Part shown: one piece after another, positions 1 through 64,000 of the stretch
How the letters are laid out: every line of letters begins with the position of its first letter
Position numbering within the stretch: position 1 is the stretch's first letter
From: Janthinobacterium saanense
GTDB taxonomy: Bacteria > Pseudomonadota > Gammaproteobacteria > Burkholderiales > Burkholderiaceae_D
Direction: 5' to 3'
NCBI RefSeq assembly: GCF_014200675.1
Contig: NZ_JACHCI010000003.1
Location: 186,001-250,000 of the forward strand
Length of the DNA stretch: 64,000 bases
Made by a program: the position numbers and the translations under genes
Notes under the pieces: model-generated
What the model saw: only the letters and a program-made list of their open reading frames with translations
Database searches by the model: none
What the model was told of the DNA's origin: nothing

Positions 1-1609
1 AGAACAGGGCGGCGATATTGCGTTGGCCGGACTGGTTTTGTGCATCGGCATAACCGGAGCTTTGCGCTTGCGAAGCCAGGGCTGTGTTCACGTCATAGTC
101 AGCCTTGTCGTGGCGGAATTCGGTGCCCACGGCGAAGCCGACTGCGCCTGCTGGCAACTGGTAGATATCGCGGCTGATTTTTGCATCGACGCCGGTGCTG
201 GTCATTTTTGCAGCCAGGAATTGGCCGTGCAACTGGGCCGCATCGATATAGGCGGCGCCGGCGGCAGACTGGTCGCCAAACGGATTGAGGATGCCGTTGG
301 CCACGCCTTGCATGATCTGGCTGTCATTGGTGTAGCCATTGACGAAGGCGCTGGCAGCCTTGCTGACCGAGTAGTTCAGACCTACATCGTAGTCCCAGCC
401 GCCGATCAGGCCTTCCGAGGACAGCACCAGACGATCCGAAATACTGGTGTCGTATTGTTCGCGCTTGCCGGCCGCGACGGTACGCCAGTTCAGCGTCAGG
501 TCGCTGCCATTCAAGCCTGCCACGCCAGGCACAGTGCCATTGCCTGGATAGTAAGGGCTGCTGGACGTCATCGACACGCCGATCAACGGCGATGGTGCGA
601 CCGCCGAGGTATCGCTGCTGCGTGCATGCAGGTATTCCACGCTGGCGGTATTGTCTTCGTTGAGCTTGAAGGTGGCCTTGCCCAGGAAGGACTCTTGCTG
701 CGTTTTCGGAATATCATCAATGAACTTGGTCGTGTCGGTGCGGCAGGTACCTTTAGAGGTAGCGATCAGGCCCGGGCCCTGGCAGCCGGTGGCCGCGTAA
801 GGGTTGCCAGTCAAGCCGTTATCGGCAAAGAAGTTGGCTGGTTGCGAGGTGCCGCTGGTGCGGTCAACGCCCTTGTTCGGAATCAGGCTGGTGTCCGAGA
901 AGCCGCGCGAGATGGCGGACAGCGCTGATTGCTTGTGCAGGTCGGCCACGCCGAAGACATTGTAGCCATCCTTGTTCAGGTCGCCATAACCGCCAGTCAC
1001 GTTCAGGCGCGACTCTTCGCCGCCACCGCTCTTGGTTGGCGTAAAGCCTTCGGCGCTGACAGTAACGCCCTTGACCGAGCGTTTGGTAATAAAGTTGATC
1101 ACGCCGCCGATGGCGTCGGTACCGTAAATGGCCGATGCGCCGTCGCGCAGGATTTCCACGCGGTCCAGGGCCGACAGCGGGATGATGTTCAAGTCAACGG
1201 AAGAGCCGTTGAATGGATGGCTGGCGATGCGGCGGCCGTTCAGCAGGACCAGGGTCTTGTCGGCGCCGATGCCGCGCAGGTCGGCGGTCGACTGGCCGCC
1301 GGTCCCCAGACCGACCGACTGGCTGCTGCCTTGCGAGCTTTGATTCATCGGGATGGTGTTCATCACGTCTTGCGCCGTCGTCAAGCCTTGCTTGATGAAG
1401 TCGTCCGCCTTGATCGAGGTGATCGGCAGTGCGGTCTGCGACGACAGGCGTTTGATGCTCGAACCGGTTACTTCCACGCGCTGCATGCTGGCCGAGTCAT
1501 CGGTGCTGCTGTCCGTTATGCTCTGCGCGCCTGCCGCGTGCATGCCTAACAGCAGGCCGCTGGCGCAGATGAGGCGCAGCGACCGCGACAGCAATTTTTC
1601 TATCATCAT
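1..1609 (-). CDS. TonB-dependent outer-membrane receptor, C-terminus cut by window edge
   Basis: The reading frame is open on the minus strand from ATG 1609 to the window edge (about 536 codons). An AGGAG ribosome site lies just upstream of the ATG. The product starts with a signal peptide (MMIEKLLSRSLRLICASG, cleavage likely after the AGAQ region). The plug domain follows, with RVEVTGSSIKR, NGRRIASHPFNGSS and GASAIYGTDAIGGVINF, the usual plug signatures. The first strands of the barrel come next. Receptors of this family bind a ligand at the cell surface and import it with energy from TonB/ExbBD. It is closely similar to the receptors at 3470-6124 and 6507-9170, so it belongs to the same tandem array. 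Roughly the last third is outside the window. The ligand is unknown; the nearby peptide transporter makes peptides a reasonable guess. Confidence 0.93.
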   Translation of the reverse strand, partial: MMIEKLLSRSLRLICASGLLLGMHAAGAQSITDSSTDDSASMQRVEVTGSSIKRLSSQTALPITSIKADDFIKQGLTTAQDVMNTIPMNQSSQGSSQSVGLGTGGQSTADLRGIGADKTLVLLNGRRIASHPFNGSSVDLNIIPLSALDRVEILRDGASAIYGTDAIGGVINFITKRSVKGVTVSAEGFTPTKSGGGEESRLNVTGGYGDLNKDGYNVFGVADLHKQSALSAISRGFSDTSLIPNKGVDRTSGTSQPANFFADNGLTGNPYAATGCQGPGLIATSKGTCRTDTTKFIDDIPKTQQESFLGKATFKLNEDNTASVEYLHARSSDTSAVAPSPLIGVSMTSSSPYYPGNGTVPGVAGLNGSDLTLNWRTVAAGKREQYDTSISDRLVLSSEGLIGGWDYDVGLNYSVSKAASAFVNGYTNDSQIMQGVANGILNPFGDQSAAGAAYIDAAQLHGQFLAAKMTSTGVDAKISRDIYQLPAGAVGFAVGTEFRHDKADYDVNTALASQAQSSGYADAQNQSGQRNIAALF

Positions 1610-2093
1610 GGCAAAACTCCTGGTCAATAATTTTTTGTGATTTATATTTGTCTACAAGCAAAGGGGTGGCCTTAGGCCTGTAACAGTGGTGCCTCGCTGT
1701 TTTTTTATGCAGGAGACGTATTCATCAAATCACCTCGCCGGTAGCAGGGTCAAGAACCAAAAAGACAAGAGTGAAAATAACCAACAGTAATAATTAATCA
1801 CAGATGTAAAGACGAATTGATGCATGGCAGACGCAGTGTCTTGCCTATGTGGAACGGCCAATTAGATGAGGCCGCATGGATGCTGGCGAGGGGATTTTGA
1901 AAGGGGCGACAAGGTCGCTTACAAATTGAAACGTTTGTGAGGAAACGCTATGGCAAGCAGAATGAAGATAGCTTACTTTTCAATTGTAAAGTTATGTAGT
2001 GACAGGCTGATGACGGAGGAAAAAAATCCACATCCGATGGTAAAGTGTACACGATGCAAGCATGTTGCACTACTTCGCGCATAATAAATATGC
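1610..2093. other. Intergenic region upstream of a receptor and of the aroG leader
   Basis: About 480 bases of AT-richer DNA between the divergently read receptor (minus) and the aroG leader (plus). It must hold the receptor promoter, but I could not pick one with confidence. A short minus-strand open frame at 1948-2133 has no good ribosome site and no recognisable features, so I do not call it a gene. Confidence 0.6.
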
Positions 2094-2123
2094 TTGCCAA
2101 GTGTTGTAATTTGGCGTTATAGT
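2094..2123 (+). promoter_or_regulatory. Promoter of the aroG leader transcript
   Basis: TTGCCA at 2094-2099 and TATAGT at 2118-2123 are separated by 18 bases, each matching the sigma-70 consensus at five of six positions. Transcription would begin near 2130, about 20 bases before the leader-peptide start codon. That is the usual geometry for an attenuated biosynthetic gene. Predicted by eye only. Confidence 0.65.
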
Positions 2124-2149
2124 CAATCAACACTCACTGGATAACTCGC

Positions 2150-2215
2150 ATGTTCGCTCGCTTTTTTACCGCCTACTTTTACTTTAGCAATTCCAACCCA
2201 ATGGCGGTGGAGTAG
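2150..2215 (+). CDS. Phe/Tyr-rich leader peptide of aroG (21 residues)
   Basis: ATG at 2150 opens a 21-codon frame ending at TAG 2213-2215. The peptide begins MFARFFTAYFYF and ends SNSNPMAVE. Within 12 residues it has five Phe and two Tyr, which is far from chance and typical of leader peptides that sense aminoacyl-tRNA supply. The last codons (2202-2208) carry TGGCGGT, identical to the 3' arm of the terminator at 2276-2282, so translation controls which hairpin forms. The ribosome site is weak (CTGGA about ten bases upstream). The peptide itself probably has no function apart from ribosome stalling. Confidence 0.8.
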   Translation: MFARFFTAYFYFSNSNPMAVE

Positions 2216-2290
2216 CGGACGGTTCACGTAGCAGCAAAAACGAGATCCCAGCAAATTCTAAAAAACCGCCACCGATGGCGGTTTTTTTTT
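2202..2290 (+). promoter_or_regulatory. Transcription attenuator of aroG (antiterminator/terminator switch)
   Basis: Segment 2202-2208 (TGGCGGT) and segment 2276-2282 (TGGCGGT) can each pair with 2265-2271 (ACCGCCA). Pairing 2265-2271 with 2276-2282 makes an intrinsic terminator; pairing with 2202-2208 destroys it. The last Phe codon (2183-2185) is 16 bases before 2202. A ribosome stalled for lack of charged Phe- or Tyr-tRNA would therefore leave 2202-2208 free and allow read-through. A ribosome reaching the stop codon would cover it and termination would follow. The sequences are seen directly; the mechanism is inferred by analogy with pheA and trp attenuators. Confidence 0.75.
2260..2290 (+). 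terminator. Intrinsic terminator within the aroG leader
   Basis: ACCGCCA (2265-2271), loop CCGA, TGGCGGT (2276-2282), flanked by an A run before and a T run through 2290, so A-T pairs can extend the stem. It lies 40 bases before the aroG start codon and is the terminating form of the attenuator. Confidence 0.85.
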
Positions 2291-2330
2291 ACCCCACGGT
2301 TTTACCTCTGTTCAAATTTTGGAGAAAATA

Positions 2331-3395
2331 ATGCCCCGCACCGATGATTTGCGTATACGCGAAATGAAGGAATTGACTCCGCCGTCCCACCTGATCCGCG
2401 AATTTGCCTGTTCGGAGTCCGCTGCGCAGACTGCTGCCGCATCGCGCGTTGCCCTGCACCGTATCCTGCATGGCCAGGACGACCGCCTGATGGTCGTCAT
2501 CGGCCCCTGTTCCATCCACGACACCAAGGCCGCGATGGAATATGCGCGCCTGCTGGTCAAGCAGCGCGCACGCTTTGCCGGCGAACTGGAAATCGTCATG
2601 CGCGTGTACTTCGAGAAGCCGCGCACCACGGTGGGCTGGAAGGGGCTGATCAATGATCCTTATATGGACAACAGTTTCCGTATCAACGATGGCTTGCGCA
2701 TGGCGCGCGAATTGTTGCGCGACATCAATGAGCTGGGCTTGCCTGCTGGCACCGAGTTTCTTGATGTGATCAGCCCGCAATACATTGCCGACCTGATCAG
2801 CTGGGGCGCGATCGGCGCGCGCACCACCGAATCGCAGGTGCACCGCGAGCTGGCTTCGGGACTGTCGTGTCCGGTAGGCTTCAAGAATGGCACGGACGGT
2901 AACGTCAAGATCGCTGTGGAAGCGATCAAGGCCGCCTCGCAGCCCCACCATTTCCTGTCTGTCACCAAGGGCGGCCACTCGGCCATCGTGTCGACCAATG
3001 GCAATGAAGATTGCCATATCATCTTGCGCGGCGGCAAGACGCCGAACTATGACGCAGCCAGTGTCGACGAGGCCTGCAAGGCTATCGCAGCGCAGGGACT
3101 GGCGTCGCGCCTGATGATCGACGCCTCGCATGCGAACAGCTCGAAAAAACCGGAAAACCAGATTCCCGTCTGCGCCGATATCGCCGCCCAGGTGGCGGCG
3201 GGCGATGAGCGCATCGTGGGCGTGATGGTTGAATCGCATCTGGTGGCGGGCCGCCAGGACTTGGTGCCAGGCAAGGAACTCATCTATGGCCAGTCCGTCA
3301 CCGATGGCTGCATCGACTGGAGCGCCAGCGTGGCCGTGCTGGAAAACCTGGCCGCCGCCGTCAAGCAGCGCCGCCTGCAGGGCGATCAGGAGTAA
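2331..3395 (+). CDS. aroG: 3-deoxy-D-arabino-heptulosonate 7-phosphate synthase (class I)
   Basis: This enzyme joins phosphoenolpyruvate and erythrose 4-phosphate to make DAHP, the first step of the shikimate pathway to Phe, Tyr and Trp. The 354-residue product matches the class I AroG/AroF/AroH type along its whole length. Diagnostic stretches are GPCSIHD, RVYFEKPRTTVGWKGLIND, GARTTESQVHRELASGLS, VGFKNGTDG and GVMVESHL, which form the PEP and metal site. I chose ATG 2331 over the in-frame TTG at 2319 because GGAG at 2321-2324 is spaced correctly for it. It sits alone on the plus strand between two minus-strand receptor genes. The Phe/Tyr leader upstream implies control by Phe and Tyr supply. 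Which of the three feedback types it is cannot be read with certainty. Confidence 0.97.
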   Translation: MPRTDDLRIREMKELTPPSHLIREFACSESAAQTAAASRVALHRILHGQDDRLMVVIGPCSIHDTKAAMEYARLLVKQRARFAGELEIVMRVYFEKPRTTVGWKGLINDPYMDNSFRINDGLRMARELLRDINELGLPAGTEFLDVISPQYIADLISWGAIGARTTESQVHRELASGLSCPVGFKNGTDGNVKIAVEAIKAASQPHHFLSVTKGGHSAIVSTNGNEDCHIILRGGKTPNYDAASVDEACKAIAAQGLASRLMIDASHANSSKKPENQIPVCADIAAQVAAGDERIVGVMVESHLVAGRQDLVPGKELIYGQSVTDGCIDWSASVAVLENLAAAVKQRRLQGDQE

Positions 3396-3409
3396 GCCAG
3401 GCCATGGTG

Positions 3410-3450
3410 AAAAAAGCCCGGAAAGCTGCGTCAGCTTGCCGGGCTTTTTG
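3410..3450. terminator. Bidirectional terminator between aroG and a receptor gene
   Basis: A GC-rich hairpin (arms around GCCCGGAAAGCTG and CAGCTTGCCGGGC) with an A run on the left and a T run on the right, so it can end both converging transcripts. It is clearly homologous to the hairpin at 6451-6483 that follows the next receptor gene. Confidence 0.85.
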
Positions 3451-3469
3451 ATTGTAAACGGACCTCGGT

Positions 3470-6124
3470 TTAGAACTTGTAAGTGGCGCGTACATAAAAA
3501 GTACGGCCCAGCGGATCCGTGAAGCGTGGATCGTAGCCGGATTGGAAGGTGCCGGTCTGGTTACTGAACGGTGGGTCTTCGTTCAGCAGGTTTTTCACGC
3601 CGACGGTCACTTCCGTGTTTTTGAAACCCGAATACGCGCTCGACAGCGACCAGACCGAGTAAGCCTTGACGCTTTGCTCGAATTCCGGATCGACATAGTT
3701 CTGGTCGCGGTAGCCGCTCATATACTTGTTCGACAGGGTGGCGTTCCAGTTCTTCAGGTTCCATTGCAGAGAAGCATTATGTCTCCAGCGGAATACCGGT
3801 GCATTGTCGCCATACACCCCCACGTTTTGCACGTATTCACCACCGCGTTCGTTCTGGTACTCATACTTCTGTACCCAGGTACCGTCGAAGTTAAAGGTGA
3901 AGTTGCCGTACTGGCTGCGTGGCAGCTTCCAGTTCAGGCCCAGGTCCAGGCCCGAGGTATGCATTTCGCCCAGGTTGTCCAGGGTCGCCAGCACGTATTC
4001 AAGCTTGGTCCCATCGGCTGAATAAATGAAGCTGTCCTTGTACTTGGCATAGTTGTCGAACAGGGTCTGTTCAGCCACGGTACCAATCTTGTCGCGCAGC
4101 TTGATATTGAAGTAGTCGAGCGACATGGTCAGCGACTTGGTCGGCTCAAGAACGATACCGGCGCTGAAGGTTTTCGATTTTTCCGGTTTGACATCCGGAT
4201 TGCCGCCCGAGCGGATATATTGCTGCGCGCCGCAGGCCACGTTGCCGTTGGCGCCAGGAATGGCCACGCCGCCCGGGCACAAACGAGGGTCGTTGTACTT
4301 ATTGGCCGTAAAGGTTTTGGTTTGCGGGCCATGCAGGTCATACAGCGTCGGTGCGCGGAAACCCGTGTTGTAGGAACTGCGCAGCAAGACCTGGTTCGTT
4401 GGCTGCCAGCGCAGGCCGACTTTCGGGTTGAAGCTGCCACCGACATCGTTGTAATGATCGTAACGCGCGGCCAGCGACAGTTCCACATCTTTGACCACCG
4501 GAACGCTCAACTCTGAAAAGATGGCGCTGATGTTGCGGCTGCCTGATTGGCTCAGGGCATCGGCGTAGCCGGAGCTCGATGCCTGGCTGGCCAGCTCCCG
4601 GTTGACGTTGTATTCCGCCTTCTCATTGCGCAGCTCGCTACCGAGCGCGAAACCGACGGCGCCCGCAGGCAAGTTGAACAGTTCACGGCTGATTTTCGCG
4701 TCCAGTGCGGTGCTCGTCATCTTGGCGCTCAGATATTCACCTTTCAGGACGGAATCCTGCAGGTAGCTCTCGCCGGCAGCGCTTTGGGCGCCAAACGGAT
4801 TCAAGATGCCATTGGCAATCCCGTCGATGATGCGCTGATCGTTCAGGTAGCCGCCGGTGAAGGCGCTGGTGGCCTTGCTGACGGAATAGCTCAGGCCGGC
4901 GTTATAGTCCCACGCACCGAGCACGCCTTCGAGCGCCAGTACCAGGCGGTCCGAGGTGCTGGTGTCGTAGCCGCTGCGCTGGCCCGATGCCACCGGGCGC
5001 CAGCTGATATCCAGATCTTGCCCGGAGAGGCCGGGTACGGCTGGCACGCCACCGCTGCCGCCTGGATAGTAAGGCGAGCTCGATGGCATCAGCAAGCCGA
5101 TGTTCGACATCGGCGGGGGCGAGATATGCGCTTGATTGCTGCTACGCGAGTGCAGGTATTCGATGGTGGCCAGGTGATCCTGGTTCAGCTTGAAGCTGGC
5201 CTTGCCCAAAAAGGATTCCTGCTGGGTTTTGGGAATCGCGTCGATGAAGGGCGTGACATCCATGGCGCAGGTGTTCTTGCCCGAGGTGTTTTTGTACAGA
5301 TTGGGGCCGACGCAGCCGGACGCGAACGCCGGGTTGCCGACCAGGCCGTTACCGGTATCGTAGAAGTTGGCCGGGAAAGTGGTGCCGCTCAGGTTATCCA
5401 CGCCCTTGTTTGGAATGTAGCCGCTGGCCGAGAAGGCACGGTCCGCCGCGCTCAGCGCAGATTGACGATGCACGTCGACGACACCGAAGACATTGAAGCC
5501 ATCTTTGTTCAGATCGCCATAGCCGCCCGACAGGTTCAGGCGCGACTCGTCGCCGCCGCCCGATTTCTGTGGCTGGTAATGTTCGACGCTCACCGAGCCG
5601 CCCTTGACCGAACGCTTGGTAATGAAATTGATCACGCCGCCGATGGCGTCGGTGCCGTAGATGGCGGAGGCGCCGTCGCGCAGCACTTCGACACGCTCCA
5701 GTGCCGAAATGGGAATGATGTTCAGATCGACGGAGGAGCCATTGAACGGGTGGCTGGCGATGCGCCGGCCGTTCAGCAGCACCAGGGTCTTGTCGCCGCC
5801 GATGCCGCGCAAATCCGCCACCGACTGGCCGCCCGTACCCGAACCGACGGACTGCGAGCTGCTTTGTGAGCTTTGATTCATGGAAATGGTCGACAGCACT
5901 TCCTGCGCCGTCGTCAAACCTTGCTTGGCGAAATCGTCCGCCTTGATCGAGGTGATCGGCAGCGCCGTTTCCGACGCCAGGCGCTTGATGCTCGACCCGG
6001 TGACTTCGACCCGCTGCATGGTGTTATCGCTTGTCTCCTGTGCATATGCGGCCTGCATGCCCAACGCCATGCTCGTGGCAAACATGAGGCGCAAAGACCG
6101 CGATATTACATTTTCTATCATCAT
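3470..6124 (-). CDS. TonB-dependent outer-membrane receptor, array member 2
   Basis: An 884-residue receptor. The signal peptide is about residues 1-28, ending in AYAQ. RVEVTGSSIKR follows, then the plug (about 40-180, with GGDKTLVLLNGRRIASHPFN and GASAIYGTDAIGGVINF) and a 22-strand type barrel ending in TFYVRATYKF with the terminal Phe needed for outer-membrane assembly. Two ATGs start the frame (6124 and 6121) behind AAGGAA. A conserved promoter lies at 6248-6276 and a terminator at 3410-3450. Its nearest relative is the next gene (6507-9170): N-terminus, plug and C-terminus are almost the same, while surface-loop stretches (about 240-300, for example) differ in sequence and length. That pattern fits duplication followed by change in ligand-contact loops. 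The ligand is unknown. Confidence 0.95.
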   Translation of the reverse strand: MMIENVISRSLRLMFATSMALGMQAAYAQETSDNTMQRVEVTGSSIKRLASETALPITSIKADDFAKQGLTTAQEVLSTISMNQSSQSSSQSVGSGTGGQSVADLRGIGGDKTLVLLNGRRIASHPFNGSSVDLNIIPISALERVEVLRDGASAIYGTDAIGGVINFITKRSVKGGSVSVEHYQPQKSGGGDESRLNLSGGYGDLNKDGFNVFGVVDVHRQSALSAADRAFSASGYIPNKGVDNLSGTTFPANFYDTGNGLVGNPAFASGCVGPNLYKNTSGKNTCAMDVTPFIDAIPKTQQESFLGKASFKLNQDHLATIEYLHSRSSNQAHISPPPMSNIGLLMPSSSPYYPGGSGGVPAVPGLSGQDLDISWRPVASGQRSGYDTSTSDRLVLALEGVLGAWDYNAGLSYSVSKATSAFTGGYLNDQRIIDGIANGILNPFGAQSAAGESYLQDSVLKGEYLSAKMTSTALDAKISRELFNLPAGAVGFALGSELRNEKAEYNVNRELASQASSSGYADALSQSGSRNISAIFSELSVPVVKDVELSLAARYDHYNDVGGSFNPKVGLRWQPTNQVLLRSSYNTGFRAPTLYDLHGPQTKTFTANKYNDPRLCPGGVAIPGANGNVACGAQQYIRSGGNPDVKPEKSKTFSAGIVLEPTKSLTMSLDYFNIKLRDKIGTVAEQTLFDNYAKYKDSFIYSADGTKLEYVLATLDNLGEMHTSGLDLGLNWKLPRSQYGNFTFNFDGTWVQKYEYQNERGGEYVQNVGVYGDNAPVFRWRHNASLQWNLKNWNATLSNKYMSGYRDQNYVDPEFEQSVKAYSVWSLSSAYSGFKNTEVTVGVKNLLNEDPPFSNQTGTFQSGYDPRFTDPLGRTFYVRATYKF

Positions 6125-6247
6125 TGTTAATTCCTTGTTTTATTGATAAATGTTGCATTTATCTTGATGAAACTGGTAATTTAATCATTATAATTTTGCT
6201 TCTTTTTATATTGACCAGTGAATATTTGGCAAATTTTTTGAGTCCTC

Positions 6248-6276
6248 ATGACAACATTCATGCGTGTAATTGTCAA
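6248..6276 (-). promoter_or_regulatory. Conserved promoter of receptor 3470-6124
   Basis: On the minus strand TTGACA (6271-6276) and TGTCAT (6248-6253) are separated by 17 bases, with TG placed as in an extended -10. The same spacing and flanks recur upstream of the paralogous receptor (9297-9325). The whole block from about 6250 to 6346 is conserved with 9298-9392, which supports function. The start codon is about 125 bases downstream. Confidence 0.5.
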
Positions 6277-6388
6277 TTTTTCGTCCTTTTTTTGGAAAAA
6301 AAGTAACAAAACACTGTAATTTTTATAATTCATGAGTCATAAAATGTTGTGTGATGTTTTGATTTCTTGTTAGTCGCGTAAAATAAAA

Positions 6389-6416
6389 CGGCGCAGACCA
6401 TCGCTGGTCTGCGCCG
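6389..6416 (-). terminator. Perfect 12-bp hairpin downstream of receptor 6507-9170
   Basis: CGGCGCAGACCA, loop TCGC, then its exact complement. On the minus strand a T-rich run follows, as in an intrinsic terminator. It is a second hairpin behind the stronger one at 6451-6483. A diverged copy with the same flank (GCGTAAAATAAAACGGCGCA) lies at 9436-9467. Confidence 0.6.
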
Positions 6417-6442
6417 CAGAAAAAAACGTACTTTGCAGTGCC

Positions 6443-6483
6443 ATAAAAAAAAGCCCGGAAAGCTGCATCAGCTTTCCGGGCTT
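6443..6483 (-). terminator. Intrinsic terminator of receptor 6507-9170
   Basis: Arms 6451-6464 and 6470-6483 pair perfectly over 14 bases (AAGCCCGGAAAGCT) around a five-base loop. On the minus strand the stem is followed by eight T. It is homologous to the hairpin at 3410-3450. Confidence 0.9.
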
Positions 6484-6506
6484 CCTGGTTTTAAGCTAAC
6501 CTCAGC

Positions 6507-9170
6507 TTAGAACTTGTAGGTGGCGCGCACGTAGAAAGTACGGCCCAGCGGATCGGCAAAGCGCGGATCGTAGCCGGTCTGGAAGGTATTGTATTGATTG
6601 GTGAACGGTGGATTTTCGTTCAGCAAGTTTTTCACGCCTACCGTCACTTCGGTATTCTTGAAGCCGGCATACATGCCCGACAGCGACCAGATCGAATACG
6701 GTTTGACCTTTTGTACGAATTGGTCATCGACATCGTTCATATCCTGGTAGCCGCTCATGTATTTGTTCGCCAGGGTCGCGTTCCACTTGCCCAGATTCCA
6801 TTGCAGCGATGCATTGTGTCTCCAGCGGAATACCGGACCATTGTCGGCATACACGCCCACGTTCTGCACGTACGCGCCATTGCGCTCGTTCTGGTACTCA
6901 TACTTCTGTACCCAGGTGCCGTCGAAGTTAAAGGTGAAATTGCCATACTGGCTGCGTGGCAATCTCCAGTTCAAGCCCAGGTCGACGCCGGCCGTGTGCA
7001 TCTCGCCCAGGTTGTCCAGGTTGGCTACCACGTAGTCCAGCGATCTGCCATCGGCCGAGTACACGAAGTTGTTCTTGTACTTGTCATAGTCGCCGAACAG
7101 GGTTTGTTCGGCCACGGTGCCGATCTTGTCGCGCAGCCTGATCTGGAAGTAGTCGACCGATACCGTCACGGATTTGACCGGTTCGATGACCACACCGGCG
7201 CTGAAGGTTTTCGATTTTTCAGGCTTGATATCCGGATTGCCGCCTGTACGGATATATTGTTGCGTGGAACAGGCGGTATTCTTGTCGGCGCCAGGCACGG
7301 CTGCGCCACCAGGGCACAAACGTGGGTCGTTGTACTTGCCGGCGGTGAAGGTTTTGCTCATCGGGCCGTGCAGGTCGTACAAGGTCGGTGCGCGGAAACC
7401 CGTGTTGTACGAGGTGCGGAACAATACCTGGCTGGTCGGTTGCCAGCGCAGACCGACTTTCGGATTGAAGCTGCCGCCGACATCGTTGTAATGGTCGTAA
7501 CGGGCTGCCAGCGACAGTTCCAGGCTCTTCAGGACAGGTACGCTCAGTTCCGAGAAGATGGCGCCGATATTGCGGCTGCCCGACTGGTCTTTTGCCTCGG
7601 CATAACCGGAGCTCGATGCTTGCGAAGCGAGTGCCGTATTGATGTTGTACTCGGCTTTTTCATTGCGGAACTCGGTGCCGACGGCAAAACCGACGGCGCC
7701 CGCTGGCAAGTCATAGATTTCACGGCTGATCTTGGCGTCAACACCCGTGTTGGTCATCTTCGCGTTCAGGTATTCGCCTTGCAGCAGCGAATTTTTCAGG
7801 TAGTCCAGGCCGGCCGCGCTTTGCGGGCCAAACGGGTTCAGCACGCCGCTGGCCACGCCATCGACCATGCGCTTGTCGCCCACGTAGCCATTGACGAAGG
7901 CGCTGGTGGCCTTGCTGACGGAAAAGCTCAGGCCGACGTTGTAGTCCCAGCCTGCGACCACGCCTTCCGACGCTGCCACCAGGCGATCCGAGGTGCTGGT
8001 GTCGTAGCCGACGCGCTGGCCTATTTCCATCGGACGCCAGCTCAGGTTGAGGGCTTCGCCTGCCAGGCCCGGCACGTTGGGTACGCCAGCGCTGCCGCCT
8101 GGATAGTATGGCGAAGTCGGGTCGATGGTCAGGCCGATGCGGGTCAGTGTCGGCGGCGTGATGCGCGACTCGTTGGTGCTGCGTGCGTGCAGGTATTCCA
8201 GGGTCGCCAGATGATCTTCGTCGATCTTGAAGCTGGCTTTGCCCAGGAAGGATTCCTGGTTGGTCTTTGGAATATCTTCGATGTAAGGCGCGGCGTCGAA
8301 CGAGCAGACCGAGCTGCCATCCGGGTTGGGACGCTGGTGTTGGCCTGCGCAACCGCCGGCAAAGGCTGGGTTGCCCGAGAATACTTTCGACGGATCTTTA
8401 TTGATGGTCGTGAAGTTGGCGCTTGGCGTGGTGCTGCTCAGGTTATTGACGCCCTTGCCAGGAATGTAGCCGGTGGACGAGAAAGCGCGGTCGCTGGCGT
8501 TCAACGCTGACTGGCGATGCACGTCGACCACGCCGAAGACATTGAAGCCATCCTTGTTCAGGTCGCCGTAGCCGCCCGACAGGTTCAGGCGCGATTCATC
8601 GCCGCCGCCCGATTTTTCTGGCTGGTAATGTTCCACCGAGACCGAGCCGCCCTTGACGGAGCGCTTGGTGATGAAGTTGATGACGCCGCCGATCGCGTCG
8701 GTGCCGTAGATCGCGGAGGCGCCGTCACGCAGCACTTCTACACGTTCCAGGGCCGATATGGGGATGATGTTCAAGTCAACGGAAGAACCGTTGAATGGAT
8801 GGCTGGCGATGCGCCGGCCATTGAGCAAGACTAAGGTCTTGTCGCCGCCGATGCCGCGCAGGTCGGCCACGGACTGGCCGCCGGTACCGGCGCCCACGGA
8901 CTGGCTGCTGCCCTGCGAGCTTTGATTCATGGAAATGGTGGCCAGGACTTCCTGTGCCGTCGTCAAACCTTGCTTGGCGAAATCATCTGCCTTGATCGAG
9001 GTGATCGGTAGCGCTGTTTCCGAGGACAAACGCTTGATGCTCGAACCGGTGACTTCGACGCGTTGCATGACACCATCTGTTGCTTCTTGCGCATACGCCG
9101 CGTGCATGCCTAATGCCAGACTACCGGCAAACATGATGCGCAGCGAGCGCGCGATTACATTTTCAACCAT
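6507..9170 (-). CDS. TonB-dependent outer-membrane receptor, array member 3
   Basis: An 887-residue receptor with signal peptide (about 1-28, ending AYAQ), RVEVTGSSIKR, plug with GGDKTLVLLNGRRIASHPFN and AIYGTDAIGGVINFITKRS, and a barrel ending TFYVRATYKF. The ATG at 9170 follows AGAGGAA. It is the closest paralogue of 3470-6124, alike over nearly all of its length. Differences concentrate in extracellular-loop candidates, such as residues 245-290, where this copy has an insertion. Upstream promoter (9297-9325) and downstream terminator (6443-6483) are also shared with its neighbour, so the duplicated unit was the whole transcription unit. It may take up a related but different ligand. Confidence 0.95.
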   Translation of the reverse strand: MVENVIARSLRIMFAGSLALGMHAAYAQEATDGVMQRVEVTGSSIKRLSSETALPITSIKADDFAKQGLTTAQEVLATISMNQSSQGSSQSVGAGTGGQSVADLRGIGGDKTLVLLNGRRIASHPFNGSSVDLNIIPISALERVEVLRDGASAIYGTDAIGGVINFITKRSVKGGSVSVEHYQPEKSGGGDESRLNLSGGYGDLNKDGFNVFGVVDVHRQSALNASDRAFSSTGYIPGKGVNNLSSTTPSANFTTINKDPSKVFSGNPAFAGGCAGQHQRPNPDGSSVCSFDAAPYIEDIPKTNQESFLGKASFKIDEDHLATLEYLHARSTNESRITPPTLTRIGLTIDPTSPYYPGGSAGVPNVPGLAGEALNLSWRPMEIGQRVGYDTSTSDRLVAASEGVVAGWDYNVGLSFSVSKATSAFVNGYVGDKRMVDGVASGVLNPFGPQSAAGLDYLKNSLLQGEYLNAKMTNTGVDAKISREIYDLPAGAVGFAVGTEFRNEKAEYNINTALASQASSSGYAEAKDQSGSRNIGAIFSELSVPVLKSLELSLAARYDHYNDVGGSFNPKVGLRWQPTSQVLFRTSYNTGFRAPTLYDLHGPMSKTFTAGKYNDPRLCPGGAAVPGADKNTACSTQQYIRTGGNPDIKPEKSKTFSAGVVIEPVKSVTVSVDYFQIRLRDKIGTVAEQTLFGDYDKYKNNFVYSADGRSLDYVVANLDNLGEMHTAGVDLGLNWRLPRSQYGNFTFNFDGTWVQKYEYQNERNGAYVQNVGVYADNGPVFRWRHNASLQWNLGKWNATLANKYMSGYQDMNDVDDQFVQKVKPYSIWSLSGMYAGFKNTEVTVGVKNLLNENPPFTNQYNTFQTGYDPRFADPLGRTFYVRATYKF

Positions 9171-9296
9171 TCTCTAAAATTCCTCTTTTTATGATTAATT
9201 CAGCAATTAATATCTTGTAACAAGATGTAACGCAGTCATTAATTTGCCTTAATTAAAATTGACCACCGAAAATTCGGAAAATTTTCAGCGGCCGTC

Positions 9297-9325
9297 ATCA
9301 GAACATTCACACTTCCGATTGTCAA
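9297..9325 (-). promoter_or_regulatory. Conserved promoter of receptor 6507-9170
   Basis: On the minus strand TTGACA (9320-9325) and TCTGAT (9297-9302) are 17 bases apart with an extended TG. The spacing and the surrounding block match the promoter at 6248-6276. Otherwise the 9171-9435 intergenic region is AT-rich and shows no gene. Confidence 0.5.
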
Positions 9326-9435
9326 TTTCAGAGGTTTTTTTTGGATGAAATGCAACGAAACACTGTTCTTTTTATAATCCTTCAGCAATAAAATATCGTG
9401 TACTCTTGCCAGCCGTGTTCAGACGCGTAAAATAA

Positions 9436-9496
9436 AACGGCGCACATCATCGCTGATGGGCGCCGTTCTTGTGCGACCGGCAACTGCTTGCCGGTC
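9436..9496 (-). terminator. Two hairpins downstream of receptor 9527-12196
   Basis: Reading away from the gene on the minus strand, the first hairpin (9475-9496, arms GACCGGCAA and TTGCCGGTC, perfect) is followed by a second (9436-9467, arms AACGGCGC and GCGCCGTT extended with one mismatch), which ends in a T-rich run. The second resembles the hairpin at 6389-6416 and shares its flank. Confidence 0.7.
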
Positions 9497-9526
9497 CTGT
9501 CTATTTTCTCTCCAGTAAACCCTTGC

Positions 9527-12196
9527 TTAGAACGTGTAGCTGCCGCGTACGTAGTAGGCGCGTCCGATCGGATCCGTGTAGCGCGGGTCATAGCCTTTTT
9601 GGAACAGCGTGCCTTGGTTCGAGAATGGCGGTTGCTTGTCAAACAAGTTTTTCACACCCGCGATCAACTGATAACCTTTCCAGGTATAGCTGCCCGACAG
9701 ATTGAACAAGCTGTAGGTAGGCACATCCTGCTGGTATTGAGGGGCCACGTTGTTCTGGTCCGTATAGCCGGACTTGAACGATTGCGACAGGGTTGCGCCC
9801 CAGCTGCCCAGGCGCCAGTTGAGGGTCGCCGTGTGCTTCCAGCGGAACACGGGATTGTTGTCCGCGTAGCGGCCCACATTGTGGATGAATTCGCCGCCGC
9901 GCTCGTTCTGGTAGTCATATTTGTGGGTCCAGGTGCCGTCGACCGACAGGCTGAAATCGCCATAGCTGCTGCGTCCCAGGCGAGCGTTGACGCTGATGTC
10001 GATGCCGTCCGTCTTGACCTCGCCCAGATTGTCGTTCAAGTCGAGAATCGCATACGGCGAGCCATCGGGATTACGCAGGAACAAGGCCTTGTAGCGCTGG
10101 TAGTCGCCGAAGATGGATTGCTCGGGCAGCGCGGCAATCTTGTCCTTCAAATGAATGTTCCAGTAATCGATGGCGACGGTCACGTCCCTGGTCGGTTCCA
10201 GCACCACGCCGAAGGCAAAGGTGGTGGATTTTTCCGGTTTCAGCTTTTCATTGCCACCTTGCAGCTTGTACTGTTGGATATCGCAGTCGCGCAGCGGGTT
10301 GGAACCGGGTTGCGCCACGCCGCCCGGGCACAGCACCGGATCGCTATAGCTATCGTTGGTGTCGTTCTTGGACGGTGGCGCGTTCTTTTCAAACAGGGTA
10401 GGAGCGCGGAAACCCGTGCTGGCCGACCCGCGCAGCACCAGTTGCGGGCTGGCCTGGTAGCGTACGCCCAGTTTCGGATTGGTGGTGCTGCCCACATCGC
10501 TGTAGTGGTCGTAGCGTGCCGCCAGCTGCACTTCCAGATCCTTGACCAACGGCAGGTTGAGCTCACCAAAGAAGGCTTCGATATCGCGCGAACCGTTCTT
10601 CGACAGCGAGCCGGACAAGCCGGAACTGGCCGCCTGGCCGGCGATATCGCGGTTCACATTGAACTCGGCTTTTTCACGCCGCAGTTCGGCGCCCAGCGCG
10701 ATGGCCAGCGGTCCGCCGGCCAGCTGCGTCAGCTCGCGGCTCCCCTTGATATCGAAACCGGTGGTGGTGACCTTGGCGTTCTGCACCTCGCCACGCAGCG
10801 CCGTGCTGTCCAGGTAAGCCTTGCCGGCGGCGTCTTGCAGACCGAAAGGATTCAAGATGCCATTCAAGACGCCGGCTGCAAACGAGGCGTCCTGCACATA
10901 GCCGCCCGTAAATTTTTCCGACGACTTGCTGACCGCGTGGCTCAAGCCCGTCTTGTAATCCCAGCCGGCCAGTTCCCCTTCCAGCGCCAGTACCAGGCGA
11001 TCCGCCTTGCCGTCCGAATCGATTTGCCGTTGGCCCGCTTCGATGGGGCGCCAGTTGACGCTCAGCGGCTGTCCCGACAAGCCAGCTTGTGCCGGTACGC
11101 CACCACTATTGCCCGGATAATATTTGCTGCTGTTTGGCAGTATCAGGCCAGTTTGCGGCGGTGGCGCCGTGCGCGCCTTGACCTTGTTTTCTGAATGCAA
11201 GTATTCCACGGTGGCCAGATGGCCATCGCCGACCTTGAAAGCGCCCTTGCCGAAGAACGCCACTTGTTCCTGTGCCGGCAAATCATCGATCTGGCGCGTG
11301 TAATCCTGGCGGCAAGTGCCGTTGGCGGCCGGCGCGGACAGTGGCGGGTTGCAGCCCGTGGCCGCATACGGATTGCCGGCCAGGCCATCGCCCTTGTTGG
11401 CTGCCGCATCAAAATAATTGCCAGGGAAGGTGGTGCCGCTGGTGACAGACAAGCCGCGCGAGGGAATCACGCCCGTCCTGGAGAAATCGCGGTCTTGCGA
11501 GGTCAGCACGTTTTGCTTGTGGTAATCGACGACGCCAAAAATATTGTAGCCATCGCCGTCGAGCTTGCCGAAGCCGGTCGACAGATTCACGCGGTGCTCG
11601 CCGCCGCCCTGGTGCTGGGGCGCCACCACTTCCGCCGTGATGTTGGTGACGTTGATCGAGCGCTTGGTAATGAAGTTGATCACGCCGCCAATCGCGTCGG
11701 TGCCGTAGATGGCCGAGGCGCCGTCGCGCAGTACTTCGATACGGTCCAGTGCGGCGATGGGAATGATGTTCAGGTCGACGCTGGCGCCGTCATACGGGTG
11801 GTTGGCGATGCGCCGGCCGTTCAGCAGAACCAGCGTCTTGTCGCCGCCCAGCCCGCGCAAATCGGCGCTGGCCTGGCCGCCCGTGGGCAAGCCGCTGGTA
11901 TTGCCGCCGACGGCATTGCCGCTGCCCATGCTCGACGAGTTCGAGGGTATCTTGCTGAGTACTTCCTGGGCCGTGGTCAAGCCCTGCTTGGCGAATTCTT
12001 CGGCCTTGATGATGGACAGCGGCGTGGCCGTTTCAGAGACCAGGCGCTTGATCGATGAACCGGTGACTTCGACCCTTTGCAGGCCAGGGCTGTCGCCGCT
12101 GTCTTGCGCCAGTGCCGGCTGGCTGAACAAACCGGCGGCAAGCCCGCTGGCGCAGATCAAACGAATGGAACGGGACAAGCGTATTTCTCTAAGCAT
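9527..12196 (-). CDS. TonB-dependent outer-membrane receptor, array member 4
   Basis: An 889-residue receptor. I chose ATG 12196 rather than the TTG six bases upstream because GGAG sits eight to nine bases before the ATG. Signal peptide is about 1-31, ending ALAQ. RVEVTGSSIKR follows, then a plug with GGDKTLVLLNGRRIANHPYDGAS and GASAIYGTDAIGGVINFITKRS, and a barrel ending AYYVRGSYTF. It has the same architecture as members 2 and 3 but is clearly more diverged, including a longer Ser/Gly/Asn-rich stretch after the first plug helix (SSSMGSGNAVGGNTSG). Two hairpins at 9436-9496 end the transcript. The ligand is unknown. Confidence 0.94.
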   Translation of the reverse strand: MLREIRLSRSIRLICASGLAAGLFSQPALAQDSGDSPGLQRVEVTGSSIKRLVSETATPLSIIKAEEFAKQGLTTAQEVLSKIPSNSSSMGSGNAVGGNTSGLPTGGQASADLRGLGGDKTLVLLNGRRIANHPYDGASVDLNIIPIAALDRIEVLRDGASAIYGTDAIGGVINFITKRSINVTNITAEVVAPQHQGGGEHRVNLSTGFGKLDGDGYNIFGVVDYHKQNVLTSQDRDFSRTGVIPSRGLSVTSGTTFPGNYFDAAANKGDGLAGNPYAATGCNPPLSAPAANGTCRQDYTRQIDDLPAQEQVAFFGKGAFKVGDGHLATVEYLHSENKVKARTAPPPQTGLILPNSSKYYPGNSGGVPAQAGLSGQPLSVNWRPIEAGQRQIDSDGKADRLVLALEGELAGWDYKTGLSHAVSKSSEKFTGGYVQDASFAAGVLNGILNPFGLQDAAGKAYLDSTALRGEVQNAKVTTTGFDIKGSRELTQLAGGPLAIALGAELRREKAEFNVNRDIAGQAASSGLSGSLSKNGSRDIEAFFGELNLPLVKDLEVQLAARYDHYSDVGSTTNPKLGVRYQASPQLVLRGSASTGFRAPTLFEKNAPPSKNDTNDSYSDPVLCPGGVAQPGSNPLRDCDIQQYKLQGGNEKLKPEKSTTFAFGVVLEPTRDVTVAIDYWNIHLKDKIAALPEQSIFGDYQRYKALFLRNPDGSPYAILDLNDNLGEVKTDGIDISVNARLGRSSYGDFSLSVDGTWTHKYDYQNERGGEFIHNVGRYADNNPVFRWKHTATLNWRLGSWGATLSQSFKSGYTDQNNVAPQYQQDVPTYSLFNLSGSYTWKGYQLIAGVKNLFDKQPPFSNQGTLFQKGYDPRYTDPIGRAYYVRGSYTF

Positions 12197-12470
12197 GTTC
12201 AAGACTCCAGATAAAGCGGTTGGCTAAAGGGGCAAGAACGGTCATCCGGGGTGGCATGTCCGAGATCATTGAAAAGTGGGGTTAAATTGTTTATATCTTT
12301 TCAATTTCTCAAATGTAATAAATTGGAAATTATCTTGTCAACAACTGTGTGTGGATTGTGCAGTTAAACAACAGATAGCGATATTTAGCATGATTTTAGA
12401 CAAATGATTATCAAATATACTTATTTTATTTTTATCTATGCTTGGCCGCACAGGATGGCGGCGCCGTAAA
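12197..12470. other. Intergenic region upstream of receptor 9527-12196
   Basis: An AT-rich gap with no gene. A weak minus-strand promoter candidate has TTGACA at 12336-12341 and TTACAT at 12313-12318, 17 bases apart. It resembles the better-supported promoters of members 2 and 3 only in the -35 box. Confidence 0.35.
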
Positions 12471-12498
12471 AAAAGGCGGTGATTGCTCACCGCCTTTT
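12471..12498 (-). terminator. Intrinsic terminator of receptor 12518-15316
   Basis: Arms AAAAGGCGGTGA (12471-12482) and TCACCGCCTTTT (12487-12498) pair over 12 bases around TTGC. On the minus strand the stem is followed by more T. Confidence 0.9.
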
Positions 12499-12517
12499 GT
12501 TTGGGACCTGTAAGCGC

Positions 12518-15316
12518 TTAGAAGAACTTGTAGCTGGCGCCCACTTTGAAGTAGCGTCCGATGGCGCCGCTCGCATCCATCGGGTTGTAGCTCATGCCGC
12601 CGTAGGTCAATGGATCAAGCGGTGCAATCTTGTCGGTCACGTTATTGATCGACGCGTACAGTTGCAGCTGCTTGCTGACGTTCCAGCGGGTCGACAGATC
12701 GAGCGTGGTGAAGGAAGCGATCTTGCAACCGTTAGGTGCATCGGCGCCGTTCGCCAGCTTGGAAGCACAGCCTGCACCTTCATACAGGATGTTTTTCATG
12801 TCGGAGCGATAGTTCAGCACGCCGCTGAAATTCCAGTTGCCGATGTCCCACGAGCCGGTGAGATTGATCTTGTCTTTCGGCGTACCGGCGCAGTTGGACG
12901 TGTCGCAGTTGCCATGCGTGCCGGCGAACTGGTATTGCACCGTGGCGGACTCGGCGCGTACCCACGAAGCGACGTGGCTCCAGGTCAGGCCGAACGTGGC
13001 GCGGCCGTAGTCGCCCAGGCGCACGCGCTGCTTGACGTCCAGGTCGATACCCTTGACTTCCGTGAAGCTGGAATTGCGGTAGGGCGCCTTGGTGATCAGC
13101 AAGGTGCCCGTGTTCGGCACGACCACGCCATTGATCGTCAGGTTGTTGTCGGCGCGGATAGCGGTCGGCAGGGCGGCCGCTTCGTTGTACGGCAGCGGAT
13201 TGATCTCGTTGCTGCGCTTGATCTTCCAGCCATCGAGCGACAGGCTGGTATCGTTGAACGGATCCCATACCAGGCCCAGGGTGTAGCCTTTCGATTTTTC
13301 TGGCTGCAAGTTGGGATCGCCGATCTTCACGGCCGCGACCTGGATGGCGCAGTCGGTCAGCGTCGCGCCGGCCAGTGGCTTGCCGTTCGGGCAGCGGATC
13401 GGATCGCTCACGGTCGAGGTGCCCGTCGATTGCGAATCGGCATTGCTTTCTGCAGGGCCCGGTGCACGGAAACCTTCCGAGTAGGTGCCGCGCAGTGCAA
13501 AGGTTTTCAGCGGGGTCCACTTGGCGCCCAGCTTCGGCGTGGTCGACGAGAAACGGTCATATTTGTCGTAACGCAGAGCGCCCGACAGTTCGACCGTCTT
13601 GATCACCGGCGCCAGCACTTCGACGAAGACGGCCGATACCTTGCTGTCGCCCTTGGCTGCCACATAGCTGGAGTTGATCGAACCGTCTTGCGTGCCGGAC
13701 AGGGAAGGATTGTCCAGCTTGTCACGGCGATGTTCGGCGCCGACTGCCAGGCCCAGGGCGCCGCCCGGCAATTGCATCAGTTCCCGCGAGGCCTTGAAGT
13801 CGACGATGTCGAGTTTGGTGGTGGAATCGGAGGTCGCATTCGTCACCATGGCCGCGTACAGCGAGGCGGGATTCTTGCCTGCCTGTGCACCGATATAGTA
13901 GGGGAAGTATTTGCTGTTCGGATTGCCCAGGGCATCTTTGACGACCGCCATATTGAGCATATTGCTGTAATCGAGATGCAGCTTCGATTCCGAATGCGTG
14001 TAGCCCGCATCGTAGTCCCAGCCCATGGCCGATCCCTTGATGCCCAGCACGATGCGGTTGAATTCGTTGTTGGCCTGGCGCGTGCTTGGGCCGACATCAA
14101 ATGCCTGGTAGCGCACGCGTACCGGTACGCCGTACGGATTCTGCGGGTGGTTCGCTGCCAGTACGATGGTGGTGCCAGCGCCGGAGCCGTAATTGATCAC
14201 GCCGTTAGGATTGGAGGCGTTGGGCGGGAAAGCGATGGTCGGCGTGATCGATGGCGGGATCAGCGTAAATGCCGTATTGCGTTTCGAGTAGCCTGCTTCC
14301 GCATAGACCTGGGTGTCGGAATTGACTTGCCAGGTGCCGCGCGTGTACAGATTGACCGATTCTATGCTCGGTTGCATCGAACGGAACTGGTCGTGGTGCC
14401 ACAGGCAGCCGCCTTTCGGGTCTTGTGGCGACGATACCGACAGGGTGGAGCAGCCTGGCAGCGACACGTAGTTGAGCGTATTCGGATCGCGGATCAGGCC
14501 AGTCGGCGCGGCATTCGCGTCGTTGGTGCCATTGATGTAGCCGCCGGCGAACTGCGTGCCGATCGGGTAGCCATATGGACGCAGATCAGCCTTACCTATC
14601 CATTTGCGGTCGGAGCGGTCCTTGTTCATCAACATGTCCGACTTGGTGTATTCGGCGTTGATCACAAAGTTGTATTTGTCTTCGTCCAGATTGCCCTTGC
14701 CGAAGGTCAGCGAGGCACGATGCTGCTTGTCATCGCTATAACCGGAAATGCCGGTATCGGCTTTCAAGGTCAGGCCTTCGAAGTCCTTGCGCAGGATGAT
14801 GTTGACCACGCCCGCGATGGCGTCGGCGCCATAGGTGGACGAGGCGCCGTCTTTCAGGATCTCGATACGTTCGACGATCTGCATCGGCACGGTAGAGAGG
14901 TCGGTGAAGCTTTTTTGTCCATCGTCGGCACGGGCGAACGGCGCCATGCGGCGGCCATTCAGCAGTACCAGGGTCGAGGTGGCGCCCAGGCCGCGCAGCG
15001 AAATGGCGGTCGAGCCAGCGGCGAAGCCGTTACCGAAACCGGTCGGCAGGGAACCGGCGCCATCGGCTGTCAGCGTCTGCAGGTATTCGGCGACGGTGGC
15101 CTTGCCTGATTTCAGCAAGTCGTCGCGGCTGATGATTTGAACCGGTGACGCGGTTTCCGCCGTGGCCCTTTTGATGCTCGAGCCGGTAATTTCCACACGC
15201 TGGACATTGGCGTCTTGCGCCATTGCCGGTGCTGCTATCAGACCCAGACTGAGCGCTGCAATGCTGCCTGAAAAAATCAGGCGTACGGAGCGTGATATTA
15301 CTGTTTCCATCATCAT
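12518..15316 (-). CDS. TonB-dependent outer-membrane receptor, array member 5 (divergent)
   Basis: A 932-residue receptor. Three ATGs in a row start the frame (15316, 15313, 15310); the TTG further upstream is less likely. The ribosome site is poor (GAG), so the exact start is uncertain by a few residues. Signal peptide ends near PAMAQ. RVEITGSSIKR, the plug (TSTLVLLNGRRMAPFARADD, GASSTYGADAIAGVVNIILRKDF) and the barrel ending FKVGASYKFF follow. It belongs to the same broad family as its neighbours but is the most distant, with paired cysteines in predicted loops (CNTNC-like spacing near GNCDTSNCAG). It lies next to the peptide ABC transporter, which starts about 600 bases away in the opposite direction. 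Confidence 0.94.
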   Translation of the reverse strand: MMMETVISRSVRLIFSGSIAALSLGLIAAPAMAQDANVQRVEITGSSIKRATAETASPVQIISRDDLLKSGKATVAEYLQTLTADGAGSLPTGFGNGFAAGSTAISLRGLGATSTLVLLNGRRMAPFARADDGQKSFTDLSTVPMQIVERIEILKDGASSTYGADAIAGVVNIILRKDFEGLTLKADTGISGYSDDKQHRASLTFGKGNLDEDKYNFVINAEYTKSDMLMNKDRSDRKWIGKADLRPYGYPIGTQFAGGYINGTNDANAAPTGLIRDPNTLNYVSLPGCSTLSVSSPQDPKGGCLWHHDQFRSMQPSIESVNLYTRGTWQVNSDTQVYAEAGYSKRNTAFTLIPPSITPTIAFPPNASNPNGVINYGSGAGTTIVLAANHPQNPYGVPVRVRYQAFDVGPSTRQANNEFNRIVLGIKGSAMGWDYDAGYTHSESKLHLDYSNMLNMAVVKDALGNPNSKYFPYYIGAQAGKNPASLYAAMVTNATSDSTTKLDIVDFKASRELMQLPGGALGLAVGAEHRRDKLDNPSLSGTQDGSINSSYVAAKGDSKVSAVFVEVLAPVIKTVELSGALRYDKYDRFSSTTPKLGAKWTPLKTFALRGTYSEGFRAPGPAESNADSQSTGTSTVSDPIRCPNGKPLAGATLTDCAIQVAAVKIGDPNLQPEKSKGYTLGLVWDPFNDTSLSLDGWKIKRSNEINPLPYNEAAALPTAIRADNNLTINGVVVPNTGTLLITKAPYRNSSFTEVKGIDLDVKQRVRLGDYGRATFGLTWSHVASWVRAESATVQYQFAGTHGNCDTSNCAGTPKDKINLTGSWDIGNWNFSGVLNYRSDMKNILYEGAGCASKLANGADAPNGCKIASFTTLDLSTRWNVSKQLQLYASINNVTDKIAPLDPLTYGGMSYNPMDASGAIGRYFKVGASYKFF

Positions 15317-15921
15317 TCTCAAAAACCCCGAAGTGATCGTGATTACCCGCTATGCGGGTGTCACTGTTTGTATGAAACACGATTGCTGCGTCGGCAATCA
15401 CTATGGAAAAAAACGGCGTCTTTTTAGTTGCCGCTTTTTCATAAGACCACTAGGCGAGAAGTGCTGTCAACGAGCAACTATGTCAATTCATGTTGAAAAC
15501 AACACTCAAATTTGTAACCTTTGACCATTGTTATAAATGTAAATATTTTTATGTTGCGACGCAATATTCGTATTCATCATAGATATCAAAAAGATTTCTA
15601 TTCTTGCGTATAAGGGTTTTTACCAATACGCGGCCATGGCGAAAAAATGCTGCACTATTGCGGCGCAGCAAATTGATATCGTGCTGGGACGCGTGGTGAT
15701 GCCGCTGACCGGAAGAGGCTGGTCTTTTCGCCCGGCGGGCAAAATATGCGTTATCGTTACGCGTTTTTCAGGCAGTCAGGACACCGGGCTTGTCGAGCTG
15801 GAAACAAGGCATAGATCTTGCGTAAATGGACTGGTTTTAGCGGCTCTTCCCTGTATCCCAGGGTAATGCCAGTAAAGTGCACCAATACGGTGCAGCAGAC
15901 AATCAAGATGAAGGGTATGAC
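15317..15921. other. 600-base divergent intergenic region between receptor array and peptide transporter
   Basis: No convincing gene. It must contain the promoters of the receptor at 12518-15316 (minus) and of the peptide transporter operon (plus). A short palindrome TTGCGACGCAA (15553-15563) could be an operator, but nothing else supports that. An open frame at 15636-15866 encodes 76 residues with no recognisable features and poor ribosome-site context, so I leave it out. Confidence 0.5.
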
Positions 15922-17769
15922 ATGAAGTTAGCATGGATGCGGCGCCTGGCGCTGCTGGCCTGTCTGGGGGCATTGCCGTTGGCCGCCAGCGCTGCCGATG
16001 CCCCGGCAGCAGCGACGCCGGTGAAAACCTTGCGCTATATTTTGCCGGCTGCCGAAACGGGTTTTGACCCGGCCACCGCGCGCGATTTATATTCCAACCA
16101 TATCACCCAGGCTGTTTTCGACACGCTGTACACCTATGATTATCTGGCCCGCCCCGTGAAGGTGGTGCCTGCCGCCGCCGCGGCCATGCCGGAAGTGTCC
16201 AGCGACGGCAAGACCTATACGATACATCTGAAAAAAGGCATTTTGTTTACGCCCGACCCGGCGTTTGGCGGCAAACGCCGTGAACTGACCATGGCCGACT
16301 ATGTGTATTCATGGAAGCGTTTGTTCGATCCGCGTTTGTCTTCACCGCACACCTGGTTGTTCGAAGGCAAGGTGGTCGGTCTCGATGATCTGGCCAAGGA
16401 CGCCGCCAAAACGAACAAGCTCGATTACAGCAAAAAAGTGGCCGGCCTGGAAATTCTCGACCCCTACACCCTGCGCATCACGCTCACCAAGACCGATTTT
16501 AATTTTCCCATGATACTGGCCTATGTGCCGACCGCCGCCGTGGCGCACGAAGTGGTGGAAAAGTATGGCGACGTCAAAGGCGAAGTGGCGTCTAACCCGG
16601 TCGGCACCGGTTATTACACGCTAGGCGAATGGGTGCGCGGCAACCGCATCGTGCTGAACAAGAATCCGCTGCACCTGCCGGAAAAATGGAATTTCCTGCC
16701 CAGCGATGATCCCGACGACCAGCGCATTGTGCGCCAGATGCAGGGTAAATCGATACCCGCCATCGACCGCATTGAAATTACCGTCATGACGGAAGACCAG
16801 TCGCGCTGGCTGTCCTTCCAGAGCGGCGGCACGGATGTGTTCTGGCTGGACGGTCCGCTGGCGCCGAAAGCGCTGCTGAACGGCAAGCTGCGTCCGGAAC
16901 TGGCAGAGAAGGGCGTGCAACTGTCGCGTCTGCTGGACCCGGAAATCAGTTATTACTATTGGAATATGGAAGACCCGGTGCTCGGTGGTTTCAGCAAGGA
17001 AAAGATTGCCCTGCGTCGCGCGATTGCCATGGCGCACAATATCGACGAAGAAATCCGCATCATCTGGAATGGCCAGGCCAAGCGCCTCGACTATCCGATT
17101 CCACCGGGCGTGGTCGGCTACGATCCGCACTATAAAAGCTTGCTGCAATACGATCCCGTGCTGGCCAACAAGCTGCTCGACAAGTTCGGCTACAAAAAGG
17201 GTCCAGATGGCTGGCGTACCTTGCCTGATGGCAAACCACTGGTAATCCGCTACGCTTCGCGCAACGAAGCCAATGGCGTGCTGCAGGCGGAAATGTGGCG
17301 CAAGACCTATAACTCGATCGGTATCCGCATGGAAAATGATCGCATGATCTTTTCCGATATCCTGAAAACGGAAAAGCAGTGCAAGATGCAGACCCGCACG
17401 GCGCCGTGGCTGGCCGATTACCCGGACGGCGATAACTTCATGCAATTGTTCTATGGCCCGAACTCGCACCAGAACAACAATGGCTGCTACCAGGATCCCG
17501 TGTACGACAAGTGGTACGAAACCAGCCAATCGATGCCGGCCAGCCCGGAGCGCGATGAGCTCTACCACAAGATGGCGCGCCGCCTGGAAGTCAATGCCGG
17601 CTCCCTGATCGGCTACGCGCGCTACCGCAATATGCTGGCGCAAAAGAACGTGCTGGGCTACAAGAAGCACCCTATCCTGTTCCAGGAATGGGCATATATG
17701 GACATCGATAATGCGAACGGTCCTGCCACCGCTCCTGCCGCCGCCCCTGCCAAGGCCGCGGCCAAATAA
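15922..17769 (+). CDS. Peptide ABC transporter, periplasmic solute-binding protein (family 5), copy 1
   Basis: A 615-residue family 5 binding protein of the OppA/DppA kind, which captures peptides in the periplasm and hands them to the inner-membrane transporter. The start at ATG 15922 is set by AAGGG seven bases upstream and by the signal peptide that follows (KLAWMRRLALLACLG, ending AASA). Family features include the early block FDTLYTYDYLARPVKV, LKKGILFTPDPAF, the central YYWNMEDPVLGGFSKEKIALRRAIAMA and a C-terminal Ala/Pro/Lys tail. It is the first gene of an operon, with the next start 28 bases after its stop. A second, very similar copy closes the operon at 21636-23438. Substrate choice (di-, oligo- or modified peptides) cannot be read from the sequence. 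Confidence 0.95.
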   Translation: MKLAWMRRLALLACLGALPLAASAADAPAAATPVKTLRYILPAAETGFDPATARDLYSNHITQAVFDTLYTYDYLARPVKVVPAAAAAMPEVSSDGKTYTIHLKKGILFTPDPAFGGKRRELTMADYVYSWKRLFDPRLSSPHTWLFEGKVVGLDDLAKDAAKTNKLDYSKKVAGLEILDPYTLRITLTKTDFNFPMILAYVPTAAVAHEVVEKYGDVKGEVASNPVGTGYYTLGEWVRGNRIVLNKNPLHLPEKWNFLPSDDPDDQRIVRQMQGKSIPAIDRIEITVMTEDQSRWLSFQSGGTDVFWLDGPLAPKALLNGKLRPELAEKGVQLSRLLDPEISYYYWNMEDPVLGGFSKEKIALRRAIAMAHNIDEEIRIIWNGQAKRLDYPIPPGVVGYDPHYKSLLQYDPVLANKLLDKFGYKKGPDGWRTLPDGKPLVIRYASRNEANGVLQAEMWRKTYNSIGIRMENDRMIFSDILKTEKQCKMQTRTAPWLADYPDGDNFMQLFYGPNSHQNNNGCYQDPVYDKWYETSQSMPASPERDELYHKMARRLEVNAGSLIGYARYRNMLAQKNVLGYKKHPILFQEWAYMDIDNANGPATAPAAAPAKAAAK

Positions 17770-17797
17770 GCGCGCCTTATAACAACAAGGAAATAGA

Positions 17798-18736
17798 ATG
17801 TTTGCTTATATCCTGCGCCGCCTGTGGCAGATGCTGCCGACCATGCTGGGCGTGGTCTTGCTGGTGTTTATATTGTTTAACTGGGTGGGTGGCGACCCTG
17901 CCTACATCCTGGCCGGCAAGATGTCGAATGCGGAAAGCATCGCCAACATCCGCCGCCAGCTGGGTGTCGACCAGCCGTACTACATCCAGCTGTGGATCTT
18001 CATCAAGCAGATCGTCACCTTTGACTTTGGTCAGAGCTGGGCCACCGGCGAGACGGTCTCGCACATCATCACGTCGCGCCTGGGACCATCGATGATGGTG
18101 TTGATCCCGCTGACCGTGCTGGAAACGTTTTTCGGCGTGGCGCTGGCGCTGGCGATCGCCTTCGTGCGCGGCTCGCTGACCGACCGCGCCGTCATGATCG
18201 CCTGCACGGTGGGCATGTCGATCAGCATCCTGGTCTACATCATCGTGTTCCAGTACGGCTTTGCCTACAAGCTGGGCCTGTTCCCCGTGCAAGGCTGGGG
18301 CGACAGTTTCTGGGAAAACCTGCTGCGCTATTCCACCTTGCCCATCCTGATCGGCCTGGCCGTGTCGATTGCACCGACCCTGCGTCTGTTCCGCACCTTC
18401 GTGCTCGATGAAGCGAACCAGGATTACGTGCGCACGGCGCGCGCCAAGGGCCTCTCCGAAGGGCGCATCATGTGGGTCCACGTGCTGCGCAATGCCGCCA
18501 TTCCCATCATTACCTATGTGATGTCGAACTTGCCGGCGCTGCTGATCGGCGCCTTCCTGCTGGAGCGTTTCTTTGGCATCCCCGGCATCGGGCGTGAAGT
18601 GATCCTGGCCGTCGAGCGTAGCGATTTTCCGGTGATCAAGGCGATCACCGTGTATGTCGCCGCCGCCACCATGCTCTTCAATCTGCTCACCGACCTGCTG
18701 TACCAGGCGGTCGATCCACGCGTACAACTGAAGTAA
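17798..18736 (+). CDS. Peptide ABC transporter permease, DppB/OppB type
   Basis: A 312-residue inner-membrane permease with about six membrane helices. The N-terminus MFAYILRRLWQMLPTMLGVV and a GDPA motif after the first helix are typical of the DppB/OppB half. The coupling region EANQDYVRTARAKGLSEG carries the EAA-type motif that contacts the ATPase. The C-terminus LTDLLYQAVDPRVQLK is also typical. AAGGAAATAG precedes the start. It would pair with the permease encoded eight bases downstream to form the membrane channel. Confidence 0.95.
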   Translation: MFAYILRRLWQMLPTMLGVVLLVFILFNWVGGDPAYILAGKMSNAESIANIRRQLGVDQPYYIQLWIFIKQIVTFDFGQSWATGETVSHIITSRLGPSMMVLIPLTVLETFFGVALALAIAFVRGSLTDRAVMIACTVGMSISILVYIIVFQYGFAYKLGLFPVQGWGDSFWENLLRYSTLPILIGLAVSIAPTLRLFRTFVLDEANQDYVRTARAKGLSEGRIMWVHVLRNAAIPIITYVMSNLPALLIGAFLLERFFGIPGIGREVILAVERSDFPVIKAITVYVAAATMLFNLLTDLLYQAVDPRVQLK

Positions 18737-18743
18737 GAAAGAA

Positions 18744-19865
18744 ATGATGTCGAATACACATACTTCGCCCGGCTTGTGGGCACTGGCGTGGCGCCGTTTG
18801 CGCGGCGACAAGGTAGCAATGGTCTCGCTGGCGGTTGTCGGCGCCTTCTTTTTATTGATGCTTGCATCGGCTAGCGGCCTGGTGGGCGCCAACTGGGAAG
18901 ACGAGGTGGCGCTCAGCTATGCGCCGCCTACTTTTATCGGCGCCGATACGGACGCTGGCATAGACGGCGTCGATGGCGTGGTGCATGCCGCCGATGAACA
19001 CAGCACGCCGACCCCGGTCAACGTGCTCGATCCGCTGGCCGACGACATCGCCGAACTGCGCGCACAGATGGGCAGCAATCCGGCCGCCGGCGTCGAGATG
19101 TACGGCGTGACAGATCCCTTGGCCGACGACTTGACGGCCTTGCGCGCCAGCATGGGCAAGACCAAAAAGATCATCGCCCACAAGGCCTCCACCTTGCCGT
19201 TTGGCGCCGATAAATGGGGCCACGACGTGATCGATAAAACCATCAAGGGCGGCGAAACGTCGATCGTGGTGGGCCTGGTGGCGGCCTTGCTGGCGGTCGT
19301 GCTGGGCACCGTGTTTGGCGCCGTGTCCGGTTATTTCGGCGGTTTTGTCGATGACTTCTTCAACTGGTTCTACAGCATCTTCACCTCGATACCATCGATC
19401 CTGATGATACTGACGGTGGCAGCCGTGCTGCAGCAAAAAGGCGTGCTGACCATCGTGCTGATCCTCGGCTTGACGGGCTGGACCGGTCCTTACCGTTTGA
19501 TACGCGCCGAGTACATCAAGCACAAGGCGCGCGAGTACGTGATGGCGGCCGACGCCATCGGCGCCTCGCACTGGCGCAAGATGTTTTCGCACATCTTCCC
19601 CAACATCAGCCATGTGGCGCTGGTGCAGATGTCGATCCTGGTAGTGGGCTTCATCAAGGCCGAAGTGATCTTGAGTTTCCTCGGTTTTGGCGTGCCGGTG
19701 GGCACCGTGTCGTGGGGCAGCATGCTCAACGAAGCACAAAATGAACTGATCCTGGGCAAGTGGTGGCAACTGACAGCTGCCGCTGCGGCGATGGCCGTGC
19801 TGGTGACGGCGTTCTCGCTGTTTACCGATGCCTTGCGCGATGCGCTCGACCCCAAAGTGAAATAG
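18744..19865 (+). CDS. Peptide ABC transporter permease, DppC/OppC type, with a repeated periplasmic insertion
   Basis: A 373-residue partner of the preceding permease. Helix 1 lies at about residues 25-48. The usual permease core resumes near 155 (GGETSIVVGLVAALLAVVLG), with the EAA-type coupling loop AREYVMAADAIGASHWRKM and the DALDPKVK end. Between them is an acidic periplasmic stretch of about 100 residues that holds an internal repeat: DPLADDIAELRAQMG (96-110) and DPLADDLTALRASMG (124-138). DppC/OppC proteins normally have a loop there, but this repeat is unusual. The gene overlaps nothing; the ATPase start is nine bases after its stop. Confidence 0.94.
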   Translation: MMSNTHTSPGLWALAWRRLRGDKVAMVSLAVVGAFFLLMLASASGLVGANWEDEVALSYAPPTFIGADTDAGIDGVDGVVHAADEHSTPTPVNVLDPLADDIAELRAQMGSNPAAGVEMYGVTDPLADDLTALRASMGKTKKIIAHKASTLPFGADKWGHDVIDKTIKGGETSIVVGLVAALLAVVLGTVFGAVSGYFGGFVDDFFNWFYSIFTSIPSILMILTVAAVLQQKGVLTIVLILGLTGWTGPYRLIRAEYIKHKAREYVMAADAIGASHWRKMFSHIFPNISHVALVQMSILVVGFIKAEVILSFLGFGVPVGTVSWGSMLNEAQNELILGKWWQLTAAAAAMAVLVTAFSLFTDALRDALDPKVK

Positions 19866-19874
19866 GAGTTGCTC

Positions 19875-21566
19875 ATGGACCAGAATAACCTGTTGGAAGT
19901 GCGCAATCTGCGCGTCACCTTCCGCTTGGACAAGAAGAACACCTTTGAAGCTGTCAAAGGCATTTCGTTTGACGTGCCGCGCAACAGCACCGTGGCGCTG
20001 GTGGGCGAATCGGGTAGCGGCAAGTCCGTCAGCTCGCTGGCCGTGATGGGCCTGCTGCCGCCAGACAATACCATCATCGATCCTGTTTCCAGCATCCATT
20101 TCGGCGGGCGCAACCTGCTGGAACTGTCGATTGCCGAGCGCCGCAATATGTGCGGCAAGGATATCTCGATGATTTTCCAGGAGCCGATGTCGTCCTTGAA
20201 CCCGGTGTTCACGGTGGGTTTCCAGATCGCCGAAGTCTTGCGCCAGCACATGGGCATGAACCGCAAGCAGGCCCGTGCGCGTACCCTGGAACTGCTGGAA
20301 GAGGTGGGCATTCCCGATCCTGCCAGCAAGATCGACGCCTACCCCAGCCAGATGTCGGGCGGCCAGCAGCAGCGCGTGATGATCGCCATGGCGATTGCCT
20401 GCGAACCGAAACTGCTGATCGCCGATGAGCCGACCACCGCGCTCGACGTGACGATCCAGAAGCAGATCATGGACTTGATCGCCGCGCTGCAAAAGAAACA
20501 CCAGATGTCGGTGCTCTTCATTACCCATGACCTGGGCCTGGTGGGCGAGATCGCCGACCACGTGATCGTCATGCGCCACGGCGAAGTGCGCGAGACGGGG
20601 GAAGTGCGGCAAGTGTTTGAAGCGCCCACCGATGCTTATACCAAAGCCCTGTTGCATTGCCGCCCGTCACTGGACGAGCGGCCATGGCGCTTGCCGGTGA
20701 TCGCCGACTATATGGAAGGCAAGGCCGGCCCCGGCGTCGAAACCGCGCAGCGCACGCGCGGCTACACGCCAGGCGACGAACCGGTGCTGGTAGTAAAAAA
20801 CCTGAGTAAAAGTTTTTATCTGCGCGATGGCTGGTTCGGCAAGCGCGAGTTCCAGGCCGTCAAGGATGTGTCGTTTACCTTGCCACGCGGCAAGACGCTG
20901 GGCGTGGTGGGTGAATCGGGCTCGGGCAAGACCACGGTGGGCTTGACCCTGCTGCGCCTGCATCAGGCCACCGGCGGCACGGCCATGTTCCACGGCAAGG
21001 ATTTGATTTCCATGCCAAACAAGGAATACCTGCCCTATAAACGCCGCATCCAGATCATTTTCCAGAATCCGTATGCCTCGCTGAACCCGCGTTTTACGGT
21101 GGGGCAGATTTTGCTCGAACCGATGCGCATCCACAGCATCGGCGCGAACGACAAGGAACGCATCGCCAAGGCTTACTGGCTGCTCGACAAGGTGGGTTTG
21201 CCGGAACAGGCTTTCCACCGTTATCCGCACGAGTTTTCCGGCGGCCAGCGGCAGCGTATTGCGATTGCCCGCTGCCTGACGATGCAGCCGGAAATCCTGG
21301 TCTGCGATGAATCCGTGTCGGCGCTGGACGTGTCGGTGCAGGCGCAGGTGCTGAATTTGCTGCAGGATTTGCAGGATGAATTTGGCCTGTCCTACATCTT
21401 CATCTCGCACGATTTGTCGGTGGTGAAATACATCGCCGACCAGGTGATGGTGATGCACAAGGGGCAGGTGGTGGAAATGGCCGATTCGGATGAGTTGTAC
21501 CGCAACCCTGTCCATCCTTATACGCAAACCTTGCTGAGCGCGATTCCGCGCGGCATACAACTGTAA
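19875..21566 (+). CDS. Peptide ABC transporter, fused double ATPase (DppD-DppF type)
   Basis: A 563-residue cytoplasmic protein with two complete ABC ATPase domains. Domain 1 (about 5-260) has GESGSGKS, MSGGQQQR and LLIADEPTTALD. Domain 2 (about 300-560) has GESGSGKTT, FSGGQRQR and LVCDESVSALD, where Ser replaces the common Pro after Glu. Each domain carries the C-terminal extension usual for peptide transporters (PYTQTLLSAIP in domain 2). Many relatives use two separate proteins; here one chain supplies both sites, as in GsiA or YejF. The start is ATG 19875, not the TTG six bases earlier, because AGGAG (19864-19868) is spaced for the ATG. Confidence 0.95.
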   Translation: MDQNNLLEVRNLRVTFRLDKKNTFEAVKGISFDVPRNSTVALVGESGSGKSVSSLAVMGLLPPDNTIIDPVSSIHFGGRNLLELSIAERRNMCGKDISMIFQEPMSSLNPVFTVGFQIAEVLRQHMGMNRKQARARTLELLEEVGIPDPASKIDAYPSQMSGGQQQRVMIAMAIACEPKLLIADEPTTALDVTIQKQIMDLIAALQKKHQMSVLFITHDLGLVGEIADHVIVMRHGEVRETGEVRQVFEAPTDAYTKALLHCRPSLDERPWRLPVIADYMEGKAGPGVETAQRTRGYTPGDEPVLVVKNLSKSFYLRDGWFGKREFQAVKDVSFTLPRGKTLGVVGESGSGKTTVGLTLLRLHQATGGTAMFHGKDLISMPNKEYLPYKRRIQIIFQNPYASLNPRFTVGQILLEPMRIHSIGANDKERIAKAYWLLDKVGLPEQAFHRYPHEFSGGQRQRIAIARCLTMQPEILVCDESVSALDVSVQAQVLNLLQDLQDEFGLSYIFISHDLSVVKYIADQVMVMHKGQVVEMADSDELYRNPVHPYTQTLLSAIPRGIQL

Positions 21567-21576
21567 AACCTTGCCA

Positions 21577-21608
21577 GCCAGGCGGCGCACAGCGTGCCGT
21601 CGCCTGGC
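21577..21608 (+). other. Hairpin between the ATPase and the second binding protein
   Basis: GCCAGGCG (21577-21584) pairs with CGCCTGGC (21601-21608), with further partial pairing inside. No T run follows, so it is not a simple terminator. It may stabilise or partly block the message ahead of the second binding-protein gene. Confidence 0.5.
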
Positions 21609-21635
21609 GCTACTATTCCATACTGAGAGTCCTCC

Positions 21636-23438
21636 ATGAAACCACCACGCATGCGCCAGCTGGCGCTGGCCGTCTGCTTCGTCTTGCCTGCCATATTGCC
21701 GGCCGCCCATGCCCAGGAGCCGGTCAAGGTCTTGCGCTATATCATGGAAGCAGCCGAAAGCGGCCTCGACCCGGCCACCACGGTCGACGAGGGCGGCTTG
21801 ATGATCGAAGAAGCCATCTTCGACACCTTGTACACCTATGATTACCTGGCCCGTCCCGTGAAGGTGATCCCGCAGGCGGCCGCCGCCATGCCGGACATCT
21901 CGACTGACGGCAAGACCTATACCATCCGCCTGAAAAAAGGCATCGTGTTTACGCCCGACCCCGCCTTCAAGGGCAAGCGCCGCGAATTGACGATGGCGGA
22001 CTTCGTGTATTCGTGGAAGCGCTTGCTCGATCCGCGTTTGTCCTCGCCGAACAGCTGGCTGTTCGATGGCAAGGTGGTCGGCCTCGATGAATTGGCGGCG
22101 GCCGCCAGCAAAGGCGGATCATTTAACTACGACAAGAATATCGCCGGTTTCGAATTGCTCGATCCCTATACCTTGCGCATCCATTTGAAACAGACGGATT
22201 TCAATCTGCCGATGTTGCTGGCGCAGCCTGCCTCGGCCGCCGTGGCGCGCGAAGTGGTGGCGCAATATGGTGATATGAAGGGCGAGGTTGCCTCGAATCC
22301 GGTTGGCACGGGCTTTTATAAACTCGGTGAATGGGTGCGCGGCAGCCGCATCGTGCTCAATGAAAATACCGATCACTTGCCGCAAACCTGGGATGTGGCG
22401 CCTGGCGATGATCCCGACGACCAGCGCATCGTGTCCCAGATGAAGGGCAAGAAGATGCCGCAGATCGGGCGCGTTGAAATCAGCGTGCAAACGGAAGACC
22501 AGTCGCGCTGGCTGTCGTTCCAGAGCGGCGGCGCCGACCTGTTCCGCCTGGGGGGAGCATTGGCGCCGAAAGCGCTGCTGAACGGCAAGTTGCGCCCCGA
22601 GCTGGCTGCCAAGGGCATGCAGTTGTCGCGCTTGCTCGACCCGGAAATCACCGCGTATTACTGGAATATGCAAGATCCGGTGGTCGGTGGTTTTTCCAAG
22701 GACAAGATCGCCTTGCGCCGTGCAATTGCGATGGCGCATGATGTCAACGAAGAAATTCGCATCACCTTGAATGGCGAAGCCCAGCGTCTGGAGTATCCGA
22801 TACCGCCGGGCGTGGTGGGCCATGATCCGCATTACCGGAGCTTGCTGCAATACGATCCGGCGCTGGCCAACAAGCTGCTGGACCAGTTCGGTTACAAGGT
22901 AGGCAAGGACGGCTGGCGTACCTTGCCCGATGGCAAGCCGATGGTGATCCATTTTGCTTCGCGCGCGGGCAGCGCCGGCGAGCTGCAGGCCGAACTGTGG
23001 CGCAAGACCTATAAGTCGATCAATATTCGTATGGAAAGTCAGATGCTGACGTTTGGCGACCTGGTCAAGGAGCAAAAGAATTGCAAGCTGCAGGCGTTTG
23101 CCTCGCCATGGCAGGCAGACTATCCTGACGGCAGCAATTTCATGCAATTGTTTTACGGCCCGAACACGCATCAAAACAATTCCGCCTGTTATCAGGATGC
23201 GCAATACGATCAATGGTATGCGGCCAGCGAAAAATTGCCGGCCGGCCCGGAACGCGATCTGCTTTACCATGAAATGGCGCGCCGGCTGGAAGTGAACGCG
23301 GGCGCCATGGTCGCTTACGGGCGCTACCGCAATATGCTGGCGCAAAAGAGCGTGCTGGGCTACAAGAAGCATCCGATCATGCAGGAGGAGTGGCAGTATC
23401 TCGATATGGCCACCCCATCGACTTCAGCAGCCAAATAA
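21636..23438 (+). CDS. Peptide ABC transporter, periplasmic solute-binding protein (family 5), copy 2
   Basis: A 600-residue paralogue of the binding protein at 15922-17769, alike along nearly the whole chain (VLRYIMEAAESGLDPAT, FDTLYTYDYLARPVKVIP, EYPIPPGVVGHDPHYRSLLQ). It lacks the Ala/Pro-rich tail of copy 1. Signal peptide is about 1-26, ending AHAQ. It sits 69 bases after the ATPase gene, separated by a hairpin, so it may be transcribed with the operon at a different level. Two binding proteins serving one permease would widen the substrate range; that is inference. Its stop codon is one base from the stop codon of the convergent hydrolase gene. Confidence 0.95.
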   Translation: MKPPRMRQLALAVCFVLPAILPAAHAQEPVKVLRYIMEAAESGLDPATTVDEGGLMIEEAIFDTLYTYDYLARPVKVIPQAAAAMPDISTDGKTYTIRLKKGIVFTPDPAFKGKRRELTMADFVYSWKRLLDPRLSSPNSWLFDGKVVGLDELAAAASKGGSFNYDKNIAGFELLDPYTLRIHLKQTDFNLPMLLAQPASAAVAREVVAQYGDMKGEVASNPVGTGFYKLGEWVRGSRIVLNENTDHLPQTWDVAPGDDPDDQRIVSQMKGKKMPQIGRVEISVQTEDQSRWLSFQSGGADLFRLGGALAPKALLNGKLRPELAAKGMQLSRLLDPEITAYYWNMQDPVVGGFSKDKIALRRAIAMAHDVNEEIRITLNGEAQRLEYPIPPGVVGHDPHYRSLLQYDPALANKLLDQFGYKVGKDGWRTLPDGKPMVIHFASRAGSAGELQAELWRKTYKSINIRMESQMLTFGDLVKEQKNCKLQAFASPWQADYPDGSNFMQLFYGPNTHQNNSACYQDAQYDQWYAASEKLPAGPERDLLYHEMARRLEVNAGAMVAYGRYRNMLAQKSVLGYKKHPIMQEEWQYLDMATPSTSAAK

Positions 23439-23439
23439 T

Positions 23440-24456
23440 TTACTGGACCAGCGCTTTCAACAATTCCTTGTGGAAGGCGGCTGGTTCTTCCATCTGCGGC
23501 GCATGGCCCAGGCCGGGGAATTCAACCAGCTGGCCTTGCGGGATCAATTTCACCACTTGCTTGCCCAGTACCTGGTAATGGCCGATCCTGGCCTTGACGT
23601 CCGGCGGCGCGATGTCGCTGCCGATGGCGGTCGTGTCGGCATCGCCTATCATCAGCGTGACCGGCATTTTCAGTTGCGGGAATTCATAGATCACGGGTTG
23701 CGTAAAGATCATGTCGTAGATCAATGCCGAATTCCACGCCACCAGCTTGTGGCCAGGGCCCTGGTTCAGGCCGGCCAGCATGTCTACCCAGCGCTCGTAT
23801 TCCGGTTTCCAGCGGTTCACATAATAGGTCGATTTCTCATACGAACGCACCGAGTCGGCATTCAGTTTCAGTTCACGCTCATACCATTGGTCCACCGTGC
23901 GATAGGGCACGCCCAGCGCTTTCCAGTCTTCCAGGCCGATCGGATTGACCAGCACCAGGCGCGACACGGCTTGCGGATACATCAAGGCATAACGCGTGGC
24001 CAGCATGCCGCCCGTCGAGTGGCCGATGATGACGCTGCGCGTGACGCCTATATGTTGCAGCAAGGCTTGCGTATTGCCGGCCAGTTGCTGGAAGGTATAT
24101 TGATAGTGCTCCGGCTTGCTCGAGGCGCAAAAGCCGATCTGGTCGGGCGCCACCACGCGGTAGCCGGCATCGCTGAGCGCTGTAATCGTCTGGTCCCAGG
24201 TGGCGCCGCAAAAATTCTTGCCATGCAATAGTACTGCCGTCTGGCCGTTTGGTGCCCCCTTGGGCGCCACGTCCATATATGCCATTTTCAAGCTTTGCCC
24301 CTGCGAGCTGAAGTTGAACGACTGAATCGGGTGTGGATACGTAAAACCTTGCAGTTCGGGGCCATAGGTCGCCGGTGTGGCGGCGCTGGCGGCGCTGCTA
24401 GCGGCCAATAGCAAGAGCGCAACGGCGGCCGGCGTGCTGAAATGTGGGGTGCTCAT
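23440..24456 (-). CDS. Secreted alpha/beta-fold hydrolase
   Basis: A 338-residue alpha/beta hydrolase with a signal peptide (cleavage likely in ASSAASA, about residue 25). The order LLHGKNF (oxyanion region), VVAPDQIGF, then the nucleophile elbow GHSTGG is standard. A late LGHAPQMEEP supplies the His, with an Asp in IGDADTT. This gives a Ser-His-Asp triad. The substrate is unknown; relatives are esterases, proline iminopeptidase-like enzymes or haloalkane dehalogenase-like proteins. Placed end to end with the peptide transporter, it might act on imported material, but the opposite orientation gives no proof. No terminator separates the two converging genes. Confidence 0.88.
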   Translation of the reverse strand: MSTPHFSTPAAVALLLLAASSAASAATPATYGPELQGFTYPHPIQSFNFSSQGQSLKMAYMDVAPKGAPNGQTAVLLHGKNFCGATWDQTITALSDAGYRVVAPDQIGFCASSKPEHYQYTFQQLAGNTQALLQHIGVTRSVIIGHSTGGMLATRYALMYPQAVSRLVLVNPIGLEDWKALGVPYRTVDQWYERELKLNADSVRSYEKSTYYVNRWKPEYERWVDMLAGLNQGPGHKLVAWNSALIYDMIFTQPVIYEFPQLKMPVTLMIGDADTTAIGSDIAPPDVKARIGHYQVLGKQVVKLIPQGQLVEFPGLGHAPQMEEPAAFHKELLKALVQ

Positions 24457-24596
24457 GAAAACTCCGGGAAGGTGAGAGGCGTTCTGGGGCCATCAATATA
24501 GCGTGATTTTGCGAGCTGTGTTGCGCGCTGGCACAGGCCATGTCGTATGCATAAGGGCCGCGCGCGGACCTGTCCCAGATGCGATAAAATAGGGCC

Positions 24597-25559
24597 ATGC
24601 TGACTCTTCTCCATCTCCTCGAACATTACGGCGTGCTGATCGTTTTCGGTATCGTACTGGTGGAGCAGCTCGGCTTGCCGATTCCCGCCTTTCCCCTGCT
24701 GATCGTGGCCGGCGCGCTGGCCGTCGATGGCGATATGCATTTCGGCACCGTGCTGGCCGCAGCGCTGGCTGCCTGCCTGATCAGCGATTTCACCTGGTTC
24801 CGCGCGGGCCGTTATTTCGGCAAGCGCATCCTGCGTTTGCTCTGCCGTATCTCGCTGTCGCCCGATTATTGCGTCAGCCAGACGGAAGACAAGTTCAAGC
24901 GCTGGGGGCCGAAGGCGCTGGTGGTCTCCAAGTTCATTCCCGGGTTTAATACCATTGCTGCTCCCATGTCGGGCGCCATGGGTACCTCGCCCAAGCGTTT
25001 CTTTTTTTACGCCGGCTTGGGCGGCTTGTTGTGGTGCAGCACCGGCATCCTGCTTGGCGTGATTTTCCATGCCAGTGTGCAACAAGTGCTGGACTTGCTC
25101 AGTACCATGGGCGGCACCGCCTTGCTGGTGCTGGCGACCTTGCTGGGCATGTTCCTGCTCTATAAATACCTGGAGCGCCGGCGCTTCCGCCAAGCCTTGC
25201 AGATCGAACGCATCGGCATCGATGAATTGCTGGAATTGATAGAGCAGGGCGAAGAGCCGCTGATGGTCGATGCGCGCAGCGCCACGGCGCAGGCGCTGGA
25301 GCCTGCCGTACCCGGCGCAATGTTTTTCAATGGCAAGGAACCCGTGCCTGCCATGATCACGATGGACAAGGATAGGCACATCATCGTGTATTGCAGTTGC
25401 CCCAATGACGTGACGGCTGCCCAGGTGGCCAAGTTGCTGCACGAACACGGTTTCCACCGCGCCCGGCCTTTGCATGGTGGCCTCGATGCCTGGAATGCCG
25501 CATACCGCTCCGATTTGCCGGTGCCCTCCAGCCTGCTCAGCGAAGGTGTGCCTTCCTGA
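24597..25559 (+). CDS. DedA-family membrane protein fused to a rhodanese-like domain
   Basis: A 320-residue protein. Residues 1-200 form a DedA/SNARE-associated type membrane domain (LPIPAFPLLIVAGALA, FIPGFNTIAAPMSGAMG, several helices), a family linked to phospholipid flipping and envelope homeostasis. Residues 205-305 form a rhodanese-like domain (LMVDARS, then IVYCSCPNDVTAA and LHGGLDAWN) with Cys266 in the active-loop position and Cys268 beside it. The fused domain faces the cytoplasm if the DedA topology is standard. A TAAAAT-type -10 lies only about seven bases before the ATG, so the message may have almost no leader. I know of such fusions in Burkholderiales; their function is not settled. 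Confidence 0.9.
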   Translation: MLTLLHLLEHYGVLIVFGIVLVEQLGLPIPAFPLLIVAGALAVDGDMHFGTVLAAALAACLISDFTWFRAGRYFGKRILRLLCRISLSPDYCVSQTEDKFKRWGPKALVVSKFIPGFNTIAAPMSGAMGTSPKRFFFYAGLGGLLWCSTGILLGVIFHASVQQVLDLLSTMGGTALLVLATLLGMFLLYKYLERRRFRQALQIERIGIDELLELIEQGEEPLMVDARSATAQALEPAVPGAMFFNGKEPVPAMITMDKDRHIIVYCSCPNDVTAAQVAKLLHEHGFHRARPLHGGLDAWNAAYRSDLPVPSSLLSEGVPS

Positions 25560-25923
25560 ACTCTCCGTTTTATCGCGTAAAAATTCGGTAGTAATAATAC
25601 GAAAACCAGGTCGCCAAGGCCACGGAAAAGCCTGCCGCTATGTGCCCGGGGTGTGCAAGTCAGCGCCGTCATGCAGACAATTTTCTCCATCTTTACACAG
25701 TGATTTCTGCTGCTGTGCAACATGATAATCTGGCGTGTGGCGATAGTGTGCGCTCACAACAAAGCGTAATTATTAAATAACTTATTTCAGTAATGTTGCA
25801 TTTGGAGTGGAACTACCAACAAATGCCAGATTTGATGTACTTAAACTACAAACTTTGCTTGCATCGAAGCTCGTTCATCCTTTAAGCTTGGCGTCCCATG
25901 GGTCCCATTTCAACATTAAAATC
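25560..25923. other. Leader region upstream of glucokinase with a possible small upstream frame
   Basis: No clear gene in 364 bases. A 20-codon frame at 25823-25885 ([20 protein letters not shown]) begins 14 bases after TTGGAG and ends 38 bases before the glk start. It could be an upstream regulatory frame, but nothing confirms translation. An in-frame GTG at 25807 would extend glucokinase by 39 residues that have no counterpart in the family, so I reject it as the start. Confidence 0.35.
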
Positions 25924-26943
25924 ATGAGCGCATCGTCTTCTCCTGCACTGCAATCTTCCGCTTTTGCCGATGGTCCACGCCTGTTGGCCGACGTGGGCGG
26001 CACGAATGCCCGTTTCGCCCTGGAATTGTCTCCTGGCAACATCACCCTGGTGGAAGTGTTGCCCTGCGCCGATTACCCCAGTTTGACCGCTGCCCTGCAA
26101 GCCTATCTGGCCTTGCCAGCCGTGGCCGCTGCCGGTGGAGCGGCGGTGCGCCACGCCGCGATCGACATCGCCAACCCGGTCGATGGCGATTTCCTCAGCA
26201 TGACGAATCATCACTGGTCCTTCTCGATCAGCGCCATGCGCGCCGAGTGCGGTTTCGTGACCCTGGACGTAGTCAATGATTTTACGGCTCTGGCGCGCGC
26301 CTTGCCGCTGTTGTCGAATGAAGAGAAACATCAGGTCGGCACAGGGTCGGCCCGCCAGAATACGGCGATTGGCCTGATCGGCGCCGGCACCGGCCTGGGC
26401 GTATCGGGCCTGATCCCTGCGCATGGCAGCTGGGTTGCCCTGCAAAGCGAAGGCGGCCATGTCAATTTCGCGCCATCGAATGAAGTGGAAGTGGCGATCC
26501 TGCAATATGCCTGGCGTGAATTCGAACATGTCTCGGCCGAGCGCTTGTTGTCTGGCGATGGCCTGGAACTGATTTACCGCGCGCTGGCCGACCGTGCTGG
26601 CGTGTCATCGGAAGGCTTGAGCGCGGCGGAAATCACGCGCCGCGCGCTGTCGGGCGAATCGCTGCTGTGCGACGAGGCCATCGAAGCGTTTTGCTGCGTG
26701 CTCGGTTCGATGGCGGCCAATGTCGCCGTCACCCTGGGCGCGCTGGGCGGCATTTATATCGGCGGCGGCATCGTGCCACGCCTGGGCGAGCGCTTCGACC
26801 GTTCGGGTTTCCGCGCCCGTTTTGAAAGCAAGGGACGTTTTACCAATTATGTCTCGCAAATCCCGACCTTCGTGATTACTGCGCAATATCCTGCTTTCCT
26901 GGGTGTTTCGGCCATTCTGTCGGAAAAACTCGGCACGCAATAA
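25924..26943 (+). CDS. glk: Glucokinase
   Basis: A 339-residue ROK-independent (E. coli Glk-like) glucokinase, which phosphorylates glucose with ATP in the cytoplasm to give glucose 6-phosphate. The phosphate-binding loop is ADVGGTNAR (residues 22-30). The sugar site shows [17 protein letters not shown] with the catalytic Asp, GAGTGLG and [10 protein letters not shown]. The adenosine region is [10 protein letters not shown], and the C-terminal block [12 protein letters not shown] is typical. I chose ATG 25924 because the family starts there, though no strong ribosome site precedes it. It stands alone, and its stop is two bases from the stop of the convergent amine oxidase gene. Confidence 0.96.
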
Positions 26944-26945
26944 GC

Positions 26946-28337
26946 TCAGCCGTAGATCCGCCGCGCTTCGCGCCAGCCTGACAGCAGGGCGCCGTGGACG
27001 GTGCCGCTGTAATCGTTGTGGGTGGCTTCTCCTGCGAAATACAGCTTGTGCTGAATTGGCGCCGCCAATTTCTTGCGGTCATCGGGTAGCGCATCGACTC
27101 CAGGGAAGGAGTAGCTTCCGCGCGCGTAGGGATCGGCCGCCCAGCGCGTGATGTGCCAGCTTTCCGCTTGCATGGCGGCGCTGCCATAGATGCTGCGCAA
27201 TTGCTGCATCGCGCTGGCCACGATGGCTTCATCCTGCATGCCTTCCAATAAGCGCGCCGCGTTGCCGCCATTTAAGGCGCACAATATCGGCTGGCCCGTC
27301 ACGCGCTCCAGTGCATACCAGTTCGACCAGATACCCTGTTTGGTATCGAGTTGCGTGATGATGTCGCTGGCATCCCAGAAGACCTTGGGGAAGCGCAGAT
27401 ACAGTTTGTCGTAGACGCCCATGCCGAGGCGGGCGATGGCGCCGGTTTTTTCTGCTGGCAGTGCCGGCGTGAAGACCAGCTTGCCTTCCTTGAGCACGCC
27501 GAGCGGCAAGCTGACGATGACCTTGTCCGCGCTGAGCACGCCCTGGCTGGTGTGCACCTGGACTGCGGGGCCGCGATAGTCGATGTGTTCGACGACATGG
27601 CTGGTCAGGATGGTAAGTCCTTGCGCCAGGCGCTCGACCAGCTGGCCATATCCGCCTGGAAACACCACTTCGCGCCCGCCGAAACCCGACCCCTCTTGCA
27701 GCGCCCATGCCGCGATCTCATCGACGCTGGCGCCGTAGTCGTCTTCCACATTGCGGCTGAATAATTCAAAGGCGGCGGTTTTCCGGCCGGCCGGCAAGGC
27801 GCTGTCTTGCAAGGCCTGGCGCAGCGCATCGTGCATGGAGAGCGGGGTGCCGGCTTTTTTTTCCGCGATGCTGGCCATGCGGTCGGCGAGCTGGTCCTGG
27901 TCGGCAGCAAGTTGCCGGCGCCACGCCGCTGTCACGGGCGCGCCGTCAGCGTCATACAAGCGGCTTTCAGCGAGGTTGTTACTGAGCGTACCCGCATCGT
28001 AGACGGTGGTCGGGATGTCCAGCTGCCGGGCCAGCGCCGCCACCGGGTTGTTGTGCACGCCATGTATCCATGAAGCGCCCAGGTCGACCGGCGCGTCGGG
28101 CCAGCTGCGGTCGGTCCAGATGCGCCCGCCCAGCCGTTGGCGAGCTTCGATCATGGTGACGCGGCAACCGGCGCGCTGCAAACGCTGCGCTGCAGCGATG
28201 CCGGCGATCCCGGCGCCGATCACGATCACGGACGGCATGGGGCGGCTGGGCCGCGCGGTGGCGATGGATGGCGCGAGCGCTGCGGCGATGGTGGCGAGAG
28301 AACGGCGCAGCAGGCTGCGGCGGTACAGGGACGGCAT
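26946..28337 (-). CDS. FAD-dependent amine oxidase (polyamine/monoamine oxidase type), exported
   Basis: A 463-residue flavoprotein. VIVIGAGIAGIAAA near residues 36-49 is the FAD dinucleotide fold, followed by EARQRLGGRIWTD. The C-terminal FAD motif is LYFAGEATHNDYSGTVHGALLSG. Together these mark flavin-containing amine oxidases, which oxidise amines to aldehyde, ammonia and peroxide. The start at 28337 follows AAGGAG at ideal spacing. The N-terminus (YRRSLLRRSLATIAAALAP) has paired arginines before a hydrophobic stretch and may be a Tat signal, fitting export of a folded flavoprotein. It is divergent from a TetR regulator with two operators between them. Substrate unknown; polyamines are plausible. 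Confidence 0.92.
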   Translation of the reverse strand: MPSLYRRSLLRRSLATIAAALAPSIATARPSRPMPSVIVIGAGIAGIAAAQRLQRAGCRVTMIEARQRLGGRIWTDRSWPDAPVDLGASWIHGVHNNPVAALARQLDIPTTVYDAGTLSNNLAESRLYDADGAPVTAAWRRQLAADQDQLADRMASIAEKKAGTPLSMHDALRQALQDSALPAGRKTAAFELFSRNVEDDYGASVDEIAAWALQEGSGFGGREVVFPGGYGQLVERLAQGLTILTSHVVEHIDYRGPAVQVHTSQGVLSADKVIVSLPLGVLKEGKLVFTPALPAEKTGAIARLGMGVYDKLYLRFPKVFWDASDIITQLDTKQGIWSNWYALERVTGQPILCALNGGNAARLLEGMQDEAIVASAMQQLRSIYGSAAMQAESWHITRWAADPYARGSYSFPGVDALPDDRKKLAAPIQHKLYFAGEATHNDYSGTVHGALLSGWREARRIYG

Positions 28338-28370
28338 GGTAAACTCCTTGATTACATTGAAATGCCTAAT

Positions 28371-28386
28371 GGTACATAAATGTACC
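28371..28386. promoter_or_regulatory. Operator palindrome 1 between amine oxidase and TetR genes
   Basis: GGTACATAAATGTACC is a perfect inverted repeat (seven-base arms, two-base centre) in the 81-base divergent gap, 34 bases from the oxidase start and 33 from the regulator start. Its place and symmetry suit the TetR protein encoded next to it. Confidence 0.7.
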
Positions 28387-28392
28387 ACAATG

Positions 28393-28404
28393 AGCATAAA
28401 TGCT
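28393..28404. promoter_or_regulatory. Operator palindrome 2 between amine oxidase and TetR genes
   Basis: AGCATAAATGCT, an inverted repeat with the same CATAAATG core as operator 1, 22 bases centre to centre downstream. Two sites about two helical turns apart are common for TetR-family autoregulation. Confidence 0.6.
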
Positions 28405-28418
28405 TCATATGGAGTGCC

Positions 28419-28991
28419 ATGTCAAGAACGTCTGAAAATATTCTGGATGCGGCCGCGATGGTTTTGTCGCGTGACCGCAGTGCATCGATACAGCACATTG
28501 CCAAGGCGGCCGGCGTCAGCCGAACCACCTTGGCGCGCTACTTTGCTACCCGCGAACTATTGATCGCCGCGCTGGTCGGGCGGGTGCTGGGCGAGGCCTT
28601 GTCGATGCTCGACGCCGCCGGGCTGGAGGAAGACCCGGTCGATGTGGCCTTCACTGCGCTCGCCAGGCATTACCGGGCTATCGGGCAAGTATGGGGTTTG
28701 GGATATGGGCTCGGCTATAGCTGGCTGCATCTGGTGGAGCTGGTGCCGGGCATGGATGCGGCGGTCGATAAAATCGAACAGCGCCTGCATGCCTTTTTTG
28801 AGCGCGGCCAGGTGCAGGGCGTGTTTCGCCAGGACCTGCCGGCGCAATGGTTGGTCGGCGCCTTGCAGGGGCTGGCGGAAACCACCTCCGATCTGATCGC
28901 CGACGAAGCGATGGGCGCGCGCCAGGGAGCCGATTTTCTGCTGGCCATGTTTTTGAATGGCGCCAGCGCCAGGGCTGGGCTGGCGCGCTAG
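28419..28991 (+). CDS. TetR-family transcriptional regulator
   Basis: A 190-residue TetR-type repressor. The N-terminal helix-turn-helix is about residues 5-50 (ILDAAAMVLSRDRSASIQHIAKAAGVSRTTLARYFATRELLIAAL), and the helical ligand-binding domain follows. GGAG sits five bases before ATG 28419. The palindromes at 28371-28404 in the divergent gap are its likely operators, so it probably represses itself and the amine oxidase until an amine or related inducer binds. The inducer is not known. Confidence 0.92.
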   Translation: MSRTSENILDAAAMVLSRDRSASIQHIAKAAGVSRTTLARYFATRELLIAALVGRVLGEALSMLDAAGLEEDPVDVAFTALARHYRAIGQVWGLGYGLGYSWLHLVELVPGMDAAVDKIEQRLHAFFERGQVQGVFRQDLPAQWLVGALQGLAETTSDLIADEAMGARQGADFLLAMFLNGASARAGLAR

Positions 28992-29024
28992 CCGGGCGGC
29001 TTGTCTGTTTTTCGCATCGCGGTC

Positions 29025-29065
29025 GGGTAAAACGCGTGTTTTACCCGGTTTTACGCTTTTCCTCT
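29025..29065 (+). terminator. Terminator of the TetR regulator gene
   Basis: GGGTAAAAC (29025-29033) and GTTTTACCC (29038-29046) pair perfectly around GCGT. A T-rich stretch follows within about 20 bases. The rest of the 28992-29420 gap shows no gene. Confidence 0.65.
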
Positions 29066-29335
29066 TTTTATCAGGTACAATTGGCATCGTTGGATGAAAC
29101 GACGACTGTCGCTCAATTGCCCGGCTGAGGATTACGCCGCTGATGTAGCGATTGCTCCGGATTACGTTTCAGCGCTGGTTATTTAATTGGTTAATTAAGA
29201 CCGGCACCATGGATGGCGGGACGTTCACCGCATCCGCATGACTCCCGCTTTGCGCGCATCGGCCAAGGCGTCGGAAAAAACAGCCTCAACTTGTAACCCA
29301 GCATGGCGTCATTACCGATGTCCGCCCTGTCTTAT

Positions 29336-29359
29336 GTTACGTTGAATTGTTACGTTGAA
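29336..29359 (+). repeat. Direct repeat GTTACGTTGAA x2 upstream of scpB
   Basis: GTTACGTTGAA occurs at 29336-29346 and 29349-29359, a 13-base period, 62 bases before the scpB start. It may be a protein-binding site or chance; nothing else distinguishes these. Confidence 0.5.
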
Positions 29360-29420
29360 ATGAACGTTTTGATTTCTTTCTCTGCATACGAATTGCAACA
29401 CATATCCGCACAGAACTGCT

Positions 29421-30221
29421 ATGAATACAATTGAGGCTAAAAAAGTCCTCGAAACCGCATTGCTGTGCGCTCGTGAAGCGTTGACGATCCATAGCCTGAA
29501 AAAGCTGTTCGTCGATGCAGACGAGAATGGCCGCGTGCGCGGTGTCGGCGTCGGCGCCGATACCATCAAGCAGTTGCTCGAAGAGTTGCGCCAGGAGTGG
29601 GAAGGCCGCGGCATCGAGGTGGTTAGCCTGGCGTCGGGCTGGCGTTTTCAAAGCCGGCCGGAAATGAAGATGTATCTCGATCGTTTGACGCCAGAGCGTC
29701 CGCCCAAGTATTCGCGGGCGACCCTGGAAACCCTGGCCATCATTGCCTATCGCCAGCCCGTAACGCGCGGCGATATCGAGGAAATTCGCGGCGTGGCCGT
29801 CAATTCCCAAACGATCAAGATGCTGGAAGACCGCGGCTGGGTCGATGCGATCGGCTACCGCGACGTGGTGGGACGGCCAGCCTTGCTGGCGACCACCAGG
29901 CAATTTTTGGATGATCTGGGCTTGAGCTCGCTGTCCCAGCTGCCGCCCTTGCAGCAAATCAGCGAGATGCAGGGGAACGGAATGGAAGCCCTGGAAGCGG
30001 CCCTGCAAGAAAATTTTGATAAAGCAAAGAATGACGCAACGGATGACGTTGCACAACAGCTTGGTGCAGGTAGCAATGCCGCTGTAACTGAAGTGACAGC
30101 AAGCCCTGATGCCGGCCCCGATGCTTCGCCCCTGGATGAAGCCTACACTCACGACCCTGCGCCAGAACTAACGGTTGACGCTGCGCCAGGTCAGCACAGC
30201 CAAGAAACGAATAATGAATAA
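29421..30221 (+). CDS. scpB: Chromosome segregation and condensation protein ScpB
   Basis: ScpB is the winged-helix kleisin partner that, with ScpA and SMC, forms the bacterial condensin used in chromosome folding and segregation. The 266-residue product shows the family pattern: [16 protein letters not shown] at the start, then [47 protein letters not shown], the strongest ScpB signature, and RPALLATT. The last 80 or so residues are an acidic Ala-rich tail. The stop overlaps the start of rluB by eight bases (ATGAATAA), so the two are translationally coupled. This scpB-rluB pairing is common in bacteria. Confidence 0.96.
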
Positions 30222-32238
30222 TCCGAATACTCCCGAGACAAATACCGCCAGCGACGACATCGTCGCCAAGCCCAAGCGCCGCACCAAGGCTCAGATAGAA
30301 GCCGATGCAGCCGCTGCCAGCACCGCCAGCCCGGCGGCAGATGCTGCCGCCAAACCAAAACGCCGCAGCAAAGCCGATGTGGCCGCCGATGCGCCCGTCG
30401 CTGCCGTAGACGCCGAAGCGGCGCCAGTGGTCAAGAAAACCCGTGCCAAGCCAGCCGCCAAGGGCCTCGTCGCTGCTGCCGAAGCGGCCGCCGATGCCGT
30501 CGCGGCGCCAGCGCCTGCAGCGCGTCCGCCACGCGCCCGCGCCGCCGTCAAGGCGGCTGTTGAGTCCGTTGAGACTGTTGCTGACGAAACCACTGCAGCG
30601 CGCCAGCCGCGCGGACCGCGCCAGATGCGTGGCGTGCAAGCCGAGCGCGCATTGCGCCAGCCGCCGCGTGAAACCGTGGAAGCCGCGCCTGCGCCAGCCG
30701 AGCCCGTCGCTGAGCAAGTTGACGCCGACGGCAATCCGCGCCAGCAGCGCGCCCAGCGCAACGATTTGCCGGGCACGGGCAAGAATGCCGGCAAGAGCCG
30801 TAAAAAAGGCAAGGGCCGCCAGGCTGCGCCAGGCAAGCTCAATGAAGCCGACGCGGTGTTCTCGTTTGTTACTTCCGACGCTTTCGACAGCGAAGAAGGC
30901 GGCACGGGCCGCATACAAAAGGCGGCCGTGCGCCGCGACCTGACCTCCGAGGACGATGCGCCGAAGCTGCACAAAGTGCTGGCCGAAGCCGGTCTCGGTT
31001 CGCGCCGCGACATGGAAGACCTGATCATTTCGGGCCGTGTTTCCGTCAATGGCGAGCCGGCCCATATCGGCCAGCGCATCTTGCCGACCGACCATGTGCG
31101 TATCAATGGCAAGCTGATCCAGCGCCGCGTCAGCAAGAAGCCGCCACGCGTGCTGGTGTACCACAAGCCGGCCGGAGAAATCGTCAGCCACAACGACCCG
31201 GATGGCCGTCCTTCCGTGTTCGACCGCTTGCCGACCATGAAGGCAGGCAAATGGCTGGCCGTGGGCCGTCTGGACTTTAATACCGAAGGTTTGCTGCTGT
31301 TTACGACTTCCGGTGATCTGGCCAACCGTTTGATGCACCCGCGCTATGGCATTGACCGCGAGTACGCCGTGCGTACCCTGGGCGAGCTGGAAGAGGGCAT
31401 GCGCCAGAAACTGCTGGCCGGCGTCGAGCTGGAAGATGGCCTGGCACAATTCTCGAAGATCGCTGATGGCGGCGGCGAAGGCATCAACAAGTGGTACCGC
31501 GTGGTGATCGGCGAAGGCCGTAACCGCGAAGTGCGCCGCATGTTCGAAGCAATCGGCCTGACCGTCTCGCGCCTGATCCGTACCCGTTACGGTGCGATGG
31601 TCTTGCCGAGCGGCCTGAAACGTGGCCGCTGGGAAGAGATGGATGAAAATACCGTGCGCGACCTGCTGACCGCCTACGGGATTGAAAAGAAAATGCCGGC
31701 TTCCGGTGATCCGCGCGCCGCTGGCGCCGCCAAGGGCCGCGAAACGCGCAAGGCTGCCCGTGATGACGAGCCGAATGGCAATCGCATCGATGTGAGTAAC
31801 CGCAACGCCGATCCTTTCCCGGTCGCGCCGCGCCGTGGCCAGCCGCAAGGCCAGTTTGCCCGTCCGCAAGGCCAGGGTCGCCCAGGCGGCAGCGCACGTC
31901 CCGGCGAAAGCCGTGGTCCGGGCCGTGGCCAGCCACAAGGTCCGTTCCAGGGTGCGCCTCGCTCGTCGGCATCGTTCGATGGCCAGCCGCAAGGCCAGGG
32001 TCGTCCGCCGCGCGCAGCCGGCCAGGGTCAAGGCCAGGGCCAGGGACGTCCGGGTGGCGAAGGCCGCGCGCCGCAGCGTGCTCCGCGTCAGCCTGATCCA
32101 CTGCAAACGACGTTCGGCTTTGCCAATTCGGCGCCGCGCCGCAATGGTGGCGGTGCTGGCGGTGGCGCCGGCCAGGTGCGTTCCGGTGGTCAGCCGCGTG
32201 GTGGCATGGATGGCATGCCGCGCCGCCGCAAAGGCTGA
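30214..32238 (+). CDS. rluB: 23S rRNA pseudouridine synthase (RluB type) with long low-complexity tails
   Basis: RluB converts a uridine in 23S rRNA helix 89 (2605 in E. coli) to pseudouridine. ATG 30214 gives 674 residues, about twice the E. coli length. Residues 1-245 are a Lys/Ala/Arg-rich extension. An S4 RNA-binding domain starts near 251 ([21 protein letters not shown]). The catalytic domain has [14 protein letters not shown] with Asp354 as nucleophile, [16 protein letters not shown] and [14 protein letters not shown]. After about 500 comes a Gly/Arg/Gln/Pro-rich tail with repeated GQPQGQ units. Such basic tails are known in betaproteobacterial relatives and probably aid RNA or ribosome binding. 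The in-frame TTG at 30175 is not used, as it lies deep in scpB. Confidence 0.95.
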
Positions 32239-32256
32239 TCGGGATACGCTAGTCGT

Positions 32257-32280
32257 GCATCCGGTTTCTGTGCCGGATGC
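32257..32280 (+). terminator. Hairpin after rluB
   Basis: GCATCCGG and CCGGATGC pair perfectly around an eight-base loop, 19 bases after the rluB stop. There is no T run, so it is either a weak terminator or a 3'-end stabiliser. Confidence 0.5.
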
Positions 32281-32333
32281 GCAATTCTTGTGGCTGAGAC
32301 TGTTGTAAGCAGGGCCACGCCTGTCGTGCGGCA

Positions 32334-32362
32334 TTGCGGCGCAGTTAATAAGAGGTTATAAT
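32334..32362 (+). promoter_or_regulatory. Promoter of the rimP-nusA-infB-rbfA-truB operon
   Basis: A perfect -10 box TATAAT (32357-32362) with TTGCGG (32334-32339) 17 bases upstream. The start site would be near 32369, giving a leader of about 215 bases before rimP. Confidence 0.65.
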
Positions 32363-32412
32363 CTGCAGCCTAATAAAAGTTCTCCGCAGGGTAGTTTGGT
32401 GGGGAGTGCTTT

Positions 32413-32462
32413 CATCTGGTTGGGGAAATACAAGAAGATGGGCAGATGCCCATTTTTTTTTT
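32413..32462 (+). terminator. Attenuator-like terminator in the rimP-nusA leader
   Basis: ATGGGC (32438-32443), loop AGAT, GCCCAT (32448-32453), then ten T: a clear intrinsic terminator lying 120 bases before the rimP start, inside the operon leader. CATCTG at 32413-32418 can pair with CAGATG at 32443-32448, which would disrupt the terminator. In E. coli the nusA operon leader also holds terminators and NusA controls its own operon, so feedback control of read-through is a reasonable inference. Confidence 0.7.
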
Positions 32463-32585
32463 GTTGAACCGTTTGTAATGGCTCCGCGAGGGGCCATAAA
32501 TGACTTGAACGTGTTTTTTTGCATGCCGCCAGCGCCGAAAAGGATGTTGCGATGCAAAAAACAGGCCTTATTTCTGGAGAATTTC

Positions 32586-34636
<2,051 letters not shown>

Positions 34637-34682
34637 TTTGAGTATCTTTATCATCTCCGCGACACATAGAAAAGAGGACTGA

Positions 34683-37547
34683 ATGGCGAGTAACAACGTA
34701 GCCCAATTTGCCACCGAACTGAAGATGCCTGCAGATTTGCTGCTGACGCAGCTGCGTTCTGCCGGCGTCGAGAAAAGTTCGACGTCAGATCCATTGTCGA
34801 AAGATGATAAGGACAAGCTTTTGGATCATCTGCGCCGCACCCATGGCGCAGCGGCTGACACAGAAAAGAAGAAAATCACCGTGACCCGCAAGGAAACGAC
34901 CGAAATCAAGCAAGCCGATGCAACCGGCAAATCGCGCACCATCCAGGTGGAAGTGCGCAAGAAACGTACTTTCGTCCAGCGTGATGAAGCCGCGCCGGTA
35001 GCAGCAGAACCGGTCGCGCCTGCCGCGCCGGTGATCGATCACGCCGAAGTGGCGCGCCGCGAAGAAGACGCCCGTAAACAGGCTGAACTGATCGCCCGCC
35101 AGGAAGCCGATCTGCGCGAAAAGCAAGAACGTCTGGCCAAGCTCGACGCAGAAAAAGAAGCCCAGGCGAAAGCCACGCAACAGGCTGAATTAGCTGCCAA
35201 GAAAGAAGCCGACGCAGAAGCCAAGAAAGCCGCCGCCAAGGCCGCGACCGTGGTTGCTGCCGCTGCCGCAGGTACGCCTGCCGTGGCTGACGATGCTGCT
35301 GCTGAGGCGAAAAAAGCTGCCGTCGCTGAAGAAGCGAAGAAAAAAGCTGCTGCCGCTGCCGTTGCTGCCAAGGAAGCTGCTGAAAAAGCCGAAGCCACCG
35401 AACGTGCCCGCAAGGCCGTAGCGGACGAGGTCGCCCAGATCAAGGCCATGATGAACGCGCCACGCCGCGCCATCAAAGCCCCTGAGCCAGTCCCTGTTCC
35501 GGTCAAGCCGAAGGCGCCGGAAGGCACGCTGCACAAGCCGGCCGACAAGAAACCTGGCGACAAGCCAGGCGACAAGAAGCCAGCCGTTGCCGATAAAAAA
35601 TCGATCAAGTCGGCCAATGTGTCGTCGACCTGGTCGGATGACGCGAAAAAACGCGGCGCTACCGGTGGTCCCAAGCCACGCGGCAATAGCGGCCCGGCGG
35701 GTCGTGACAGCTGGCGCGGTGGCGCGAAGGGCCGTCGCCCGACGCACCATGATGACCGTGAATCGAACTTCCAGGCGCCGACTGAAGCCGTCGTCAAAGA
35801 TGTGCACGTGCCAGAAACGATCACCGTCGCCGAACTGGCGCACAAAATGTCCGTCAAGGCATCCGAAGTCATCAAGCATTTGATGAAATTGGGCCAGATG
35901 TGCACCATTAACCAGGTGCTGGATCAGGAAACGGCCATGATTCTGGTCGAAGAAATGGGCCACAAGGCATTTGCTGCTGAACAAGACGATCCGGAAGCCT
36001 TGCTGGCCGACGTGGGCGAACACGCGCACTTCGAATCCAAGCCACGCGCACCGGTGGTGACCGTCATGGGTCACGTCGATCACGGTAAAACATCCTTGCT
36101 CGATTACATTCGTCGCGCCAAAGTTGCTTCCGGCGAAGCTGGTGGCATTACGCAGCATATCGGTGCTTACCACGTCGATACGCCACGCGGCATGATCACC
36201 TTCCTCGACACCCCAGGCCACGAAGCGTTTACCGCCATGCGTGCCCGTGGTGCAAAAGCAACCGACATCGTTATTCTGGTGGTTGCCGCCGACGATGGCG
36301 TGATGCCGCAAACCAAAGAAGCGATTGCCCATGCGAAAGCAGCTGGCGTACCGCTGGTGGTGGCGATCAACAAGGTCGACAAACCGGGCGGCAACGTCGA
36401 CCGCGTGACGCAAGAACTGGTCGCCGAACAGGTCGTGCCGGAAGAATACGGTGGCGAATCGCCATTCGTGCCGGTATCGGCCAAAACGGGTCAAGGTATT
36501 GACGAGTTGCTGGAACAAGTGCTGTTGCAAGCTGAAGTGCTGGAACTGACAGCGCCGGTCGATGCACCTGCGCGTGGCCTGGTAGTTGAAGCGCGCCTGG
36601 ACAAGGGCCGTGGTCCTGTTGCAACGATCCTGGTGCAGTCCGGTACCCTGAAGCGCGGCGACGTGATTCTGGCTGGCTCGTCGTATGGCCGCGTGCGCGC
36701 CATGCTGGACGAAAACGGCAAGGCGATTGCCGAAGCTGGTCCATCGATCCCGGTAGAAATCCAGGGTCTGACGGAAGTGCCAGTGGCTGGTGAAGAAGTG
36801 GTCGTCATGGCTGACGAGCGCAAGGCGCGTGAAATTGGTCTGTTCCGTCAAGGTAAGTTCCGTGACGTGAAACTGGCCAAGCAACAAGCCGCGAAACTGG
36901 AAAACATGTTCGACCAGATGGCCGAAGGCGAAGTGAAAAACTTGCCATTGATCATCAAAACCGACGTGCAAGGTTCGCAAGAAGCGCTGGTCGGTTCGCT
37001 GCAGAAACTGTCGACCTCGGAAGTGCGCGTACAAGTGGTACACGCTGCCGTCGGTGGTATCTCGGAATCGGACGTCAACCTGGCAGTCGCTTCGAAAGCG
37101 GTCATCATCGGCTTCAACGCCCGTGCCGACGCGCAAGCACGCAAGCTGGCCGAGTCGAATGGCGTGGACATTCGCTACTACAACATCATTTACGATGCGA
37201 TCGACGAGATCAAATCGGCGTTGTCGGGCATGTTGGCGCCAGAGAAACGCGAAACCGTTATCGGCCAGGTCGAGATCCGCCAGGTTATCCTGGTCTCGAA
37301 AGTGGGCGCAATTGCCGGCTGTCTGGTTACCGATGGCGTGGTCAAGCGTGCTTCTTCCGTCCGCCTGTTGCGCAACAACATCGTGGTGTGGAGCGGCGAG
37401 ATCGACTCCCTGAAACGCTTCAAGGACGACGCGAAAGAAGTACGCGCCGGTCTGGAGTGCGGCCTGTCGCTGAAGAACTACAACGACATTCAGGTTGGCG
37501 ACACCCTGGAAGTATTCGAAGTTCAGGAAATCGCTCGTACCCTGTAA
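34683..37547 (+). CDS. infB: Translation initiation factor IF-2
   Basis: IF-2 is the GTPase that brings initiator tRNA to the 30S subunit and promotes 50S joining. The 954-residue product starts with the small IF2N domain ([23 protein letters not shown]). A long Ala/Lys/Glu-rich linker (about 60-300) and a second IF2N-like region follow. The G domain has G1 GHVDHGKT at 463-470, DTPGHEAF and NKVD. Domains II to IV complete the protein. AGAGGA precedes the ATG. It lies 46 bases after nusA in the usual operon order. Confidence 0.98.
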
Positions 37548-37559
37548 TTGTCATACTCC

Positions 37560-37627
37560 GCGCGGACTTGTCCGCGCAAACACGTGGGGCGCATTGGTCA
37601 ACGGGCAACCGTTTGACCCATGCGCCC
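37560..37627 (+). other. Two stem-loops between infB and rbfA
   Basis: Stem 1 is GCGCGGAC-TT-GTCCGCGC (37560-37577), perfect. Stem 2 pairs 37587-37601 with 37613-37627 over 15 positions with one mismatch, around a ten-base loop. Neither is followed by a T run. They lie within the operon 30 bases before rbfA, so they may be an RNase processing site or a partial terminator that sets rbfA/truB levels. Confidence 0.65.
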
Positions 37628-37656
37628 TGCGGCACTTAGGACAGCATAGAAATATC

Positions 37657-38079
37657 ATGGCTAAACATAGCAAAACCATGCCAGCGCGCGGCTTGCGCGT
37701 GGCTGACCAGATCCAGCGCGACCTGGCCGAAATCATCTCCTACGAACTCAAGGACCCGCGTGTCGGCACGATGATCACCGTGACTGAAGTACAGATCACG
37801 CCTGATTACGCGCACGCCAAGGTGTTTTTCACGATGTTGAAAGACAGCAAGGAAGCCATCAAGAACACCACCGAAGGCTTGAGCGCCGCAGCCGGCTTCA
37901 TCCGTGGCCTGCTGGGCAAGCGCCTGCACATCCACACCTTGCCGATGTTGCATTTCGTACACGACAGCTCGACCTCGCGCGGCATGGAAATGTCCTTGCT
38001 GATCGACAAGGCCAACGCCACGCGCGCGGCCGATGCCGAGCCGGACGTCAAGCCTGAGTCGGACGAGCATGGCCGGTAA
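37657..38079 (+). CDS. rbfA: Ribosome-binding factor A
   Basis: RbfA is a small KH-fold protein that binds the 30S subunit during late 16S rRNA maturation. The 140-residue product has the family core: [41 protein letters not shown] and [25 protein letters not shown] 37657 is chosen because the family starts there; the ribosome site (AGGA) is rather far upstream. Its last 11 bases overlap the truB start. Confidence 0.96.
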
Positions 38080-39007
38080 TAAGCGGCCGCCCGGCATCAA
38101 GCGGGTGCGTGACCTGGTCGATGGTGTGTTGCTGCTGGACAAGCCGGTTGGCTGGTCCAGCAACGATGCCTTGATCAAGGCCAAGCGCGTGCTGAACGCG
38201 AAAAAAGCGGGCCATACAGGCACGCTCGATCCGTTCGCCACCGGCTTGCTGCCGCTGTGTTTTGGTGAAGCGACCAAGTTTTCCCAGGATTTGCTGGAAG
38301 CGGACAAGACCTATGAAACCGTGGTGCATCTGGGCCTGACGACGGATACGGGCGACACCGAAGGCACCGTGCTGGAAACGCGCGACGTCAACGTGACGCA
38401 AGAGCAGATCGAGGCCGTGCTGGTCCAGTTCCGTGGTCCTATCATGCAGACGCCGCCGATGTATTCGGCGCTGAAGCGCGATGGCAAGCCGCTGTATGAA
38501 TATGCGCGCGCCGGCATCACCCTGGAGCGCGAAGCGCGCCCGGTGACCATCCACAAGCTGGAATTTATCCGCTATGAAGCGCCGTTTTTGACGCTGTCGG
38601 TGATGTGCAGCAAGGGTACGTATATCCGCGTGCTCGGTGAAGACATCGGCGCGGTGCTCGGTTGCGGCGCCCATCTGAACGCCTTGCGCCGCACGCAGGT
38701 GGGTAGTTTGACTATCGATGGCGTCATCACGCTGGACGAATTGACTGCGCACGCAGCGCCGTTCGGCTTGCTGGCGCCGGTCGATGCCTTGCTGTCGAGT
38801 TTTCCGGCGATCCAGTTGACGGAAGAGCTGGCAAAACGCTTTCTGCACGGCCAGCGCATCGCCCTGGGCAAGGAAGAAGTTGTGGTTCCAAACGAGCCGG
38901 GCAGGGTGCGCGTGTATCACGAGAGCAAACTGCTGGGTACGGGCCAGTTGCAGGAATACAGCATCCTGGCGCCGGAACGTCTGATCGCCACGGCGCAGCA
39001 GCAGTAA
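38069..39007 (+). CDS. truB: tRNA pseudouridine-55 synthase
   Basis: TruB makes pseudouridine 55 in the T-loop of nearly all tRNAs. The 312-residue product has [13 protein letters not shown], then [16 protein letters not shown] with catalytic Asp54, [23 protein letters not shown] and [15 protein letters not shown]. All are standard. The start ATG 38069 overlaps the end of rbfA, so the two are translationally coupled, as in many bacteria. Confidence 0.97.
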
Positions 39008-39012
39008 GTTGT

Positions 39013-39045
39013 AGCAAAGTCACAGCAAAGTCACAGCAAAGTCAT
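39013..39045 (+). repeat. Triple 11-base repeat after truB
   Basis: AGCAAAGTCAC occurs twice in a row (39013-39023, 39024-39034), then AGCAAAGTCAT (39035-39045), starting five bases after the truB stop. This is a short tandem repeat of the slippage-prone type, with no evident function. Confidence 0.8.
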
Positions 39046-39052
39046 ATTAGTC

Positions 39053-39082
39053 AGCGACACTGTTCATCCGGTGTCGCTTTTT
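39053..39082 (+). terminator. Terminator of the rimP-truB operon
   Basis: AGCGACAC (39053-39060) and GTGTCGCT (39071-39078) pair perfectly around a ten-base loop and are followed by five T. Confidence 0.9.
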
Positions 39083-39143
39083 AAGCAATCCGTCGCCGAC
39101 CGTTGGAGCCGCCAGCATTTTTAAATAGCGTTGCAGCGCAACA

Positions 39144-39152
39144 TGCTATACT
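39144..39152 (+). promoter_or_regulatory. Extended -10 promoter of typA
   Basis: TGCTATACT is an extended -10 element, 85 bases before the typA start. No good -35 box is present, as is usual with extended -10 promoters. A short palindrome GTTGCAGCGCAAC (39130-39142) lies just upstream and might bind a regulator. Confidence 0.55.
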
Positions 39153-39236
39153 ACGCGGTTCCGGAAATAGATTAGCATTCGGGTATCTCGTACACCTACG
39201 TACGCACTCCGCAGTTTTTCAGTAACTACTACGACC

Positions 39237-41069
39237 ATGTCAAATACAAAACGCGCAATTCGCAACATCGCAATCATCGCCCACGTTGACCACGGCAAAA
39301 CGACCCTGGTGGACCAACTGCTGCGCCAGTCCGGCACCTTCCGTGAGAACCAGGCGGTCGACACTCGTGTCATGGACTCGAACGACCTCGAAAAGGAGCG
39401 CGGCATTACGATTCTGTCGAAGAACTGCGCCGTTGAGTACGAAGGCACCCACATCAATATCGTCGATACCCCAGGCCACGCCGACTTCGGTGGCGAGGTA
39501 GAGCGCGTACTGTCGATGGTTGACTCGGTTCTGCTGCTGATCGATGCACAAGAAGGCCCGATGCCACAAACCCGTTTCGTCACGCGTAAAGCGCTGGCAC
39601 TGGGTCTGAAACCTATCGTTATCGTCAACAAGATCGACCGTCCGGGCGCACGTCCGGACTGGGCCATCAACCAGACGTTCGAACTGTTCGACAAACTGGG
39701 CGCGACCGACGAGCAACTGGACTTCCCTATCGTTTACGCTTCGGGTCTGAACGGCTACGCCGGCCTGACCGAAGATGTACGCGGCGGCGACATGAAGCCA
39801 ATGTTTGACGCCATCCTGGAACACGTTCCAGTGCGTGACGACAATCCAGAAGGCCCGCTGCAAATGCAGATCACCTCGCTGGACTACTCGTCCTACGTCG
39901 GCAAGATCGGCATTGGCCGCGTCAACCGCGGTACCGTCAAGGTCGGCCAGGACGTGCTGGTCATCAATGGTCCAGGCGCCACGCCGATCAAAGGCCGCAT
40001 CAACCAGGTGCTGAACTTCAAGGGCCTGGAGCGCGTGCTGGTAGACGAAGCTGTTGCCGGCGACATCTGCCTGATCAACGGTATCGACGAAATCGGTATC
40101 GGTTCGACCCTGTGCGCACTGGACACCCCAGAAGCGCTGCCGATGCTGACCGTCGACGAGCCCACCCTGACCATGAACTTCATGGTCAACAACTCGCCAC
40201 TGGCTGGCCGCGAAGGCAAGTTCGTGACCTCGCGTCAGCTGCGTGACCGTCTGGAAAAAGAATTGAAAGCCAACGTTGCTCTGCGCGTAGCGCCGACCGA
40301 CGACGACACGATCTTTGAAGTATCGGGCCGCGGCGAGCTGCACCTGACGATTCTGATCGAAAACATGCGTCGCGAAGGCTTCGAGCTGGCTGTATCGCGT
40401 CCACGCGTGGTATTCAAAATGGTCGATGGCGTGCGCCACGAGCCGTTTGAAAACCTGTCGGTCGACGTTGAAGAAGTCAACCAGGGCGGCGTGATGGAAG
40501 AACTGGGCCGTCGTCGTGGCGACCTGCAAAACATGGAATCGGATGGCAAGGGCCGCGTGCGTCTCGAGTATCTGATCCCTGCGCGTGGCCTGATCGGCTT
40601 CCAGGGCGAATTCATGACCCTGACCCGCGGCACCGGCTTGATGAGCCACGTGTTCCACGAATACGCACCAGTCGACAACACCCGTGGCGAAATGGCTGGC
40701 CGTCGTAACGGCGTGCTGATCTCGCAAGACGACGGCGCTGCTGTTGCCTACGCTATCTGGAAACTGCAAGACCGCGGCCGCATGTTCGTATCGCACAATG
40801 ACCCAGTCTACGAAGGCATGGTCATCGGTATCCACTCGCGCGACAACGATCTGGTCGTCAACCCGATCAAGGGCAAGCAGCTGACCAACGTGCGTTCGTC
40901 GGGTACCGACGAAGCAGTGCGCCTGGTACCACCTATCCAGATGTCCCTGGAATACGCAGTGGAATTCATCGAGGACGACGAACTGGTGGAAATCACCCCG
41001 AAATCGATCCGTCTGCGCAAGCGTTTCCTGAAAGAGCACGAGCGTAAAAAAGCGTCGCGTGACGCGTAA
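39237..41069 (+). CDS. typA: Ribosome-associated GTPase TypA/BipA
   Basis: TypA is an EF-G-like translational GTPase involved in 50S assembly and stress or cold adaptation. The 610-residue product has G1 AHVDHGKTT (residues 15-23), the switch region [24 protein letters not shown] and [12 protein letters not shown]. The characteristic C-terminal domain has [18 protein letters not shown] and [19 protein letters not shown]. The basic C-terminus [17 protein letters not shown] is typical. It is a single-gene transcript flanked by its own promoter and terminator. Confidence 0.98.
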
Positions 41070-41107
41070 TATGTTGTAGAGCGTGGCCTGCGGGCCATGC
41101 CGCACTC

Positions 41108-41151
41108 AAACCCGCTACGGGCATGCCTTCTGGTATGTCCGTAGCGGGTTT
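41108..41151. terminator. Bidirectional terminator between typA and the PI-PLC-like gene
   Basis: AAACCCGCTACGG (41108-41120) and CCGTAGCGGGTTT (41139-41151) pair perfectly over 13 bases, with an A-rich left and T-rich right flank. It serves both converging genes. Confidence 0.9.
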
Positions 41152-41165
41152 GTTGTTTCTGGCGT

Positions 41166-42350
41166 TTACTTTAGGGATGGCGCTGGGTCTGGCCGCACGC
41201 GCGCTGCATCGCCACCCGGCAGTTTGATCACATAATCGGTCTTGTAGGCATTGCCCGGCTGCTCAAAGTCGGTGGAGACGATCTGCGCGCCGCTGGCGAA
41301 GGCGGCATGGGCGCGCCGCATATCGTTGGTCTTGGCTTCAAAGGTCTCGATGTCCGAGCGGGTGCGCACCAGATAGCCCTGTTCCACGTATTGACGGATC
41401 TGCTTGCCACGCACCAATGCGTTGTCCATCAGCAAGAAGGCCGCATGGTCTTCGCCCGGCTCGGCGCGCAAAAAGGCGGCGCGGCCTTTCAAGGACGGGT
41501 GGCCGCTCAGGTAGCCGGCGGCGCCGCTGGGGCCGTTCGCCGTCATCAGCAAGAACAGCACCTTGCCACGTGCACTGGCCAGCGCAGGCCAGTTGTCGGC
41601 GCGCACGGCGGCATTCAGGGTGGGGTAGTTGCCGCGCAAATCATCGGGCGTGATGATGCGCTCGCGGCCCATCACCGACAGCAATTCCTGGTCCAGGTCA
41701 TCAAACAGCGCCGGCGTGAACGGCACGGTGTGGGTGGCGCCGGGCAGGATGGGCAGATCCTGGTTCTTGGCCTCGATCAGGATAAACAGCGGCACGTGGC
41801 CGGCATGTGCATCGGACCAGCCACGTATCTGCTGCAGGCACAGGTGCAGGGTAGGGCAGTTGCTGCGGAAGTCGATGTCCGGAATATGCAGCACCTTGAA
41901 GCCGGGCTGGTCCAGGCCAGCCGCATTAAATGGCAGTAAATCAGTGATGCCCTGTTCGCGCAGCAACTTGTAGCCTACCGGATTGGCATAGATGCCGCCC
42001 TTGGGATCGGGATTGATGTCGATCTCCAGGCTGCGCACGCCCAGGTTCAGCTGGGTTTCCAGGCTGGGGTGGCTGTACTTCAGTAATTCCGAGGCCGACA
42101 TGCTGTTCGGATGCTCTTCCTGGAACAGGGCGCGCGCCGCCGGTGGCATTTTCTCGATGAAGCTGCTGAAGTCGGGGGCCTTTTCTTCAAACAGCTTTTC
42201 CATCTGCGGATCGAGTCCTTGTCCGTAGCTGTTGTGGGTGCCGAGCACCTGCAACCGGTTGATCTTCATGTCGGCCGGCAACTGTGGCGCTTCGACTGCG
42301 TAGGCGGATGGGCAGAGCAGGCAGGCCAGGATAAGTGTGTGCAGTTTCAT
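41166..42350 (-). CDS. Secreted calcium-dependent phosphoinositide phospholipase C-like protein (PI-PLC-C1)
   Basis: A 394-residue protein with a signal peptide (about 1-18, ending AYA). The catalytic barrel follows with LGTHNSYGQ (His39, Asn40), the metal-binding SLEIDINPDPKGG (Glu109, Asp111), LHIPDIDFRSNCPTLHLCLQQIRGW and FILIEAKNQ. This pattern matches the bacterial PI-PLC-C1 family, which is related to enzymes that cut phosphatidylinositol or similar phosphodiesters. It probably acts in the periplasm or outside the cell. It begins 20 bases after a TonB-dependent receptor gene on the same strand, so the two are likely an operon. A strong ribosome site is missing, which fits translational coupling. 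The true substrate is unproven. Confidence 0.85.
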   Translation of the reverse strand: MKLHTLILACLLCPSAYAVEAPQLPADMKINRLQVLGTHNSYGQGLDPQMEKLFEEKAPDFSSFIEKMPPAARALFQEEHPNSMSASELLKYSHPSLETQLNLGVRSLEIDINPDPKGGIYANPVGYKLLREQGITDLLPFNAAGLDQPGFKVLHIPDIDFRSNCPTLHLCLQQIRGWSDAHAGHVPLFILIEAKNQDLPILPGATHTVPFTPALFDDLDQELLSVMGRERIITPDDLRGNYPTLNAAVRADNWPALASARGKVLFLLMTANGPSGAAGYLSGHPSLKGRAAFLRAEPGEDHAAFLLMDNALVRGKQIRQYVEQGYLVRTRSDIETFEAKTNDMRRAHAAFASGAQIVSTDFEQPGNAYKTDYVIKLPGGDAARVRPDPAPSLK

Positions 42351-42370
42351 GATGTATTGGTTGTTAGTAA

Positions 42371-44623
42371 TTAGTAGTTGTAGTTGGCAAAAATACCTAC
42401 CGTGCGTACGGCGTTGGGCGAGGTGTAGTGCAGCAGGCCGAGTGTCCCGTATTGCTGATAGCCGGTAGAGAAATAACGGTTGAGCAAGTTGCGCGCATAC
42501 AGGCCGAATTCGAAGGCGCTGTCATGCGGTGCAAATGTCAGGCGTGCGTTGACCAGGCCGTAGCCGGGCACTTCCGAATAGGCTGGCTGGCCGACCACGG
42601 TCCACAGTTTGCTGCGAAACGCATAGTCCGCATGTGCTTTCATGGTCAGCTTGCCGCCGACTTCGGTCTGGTAGTTGACGCCCACATTGCCCGCCCAGCG
42701 CGGGGCATTGGTCAGGCTGGTGTTGGTGTAGTCGGTCTTGCTGTCGTAGACGTAGTCGGTGAACTTGGCGGCCGTGTAGGTCAGTGCGCTATTGAAGGTC
42801 AGCGCGGGTGCGGCGCGCCAGGTAGCGCTCACTTCGGCGCCGCCGCTGCGCAGGCCGCCGGCGTTGCCGATCACCGCTTGCAGTGTCGGGCTGCCGGGGA
42901 TGCTCGTGAGGATGGTGGTCTGGAAGTCCTTGAATTTTTCCAGGAACAGGTCGGCGTTCAGGCGCAGCGTACGGTTCAGCAGTTCCGACTTGATGCCCAG
43001 CTCGTAGCTCTTCACCGTCTCTTCGTGGTAGGGATCGTATTTGTTGCCGACAAAGGCGATCCCGGCTGGCTTGTAGCCGGTGGTGTAGTTGGCGTACACC
43101 ATGGTGTCCTTGCTGAGCTGGTATTGCGGCGAAATCCGGTACGAGAAGTTGTGGCCGGACACCGAACCCTCAGGATAGAGCGGCGGCGCACTGGTGGCGA
43201 CGAAGGTGTTGTTCACGCCCGTGATCGGCTCGCTGGGCGTGTTGATATAGCGCAGCGACTGGCTGTTGCGGTCCTGCGTGTAGCGACCGCCCAGCGCCAG
43301 GCTCGCTTGCGGCGTCAAGTTGAATTTCAGCTGGCCGAACGCCGCTGCCGTGGTGTTGCGGGTGTTGAACAGGGAAGTGTTGCCATCTTCACCGATGGCG
43401 CCCGTCAGCGCGTACAACTGCGTGCGCGGCACGCCGGTGGGCGAGACCAGCGGTGCGCCCAAGGTAGCCCATTGCAACTGGGTTTGCTGGGCGTCGAGCT
43501 GGTTCCAGAACAAGCCACCCACATATTCGGCAAATTGCCCGGTCGCGGAGGCCAGGCGCAATTCCTGGCTATATTTGCTGGTGCCCAGCGCGCCCTTGTT
43601 GTAGGGCACGTAGGCAAAGATATTGCTTGGAACCAGGTCGGCTGGCGTGTCGTTGTCGTAGGTGGAGGCGCGATAGGCGGTGATCGAGGTCAGCGTCGCG
43701 CCGTTGCCGAGCTGGTAGCGCAGGCGCAAGGAGCTGCCCCATTCCTCGCTGGTAGTCTGGCCGAAGGAGGAATCGGCGCTGTCGGCATTGCGTGGACCAG
43801 GAGTAACGCCGTTGGCGATCTCGGCAGCGGTGACGGCGGCTGGCGCGCCGGAAACAGCTGTACGAATATTGCTGTCCCAGTGATGTTGGTAATCATTCGA
43901 CAGTGTCACCTCCAGGTCACGGCTGGGATTGAACAGCAGGCGCGCACGGTAGCCCCGTTCGCTGACGCTACCAAGCGTGCGCTTAAGCGTGGTGTATCTG
44001 CCGTAGCCATCCTGGCCCTGCTCGAAGGCCGAGATGCGCAAGGCGCTGCTGTCGCCCAGCGGCAGGTTCAGCGTTGCGTTATAAGTATGATCGTTGCGCT
44101 GGCCATAGCTGACGCCGGCGTTGAGGCTGGTGGCGCCGATTTCGGGCTTGGCCGTGTTGACCGACATCACCCCCGAGGTGGCGTTCTTGCCGAACAGCGT
44201 GCCTTGCGGCCCCATCAGCACATCGACACGCGCGATGTCGACCAGTCCGATCAGGCCGTTGGCGCGCTGGGCGTCCATCACCACATCATCGACCACCACA
44301 CTGACCGATTTGGCGTTGGAAAAATCGAAGCTTTCGCTGCCGACGCCGCGAATCTGGAAGGCGGCACCCTGCGTGGGATCGTACTGCAGGCTGGGCACCA
44401 GGTATTGCAGGTCGGTCAAGGAGTGATAGCCGGAATCTTCCAGTGCCTTGCCAGTGACCACGCTGACGGCAATCGGTACGTTTTGTACATTTTCACTACG
44501 TCGCTGCGCCGTCACGATGACATCCGGCAATTCAGTCGATGACTGGTCTTGCGCGGATGCGGCGGCGCAGCTGACGGCGGCACAAGCGAGCACCAGGCCG
44601 CGGCAAGGGGTTGAGATTGACAT
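42371..44623 (-). CDS. TonB-dependent receptor linked to the PI-PLC-like gene
   Basis: A 750-residue receptor of a different subfamily from the array at 1-15,316. Signal peptide is about 1-24, ending ASAQ. The plug starts LPDVIVTAQRRSENVQNVPIAVSVV and includes QIRGVGS and GPQGTLFGKNATSGVMSVNT, wording typical of the Caulobacter/sphingomonad-like receptor group. The barrel ends in RTVGIFANYNY. GAGGAAAG precedes ATG 44623. Upstream are 133 bases and then a double TetR regulator on the same strand; a small AT-rich palindrome (CGAAAATATTTTACG, 44695-44709) lies in that gap. It may import a product released by the phospholipase-like enzyme; that is inference. Confidence 0.93.
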   Translation of the reverse strand: MSISTPCRGLVLACAAVSCAAASAQDQSSTELPDVIVTAQRRSENVQNVPIAVSVVTGKALEDSGYHSLTDLQYLVPSLQYDPTQGAAFQIRGVGSESFDFSNAKSVSVVVDDVVMDAQRANGLIGLVDIARVDVLMGPQGTLFGKNATSGVMSVNTAKPEIGATSLNAGVSYGQRNDHTYNATLNLPLGDSSALRISAFEQGQDGYGRYTTLKRTLGSVSERGYRARLLFNPSRDLEVTLSNDYQHHWDSNIRTAVSGAPAAVTAAEIANGVTPGPRNADSADSSFGQTTSEEWGSSLRLRYQLGNGATLTSITAYRASTYDNDTPADLVPSNIFAYVPYNKGALGTSKYSQELRLASATGQFAEYVGGLFWNQLDAQQTQLQWATLGAPLVSPTGVPRTQLYALTGAIGEDGNTSLFNTRNTTAAAFGQLKFNLTPQASLALGGRYTQDRNSQSLRYINTPSEPITGVNNTFVATSAPPLYPEGSVSGHNFSYRISPQYQLSKDTMVYANYTTGYKPAGIAFVGNKYDPYHEETVKSYELGIKSELLNRTLRLNADLFLEKFKDFQTTILTSIPGSPTLQAVIGNAGGLRSGGAEVSATWRAAPALTFNSALTYTAAKFTDYVYDSKTDYTNTSLTNAPRWAGNVGVNYQTEVGGKLTMKAHADYAFRSKLWTVVGQPAYSEVPGYGLVNARLTFAPHDSAFEFGLYARNLLNRYFSTGYQQYGTLGLLHYTSPNAVRTVGIFANYNY

Positions 44624-44756
44624 GCTTTCCTCAGGAATGAGTCGATGAAAGCTTTACTGTATCAATCCAATATGACCGCAAAATTACACTTGTACGAAAA
44701 TATTTTACGTTTAAATAGGGTTTTTTTGAAAATGAAAGACGGATGGTCGAGTTGTG

Positions 44757-46007
44757 TCAGGCGCGCTGCGCCCAATCGATGACGCTGCCGAAGGCCTGGT
44801 TAATCGCTAGCCGGGCAGTTTCGCCGGGCGGCAGGGTATTGGCCAGGCCGATCAGGCCGATGGACATGATCTGCGCCGCCAGCCAGTCCAGCCCCGAGGC
44901 ATCGGGCGCCAGCTGGGGTAACAGTTTGACCAGATTGATGCCGCGCCGGCGCCGCATGTCGGCCGCGCAGGGAGCCAGCCGGGGCAGACGCGTGGCGGCG
45001 ATGGCGACGGCAAAGGTGGCGCGGCCGACATCGAGTCCGTGCTGGTCGCCTGCGCTTGACAGCTGCTTGCCGGACAGCTCGGCCTGGTCTACTGCAATCA
45101 GCAGGTGCGAGATGATGTATTCCAGCCCGGCGATCACCAGATCGTGCTGGGTCGGAAAGCGATAGCTGAGCGTGGTATGCGGCACACCGGCTTCGGCGGC
45201 AATGGCGCGGTGCGTCAGGCCGCTGACACCACGCGCTGACAACTGCATGGCGCAAGCATGGGCTGCGCGCCCCGGCCAGCCGGCGCTCAGGTCGGCGCCC
45301 TGAATGACGGATGGTTCGCCCGCCTGATATTCCAGTGCATCGAACACCAGCGAGAACAAGGCCGTATCGCCGCTCTCGTCCGGCCGTTTGCTCAGTCCGG
45401 AAAACAGCCGGCGCAGGCACAGGCGACGCAGCAGGCGGTAAGGCGGCGCATGATTCAATAGCACGCTATAGGCCAGTTCATCGATGAAATAGCCCGCCAG
45501 CCAGCCGCTGTCGAGCAGGGCGGCGGGGAGCGCCGCGCGCGTGCCGAACTCGTGCCAGAACTGCCGGCGTGCCTGCAGCCATGGCGTAAACGCCGCGTGC
45601 ACCGTCTCGTCCCAGGTCGACGCCTGTGCCAGTTCGACAAACAGCTGCGACAGCGGACGCTGGCGCACCGCCAGTTCTTCCAGGATGATTTCTGCCAGGT
45701 CGGCAGCAACGGCCGGCGCCAGCACTTCCAGCGTGACGAGGTCGCGGCGCCAGGCTGTGAACAGCCGCAGCTCTTCAGCCAGTGCCGCCTTGCAGATGGC
45801 CGTGATCACATCGGCACGCGCACCAATGTGATTGCTGAGCACCGTGACCGACACCGCCAGGCTTTCTGCCAGCGGCCGCAAGGTCAAGCCAGCCAGGCCT
45901 TCGGCGGCGGCGATGCTGCAGGCAGCCGCCAACAATGCTTGCGCGGTGGGGGGCTTGCCGCGTTTGCGTGCGGCGGGAGCTTCTGCCTGGTAATCCATTG
46001 GACGCAT
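44757..46007 (-). CDS. Regulator with two fused TetR-type domains
   Basis: A 416-residue protein made of two TetR-like halves in one chain. The first DNA-binding region is about 22-72 (AAAEGLAGLTLRPLAESLAVSVTVLSNH) and the second about 246-293 (GVSGLTHRAIAAEAGVPHTTLSYRF). Each is followed by a helical region. TetR proteins normally act as dimers of about 200-residue subunits, so this one may be a single-chain pseudo-dimer recognising an asymmetric site. I chose ATG 46007 because AGGAAG lies upstream; ATG 46049 or 45998 are possible. It lies upstream of the receptor/PI-PLC pair on the same strand, so it is their likely regulator. The second half keeps the more usual helix-turn-helix. Confidence 0.85.
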   Translation of the reverse strand: MRPMDYQAEAPAARKRGKPPTAQALLAAACSIAAAEGLAGLTLRPLAESLAVSVTVLSNHIGARADVITAICKAALAEELRLFTAWRRDLVTLEVLAPAVAADLAEIILEELAVRQRPLSQLFVELAQASTWDETVHAAFTPWLQARRQFWHEFGTRAALPAALLDSGWLAGYFIDELAYSVLLNHAPPYRLLRRLCLRRLFSGLSKRPDESGDTALFSLVFDALEYQAGEPSVIQGADLSAGWPGRAAHACAMQLSARGVSGLTHRAIAAEAGVPHTTLSYRFPTQHDLVIAGLEYIISHLLIAVDQAELSGKQLSSAGDQHGLDVGRATFAVAIAATRLPRLAPCAADMRRRRGINLVKLLPQLAPDASGLDWLAAQIMSIGLIGLANTLPPGETARLAINQAFGSVIDWAQRA

Positions 46008-46092
46008 CGTAAAATATCTTCCTGTTTCTTTTCTGGATAGGCTTGCCATCGCTGGCCGGGTTGCCGATCAGGCCGGCCAGCGTCATTTTTGA

Positions 46093-46290
46093 TATGATAC
46101 GCACCTGCTGGTGTTTTATAGCCAGAATGTTCCACTCGGCCGTAGTCGCCTACCCCACGGCCTGCCCTTCGTGACGAAGGGGAAAGCCCTTGCGCCATAG
46201 CCTACTCTCTTATTAGTTATCATCTTCATTGCTGATGCTAGCTCGTCGCCATCCTGTCGCGCAACGAGCTGACCCAAGTGAAGATTCATT
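46093..46290 (+). promoter_or_regulatory. Structured leader upstream of dusA
   Basis: A -10-like TATGAT (46093-46098) is followed by about 190 bases able to form three hairpins: GGCCGT/ACGGCC (46138-46162), CCCTTC/GAAGGG (46165-46181) and AGCTCGT/ACGAGCT (46240-46270). The last ends 20 bases before the dusA start. No known riboswitch class is recognised. Whether it controls dusA is unknown. Confidence 0.45.
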
Positions 46291-47340
46291 ATGTACAGCG
46301 ATAAACCAATGCAACAAGACCTTCAGTCCCCAGTAGGGGAAGCCCAAAAATCCAAGGTTGACACTGGTCGCCGGATGAGCGTCGCCCCGATGATGGACTG
46401 GAGCGACCGCCATTGCCGCAAGTTCCACCGCGAAATCACGCGCCATACCTGGCTCTACACGGAAATGGTGACCACCGGTGCGCTGGTCTACGGCGACGTG
46501 GAGCGCCATTTGCGCTTCAACGAGGAAGAGCATCCGGTGGCGCTGCAGCTGGGCGGCAGCGATCCCAAGGATTTGGCCATCAGCGCCAAGCTGGGCCAGC
46601 AATGGGGCTATGACGAAATCAACCTGAACTGCGGCTGTCCGTCCGAGCGGGTGCAAAAGGGGGCGTTTGGCGCCTGCCTGATGGCCGAGCCGCAACTGGT
46701 GGCCGATTGCGTGAAAGCCATGCGCGACGTGGTCACGATCGACGTCACGGTCAAACACCGCATCGGCATCGATGACAGCGAGTCCTACGACTTCGTGCGC
46801 GATTTCGTCGGCACCGTGGCCGACGGCGGTTGCGCCACGTTTATCGTGCATGCGCGCAATGCCATCCTGAAAGGCTTGAGCCCGAAGGAAAACCGCGAAG
46901 TGCCGCCGCTGAAATACGATTACGCCTATCGCTTGAAGCGCGACTTCCCGCAGTTCGAATTCATCATCAATGGCGGCATCAAGACCCTGGACGAGATCGA
47001 CCTGCACTTGCAGCACCTCGATGGCGTGATGCTGGGCCGCGAGGCTTATCACAACCCCTATGTGATGGCGCAGTTCGACCAGCGTTATTACGGTGATGAA
47101 ACGCCCGTGAAAACCCGCGAGCAAGTGCTCGAAGCGATGATTCCTTATATTAGTGCGCAGCTGGCAAAAGAGGGTGGCCGTCTGAAGCTGAACAGCATCA
47201 CGCGCCATATGCTGGGCCTGATGCAAAACCTGCCGGGTGCGCGCAGCTTCCGCCAGACTTTGTCCGACTCGAAGAAGCTCGCTTCGGGCGACCCGCGTTT
47301 GCTGCTTGAGGCAGCGGCGCGTTTGCCTGCGTATGGCTGA
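46291..47340 (+). CDS. dusA: tRNA-dihydrouridine synthase A
   Basis: DusA is an FMN enzyme that reduces uridines 20 and 20a of tRNA to dihydrouridine. The 349-residue product has MSVAPMMDWSDRHCR at the flavin site, YTEMVTTGALVYGD, the catalytic stretch NLNCGCPSERVQKGAFGACLM with the active Cys, VKHRIGID, INGGIKTLDE and MLGREAYHNPY. These identify DusA rather than DusB or DusC. The first ATG (46291) gives a 28-residue lead-in before the core; ATG 46309 is also possible. Confidence 0.96.
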   Translation: MYSDKPMQQDLQSPVGEAQKSKVDTGRRMSVAPMMDWSDRHCRKFHREITRHTWLYTEMVTTGALVYGDVERHLRFNEEEHPVALQLGGSDPKDLAISAKLGQQWGYDEINLNCGCPSERVQKGAFGACLMAEPQLVADCVKAMRDVVTIDVTVKHRIGIDDSESYDFVRDFVGTVADGGCATFIVHARNAILKGLSPKENREVPPLKYDYAYRLKRDFPQFEFIINGGIKTLDEIDLHLQHLDGVMLGREAYHNPYVMAQFDQRYYGDETPVKTREQVLEAMIPYISAQLAKEGGRLKLNSITRHMLGLMQNLPGARSFRQTLSDSKKLASGDPRLLLEAAARLPAYG

Positions 47341-47894
47341 AAGCATGATCCAGGCTTGATATCACTCCATGCGGCCGGGCGTTCAGTCCCGGCCCATCGG
47401 CCTCTGCGCCGCATTTTCCATCACTTCCCGCCACTGCCATTTATTGTAAAACTGGCATAAATAATTTTCTCATATGTTGTAAATGCGCATTTTCGGCGCA
47501 CGCTTGCACGCCTGTGGGGCATTTCAGCTTGGCAAGAAACGGTGATGTTGTCATTTCCCCGAAGAAAGTTAATCTGCAATTTATTCAGGCAGTTATTGCT
47601 TGCTTTGAGGCAAAATTTACACCTATAATTGATTATAGACAAATATTTCTCAAATGAATTTTTGATGTTGCTACGGCTATTAAGCATATCGATTATTTAA
47701 TATGCGGAACAAATTGCATTCGCAGTCACTGCTAGTTCAGAGGGTTGGGAATACCAGGAAATACCTTTGGGCTGCGTGCGGCCGGATACCGCGAGCAGCC
47801 GGGCAGGCCACTGGTGGATACCGGTGACACGCAGCCTTCGTCTTGTCGTGCCGGGCAAAATTCTTATCAATAGTTTCATTTACGAAGAGCCGAA
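47341..47894. other. Intergenic region upstream of the chemoreceptor gene
   Basis: 554 bases without a convincing gene. The left half is AT-rich. Near the chemoreceptor a 67-base stem-loop region is bounded by GGCTGCGTG (47770-47778) and CACGCAGCC (47828-47836), a perfect nine-base pairing. I could not match it to c-di-GMP or other known riboswitches. A minus-strand frame at 47421-47687 has no features and is rejected. Confidence 0.45.
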
Positions 47895-49658
47895 ATGAAT
47901 TTAGCAAAAATGAAGGTTGGTACACGTCTGGGCCTGGGATTCGCCCTGGTGCTGGTGTTGTTGGTGGCCGTCACGGTGGTCGGTATTGCACGCATGGCGC
48001 AGATCCAGGAACGTCTCGATCACGTGATCGAGGTCAACAACGTCGTGACCCGCCTGGTGACCGACATGCGGACCAACGTCAGTGACCGCATCACTTCGCT
48101 GCGTATTTTGACCTTGATGACGGATGCGGGCGATATGGAACCAGAAATGGCGCGTATCAAGACGCAGACTACAACTTATCAGGACGCACAGAAAAAGCTG
48201 GAGGCGCAATTCGCCCTCGAAGCAACGGCCGAGGAAAAAACCTTGCTCGCGTCGATCAAGGAATATGAGGCAGCGGCCATGCCGGCTATCGGCAAGGCAT
48301 CGGCCTTGTGGCTGGCCAATGATGCAGAAGGCGCCACGCGCGTGATGATCAAGGAAATCCGTCCGGTGCAAAAGAAATGGATAGAAGCGCTGGAGCAATT
48401 GACCACCCTGGAAGACAAATTGAATGCGCAAATGCAGCAGGATGCCCGCACGGCGTTCGACAGCGCCCGTTTGTTCATGATCATCCTCGGCGTGCTGGCG
48501 GTAGGGATGGGCGTGGCAGCGGCACTGGTGATTACCCGTGGCTTGCTCAAGCAGCTGGGCGGCGAACCGGATTACACGGCATCGATCGCCGGCAGCATCG
48601 CCAATGGCGACTTGTCGATCGGCATCCATACCCAGCCTTCGGACAATTCCAGCCTGCTGGCGGAAATGAAGGAAATGCGTAACAGCCTGGTCAATATCGT
48701 GGGCCAGGTACGTGTCGGTACGGAAACCATCGGTACGGCCTCGCGTGAAATCGCCGCCGGCAACCTGGATTTGTCGTCGCGTACGGAAATGCAAGCGAGC
48801 GCGCTGGAAAAAACCGCCTCGGCGATGGAAGAACTGACCTCGACCGTGAAACAGAATGCAGACAATGCACGTGAAGCCAACAAGCTGGCCGCCACCGCAT
48901 CGGATGTGGCGCTGAAGGGCGGCTCGGTGGTGTCGCAAGTGGTCGATACCATGAGCTCGATCAACGAATCGGCCAAGAAGATTGTCGACATCATCGGCGT
49001 GATCGATGGCATCGCTTTCCAGACCAATATCCTGGCATTGAATGCGGCCGTCGAGGCGGCGCGTGCTGGCGAGCAAGGCCGTGGCTTTGCCGTGGTGGCG
49101 TCCGAAGTGCGTAACCTGGCCCAGCGTTCGGCTGGCGCGGCGAAAGAAATCAAGACCCTGATCGATGACTCGGCCGAGAAGACCGAGCGCGGTACGCGCC
49201 TGGTCGGCCAGGCCGGCGTGACGATGGGCGAAGTGGTCGACAGTGTGCGCCGCGTAACCGACATCATGAGCGAGATCGCCAGCGCGAGCCAGGAGCAAAG
49301 CGCCGGTATCGCCCAGGTCAATCTGTCCATCATCGAAATGGATGGCATGACGCAGCAAAATGCATCGCTGGTGGAAGAAGCGGCTGCTGCAGCGCAAAGC
49401 CTGCAAGACCAGGCGGCCGAACTGGCCCACGTGGTCAGCATCTTCAAGCTGGTGGAAGGCGAAGAAAAGCCGAGCGCCTACGTACCGGTGCAGGCCGAGC
49501 CGAAAGCGGCGCCCGTGATCGCACGCAAGCCGGCAGCAGCATTGCGTCCAGTCAAGTCGCTGGCACGCAAGACGGAAGTGGCTGCACCAGCGGCGCCTGC
49601 GCCGGCGCCGAAGCGCGCGGCTGCCAGCACCAGTAATGACGAGTGGGAAGAATTTTAA
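47895..49658 (+). CDS. Methyl-accepting chemotaxis protein
   Basis: A 587-residue transducer. Membrane helix 1 is about 11-33. The periplasmic four-helix-bundle sensor is about 35-190 and helix 2 is 192-214. A HAMP region with [21 protein letters not shown] follows. The cytoplasmic coiled coil has the conserved tip [25 protein letters not shown] that binds CheA/CheW. After about 520 comes an Ala/Pro/Lys linker ending in EWEEF, which resembles the pentapeptide (NWETF in E. coli Tar/Tsr) that tethers CheR and CheB. It would steer flagellar motility in response to a small ligand that the sequence does not reveal. Confidence 0.95.
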
Positions 49659-49746
49659 GGTTGGTTTTATATTCGGTTGCAAGCACATCGGGCTATGTAG
49701 AACGTAACTGCTGTGTTTGATAATTCTGATAATTATGGGGAAGCAA

Positions 49747-50094
49747 ATGTTTAAAAAAATGCGTTCGATGAGTGTGGCTGCAGCACTGCTGGTTTCTGTT
49801 TCTTCCGCTGCATTTGCAGCCGAGGTGCCAGCAACATTCGATTCGAAAAACTGCAAGGCCGACTATCCAAAAGCCTCGCTGATGAACGAGGAACAAGGCA
49901 CGGTCACGATGTCCTTCCTGGTCAACGCCGACGGCAGTGTTGCTGATTCGAAAATTGACAAGAGCAGCGGATTCAAGAATCTGGACAAGGCCGCGATCAA
50001 GGCGCTGTCCGCCTGCAAATTCAAACCGGGCACCAAGGATGGCGCAGTAGCGCAAACCTGGACCAAGGTAGACTACGCCTGGAAGCTGGACTAA
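49747..50094 (+). CDS. Exported free-standing TonB C-terminal domain protein
   Basis: A 115-residue protein. I chose ATG 49747 because GGGGAAG precedes it and a clean signal peptide follows (about 1-23, ending AFAA). The mature part is a single TonB C-terminal-like fold: CKADYPKASLMNEEQGTVTMSFLVNADGSVADSKIDKSSG and LDKAAIKALSACKFKPG. Normal TonB has a membrane anchor and a Pro-rich spacer; both are missing, so this protein would float in the periplasm. Two Cys (about residues 31 and 80) could form a disulfide. The role is unknown; it might bind receptor TonB boxes or peptidoglycan. A hairpin-forming repeat follows it immediately. Confidence 0.85.
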   Translation: MFKKMRSMSVAAALLVSVSSAAFAAEVPATFDSKNCKADYPKASLMNEEQGTVTMSFLVNADGSVADSKIDKSSGFKNLDKAAIKALSACKFKPGTKDGAVAQTWTKVDYAWKLD

Positions 50095-50099
50095 TGACA

Positions 50100-50224
50100 C
50101 CTGACAAAACCTGCTGCGCGTCGGTATAGCTAGCCTGCGATGCTCACCACCTCGGCGGCCCCGTACTAAGTACGGTTGTGCTTCCTAGCCACCTCTCCCT
50201 TCCGCTCGCTACGGTTTTGTCAGG
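50100..50224. repeat. Repeat element, long form, with 12-base inverted ends
   Basis: CCTGACAAAACC (50100-50111) and GGTTTTGTCAGG (50213-50224) are perfect inverted ends. Inside is a second palindrome CCGTACTAAGTACGG (50161-50175). The element begins three bases after the preceding stop codon and is followed by TTTT, so it may also end that transcript. A short form lies at 51547-51577 sharing AAAACCTGCTGCGC on the left and CGGTTTTGTCAG on the right, without the inner 92 bases. It looks like a REP-type or non-autonomous mobile repeat. Confidence 0.7.
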
Positions 50225-50382
50225 CGTTTTAGCGTGAGATTATATTTGCTACCGTCATGGGGCAGCGTCTGATAGCAGACGCTGCCCCTAGTCTTATGTG
50301 TGCCGCTTATGTGCGCGAGGGTACGGCGCCATGGCGTGCTTCTGTTACTCTAAGCCCATACCCCCACGAGAAGAGGTCCATC

Positions 50383-50967
50383 ATGCATTGCACCCTGAAA
50401 CTTTCCATTGTTGCCAGCATTGCCGTGGCCGTGGCCGTGGCCTTGCCCGGCTGCGCCAGCCTGGGCACGCCCGTCGGTCTGGAAGCCGGGCAGACTGTTG
50501 CCGTCGTCAATAGCCTGAGCTGGGACAATCCCCTGAGCGGCAAGCGCGATGGTGTGCGTACCAGCTGGCCCTTGAAGAGTGGCAAGGTCGCCGCTGAATA
50601 TTTTCCGCTGGCGCAGTTGAAGCAGTGCGATGCCGATAACAAGGTTTGTGCCTGGGGCGTGATGCGGGCCTGGCGCGACGCTCCCACGTTCAGCTATGTG
50701 CAAGGCGGCGTCAATGTATCGCTGGCACTGGAAATGGACGTGGCGCGGCGTCAGCAGGCGCGCCAGGGCGAAGTGCAGACTTCCATGACGATCCCGCAGG
50801 ATGTCTCGGCACTGGAGCTCAAACGCCAGCTGCGTCCCGCCTTGAGCCTGAAGTATGGCAAAGTGGAGCAGGTCGACCTCGAATACGGCGTGCGCTATCA
50901 AGTTTGCGTGCAGCGCTACGATGCAGCCGGGAAAGTGATCGATCGTTGTGAGATTCCCTATATCTGA
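50383..50967 (+). CDS. Predicted lipoprotein of unknown function
   Basis: A 194-residue protein with a lipoprotein signal: hydrophobic stretch, then LPGC with Cys24 as the lipid-bearing residue. The start ATG 50383 follows AGAGG. The mature part (SLGTPVGLEAGQTVAVVNSLSWDNP and onwards) has no domain I recognise. Two Cys pairs (KQCDADNKVCAWG and a later CVQRYD/RCEIPYI) could form disulfides. It probably sits at the periplasmic face of the inner or outer membrane. Neighbours give no clear functional link. Confidence 0.75.
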   Translation: MHCTLKLSIVASIAVAVAVALPGCASLGTPVGLEAGQTVAVVNSLSWDNPLSGKRDGVRTSWPLKSGKVAAEYFPLAQLKQCDADNKVCAWGVMRAWRDAPTFSYVQGGVNVSLALEMDVARRQQARQGEVQTSMTIPQDVSALELKRQLRPALSLKYGKVEQVDLEYGVRYQVCVQRYDAAGKVIDRCEIPYI

Positions 50968-51135
50968 TGCTGCTTTAGCACGGGGAATCTCTGAAAGAAT
51001 GCGCGCTGGAGCTGCTTTGTGGCGGCGCCGCCACGTTTCATGTTGCACTCTGCGTAGCGGTGTAACAATAGGTAAATGCACAGCAAAGGCGCGCGTTATT
51101 TCTTATAGTACTTAGTTAGAGATAGGAGAATTTCG

Positions 51136-51540
51136 ATGAAAACCTTGTTGGCAGTAATTTCGCTGGCCGCCCTGGGTGGGTGTGCAGTAGTGCCCGCTGG
51201 TCCTGCCTATTACGGCACGCGTGCCCCGCAAGCGGCATACAATCCGTATGAATGGCATACCGTGTCGTCCACCCCGGTAGTGCAGAACAGCACTGTTGTG
51301 AGTACCCCTAGCGTGCAATATACGGATCAACCTGTCTATGTGCAGCAACAGCCTGTGTATGTCGAACAGCCTGTCTATGTACCGGCGCCCGTGTATGCGC
51401 AGCCCTACTACTATAACCCGCCTGTGTCGGTCGATCTGATATTCGGCTTTGGCGGCGGCTATCGTGGCGGTTGGGGTGGTTACCGTGGCGGCTGGGGCGG
51501 CGGCTATCGCGGTGGTTGGGGACGCGGCCGCTGGCGTTGA
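51136..51540 (+). CDS. Small repeat-rich predicted lipoprotein
   Basis: A 134-residue protein starting after AGGAG with a short signal ending LGGC (Cys16 lipidated). Three segments follow: a Tyr/Pro-rich part, a run of PVYV repeats (QPVYVQQQPVYVEQPVYVP), and a C-terminal Gly/Arg/Trp part with GYRGGWGG repeated several times. No enzyme fold is visible. It resembles the YXWGG or Gly-rich surface lipoproteins of Oxalobacteraceae and may have a structural or envelope-stress role. A terminator-like repeat (51547-51577) follows seven bases after the stop. Confidence 0.78.
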   Translation: MKTLLAVISLAALGGCAVVPAGPAYYGTRAPQAAYNPYEWHTVSSTPVVQNSTVVSTPSVQYTDQPVYVQQQPVYVEQPVYVPAPVYAQPYYYNPPVSVDLIFGFGGGYRGGWGGYRGGWGGGYRGGWGRGRWR

Positions 51541-51546
51541 TCGCAG

Positions 51547-51577
51547 CTGATAAAACCTGCTGCGCCGGTTTTGTCAG
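51547..51577. repeat. Repeat element, short form, acting as a terminator-like hairpin
   Basis: CTGATAAAACC and GGTTTTGTCAG pair (one G-U) around TGCTGCGCC. It matches both ends of the long form at 50100-50224 but lacks its 92-base interior. It sits just after the gene at 51136-51540. Confidence 0.7.
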
Positions 51578-51607
51578 ATGTTATAAGTCATAAAGCAGGC
51601 GTCCGTC

Positions 51608-51724
51608 TCAATGAAAGTAGATCGACGCCTGATGTAACACGTCCACCGAGCACAGCAGGTACATCGCCAAGCCTGCCAGACCTATTTGCAAGGCGCCGAA
51701 GCTGATGGGGATGAGGCGGGACAT
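51608..51724 (-). CDS. Predicted 38-residue single-span membrane peptide
   Basis: ATG 51724 on the minus strand follows AGGAG at six-base spacing, an excellent ribosome site, and opens 38 codons. The sequence starts MSRLIPISFGALQIG and has a hydrophobic stretch of about 20 residues (LQIGLAGLAMYLLCSV) flanked by polar ends, as in small inner-membrane proteins. It has no recognised family. A hairpin overlaps its end (CAGGCGTC/GACGCCTG, 51592-51629) and is followed on the minus strand by CTTTAT, a possible terminator. It is too short for standard gene finders. Confidence 0.55.
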   Translation of the reverse strand: MSRLIPISFGALQIGLAGLAMYLLCSVDVLHQASIYFH

Positions 51725-51868
51725 GTCGTACTCCTGATGGCTGGCGGTTTGTCTGGTGACTATGTTTCCATCTTAAAATTATTTGATGCCTACAGGAATC
51801 AGATGAATGTCCGCCGCCATGTAGGACAACTGCCCGCCGCTGATGAGCTAGCTTGCGCTTGACGGCCC

Positions 51869-52318
51869 TTAGCGGCCCTTCCAGCGCACCACCGTATCTT
51901 CTGGCGCCGTGTCGAGCAGGTTTGAAATGGTCAGCCAGTGCGTGAGGCGTTCGGGTTGCTTGATATTGATGCCCATGCCATCGATGATGCCCACCTGTTC
52001 CAGCAAACGCGCATCCAGTTTTGCCTTGGACACCGTGGGCGCGCCCATGACCATGCGGTCATAGGCCTTGCGCGCCTTGTTTTCCCATTTGTGCAGGCTG
52101 CTGTCATCGAAGCGGTTGCCTTCGAAATACACGGTCAGCGTGCCATCCAGATTGCCGAAGCCGACGATGCCGGCGCCCTTGCGTATGGTGGTCGTGTTGT
52201 TGATATCAAAGTCGGCCGTCGGCACAAAAATGCCGGCCCGGCCATCGATGTCAGGACGTCCCACGGGAGTTTCCTTGCCGTAGGAGCTAGTTTCGGTGAT
52301 GGTTTTCTCTACAGACAT
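51869..52318 (-). CDS. Conserved-looking protein of unknown function
   Basis: A 149-residue soluble protein; I do not recognise it. It starts MSVEKTITETSSYGKETPVG, then has a beta-rich stretch (AGIFVPTADFDINNTTTIRKG, LTVYFEGNRFDD) and a helical, Lys/Arg-rich C-terminal half (KWENKARKAYDRMVMG, DARLLEQVGIIDGMG). There is no signal peptide or membrane helix. ATG 52318 is chosen over an upstream TTG at 52402 that would add a basic low-quality stretch, but the ribosome site is weak. It has codon use like its neighbours, so I accept it as a real gene. Confidence 0.65.
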   Translation of the reverse strand: MSVEKTITETSSYGKETPVGRPDIDGRAGIFVPTADFDINNTTTIRKGAGIVGFGNLDGTLTVYFEGNRFDDSSLHKWENKARKAYDRMVMGAPTVSKAKLDARLLEQVGIIDGMGINIKQPERLTHWLTISNLLDTAPEDTVVRWKGR

Positions 52319-52544
52319 AGTGCGTACTGGGCGCCCGGAACCGTAGCGCAAACGCTGCCGGCGGCGCCACCTCTCCTGTTCAATGGTGCGTGTGGTTAGC
52401 AAGGCTGGATGCAGCTTGGGCCTGGCGATATTGCTGATTGCCTGATCTGGATGATTGCGGGATCCGCCACGCCTATTGTAGTCCCAATTTAATTCTTTTG
52501 TGCAACATTCTGACGCTGCTATCCCGTGCCTGCAGACGAAAAAA

Positions 52545-52573
52545 AGCCGCCCGGCAGCGGTTGCCGGGCGGCT
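52545..52573 (-). terminator. Terminator of the PEP-CTERM protein gene
   Basis: AGCCGCCCGGCA (52545-52556) and TGCCGGGCGGCT (52562-52573) pair perfectly over 12 bases. On the minus strand a run of T follows. Confidence 0.92.
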
Positions 52574-52597
52574 AATTCGAGGTGCATCGCAGGAGCT

Positions 52598-53257
52598 TTA
52601 TGCCTGGCGCTTGCGGCGCGCCACGAAACCCATCAAGCCCAGGCCCAGCAGCAACATGGCGTAGGTTTGCGGCTCAGGTACGGCCGATACCAGCGACACC
52701 TTGTCCAGGTAAGAGCCGTAAGTTGGCGCGGAGACGGGGCCGACCGATTCAAAGCGCAGCACGGTCGAGGAACCCAGGGCGCTGAGGCTTTGGCTATACG
52801 TCTGCCACACGCCGTTGGTGTTGCCGCTCAATGGGCCAGGCGTCAGCAGGGTGTTGCCCCAATACACATTCATCAGGCTATTTGCGCCGCCTGGGGTGTC
52901 AGGACGGCCCGAATAAGAAAACGACAGGATGTAAGTACCGCCCGCCGTGGTGGAGACGGTTTGCGATACCGATGCGAGGCGGTTGCTATTCAATTCCAGG
53001 TATTGCGTGCCATCGGCCGCGACCGGATTGAAGCCGCTCAAGCCACCCTGGGTGGCGCCTTTCTGGATTTCAAATGCCGCGTTGCCGCTGACCGAGGAGG
53101 TCCAGCCAGTGACGGCGCTGACCTGCGCATACGGTGTACTGATTTGATTGTCTTCAAAGCTGCCGTTGACCACCAGATTGGTCGCGGCGTGGGTGGTGCC
53201 GGCGGCGGCCAGAGTGGCCAGTGCGGCGATTTTCAGCAGGGTAGCAGGCGTCTTCAT
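52598..53257 (-). CDS. PEP-CTERM sorting-signal protein
   Basis: A 219-residue exported protein. Signal peptide is about 1-24 (ending THA). The mature part is a beta-sandwich with NLVVNGSFEDNQ at its start, the usual opening of DUF642/carbohydrate-binding-like PEP-CTERM proteins. The last 27 residues (193-219) are the sorting tag: VPEPQTYA, a hydrophobic helix and ARRKR. The tag is recognised by exosortase, which anchors or releases such proteins in connection with exopolysaccharide production. No exosortase gene is in this window. Its own terminator lies 24 bases downstream, so it is monocistronic. Confidence 0.92.
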   Translation of the reverse strand: MKTPATLLKIAALATLAAAGTTHAATNLVVNGSFEDNQISTPYAQVSAVTGWTSSVSGNAAFEIQKGATQGGLSGFNPVAADGTQYLELNSNRLASVSQTVSTTAGGTYILSFSYSGRPDTPGGANSLMNVYWGNTLLTPGPLSGNTNGVWQTYSQSLSALGSSTVLRFESVGPVSAPTYGSYLDKVSLVSAVPEPQTYAMLLLGLGLMGFVARRKRQA

Positions 53258-53487
53258 GATGGTTTTATCTCTTGTTTGATGATTAAGTTAATTTCCTAAA
53301 TGACATTTAAAGAATATCACCAAAAATCACCAAAAGAACAAACGCTCGCTAAAAAAAAGTGCAATTGTGAAATCGTTTATATCCGTATGGAAATTGATTT
53401 CCAAAGTGAATTAATTAAAGTGCAGGCTCAGAGTGGCCAGCGCTGTTATCTCAATTGCATCAGAGTAATTTTGTAACATTGGGGCGA
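53258..53487. other. AT-rich intergenic region upstream of the PEP-CTERM gene
   Basis: About 230 bases with no gene; it must carry the PEP-CTERM gene promoter (minus strand). I saw no confident -35/-10 pair. Confidence 0.4.
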
Positions 53488-53526
53488 AAAAAAACCTGCA
53501 CCAAAACAACAGTGGTGCAGGTTTTT
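53488..53526 (-). terminator. Terminator of the siderophore-type receptor gene
   Basis: AACCTGCACCA (53493-53503) and TGGTGCAGGTT (53513-53523) pair perfectly, with an A run to the left that gives a long T run on the minus strand. Confidence 0.92.
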
Positions 53527-53585
53527 GTAGCGTGCCGGGTAGCCCGGAGGCTATCGATCTGATCAGTGTGCAGTCAATTCCTCGC

Positions 53586-55751
53586 TTAAAACGCCAACCT
53601 GCCTTGCAGATACACCATGCGCGGTGCGCCGACCATCTTGCCCAGGTTGCTGTCGGAAGTGCGCGTGAAGTAGCTCTTGTTGGTCAGGTTGTTGGCGCCA
53701 GCCACCAGTTCCAGTCCTTTTTGCCCTGGCACTTTCCATTTCACCTGGGTATTCCAGGTGCGGTAGCCGGGGATGATGCCTAGGTTGCCGGCAGCGTTTT
53801 CCAGCACGGTATTGGCTTCATCGGCAAACTGACGGCTTTGGTGCGTGGTCGACAAGTCAAAGCCCCAGGCGCCCTGCTGGTAATGGGTGCCCAGCGTATC
53901 GGTGTTGCGCGAATAGAAGGACACATCGTTGTCCGCATTCACGCCATCTTGCAAAGTGGCCTTGGTATAGGTGTAGGTGGCATAGGTGCTGAAACCCGCC
54001 AATGGACCCCGATCATCGAAGTGGTAGTCCACCGCCGTTTCCAGGCCACGATGATGGGTCGCGCCAATATTGAAGAAGATGGTATTGATGCCGCTGCCGA
54101 CCGACTGGATCTGGTTGTCGAACTTGATATTGAACAGAGTCGCTTCGGCCGACAGTTGCGCGCTTTTCCAGCGCGCGCCCAGTTCCGCCGTTTTCGCCAG
54201 TTCCGGTTGCAGCGGATTATTCGCCGACTGCGAGTTGAGCTGGGTGTTTTGCACGGCGCCAAACGAGCTGTTGTAGTCGGTGAACAGGGTCACATTACTG
54301 TTCAGCAAGTAGGCGACATTGATCGATGGCAGGGCCTTGTTGTTGAGCAGGGCGATTTCCTGGTCGCTCGGTATGTGATTGACGCGCACCGTCTTGATAT
54401 GTTCGTAGCGCACGCCCGGCGTGATGCGCCAGGAGTTGATGGCGATCTTGTCGTCGATATACAGCGATTGCGCATCGGTGGAGTTATTGGCGAAGGCCGT
54501 CGGCGCCAGTTGCGCGTTGGTGGCGAGCACCGTGTTGTAGACGGTCTCGTCAGCACGCTCCCTCAGATAGCGGTAGCCGACGGTAACGTCCTGCGATACC
54601 TTGCCGGTGCTGAAGCGCTGCGTGTAGCGCGGCTCGATGGCGATGGTTTCATAGTTGCGCGGCTGGTGGCCCAGGTTCGCGCCGTTGATCAAGGTACTCT
54701 GGCGCGAGCTGGTGTTGTAATAGCTGCGGATTTCAAATTCTTGTGTATCGGAAATGGAGTTCAGATAGCCGATATCAAACGCCGTGCGGTCGCCGCTCCA
54801 GAAGTCGGTCGGGCGCGTATTCTGGTAGGGATTGGCCTTGTATTGGGCCACAGTCAGGCCGCCTGGCGTGCGCGAATTGACATCATAGTAGGACAGCTTG
54901 CCGTAGATTTCGGAAGTCGGGCTCAGGTCATAGTGGTACTTGATCGCGAAATCGTTGACCTTTTCATCGCTGCCCACGCGCCAGTCGCTGCCGCGCACGC
55001 CCGAATACAGCAGGGCCAGGCCCAGGCCATTGTCGAGCTGGCCACCGGCAAACACGCTGTACTGCTGGTTTTGTCCCGTTTCGCTATAGCTGTTGTAGCG
55101 CACGCTGGCGTCGCCCGTGATGCCTGGCGTGTTGGGAATCGCGCGCGTCTTGAAGTTGATGATACCGCCCACGTTCTGCGGGCCGAAGCGTACGGCGCCA
55201 CCGCCGCGCACCACGTCGACTGTCTCGATATTGGCCAGGCTGACGGGAGCGAACGACAGTTGCGGCTGACCATAGGGCGCCACCGCCATCGGTATGCCAT
55301 CGAGCAATACCGTACTGCGCGGCGAATAACGCCCGGCCAGGCCGCGCACGCCAATATTGAGCGAGACGGCGCTGCCGGAACTGCCCGAGTTATCGCTGAT
55401 CTGCACACCGGGAATACGGCGCATCACATCGCTGAGGCTGGTGGCGCCCGAATTCTGGATGGCATCCTTTTGCACCACAGTGCGCGCGCCGGCAAAGTTC
55501 TTGGTGCTGGCCGACATGGTAGTGCCCAGCAAATTGCTGCTTACCTGGATCGCTTCCAGCACCGGGCCGGCATTATCGGCGCTGCTGCCCGGCGCGGCGC
55601 TATTGTCGGTGGCGGCTACGGCAGTGGTATCGGAACTGATATTGCTGGCATCCTCCGCATGGGCCGCATACGGCATGGCCAGGCAGGCGAGGGCGATGGC
55701 CAGCGCGCCAGGGCGCAGTGTCAGGGAGTGGTTATAAGGTGCGGCGGCCAT
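53586..55751 (-). CDS. TonB-dependent ferric-siderophore/FecA-like receptor
   Basis: A 721-residue receptor. I chose ATG 55751 because GGAG is seven bases upstream and a signal peptide begins there (ALAIALACLAMPYAAHA); the longer frame from 55826 lacks both. The plug carries GARTVVQKDAIQNSGATSLSDVMRRIPGVQ, RGLAGRYSPRSTVLLDGIPMAVAPYGQPQ and VVRGGGAVRFGPQNVGGIINFKT, the wording of FecA-type ferric citrate or related receptors. The barrel ends PRMVYLQGRLAF. A Fur box at 55843-55861 lies upstream, so it is expected to be induced by iron shortage. A fecI/fecR pair is not seen here. The actual siderophore is unknown. Confidence 0.94.
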   Translation of the reverse strand: MAAAPYNHSLTLRPGALAIALACLAMPYAAHAEDASNISSDTTAVAATDNSAAPGSSADNAGPVLEAIQVSSNLLGTTMSASTKNFAGARTVVQKDAIQNSGATSLSDVMRRIPGVQISDNSGSSGSAVSLNIGVRGLAGRYSPRSTVLLDGIPMAVAPYGQPQLSFAPVSLANIETVDVVRGGGAVRFGPQNVGGIINFKTRAIPNTPGITGDASVRYNSYSETGQNQQYSVFAGGQLDNGLGLALLYSGVRGSDWRVGSDEKVNDFAIKYHYDLSPTSEIYGKLSYYDVNSRTPGGLTVAQYKANPYQNTRPTDFWSGDRTAFDIGYLNSISDTQEFEIRSYYNTSSRQSTLINGANLGHQPRNYETIAIEPRYTQRFSTGKVSQDVTVGYRYLRERADETVYNTVLATNAQLAPTAFANNSTDAQSLYIDDKIAINSWRITPGVRYEHIKTVRVNHIPSDQEIALLNNKALPSINVAYLLNSNVTLFTDYNSSFGAVQNTQLNSQSANNPLQPELAKTAELGARWKSAQLSAEATLFNIKFDNQIQSVGSGINTIFFNIGATHHRGLETAVDYHFDDRGPLAGFSTYATYTYTKATLQDGVNADNDVSFYSRNTDTLGTHYQQGAWGFDLSTTHQSRQFADEANTVLENAAGNLGIIPGYRTWNTQVKWKVPGQKGLELVAGANNLTNKSYFTRTSDSNLGKMVGAPRMVYLQGRLAF

Positions 55752-55842
55752 GCAGTGCTCCGGTGGAAAAGGTTGCGCAGACGGTGGGACGGCGCAACGC
55801 AAGGTGATATGGCGTGGCGTAGGCATCCGGCGGCTAAAGGAT

Positions 55843-55861
55843 GAGAATGATAATGATTCTT
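55843..55861 (-). promoter_or_regulatory. Fur box upstream of the FecA-like receptor
   Basis: GAGAATGATAATGATTCTT closely matches the 19-base Fur consensus (GATAATGATAATCATTATC). It lies about 92 bases before the chosen start codon of the receptor, in the divergent gap with the receiver-domain gene. Confidence 0.85.
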
Positions 55862-56017
55862 ATTTTTATCGTCAATGACACAAACTACGTAGATTTGCAG
55901 GCAAGTCACTGTCCATGCGGGGTTTAGATGCTATCCAGCTACTCCTCTGGGGTGCGGCAGCATCCTCGGACCTTCTTGTATACTGCCGTTTTTGCAGCCG
56001 TTGGACGTGAAGGCACT

Positions 56018-56467
56018 ATGAGCTATCTAATGGAAAACAAGGCGGAAACGACGCCACCGGAGCGCCGCCATACGGATGCCGCGCAATCGGAAGGCAAGCG
56101 CCAGTTGCACCTGCTGGTGGTGGACGACAATCAGGAAGTGGGCGAAACGCTGGCCCTGCTGCTGGAAACTTTTGGCCACCAGGTAGTGGTGGTGCGCAAC
56201 TGGCAGATGGCTGCCGAGCAAGTCAAACTACGCGTACCCGACGCCGTCTACCTCGACATCGAAATGCCCGGCATCAGCGGCATCGAAATCGGCCGCCGCC
56301 TGCGCAACAATCCCGACACCGCCAACGCCGTGCTGATCGCCGTCACCGGCCACAGCCTGCCCATGTATATGGACGACGCGCTGACGGTAGGCTTCCGCCA
56401 TTTCCTCGTCAAACCGGTGCGCATGGAAGACCTGGCGACGACGGTGGAGTCGGTGCTGGCGGGGTGA
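56018..56467 (+). CDS. Stand-alone response-regulator receiver protein
   Basis: A 149-residue protein of one receiver domain with a 28-residue polar lead. The phosphorylation site is complete: acidic pair Asp36/Asp37 (VVDDNQ), phosphoacceptor Asp80 (YLDIEMPG), Thr110 (AVTG) and Lys132 (LVKP). There is no DNA-binding or enzymatic output domain, so it must act by protein contact, like CheY or Spo0F types, or as part of a phosphorelay. No histidine kinase is next to it. ATG 56018 follows GAAGG; the longer frame from 55928 has no good ribosome site. Confidence 0.9.
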   Translation: MSYLMENKAETTPPERRHTDAAQSEGKRQLHLLVVDDNQEVGETLALLLETFGHQVVVVRNWQMAAEQVKLRVPDAVYLDIEMPGISGIEIGRRLRNNPDTANAVLIAVTGHSLPMYMDDALTVGFRHFLVKPVRMEDLATTVESVLAG

Positions 56468-56493
56468 TCAGTGTGTTGCTCATGTTTGCGCTA

Positions 56494-56535
56494 TACCCTG
56501 CGATCGCCGATAGGGTAGAATTCAGACTGTATTCT
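56494..56535. promoter_or_regulatory. Operator palindromes of the toxin-antitoxin operon
   Basis: Two inverted repeats overlap at one base: TACCCT/AGGGTA (56494-56499 and 56512-56517) and AGAAT/ATTCT (56517-56521 and 56531-56535), 27 bases or more before the antitoxin start. Antitoxins of this family usually bind such repeats to repress their own operon. Confidence 0.55.
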
Positions 56536-56561
56536 GTCCACTACACAAGCAAGGAGCCATC

Positions 56562-56822
56562 ATGTCCCTGGCAGAGCAGATCAGACCCATTACCTACCTG
56601 AAGTCCAGCGCAGCGGAAATCGTCAAGGAATTTGCCGTCAATCCCGAACCCATCATCATCACCCAGAACGGCGAAGCCAAGATGGTGGTGATGGACATCA
56701 ATGAATATGAAAAGCAACAAGAAACAATGGCCCTGTTGAAGTTGCTGGCGTTAGGAAAGAAAGAGTTCAAGGAAGGAAAATTTAGCGATGCTGAAGCATT
56801 TCTTGACGAGATGGACGACTGA
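56562..56822 (+). CDS. Type II antitoxin, Phd/YefM family
   Basis: An 86-residue protein with the Phd/YefM pattern: an N-terminal DNA-binding part (RPITYLKSSAAEIVKEFAVNPEPIIITQNGEAKMVVMDINEYEKQQET) and a flexible acidic C-terminus (EFKEGKFSDAEAFLDEMDD) that wraps the toxin. AAGGAG is seven bases before the ATG. The stop is two bases before the toxin start, so the pair is an operon, and the antitoxin should repress it through the upstream palindromes. Confidence 0.92.
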   Translation: MSLAEQIRPITYLKSSAAEIVKEFAVNPEPIIITQNGEAKMVVMDINEYEKQQETMALLKLLALGKKEFKEGKFSDAEAFLDEMDD

Positions 56823-56824
56823 TC

Positions 56825-57151
56825 GTGACCAGAAGAATCGTTATTCTTGATAGCGCCAAGGAGGAGTTCAGGGATATCAAGGCTTATGTCAAAAGGCAGT
56901 TCGGAGACACTGTCTGGAGCACGGTCAATGCCGAATACAAGCACTCTTTCCAGCTCATCAAAGCCAATCCGAAAATCGGCCATGTGATTGACGGCTTGAG
57001 AGAGCTCGGCACCAGCAACATTCGATACACCTTGGTCAGGCAGACAAGGATAGTTTATGAGTTCGACGATAGTTTGGTACTGATACACATGTTTATCAGT
57101 ACTAAGAGAGACTTCAGGACGCATCTGTTTAAAAGACTGCTTCAGCAATAA
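56825..57151 (+). CDS. Type II toxin, ParE/RelE superfamily
   Basis: A 108-residue toxin of the ParE/RelE fold: IVILDSAKEEFRDIKAYVKRQFGD, SFQLIKANPKIGHVIDGLRELG and the C-terminal strand RIVYEFDDSLVLIHMFISTKRDF. It starts at GTG 56825, two bases after the antitoxin stop, with AGG in the overlapping region. The target (gyrase for ParE, ribosome-bound mRNA for RelE) cannot be assigned; the pairing with a Phd/YefM antitoxin occurs in both groups. Confidence 0.88.
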   Translation: MTRRIVILDSAKEEFRDIKAYVKRQFGDTVWSTVNAEYKHSFQLIKANPKIGHVIDGLRELGTSNIRYTLVRQTRIVYEFDDSLVLIHMFISTKRDFRTHLFKRLLQQ

Positions 57152-57197
57152 GTTAAGCTGTCTTCGCAGTACCCGTTAAAGTGCTGCCAGAAATGAA

Positions 57198-57231
57198 AAA
57201 AGGATTACAAGCCTAAGCATGTAACCCTTTT
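57198..57231. terminator. Terminator between the toxin gene and tRNA-His
   Basis: AAAAGGATTACA and TGTAACCCTTTT pair with one mismatch around a ten-base loop. T-rich flanks on both strands let it serve the toxin operon (plus) and tRNA-His (minus). Confidence 0.7.
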
Positions 57232-57248
57232 CTTTACTACGCATTCTG

Positions 57249-57325
57249 TGGGGTGGCTGATGGGGCTCGAACCCACGACAACAGGAATCACAATCCTGGA
57301 CTCTACCAACTGAGCTACAGCCACC
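57249..57325 (-). tRNA. tRNA-His (GTG), with encoded G-1 and CCA
   Basis: On the minus strand the gene folds into a standard cloverleaf. The acceptor stem is GTGGCTG/CAGCCAC. The extra 5' G (57325) pairs with the discriminator C, the mark of tRNA-His. The D-arm region is TAGCTCAGTTGGTAGAG. The anticodon GTG lies in the loop TTGTGAT, and the T-arm contains GTTCGAGCC. CCA is encoded at 57249-57251. It reads His codons CAC/CAU. Confidence 0.97.
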
Positions 57326-57387
57326 ACTGTCTTACTAATCTGCTTCACTACTTCAGCTATTTAGCTGTTTTGCTGAACAGGTGCCGA

Positions 57388-57416
57388 ATTATACAAAGGA
57401 TTCGGCAAAGTGGCAA
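57388..57416 (-). promoter_or_regulatory. Promoter of tRNA-His
   Basis: On the minus strand TTGCCA (57411-57416) and TATAAT (57388-57393) are exactly 17 bases apart, ending about 63 bases before the tRNA 5' end. Confidence 0.8.
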
Positions 57417-57473
57417 ATCTAAATCCAGTCTTTTTTCATTATTCGAAAGATTGCCTGTAAACCCTGCTTTTCC

Positions 57474-58319
57474 CTATACGGACAGATGTTCCACCGGGGG
57501 ATGCAAGTCCAGCAATCCGGCAAATGCTTGCGCCAGCATATCGACCCCGGCCGTCGTATAGCCGCGCAGCTGCGGTGCAGGGTTGCCGTCGCGCCGCAAG
57601 CCGGCCGCATCCAATAAGCGGGCCAGTTGCCGCGCGACCGCTTCGCCCGTATCGACCAGGGTGATTGGGCTAGCCGTATGGGCGCGCACCGTGCGTTCGA
57701 TGGCGTCTTGTACGAAGGGGTAGTGGGTGCAGCCGAGCACCAGCGTATCGACGCCTTGTGCCAGCAGCGGCGCGATGTAGCGTTCAAGCATGGCGCTGGT
57801 GGCGTCGTTGCTGTCCTGGCCCAGGGCGCATTGTTCGATCAGGTCGACCAGGCCGACGCAGGGCTGCAGCAGGAATTGCGCCTGGCTGGCGGCGCTGATC
57901 TGTTCGCGCAGCAAGAGGAACTTTTCGCCGGACAAGGTGCGGCTGGTGGCCAGCACGCCGATCTTGCCGTTGCGCGTCAAGGCGGCGGCAGGTTTCAAGC
58001 CGGGTTCGACGCCCACCAGCGGTAATTCAGGGTAACGCGTCCGCAGCGCCTTGATGGCGGCCACGGTGGCCGTGTTGCAGGCCACCACGATGGCCTTGGC
58101 GCCTTGGGCCAGCAGATAGGCGGCGATCGCCAGTGAACGGTCTATCACTTGCTGCTCCGTCTTGTCGCCATACGGCGCGTAGCCGGAATCGGCAAAGTAG
58201 ATCAGGTCTTCCTGCGGCAACTGCGTGCGGATATGGCGCAGCACCGACAGGCCGCCCACGCCGGAATCGAAGACGCCGATGGGGCTGCCAGGGTTGGTGT
58301 CGCTTGAAGTCAAAGTCAT
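57474..58319 (-). CDS. murI: Glutamate racemase
   Basis: MurI turns L-glutamate into the D-glutamate used in peptidoglycan. The 281-residue product shows IGVFDSGVGGLSVLR at the start, PYGDKT, and the two catalytic cysteines in VACNTAT (Cys81) and LGCTHYPF (Cys197). It is cytoplasmic. It starts at ATG 58319, just downstream of the fumarase gene on the same strand but separated from it by a terminator (58341-58369). Confidence 0.97.
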   Translation of the reverse strand: MTLTSSDTNPGSPIGVFDSGVGGLSVLRHIRTQLPQEDLIYFADSGYAPYGDKTEQQVIDRSLAIAAYLLAQGAKAIVVACNTATVAAIKALRTRYPELPLVGVEPGLKPAAALTRNGKIGVLATSRTLSGEKFLLLREQISAASQAQFLLQPCVGLVDLIEQCALGQDSNDATSAMLERYIAPLLAQGVDTLVLGCTHYPFVQDAIERTVRAHTASPITLVDTGEAVARQLARLLDAAGLRRDGNPAPQLRGYTTAGVDMLAQAFAGLLDLHPPVEHLSV

Positions 58320-58340
58320 ATAGGGCTGAAGGGATAAAAA

Positions 58341-58369
58341 AACGCCGCGCTAGGTTGCCGCGCGGCGTT
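58341..58369 (-). terminator. Terminator of the fumarase gene
   Basis: AACGCCGCGC (58341-58350) and GCGCGGCGTT (58360-58369) pair perfectly, and on the minus strand a run of T follows. It separates fumarase from murI. Confidence 0.9.
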
Positions 58370-58384
58370 CATGGTAGTGCTTGT

Positions 58385-59926
58385 TTAAGCGACAGTCACG
58401 GGAATCTTGCTGACGCTATTGAGTTGCTCGATCTTTGCCTGCCATTCTTTCGGACCCGTGTTGTGCACCGAAGTGCCTTTCGAGTCCACGGCCACCGTCA
58501 CCGGCATGTCGACCACGTCGAATTCATAGATCGCTTCCATGCCCATGTCGGCAAAGCCCAGCACTTTGGCGCCCTTGATGGCTTTCGACACCAGGTAGGC
58601 GGAACCGCCGACGGCCATCAGGTAGGCCGATTGGTGTTTCTGGATAGACTCGATGGCGACCGGGCCGCGCTCGGCCTTGCCGATCATGGCGATCAGGCCG
58701 GTTTTTTCCAGCATCATATCGGTGAACTTGTCCATGCGGGTGGCCGTCGTCGGGCCGGCTGGGCCGACCACTTCATCGCGTACCGGGTCGACCGGGCCGA
58801 CGTAGTAAATCACGCGGTTCTTGAAGTCGACTGGCAATTCCTCGCCCTTGGCCAGCATGTCCTGGATACGTTTGTGGGCAGCGTCGCGGCCGGTCAGCAT
58901 CTTGCCGTTCAACAGCAGGGTCTGGCCTGGCGTCCAGGAAGCAACTTCTTCCTTGGTCAGGGTGTTGAGGTCCACGCGTTTGGATTTTTCCGTGTCCGGC
59001 GCCCAGCTCACATCTGGCCAGGTCGACAGCGGTGGCGGGGTCATGTAGGCAGGGCCCGAGCCGTCCAGCACGAAGTGGCCGTGGCGGGTGGCGGCGCAGT
59101 TAGGAATCATGGCGACCGGTTTCGAGGCAGCATGCGTCGGGTACATCATGATCTTGACGTCCAGCACGGTGGTCAGGCCGCCCAGGCCTTGCGCGCCGAT
59201 GCCCAGCGAGTTGATCTTGTCGCACAGTTCGATGCGCAGTTCTTCCAGCTTGTTTTGCGGGCCGCGTTGTTTCAGCTCATACATGTCGATGTCTTCCATC
59301 AACACTTCTTTTGCCATCAGCATGGCTTTTTCAGCCGTGCCGCCGATGCCGATGCCCAGCATGCCAGGCGGACACCAGCCGGCGCCCATGGTTGGCACGG
59401 TTTTCATGACCCAGTCCACCAGCGAATCGGATGGGTTCATCATGATCATCTTCGACTTGTTTTCCGAACCGCCGCCCTTGGCCGCCACTTTTACGTCAAC
59501 GGTATGGCCTTCGACCAGTTCCATGTGCACCACGGCTGGCGTGTTGTCCTTGGTGTTCTTGCGGTCGAAATGCGGGTCGGCCACGATGGAAGCGCGCAGC
59601 TTGTTGTCATCGAAATTGTAGGCGCGGCGCACGCCTTCGTTGACGGCGTCGGTCACGGTGCCAGTAAAACCTTCGAAGCGCACGCCCATGCCGATTTTCA
59701 GGAAGACGTTGACGATGCCGGTATCCTGGCAGATCGGGCGCTTGCCTTCCGCGCACATGCGCGAGTTGGTCAGGATTTGCGCGATCGCATCCTTGGCCGC
59801 CGGGCTTTGCTCGGTCTCGTAGGCACGCGCCAGGTGCTCGATATAATCAGCAGGATGGTAGTAGCTAATGTACTGCAACGCTGCGGCGACGGATTCGATC
59901 AGGTCTTCTTGCTTTATGACAGTCAT
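58385..59926 (-). CDS. fumA: Fumarate hydratase, class I (iron-sulfur, single chain)
   Basis: This enzyme interconverts fumarate and malate in the TCA cycle. The 513-residue chain carries both class I domains (alpha then beta). Cysteines for the [4Fe-4S] cluster are Cys66 (ICQDTG), Cys185 (GWCPPG) and Cys277 (IPNCAATRH), with spacing nearly identical to the E. coli FumA ligands. The C-terminal half has GPTTATRMDKF and GKAERGP. The cluster makes it oxygen- and iron-sensitive. It is monocistronic, with a terminator 16 bases downstream. Confidence 0.97.
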   Translation of the reverse strand: MTVIKQEDLIESVAAALQYISYYHPADYIEHLARAYETEQSPAAKDAIAQILTNSRMCAEGKRPICQDTGIVNVFLKIGMGVRFEGFTGTVTDAVNEGVRRAYNFDDNKLRASIVADPHFDRKNTKDNTPAVVHMELVEGHTVDVKVAAKGGGSENKSKMIMMNPSDSLVDWVMKTVPTMGAGWCPPGMLGIGIGGTAEKAMLMAKEVLMEDIDMYELKQRGPQNKLEELRIELCDKINSLGIGAQGLGGLTTVLDVKIMMYPTHAASKPVAMIPNCAATRHGHFVLDGSGPAYMTPPPLSTWPDVSWAPDTEKSKRVDLNTLTKEEVASWTPGQTLLLNGKMLTGRDAAHKRIQDMLAKGEELPVDFKNRVIYYVGPVDPVRDEVVGPAGPTTATRMDKFTDMMLEKTGLIAMIGKAERGPVAIESIQKHQSAYLMAVGGSAYLVSKAIKGAKVLGFADMGMEAIYEFDVVDMPVTVAVDSKGTSVHNTGPKEWQAKIEQLNSVSKIPVTVA

Positions 59927-59977
59927 GGTGTTCTCGCGAGGGATAAGAAGGGTAAGACTTGTTACTGCATCAAAAAA

Positions 59978-60008
59978 AAGCCCACATGCCGCTGGCGGTC
60001 GTGGGCTT
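59978..60008 (-). terminator. Terminator of the UPF0114 gene
   Basis: AAGCCCAC (59978-59985) and GTGGGCTT (60001-60008) pair, with further pairing inside. A T run follows on the minus strand. Confidence 0.85.
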
Positions 60009-60013
60009 GAAGT

Positions 60014-60622
60014 TTAGTGGGGACGCGCCTGGTTTTGCGTCACGGTCATGATACGGTCCGTGTAGGCTATCGCCATGGCCGAAATGATGAAGACCATATG
60101 GATCACCGTTTGCGCAATGATCACGTCCAGCTTGTACGAACTGGCATTGATGAAAGTCTTCAGCAGGTGGATGGACGAGATGCCGATGATGGCCATGGCC
60201 AGCTTGGTTTTCAGCACAGACGCATTGACGTGCGACAGCCATTCCGGCTGGTCAGGATGGTCGTCCAGGTGCATGCGCGACACAAAGGTTTCATAGCCGC
60301 CGATGATGACCATGATCAACAGGTTCGAAATCATGACCACGTCGATCAGGCCCAGCACCACCAGCATGATGGACGTTTCATTGAGCTTGGTCGGCAGCGG
60401 CGCACCCGGCACGGCAACAGCCGTCAGCACGTGCTGCAGGGCTGCATCATTGCCGAACACGGCGCCGATCAGGTCCGACAGTTCGACCCAGAAATGGAAT
60501 ACATACACGCACTGGGCCAGGATCAGGCCCAGGTACAGCGGCAGTTGCAGCCAGCGCGACATGAAGATGAAGGCGGACAAGGGGTGCAACTTGCGTGGTA
60601 TGGATTTTTTCTGGTCGTTCAT
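60014..60622 (-). CDS. UPF0114 (YqhA-like) membrane protein
   Basis: A 202-residue inner-membrane protein with about four helices. SRWLQLPLYLGLILAQCVYVFHFW, LIDVVMISNLLIMVIIGGYETFVSR and KLAMAIIGISSIHLLKTFI are the UPF0114/YqhA signatures. Its function is not established in any organism I can name with confidence. The gene has its own terminator and lies 88 bases upstream of fumA on the same strand, so it may be transcribed separately. Confidence 0.93.
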   Translation of the reverse strand: MNDQKKSIPRKLHPLSAFIFMSRWLQLPLYLGLILAQCVYVFHFWVELSDLIGAVFGNDAALQHVLTAVAVPGAPLPTKLNETSIMLVVLGLIDVVMISNLLIMVIIGGYETFVSRMHLDDHPDQPEWLSHVNASVLKTKLAMAIIGISSIHLLKTFINASSYKLDVIIAQTVIHMVFIISAMAIAYTDRIMTVTQNQARPH

Positions 60623-60911
60623 TAAAGGTTCCTGAGATTAAAGCAATTTTTTGCTACGCCCGATATTTTACACGTGCTGGCAGGCAGTGCGCTTGGCCTT
60701 GATCTGGATTGTTGACCTTGATGAAAGACAAAGTGGTATTAACTATTCGGTACATTCTTTATTTTCCCATCAAAAATACTGTGCAGCGCCCCCTTGACGC
60801 CTGTTGCCGATGGCGATTACTGTTAGTGCTGACAGAGGAAACGCTGCATGTAAGGCGTCCGTAAGGCACTGCGCTTATCGTGTTGGCAAACACACTACAC
60901 TGGAGACAAGC

Positions 60912-62918
60912 ATGGCCGGTACAGAAAACCAAGGGCAGGGCACGCAGCAGCAAGGACCGGAAGAGTCGCGCGTATTTGATCCATCGGCGGCATTTGCCGC
61001 GCAAGCAACGATCTCTGGCATGGATGCCTACCACGCGATGGTGGCTGACGCCGAGCGCGACTACGAAGGTTTCTGGGCCAAGCTGGCGCGCGACAACCTG
61101 AGCTGGAAAAAGCCGTTCACCCGCACCCTGAACGAAGACAACGCGCCGTTCTACAAATGGTTCGAAGACGGCCAGTTGAATGTGTCGTACAACTGCCTGG
61201 ACCGCAACATCGAAAATGGCCTGGGCGACAAGACCGCCATCATCTTCGAAGCCGACGACGGCACGGTTACCAAAGCCAGCTATAAAGAACTGCATGAAAA
61301 AGTCAGCAAGTTCGCCAACGGCCTGAAATCCAAAGGTATTGCCAAGGGCGACCGCGTCATCATCTATATGTCGATGTCGGTCGAAGGCGTCGCCGCCATG
61401 CAAGCCTGCGCGCGCATCGGCGCCACCCACTCGGTCGTGTTCGGCGGCTTCTCGGCCAAATCCTTGCAAGAGCGCATCATCGACGCGGGCGCCGTGGCCG
61501 TCATCACCGGTGACGAGCAACTGCGTGGCGGCAAGAAGCTGCCCTTGAAATCCATCGTCGACGAGGCGCTGGCGCTGGGCGGCTGCGAGTCCGTCAAAAA
61601 CGTCATCGTCTACCAACGCACGGGCAGCGATCTGCCTATGCAGGCGGGCCGCGATACCTGGCTGCATGACCTGGTCGCAAACCAGAGCGCGCAATGCGAG
61701 CCGGAATGGGTGGATGCCGAGCATCCTTTGTTTATTCTGTACACCTCCGGCTCGACCGGTACGCCAAAAGGCGTGCAGCATTCCAGCGGCGGCTATTTGC
61801 TGTGGGCCGCGCTGACGATGAAATGGAGTTTCGACATCAAGCCCGACGACGTGTTCTGGTGTACGGCCGACATCGGCTGGGTGACGGGCCACAGCTACAT
61901 CGCCTATGGCCCGATGGCCGTGGGCGCCACGCAAGTGGTATTCGAGGGTATCCCGACTTACCCGAACGCGGGCCGCTTCTGGGAAACCATCAAAAAGCAT
62001 AAGGTCAGCATCTTCTACACGGCGCCTACGGCCATCCGTTCGCTGATCAAGGCTGCTGACGTGGATCCGAAAGTGCATCCGCAACACTATGACTTGAGCA
62101 GCCTGCGCCTGCTGGGCACGGTGGGCGAGCCGATCAATCCGGAAGCCTGGATGTGGTACTACAAAAACATCGGCGGCGAGAAGTGCCCGATTGTCGACAC
62201 CTTCTGGCAAACGGAAACGGGCGGCCACATGATCACCCCATTGCCAGGCGCCACGCCGATGGTGCCCGGTTCCTGCACCCTGCCATTGCCCGGCATCATG
62301 GCCGCCATCGTCGACGAAGCGGGCCAGGACGTGCCGAACGGCCAGGGCGGCATTCTGGTGGTGAAACGCCCATGGCCATCGATGATACGCACCATCTGGA
62401 ACAACCCGGACCGTTTCAAGTCCAGCTATTTCCCGGAAGAACTGGGCGGCAAGATGTACCTGGCCGGCGACGGCGCCATCCGCAACAAGGACACCGGCTA
62501 CTTCACGATCACGGGCCGCATCGATGACGTGCTGAACGTTTCCGGCCACCGCATGGGCACGATGGAAATCGAATCGGCCCTGGTCGCCAACCCGCTGGTG
62601 GCTGAAGCGGCCGTAGTCGGCCGCCCGGACGACACGACCGGCGAGTCGATCTGCGCCTTCGTGGTCTTGAAGCAAGCCCGCCCCACCGGCGAGGAAGCGA
62701 AGAAGCTGGCGCTGGAGCTGCGCAACTGGGTCGGCAAGGAAATCGGCCCGATCGCGAAACCAAAAGAAATCCGCTTCGGCGACAACCTCCCCAAAACCCG
62801 TTCCGGCAAAATCATGCGCCGTTTGCTGCGCGTGCTGGCCAAGGGCGAGACGATTACGCAGGATGTGTCGACTTTGGAAAACCCCGCTATCTTGGATCAA
62901 CTGAAAGAGGCGTCGTAA
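60912..62918 (+). CDS. acs: Acetyl-CoA synthetase (AMP-forming)
   Basis: Acs activates acetate with ATP and CoA to give acetyl-CoA. The 668-residue product has the ANL-superfamily motifs [23 protein letters not shown] (the acyl-AMP site) and [18 protein letters not shown]. The C-terminal [11 protein letters not shown] carries the lysine that is acetylated to switch off Acs in other bacteria. ATG 60912 follows GGAG; the longer frame from 60804 is rejected as it lacks a ribosome site and adds no family sequence. Confidence 0.97.
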
Positions 62919-62936
62919 TAACCCAAAACAACAGCC

Positions 62937-62963
62937 AGGGTCGTACCCTGAGGGTACGACCCT
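62937..62963 (+). terminator. Perfect palindromic hairpin after acs
   Basis: AGGGTCGTACCC, loop TGA, GGGTACGACCCT: a 12-base perfect stem 19 bases after the acs stop. There is only a weak T run (GTTCTG). It may be an acs terminator or a dispersed palindromic repeat; related GGGTCnnACCCTGAGGG-type palindromes are common in this group to my recollection. Confidence 0.6.
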
Positions 62964-63002
62964 GTTCTGTCCCGGGTTACTTTTACTTCAGGGTAAATAT
63001 CT

Positions 63003-63031
63003 TTGGCACTCTGTGGAATCTTTGCTATAAT
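63003..63031 (+). promoter_or_regulatory. Promoter of tRNA-Ser
   Basis: TTGGCA (63003-63008), 17-base spacer, TATAAT (63026-63031) preceded by TGC, an extended -10. It ends 67 bases before the tRNA. Confidence 0.85.
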
Positions 63032-63098
63032 CTGCGGCTTCGCGACAAGCGAGATGCAATACACGATGTGAGCAAGCAAGACGCACACATTGCCTTCA

Positions 63099-63189
63099 GG
63101 AGAGATGGCTGAGCGGCTGAAGGCGCACGCCTGGAAAGCGTGTATAGGGTAATACTCTATCGGGGGTTCGAATCCCCCTCTCTCCGCCA
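63099..63189 (+). tRNA. tRNA-Ser (GGA)
   Basis: A 91-base class II tRNA with acceptor stem GGAGAGA/TCTCTCC and the D arm TGGCTGAGCGGCTGA. The anticodon GGA lies in the loop CTGGAAA. A long variable arm is followed by the T arm GGGGGTTCGAATCCCCC and encoded CCA at 63187-63189. It reads Ser codons UCC/UCU. Confidence 0.98.
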
Positions 63190-63202
63190 CAGATGAAAAA
63201 AC

Positions 63203-63231
63203 AAAAGCTACCCTCGGGTAGCTTTTTTTTT
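63203..63231 (+). terminator. Terminator of tRNA-Ser
   Basis: AGCTACCC (63206-63213) and GGGTAGCT (63216-63223) pair and are followed by a run of T to 63231. Confidence 0.92.
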
Positions 63232-63240
63232 CGTCTGTAC

Positions 63241-63348
63241 GCGGAGAGAAGCACGCCCCCTGCGGGGCGTGCGCGGGGGATTCGAAGGCATCGCCCCTAC
63301 CGGGGCGAGCCTCTCCGAATCCACTAACTGCTGCCGCTGCGCGGCAGC
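63241..63348. repeat. GC-rich hairpin cluster with an interrupted inverted copy of the tRNA-Ser 3' end
   Basis: GCGGAGAGA (63241-63249) plus GGGGGATTCGAA (63275-63286) together are the exact reverse complement of 21 bases of the tRNA-Ser gene (63167-63187), split by a 25-base insert that itself holds a hairpin (GCACGCCCC/GGGGCGTGC, 63251-63272). Two more stem-loops follow: 63278-63322 (GGATTC..CGAATCC ends, GCCCC/GGGGC inside) and GCTGCCGC/GCGGCAGC (63330-63348). No protein is encoded. It looks like a repeat or old integration scar next to the tRNA. Confidence 0.65.
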
Positions 63349-63675
63349 CCCGCGCGCTGCGGGTGCGCGTTCGTGGTTCTAATCAGGTTTCGATTGAGCC
63401 CGCTTCTACTGCACCTCATGCATCAGTCCGTGTCTGAATGGCAGAACAGGCTCTGCTGCACTTGAAGTGCGGGCCTGAATCGCGGGCCTGAGAAAATGGC
63501 CATGGCTGCGTTGCTTGGGCTTGCCGTACATGCGTACTGTCTGCGCCCGCGCGCCTTGCCCTGACCATTTTTCAGACCCGCTGGGCCCGGAGAACCCTTG
63601 CTTGCGACTTGGGCCGGGGCGTACTGCTGTTCTGCTTTGATTTATGATGGATGAGGTTGTGTCGGAATGGCAGAA
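63349..63675. other. Non-coding stretch between the hairpin cluster and the IS fragment
   Basis: No gene seen. The phrase GTGTCnGAATGGCAGAAC occurs twice (around 63430 and 63660), a further sign of repeated or mobile-element debris. Confidence 0.4.
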
Positions 63676-63711
63676 CTGACCCTCAGCCGCTCACTGACCC
63701 TCAGCCGCTCA
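63676..63711. repeat. 18-base tandem duplication
   Basis: CTGACCCTCAGCCGCTCA occurs twice in a row (63676-63693 and 63694-63711), directly at the point where transposase homology begins. It may be a duplication at the break that truncated the IS. Confidence 0.85.
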
Positions 63712-63712
63712 T

Positions 63713-64000
63713 CCGCTGATCCCGCCACGTCATCCGCAGACCAACGGCATGGTGGAACGCTTCAACGGCCGCATCAGTGAGATCGTCAACCAGACCCGTT
63801 TCGCGTCCAGGGCCGAGCTCGAATCAACATTGCGCAATTACCTGAAAATCTATAACCACAACATCCCACAGCGCGCTCTCAACAACGAAACGCCGATTCA
63901 GGCAACGCAGAAATGGCAGGCAAAAAAGCCAGAATTATTCGTTAAACGTGTTTATAACCAGGCGGGTCTTGACACTTATACTGGTCACCGAGGGAGCAGT
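63713..64000 (+). pseudogene. IS481-type transposase, C-terminal fragment
   Basis: The frame is open from about 63698 to the window edge and reads LIPPRHPQTNGMVERFNGRI, then NYLKIYNHNIPQRALNNETPIQA. This is the end of the DDE integrase core (with the catalytic Glu in MVERFNG) of IS481-family transposases. The earlier two-thirds of the protein, including the first two catalytic Asp, are absent upstream, where a stop (63695) and the tandem duplication lie. So this is a 5'-truncated copy that continues past the window end. It is no longer able to produce a full transposase from this locus. Confidence 0.8.

Follow-up and report, generated by a model that had tools for sequence, protein, structure and literature searches.

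A predicted Phe/Tyr-responsive transcription attenuator upstream of the DAHP synthase gene aroG in Janthinobacterium saanense and related bacteria

The region in front of aroG in Janthinobacterium saanense in all likelihood forms a ribosome-mediated transcription attenuator that would sense charged tRNA-Phe and tRNA-Tyr. A short frame with a cluster of Phe and Tyr codons, followed by an intrinsic terminator, is located between a putative promoter and the gene, an arrangement consistent with attenuation by a leader peptide. As a consequence, the first enzyme of aromatic amino-acid synthesis would very probably be produced in larger amounts when Phe or Tyr is short. The parts of the attenuator and their spacing were located in the window (the whole stretch of 64 kb analyzed here), and their conservation was established in relatives from the Oxalobacteraceae, the Burkholderiaceae and neighboring groups, for which a genome scan provided the best 80 of 587 aroG loci.

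Results

Architecture of the aroG leader region

The features of the region are listed in Table 1.

Table 1. Positions of the predicted regulatory elements and of aroG in the window.
Feature	Position	Strand	Basis
Sigma-70-type promoter TTGCCA-18-TATAGT	2094-2123	+	predicted from sequence
Shine-Dalgarno-like GGA of the leader frame, weak	2139-2141	+	sequence
Leader peptide frame MFARFFTAYFYFSNSNPMAVE, 21 codons and TAG	2150-2215	+	sequence; kept in relatives
Control codons: Phe 2, 5, 6, 10, 12; Tyr 9, 11	2153-2185	+	sequence
Region 1, possible partner of 2203-2212 (leader/protector hairpin)	2164-2173, in codons 5-8	+	RNAfold
Region 2, antiterminator 5' arm TGGCGGT	2202-2208	+	sequence; GGCGG in 80/80 leaders
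Intrinsic terminator; stem 2260-2271/2276-2287 (12 pairs), loop 2272-2275, nine T 2282-2290	2260-2290	+	
Region 3, ACCGCCA; partner is region 2 (antiterminator) or region 4 (terminator)	2265-2271	+	sequence, RNAfold
Region 4, 3' arm of the terminator	2276-2282	+	identical to region 2
aroG ribosome site GGAG	2321-2324	+	sequence
aroG, 3-deoxy-7-phosphoheptulonate (DAHP) synthase, 354 aa	2331-3395	+	NCBIfam NF006723, TIGR00034

AroG scored 584 bits against NF006723, for which the cutoff is 568, and also matched TIGR00034; its nearest relatives are from Janthinobacterium species, with 96-97% identity. Upstream, the closest long frame that resembles a gene (2-1627) lies on the minus strand and is divergent from aroG. 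The terminator is therefore not the end of an upstream gene and stands between the promoter and aroG. Long minus-strand frames flank aroG on both sides (2-1627, 3470-6124, 9527-12202 and 12518-15322), which, we assume, resemble TonB-dependent receptor paralogues. Judged from the promoter-like sequence, the 5' end of the RNA would be located approximately 20 nt upstream of the leader start, near 2130. When the 80 nt upstream of the leader ATG were searched, the exact string TTGCCA-N18-TATAGT was found in 36 of 79 loci, and 29 of these 36 copies lie at a distance of 23-27 nt from that start codon. When scored by best match, 37/79 loci reached 10 of 12, compared with 0.6% of mononucleotide shuffles.

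An earlier sequence-only reading had described a leader of 21 codons with five Phe and two Tyr codons, seven in all, among its first 12, a segment near its end identical to the 3' arm of a terminator, competition of both for one 5' arm, and a spacing of 16 bases behind the last Phe codon. All of these were confirmed on the sequence: TGGCGGT of region 2 recurs as region 4, both copies are complementary to ACCGCCA of region 3, and bases 2186-2201 separate the last Phe codon (2183-2185) from region 2, the end of which is followed after 4 nt by the stop codon. A GGA within 16 nt upstream of the leader ATG was present in only 34 of the 80 leaders (79 from relatives and the window's own copy), and therefore argues weakly for a leader ribosome site. 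The aromatic codons stay in frame with synonymous changes across leaders, and the frame in the window may be translated.

Predicted RNA structures

Folding of 2130-2300 with RNAfold gave the 12-pair terminator hairpin and a leader hairpin (2164-2173/2203-2212), the latter being absent from the earlier reading, with z = -3.63 and none of 200 shuffles as stable. In a simple terminator scan, the hairpin at 2260-2290 appeared solely on the minus strand; the likely reason is that on the plus strand the extended stem consumes the T-run. The antiterminator is predicted to be mutually exclusive with the terminator. In the window, its energy was -19.1 kcal/mol versus -15.7 kcal/mol for the terminator, while over 79 loci RNAfold gave means of about -22 kcal/mol (2:3 form) and about -17 kcal/mol (terminator). 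The folded antiterminator from region 2 to region 3 is longer than seven bases, because bases 3' of region 2 pair with bases just 5' of region 3. The terminator was recovered by RNAalifold from a 57-row alignment, and a sub-stretch gave only five antiterminator pairs. A conserved 1:2 helix was not recovered from this alignment, and thus the role of region 1 is uncertain. Furthermore, many Oxalobacteraceae share a well-conserved segment 3' of the leader stop (2216-2235, alignment columns 102-125), GCGG..GGTTCACGTAGCAGC, for which the antiterminator stem accounts only partly.

A search of window positions 1500-3500 against Rfam gave no family at the gathering score. Four matches below it (E ≤ 1), each overlapping the terminator, were set aside. 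Neither a T-box nor a Phe leader was among them, and the sole amino-acid leader was Leu_leader, at 23.4 bits against a gathering score of 50 (E = 0.058).

Proposed mechanism

The switch predicted from this arrangement may be described as follows. RNA polymerase would start near 2130, and a ribosome would begin translation of the leader. A shortage of charged tRNA-Phe or tRNA-Tyr would stall the ribosome on the Phe/Tyr codons, with its front edge short of region 2. Region 2, being free, would then pair with region 3 once the latter is transcribed, the terminator would be blocked and aroG would be transcribed. When Phe and Tyr are plentiful, the ribosome would reach the stop codon at 2213-2215 and cover region 2, so that region 3 would pair with region 4 and transcription would stop at the T-run, short of aroG. 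Production of the pathway's entry enzyme would thereby follow the demand for its end products. With the usual footprint sizes of ribosomes, the spacing fits this scheme, since region 2 would be left free at the stall and covered at the stop.

Conservation of the leader and its pairings

In 79 of the best 80 of 587 loci, aroG is preceded by a short frame rich in aromatic codons and then a terminator. It should be noted that the alignments and the covariance model, the latter made from 53 leaders, were built from loci picked for their aroG. The exception (L018) is an aroG of the Oxalobacteraceae without leader, in which an open coding frame ends approximately 40 nt upstream of the gene. In this metagenome-assembled genome (L018, 900-1500), as also in L139, aroG follows close behind a coding frame, and both are apparent losses of the attenuator. 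The sequence-only reading would have been abandoned if the frame and pairings were not kept in relatives; it survived this comparison at 79/80 loci, with GGCGG in all of them, while the covariation of both pairings that it had sought gave way to an invariant core.

The shared segment GGCGG occurs in all 80 leaders, and in 76 of them lies 11, 14 or 17 nt from the last aromatic codon. In four leaders (L010, L016, L034 and L069) it is read in a different phase, which indicates that the RNA segment was retained and the peptide end lost. In the 59 Oxalobacteraceae-type leaders, GGCGGT, which fixes its Ala codon, is without exception, whereas in aroG (58 of the 59 loci) not one of 19 conserved Ala codons is uniform (best 90%). 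All five positions of the region 3 core can pair with regions 2 and 4 in 80/80 leaders, one via G-T, and the flanking pairs of 2:3 are not alike in the two families. For the terminator, two-sided changes were observed at two flanking pairs (A-T in 76 and G-C in 4; A-T in 66 and T-A in 6). Antiterminator covariation was sought within the Burkholderiaceae and not found, its eight pairs never varying, and the terminator of this family displayed no two-sided change; covariation is silent here because neither helix changes on both sides. For the 2:3 core, the case is built instead on its lack of variation, its spacing and its retention in different reading phases. In one of the phase-shifted leaders (L069, 1306-1458, Candidatus Burkholderia humilis), the frame is shifted after KFYFYF and reads through the terminator, and this leader may represent an eroding attenuator or a sequencing error.

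Control codons

Aromatic residues make up 31% of all residues in the 80 leaders. Phe is encoded by TTT 217 times and by TTC 67 times in the 59 Oxalobacteraceae-type leaders, the inverse of the preference in aroG of the same set (TTT 74, TTC 305; 58/59 loci used). At least one Phe codon is present in each of the 80 leaders and in each of 34 leaders from other families, described below. Tyr is present in 57/59 Oxalobacteraceae-type, 21/21 Burkholderiaceae and 32/34 other leaders. Trp, counted only upstream of GGCGG, was found in 11/59 Oxalobacteraceae-type and 20/21 Burkholderiaceae leaders, and, counted anywhere in the frame, in 15/34 leaders of other families. The typical motif of the Oxalobacteraceae type is [FY]F[YW]FS, and Burkholderiaceae leaders resemble MSAKFYFYFFW[HY]L[RK]PLADREG; the C-terminal peptide is not alike between families.

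Distribution across the order and class

The covariance model gave one strong match in the genome of the window (134 bits, the next best being 25), and none at its AroG paralogue of 51% identity. Among 300 genomes of the order, 67 had a match at E ≤ 0.01, including 9 of 10 in the family of the window. From the 58 matched genomes outside that family, 40 matches were fetched and 18 left out. Thirty-four of the 40, belonging to 12 families, are located 160-292 nt upstream of AroG (62-83% identity), and all 34 have a frame at the match with at least four aromatic residues in 12 codons (at least five in 33/34). Eight of the 18 unfetched matches (G022, G093, G102, G113, G137, G138, G152 and G158) are just upstream of AroG by coordinates. 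The other six fetched matches, without AroG in the stretch, were set aside (L119, L127, L131, L133, L134 and L136). As the E-value of L119 (3.3e-5) shows, a model E-value near 1e-5 cannot be relied on by itself, and GGCGG/CCGCC stems occur also in matches without AroG. In the reverse complement of L127 (G117, about 228-345), a leader-like frame MVTFSVVYNVYFYWYRSSGGAKGC precedes a GCCGCC/GGCGGC hairpin, and the frame downstream gave no significant Pfam match; this could be a comparable leader that serves a different gene.

A scan of 114 genomes of the class yielded three matches. Besides the genome of the window, these were another member of the order and a member of a family outside it; when 60 genomes of this outside family were searched, 14 had a match. 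The four of them that were checked all sit upstream of AroG, with leaders that include MNAARASFYFWYYFPKPLAEEGLRSP. Four of these leaders (L219-L221 and L137, ..PLAEEGLRSP) closely resemble L102 and L109 of family f4 (..PLAEEGTRSI and ..PLAEEGLRAY), and aroG together with its leader may have been transferred between the two families.

AroG was also surveyed in 150 genomes of the order, of which 101 have a copy of at least 59% identity; 15 further genomes, with best copies of 49-55% identity, were left out of the leader survey. A model match lies just upstream of AroG in 30 of the 101. Direct inspection of the other 71 best copies (59-88% identity) added five leaders, four of them in one family; among the rest, 65 were without a leader and L190 displayed a terminator only. 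One of the inspected stretches, L141, spanned no more than 290 nt. In L183, L184 and L198, aromatic frames close to AroG overlap a terminator instead of preceding it and were left uncounted. In total, the leader is carried by 35 of 101 sampled genomes with a close AroG, and its distribution is therefore broad but patchy. Among second AroG copies of at least 58% identity, no leader was found in the 9 examined of 15 listed. The element is thus not confined to the Oxalobacteraceae, being present in 12 families of the order besides that of the window and in one family outside it.

Discussion

Alternative explanations

Chance and a simpler role of the hairpin have to be considered together. On both strands of the window, seven short-frame starts have at least six Phe, Tyr or Trp in 12 codons, and a terminator follows within 90 nt after two of the seven, namely the aroG leader and a start at 12404. 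The latter (12404-12500), with the frame MIIKYTYFIFIYAWPHRMAAP, carries GGCGG close to the end of that frame, directly upstream of a terminator-like hairpin. It was rejected as a leader, since no plus-strand gene lies behind it and the hairpin sits where the minus-strand frame 12518-15322 ends. With two such cases among seven, a single sequence cannot exclude chance, which the conservation in relatives removes. A constitutive terminator that sets a low level of aroG, or a short independent RNA, with an incidental small frame, would find support in this mimic and in the low count of Shine-Dalgarno-like GGA. Nevertheless, the in-frame aromatic codons, shared segment and spacing are conserved over many genera and the use of TTT and TTC is inverted between leaders and aroG, and this explanation is highly improbable. 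A riboswitch, a T-box or a protein-bound leader in place of ribosome stalling is scarcely credible: no supporting feature was found, the Rfam result speaks against it, and what is conserved consists of codons and a pairing segment. The attenuated transcript or its peptide might also act in trans, as the leader peptide peTrpL of Sinorhizobium meliloti is described to do (PMC7298713). The predicted terminated RNA is short, at about 160 nt, and the segment behind the stop is well conserved, both of which would suit such a role. However, part of that segment pairs inside the predicted antiterminator stem and the C-terminal peptide varies between families, so that an additional action in trans is very unlikely.

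A closer competitor keeps the same attenuator and places effective control with Phe alone, with Tyr, and Trp in relatives, as passengers or minor inputs. Phe is the commonest control codon (375 versus 180 Tyr and 35 Trp over the 80 leaders), each Oxalobacteraceae-type leader has at least three, and two of the 59 are without Tyr. In addition, the Phe-Tyr-Phe leader upstream of aroF in Corynebacterium glutamicum answers limitation of Phe and not of Tyr, as summarized in a review (PMC11802643). On these grounds control by Phe alone is a possible reading, if a somewhat doubtful one. Against it, Tyr codons stand upstream of region 2 in 57/59 Oxalobacteraceae-type and 21/21 Burkholderiaceae leaders, often alternating with Phe near region 2. 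Sensing of Tyr as well as Phe by the aroG attenuator is plausible on this codon pattern, and Tyr and Trp codons may both matter. Leaders that read several amino acids are known elsewhere, in the ilv and thr operons. Tentatively, one widespread attenuator family could read all aromatic end products, its specificity being retuned by swaps of control codons, with Phe/Tyr in most Oxalobacteraceae and Trp added in most Burkholderiaceae and in the family outside the order; a shortage of any of them would then open aroG.

Relation to known leaders

Phe-responsive attenuation by leader peptides is well established for pheA (pheL) and pheST of E. coli, which differ from aroG as genes of a later pathway step and of a tRNA synthetase. 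Both attenuators are named in PMC11802643. The nearest precedent is the AroR leader of C. glutamicum, predicted upstream of the DAHP synthase gene aroF (PMC4046766), termed a translational regulatory leader (PMC7356990) and treated as ribosome-stalling attenuation in the review PMC11802643; the attenuator is credited to Neshat et al. 2014. As described in the review, it shares with the present element an aromatic leader peptide before a DAHP synthase gene and the attenuation by stalling that is predicted here. By the same description, it belongs to an Actinobacterium and has Phe-Tyr-Phe, compared with seven aromatic codons in 12 here. An attenuator of a DAHP synthase gene is therefore not new as such. 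The uORFC-13-1 motif of Acholeplasma aroF likewise combines a candidate Phe-coding uORF, with at least one Phe codon, and a terminator upstream of a DAHP synthase gene (PMC8632094). That source gives 24 representatives, only from Acholeplasma and environmental DNA, which by description sets the motif apart, and mentions that a similar mechanism was once hypothesized for E. coli aroF.

Putative attenuators have also been collected for Vibrio, where the gene called aroAI-alpha is presumably a DAHP synthase gene. In Table 7 of PMC1173090, whose nomenclature this is, attenuators from the Merino database are given for several aromatic operons, including aroAI-alpha_Y > tyrA in two Vibrio species. 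These are terminator/antiterminator predictions with another gene order and in other bacteria, and the passages of PMC1173090 on them describe no leader peptide. Two uORFs with Phe and Tyr, predicted as regulatory for shikimate genes (PMC6429828, Fig. 6b), resemble the aroG leader as short Phe/Tyr frames tied to this pathway. In Burkholderia cenocepacia, 82 short 5'UTRs were attributed to attenuation or processing (PMC5688073), which shows the presence of attenuated leaders in a related genus; aroG and the word leader were not found in the main text of that paper, Table S3 being outside this scope. In a regulon survey, TyrR and TrpR are discussed for aroG, and attenuation is named for trp and pheA. 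Among the PMC matches listed, with subscription papers and supplements outside the scope, no aroG leader of beta-proteobacteria was recognized. The earlier reading knew of no attenuation described for a DAHP synthase gene in Oxalobacteraceae; the beta-proteobacterial form is apparently undescribed so far, but the mechanism has its precedent in C. glutamicum and the element extends beyond that family.

Significance

The aroG element would represent a broad proteobacterial addition to the known cases of leader-peptide attenuation. It would provide the committed step of aromatic amino-acid synthesis, in many beta-proteobacteria, with a mode of control that can be tested and has apparently not been described; the textbook scheme, with TyrR and TrpR, is that of E. 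coli. Natural differences in control codons between relatives, Phe/Tyr versus Phe/Tyr/Trp, amount to a ready-made experiment on how leader peptides come to sense particular amino acids. Furthermore, the attenuator would be a simple target for engineering the overproduction of aromatics in such bacteria.
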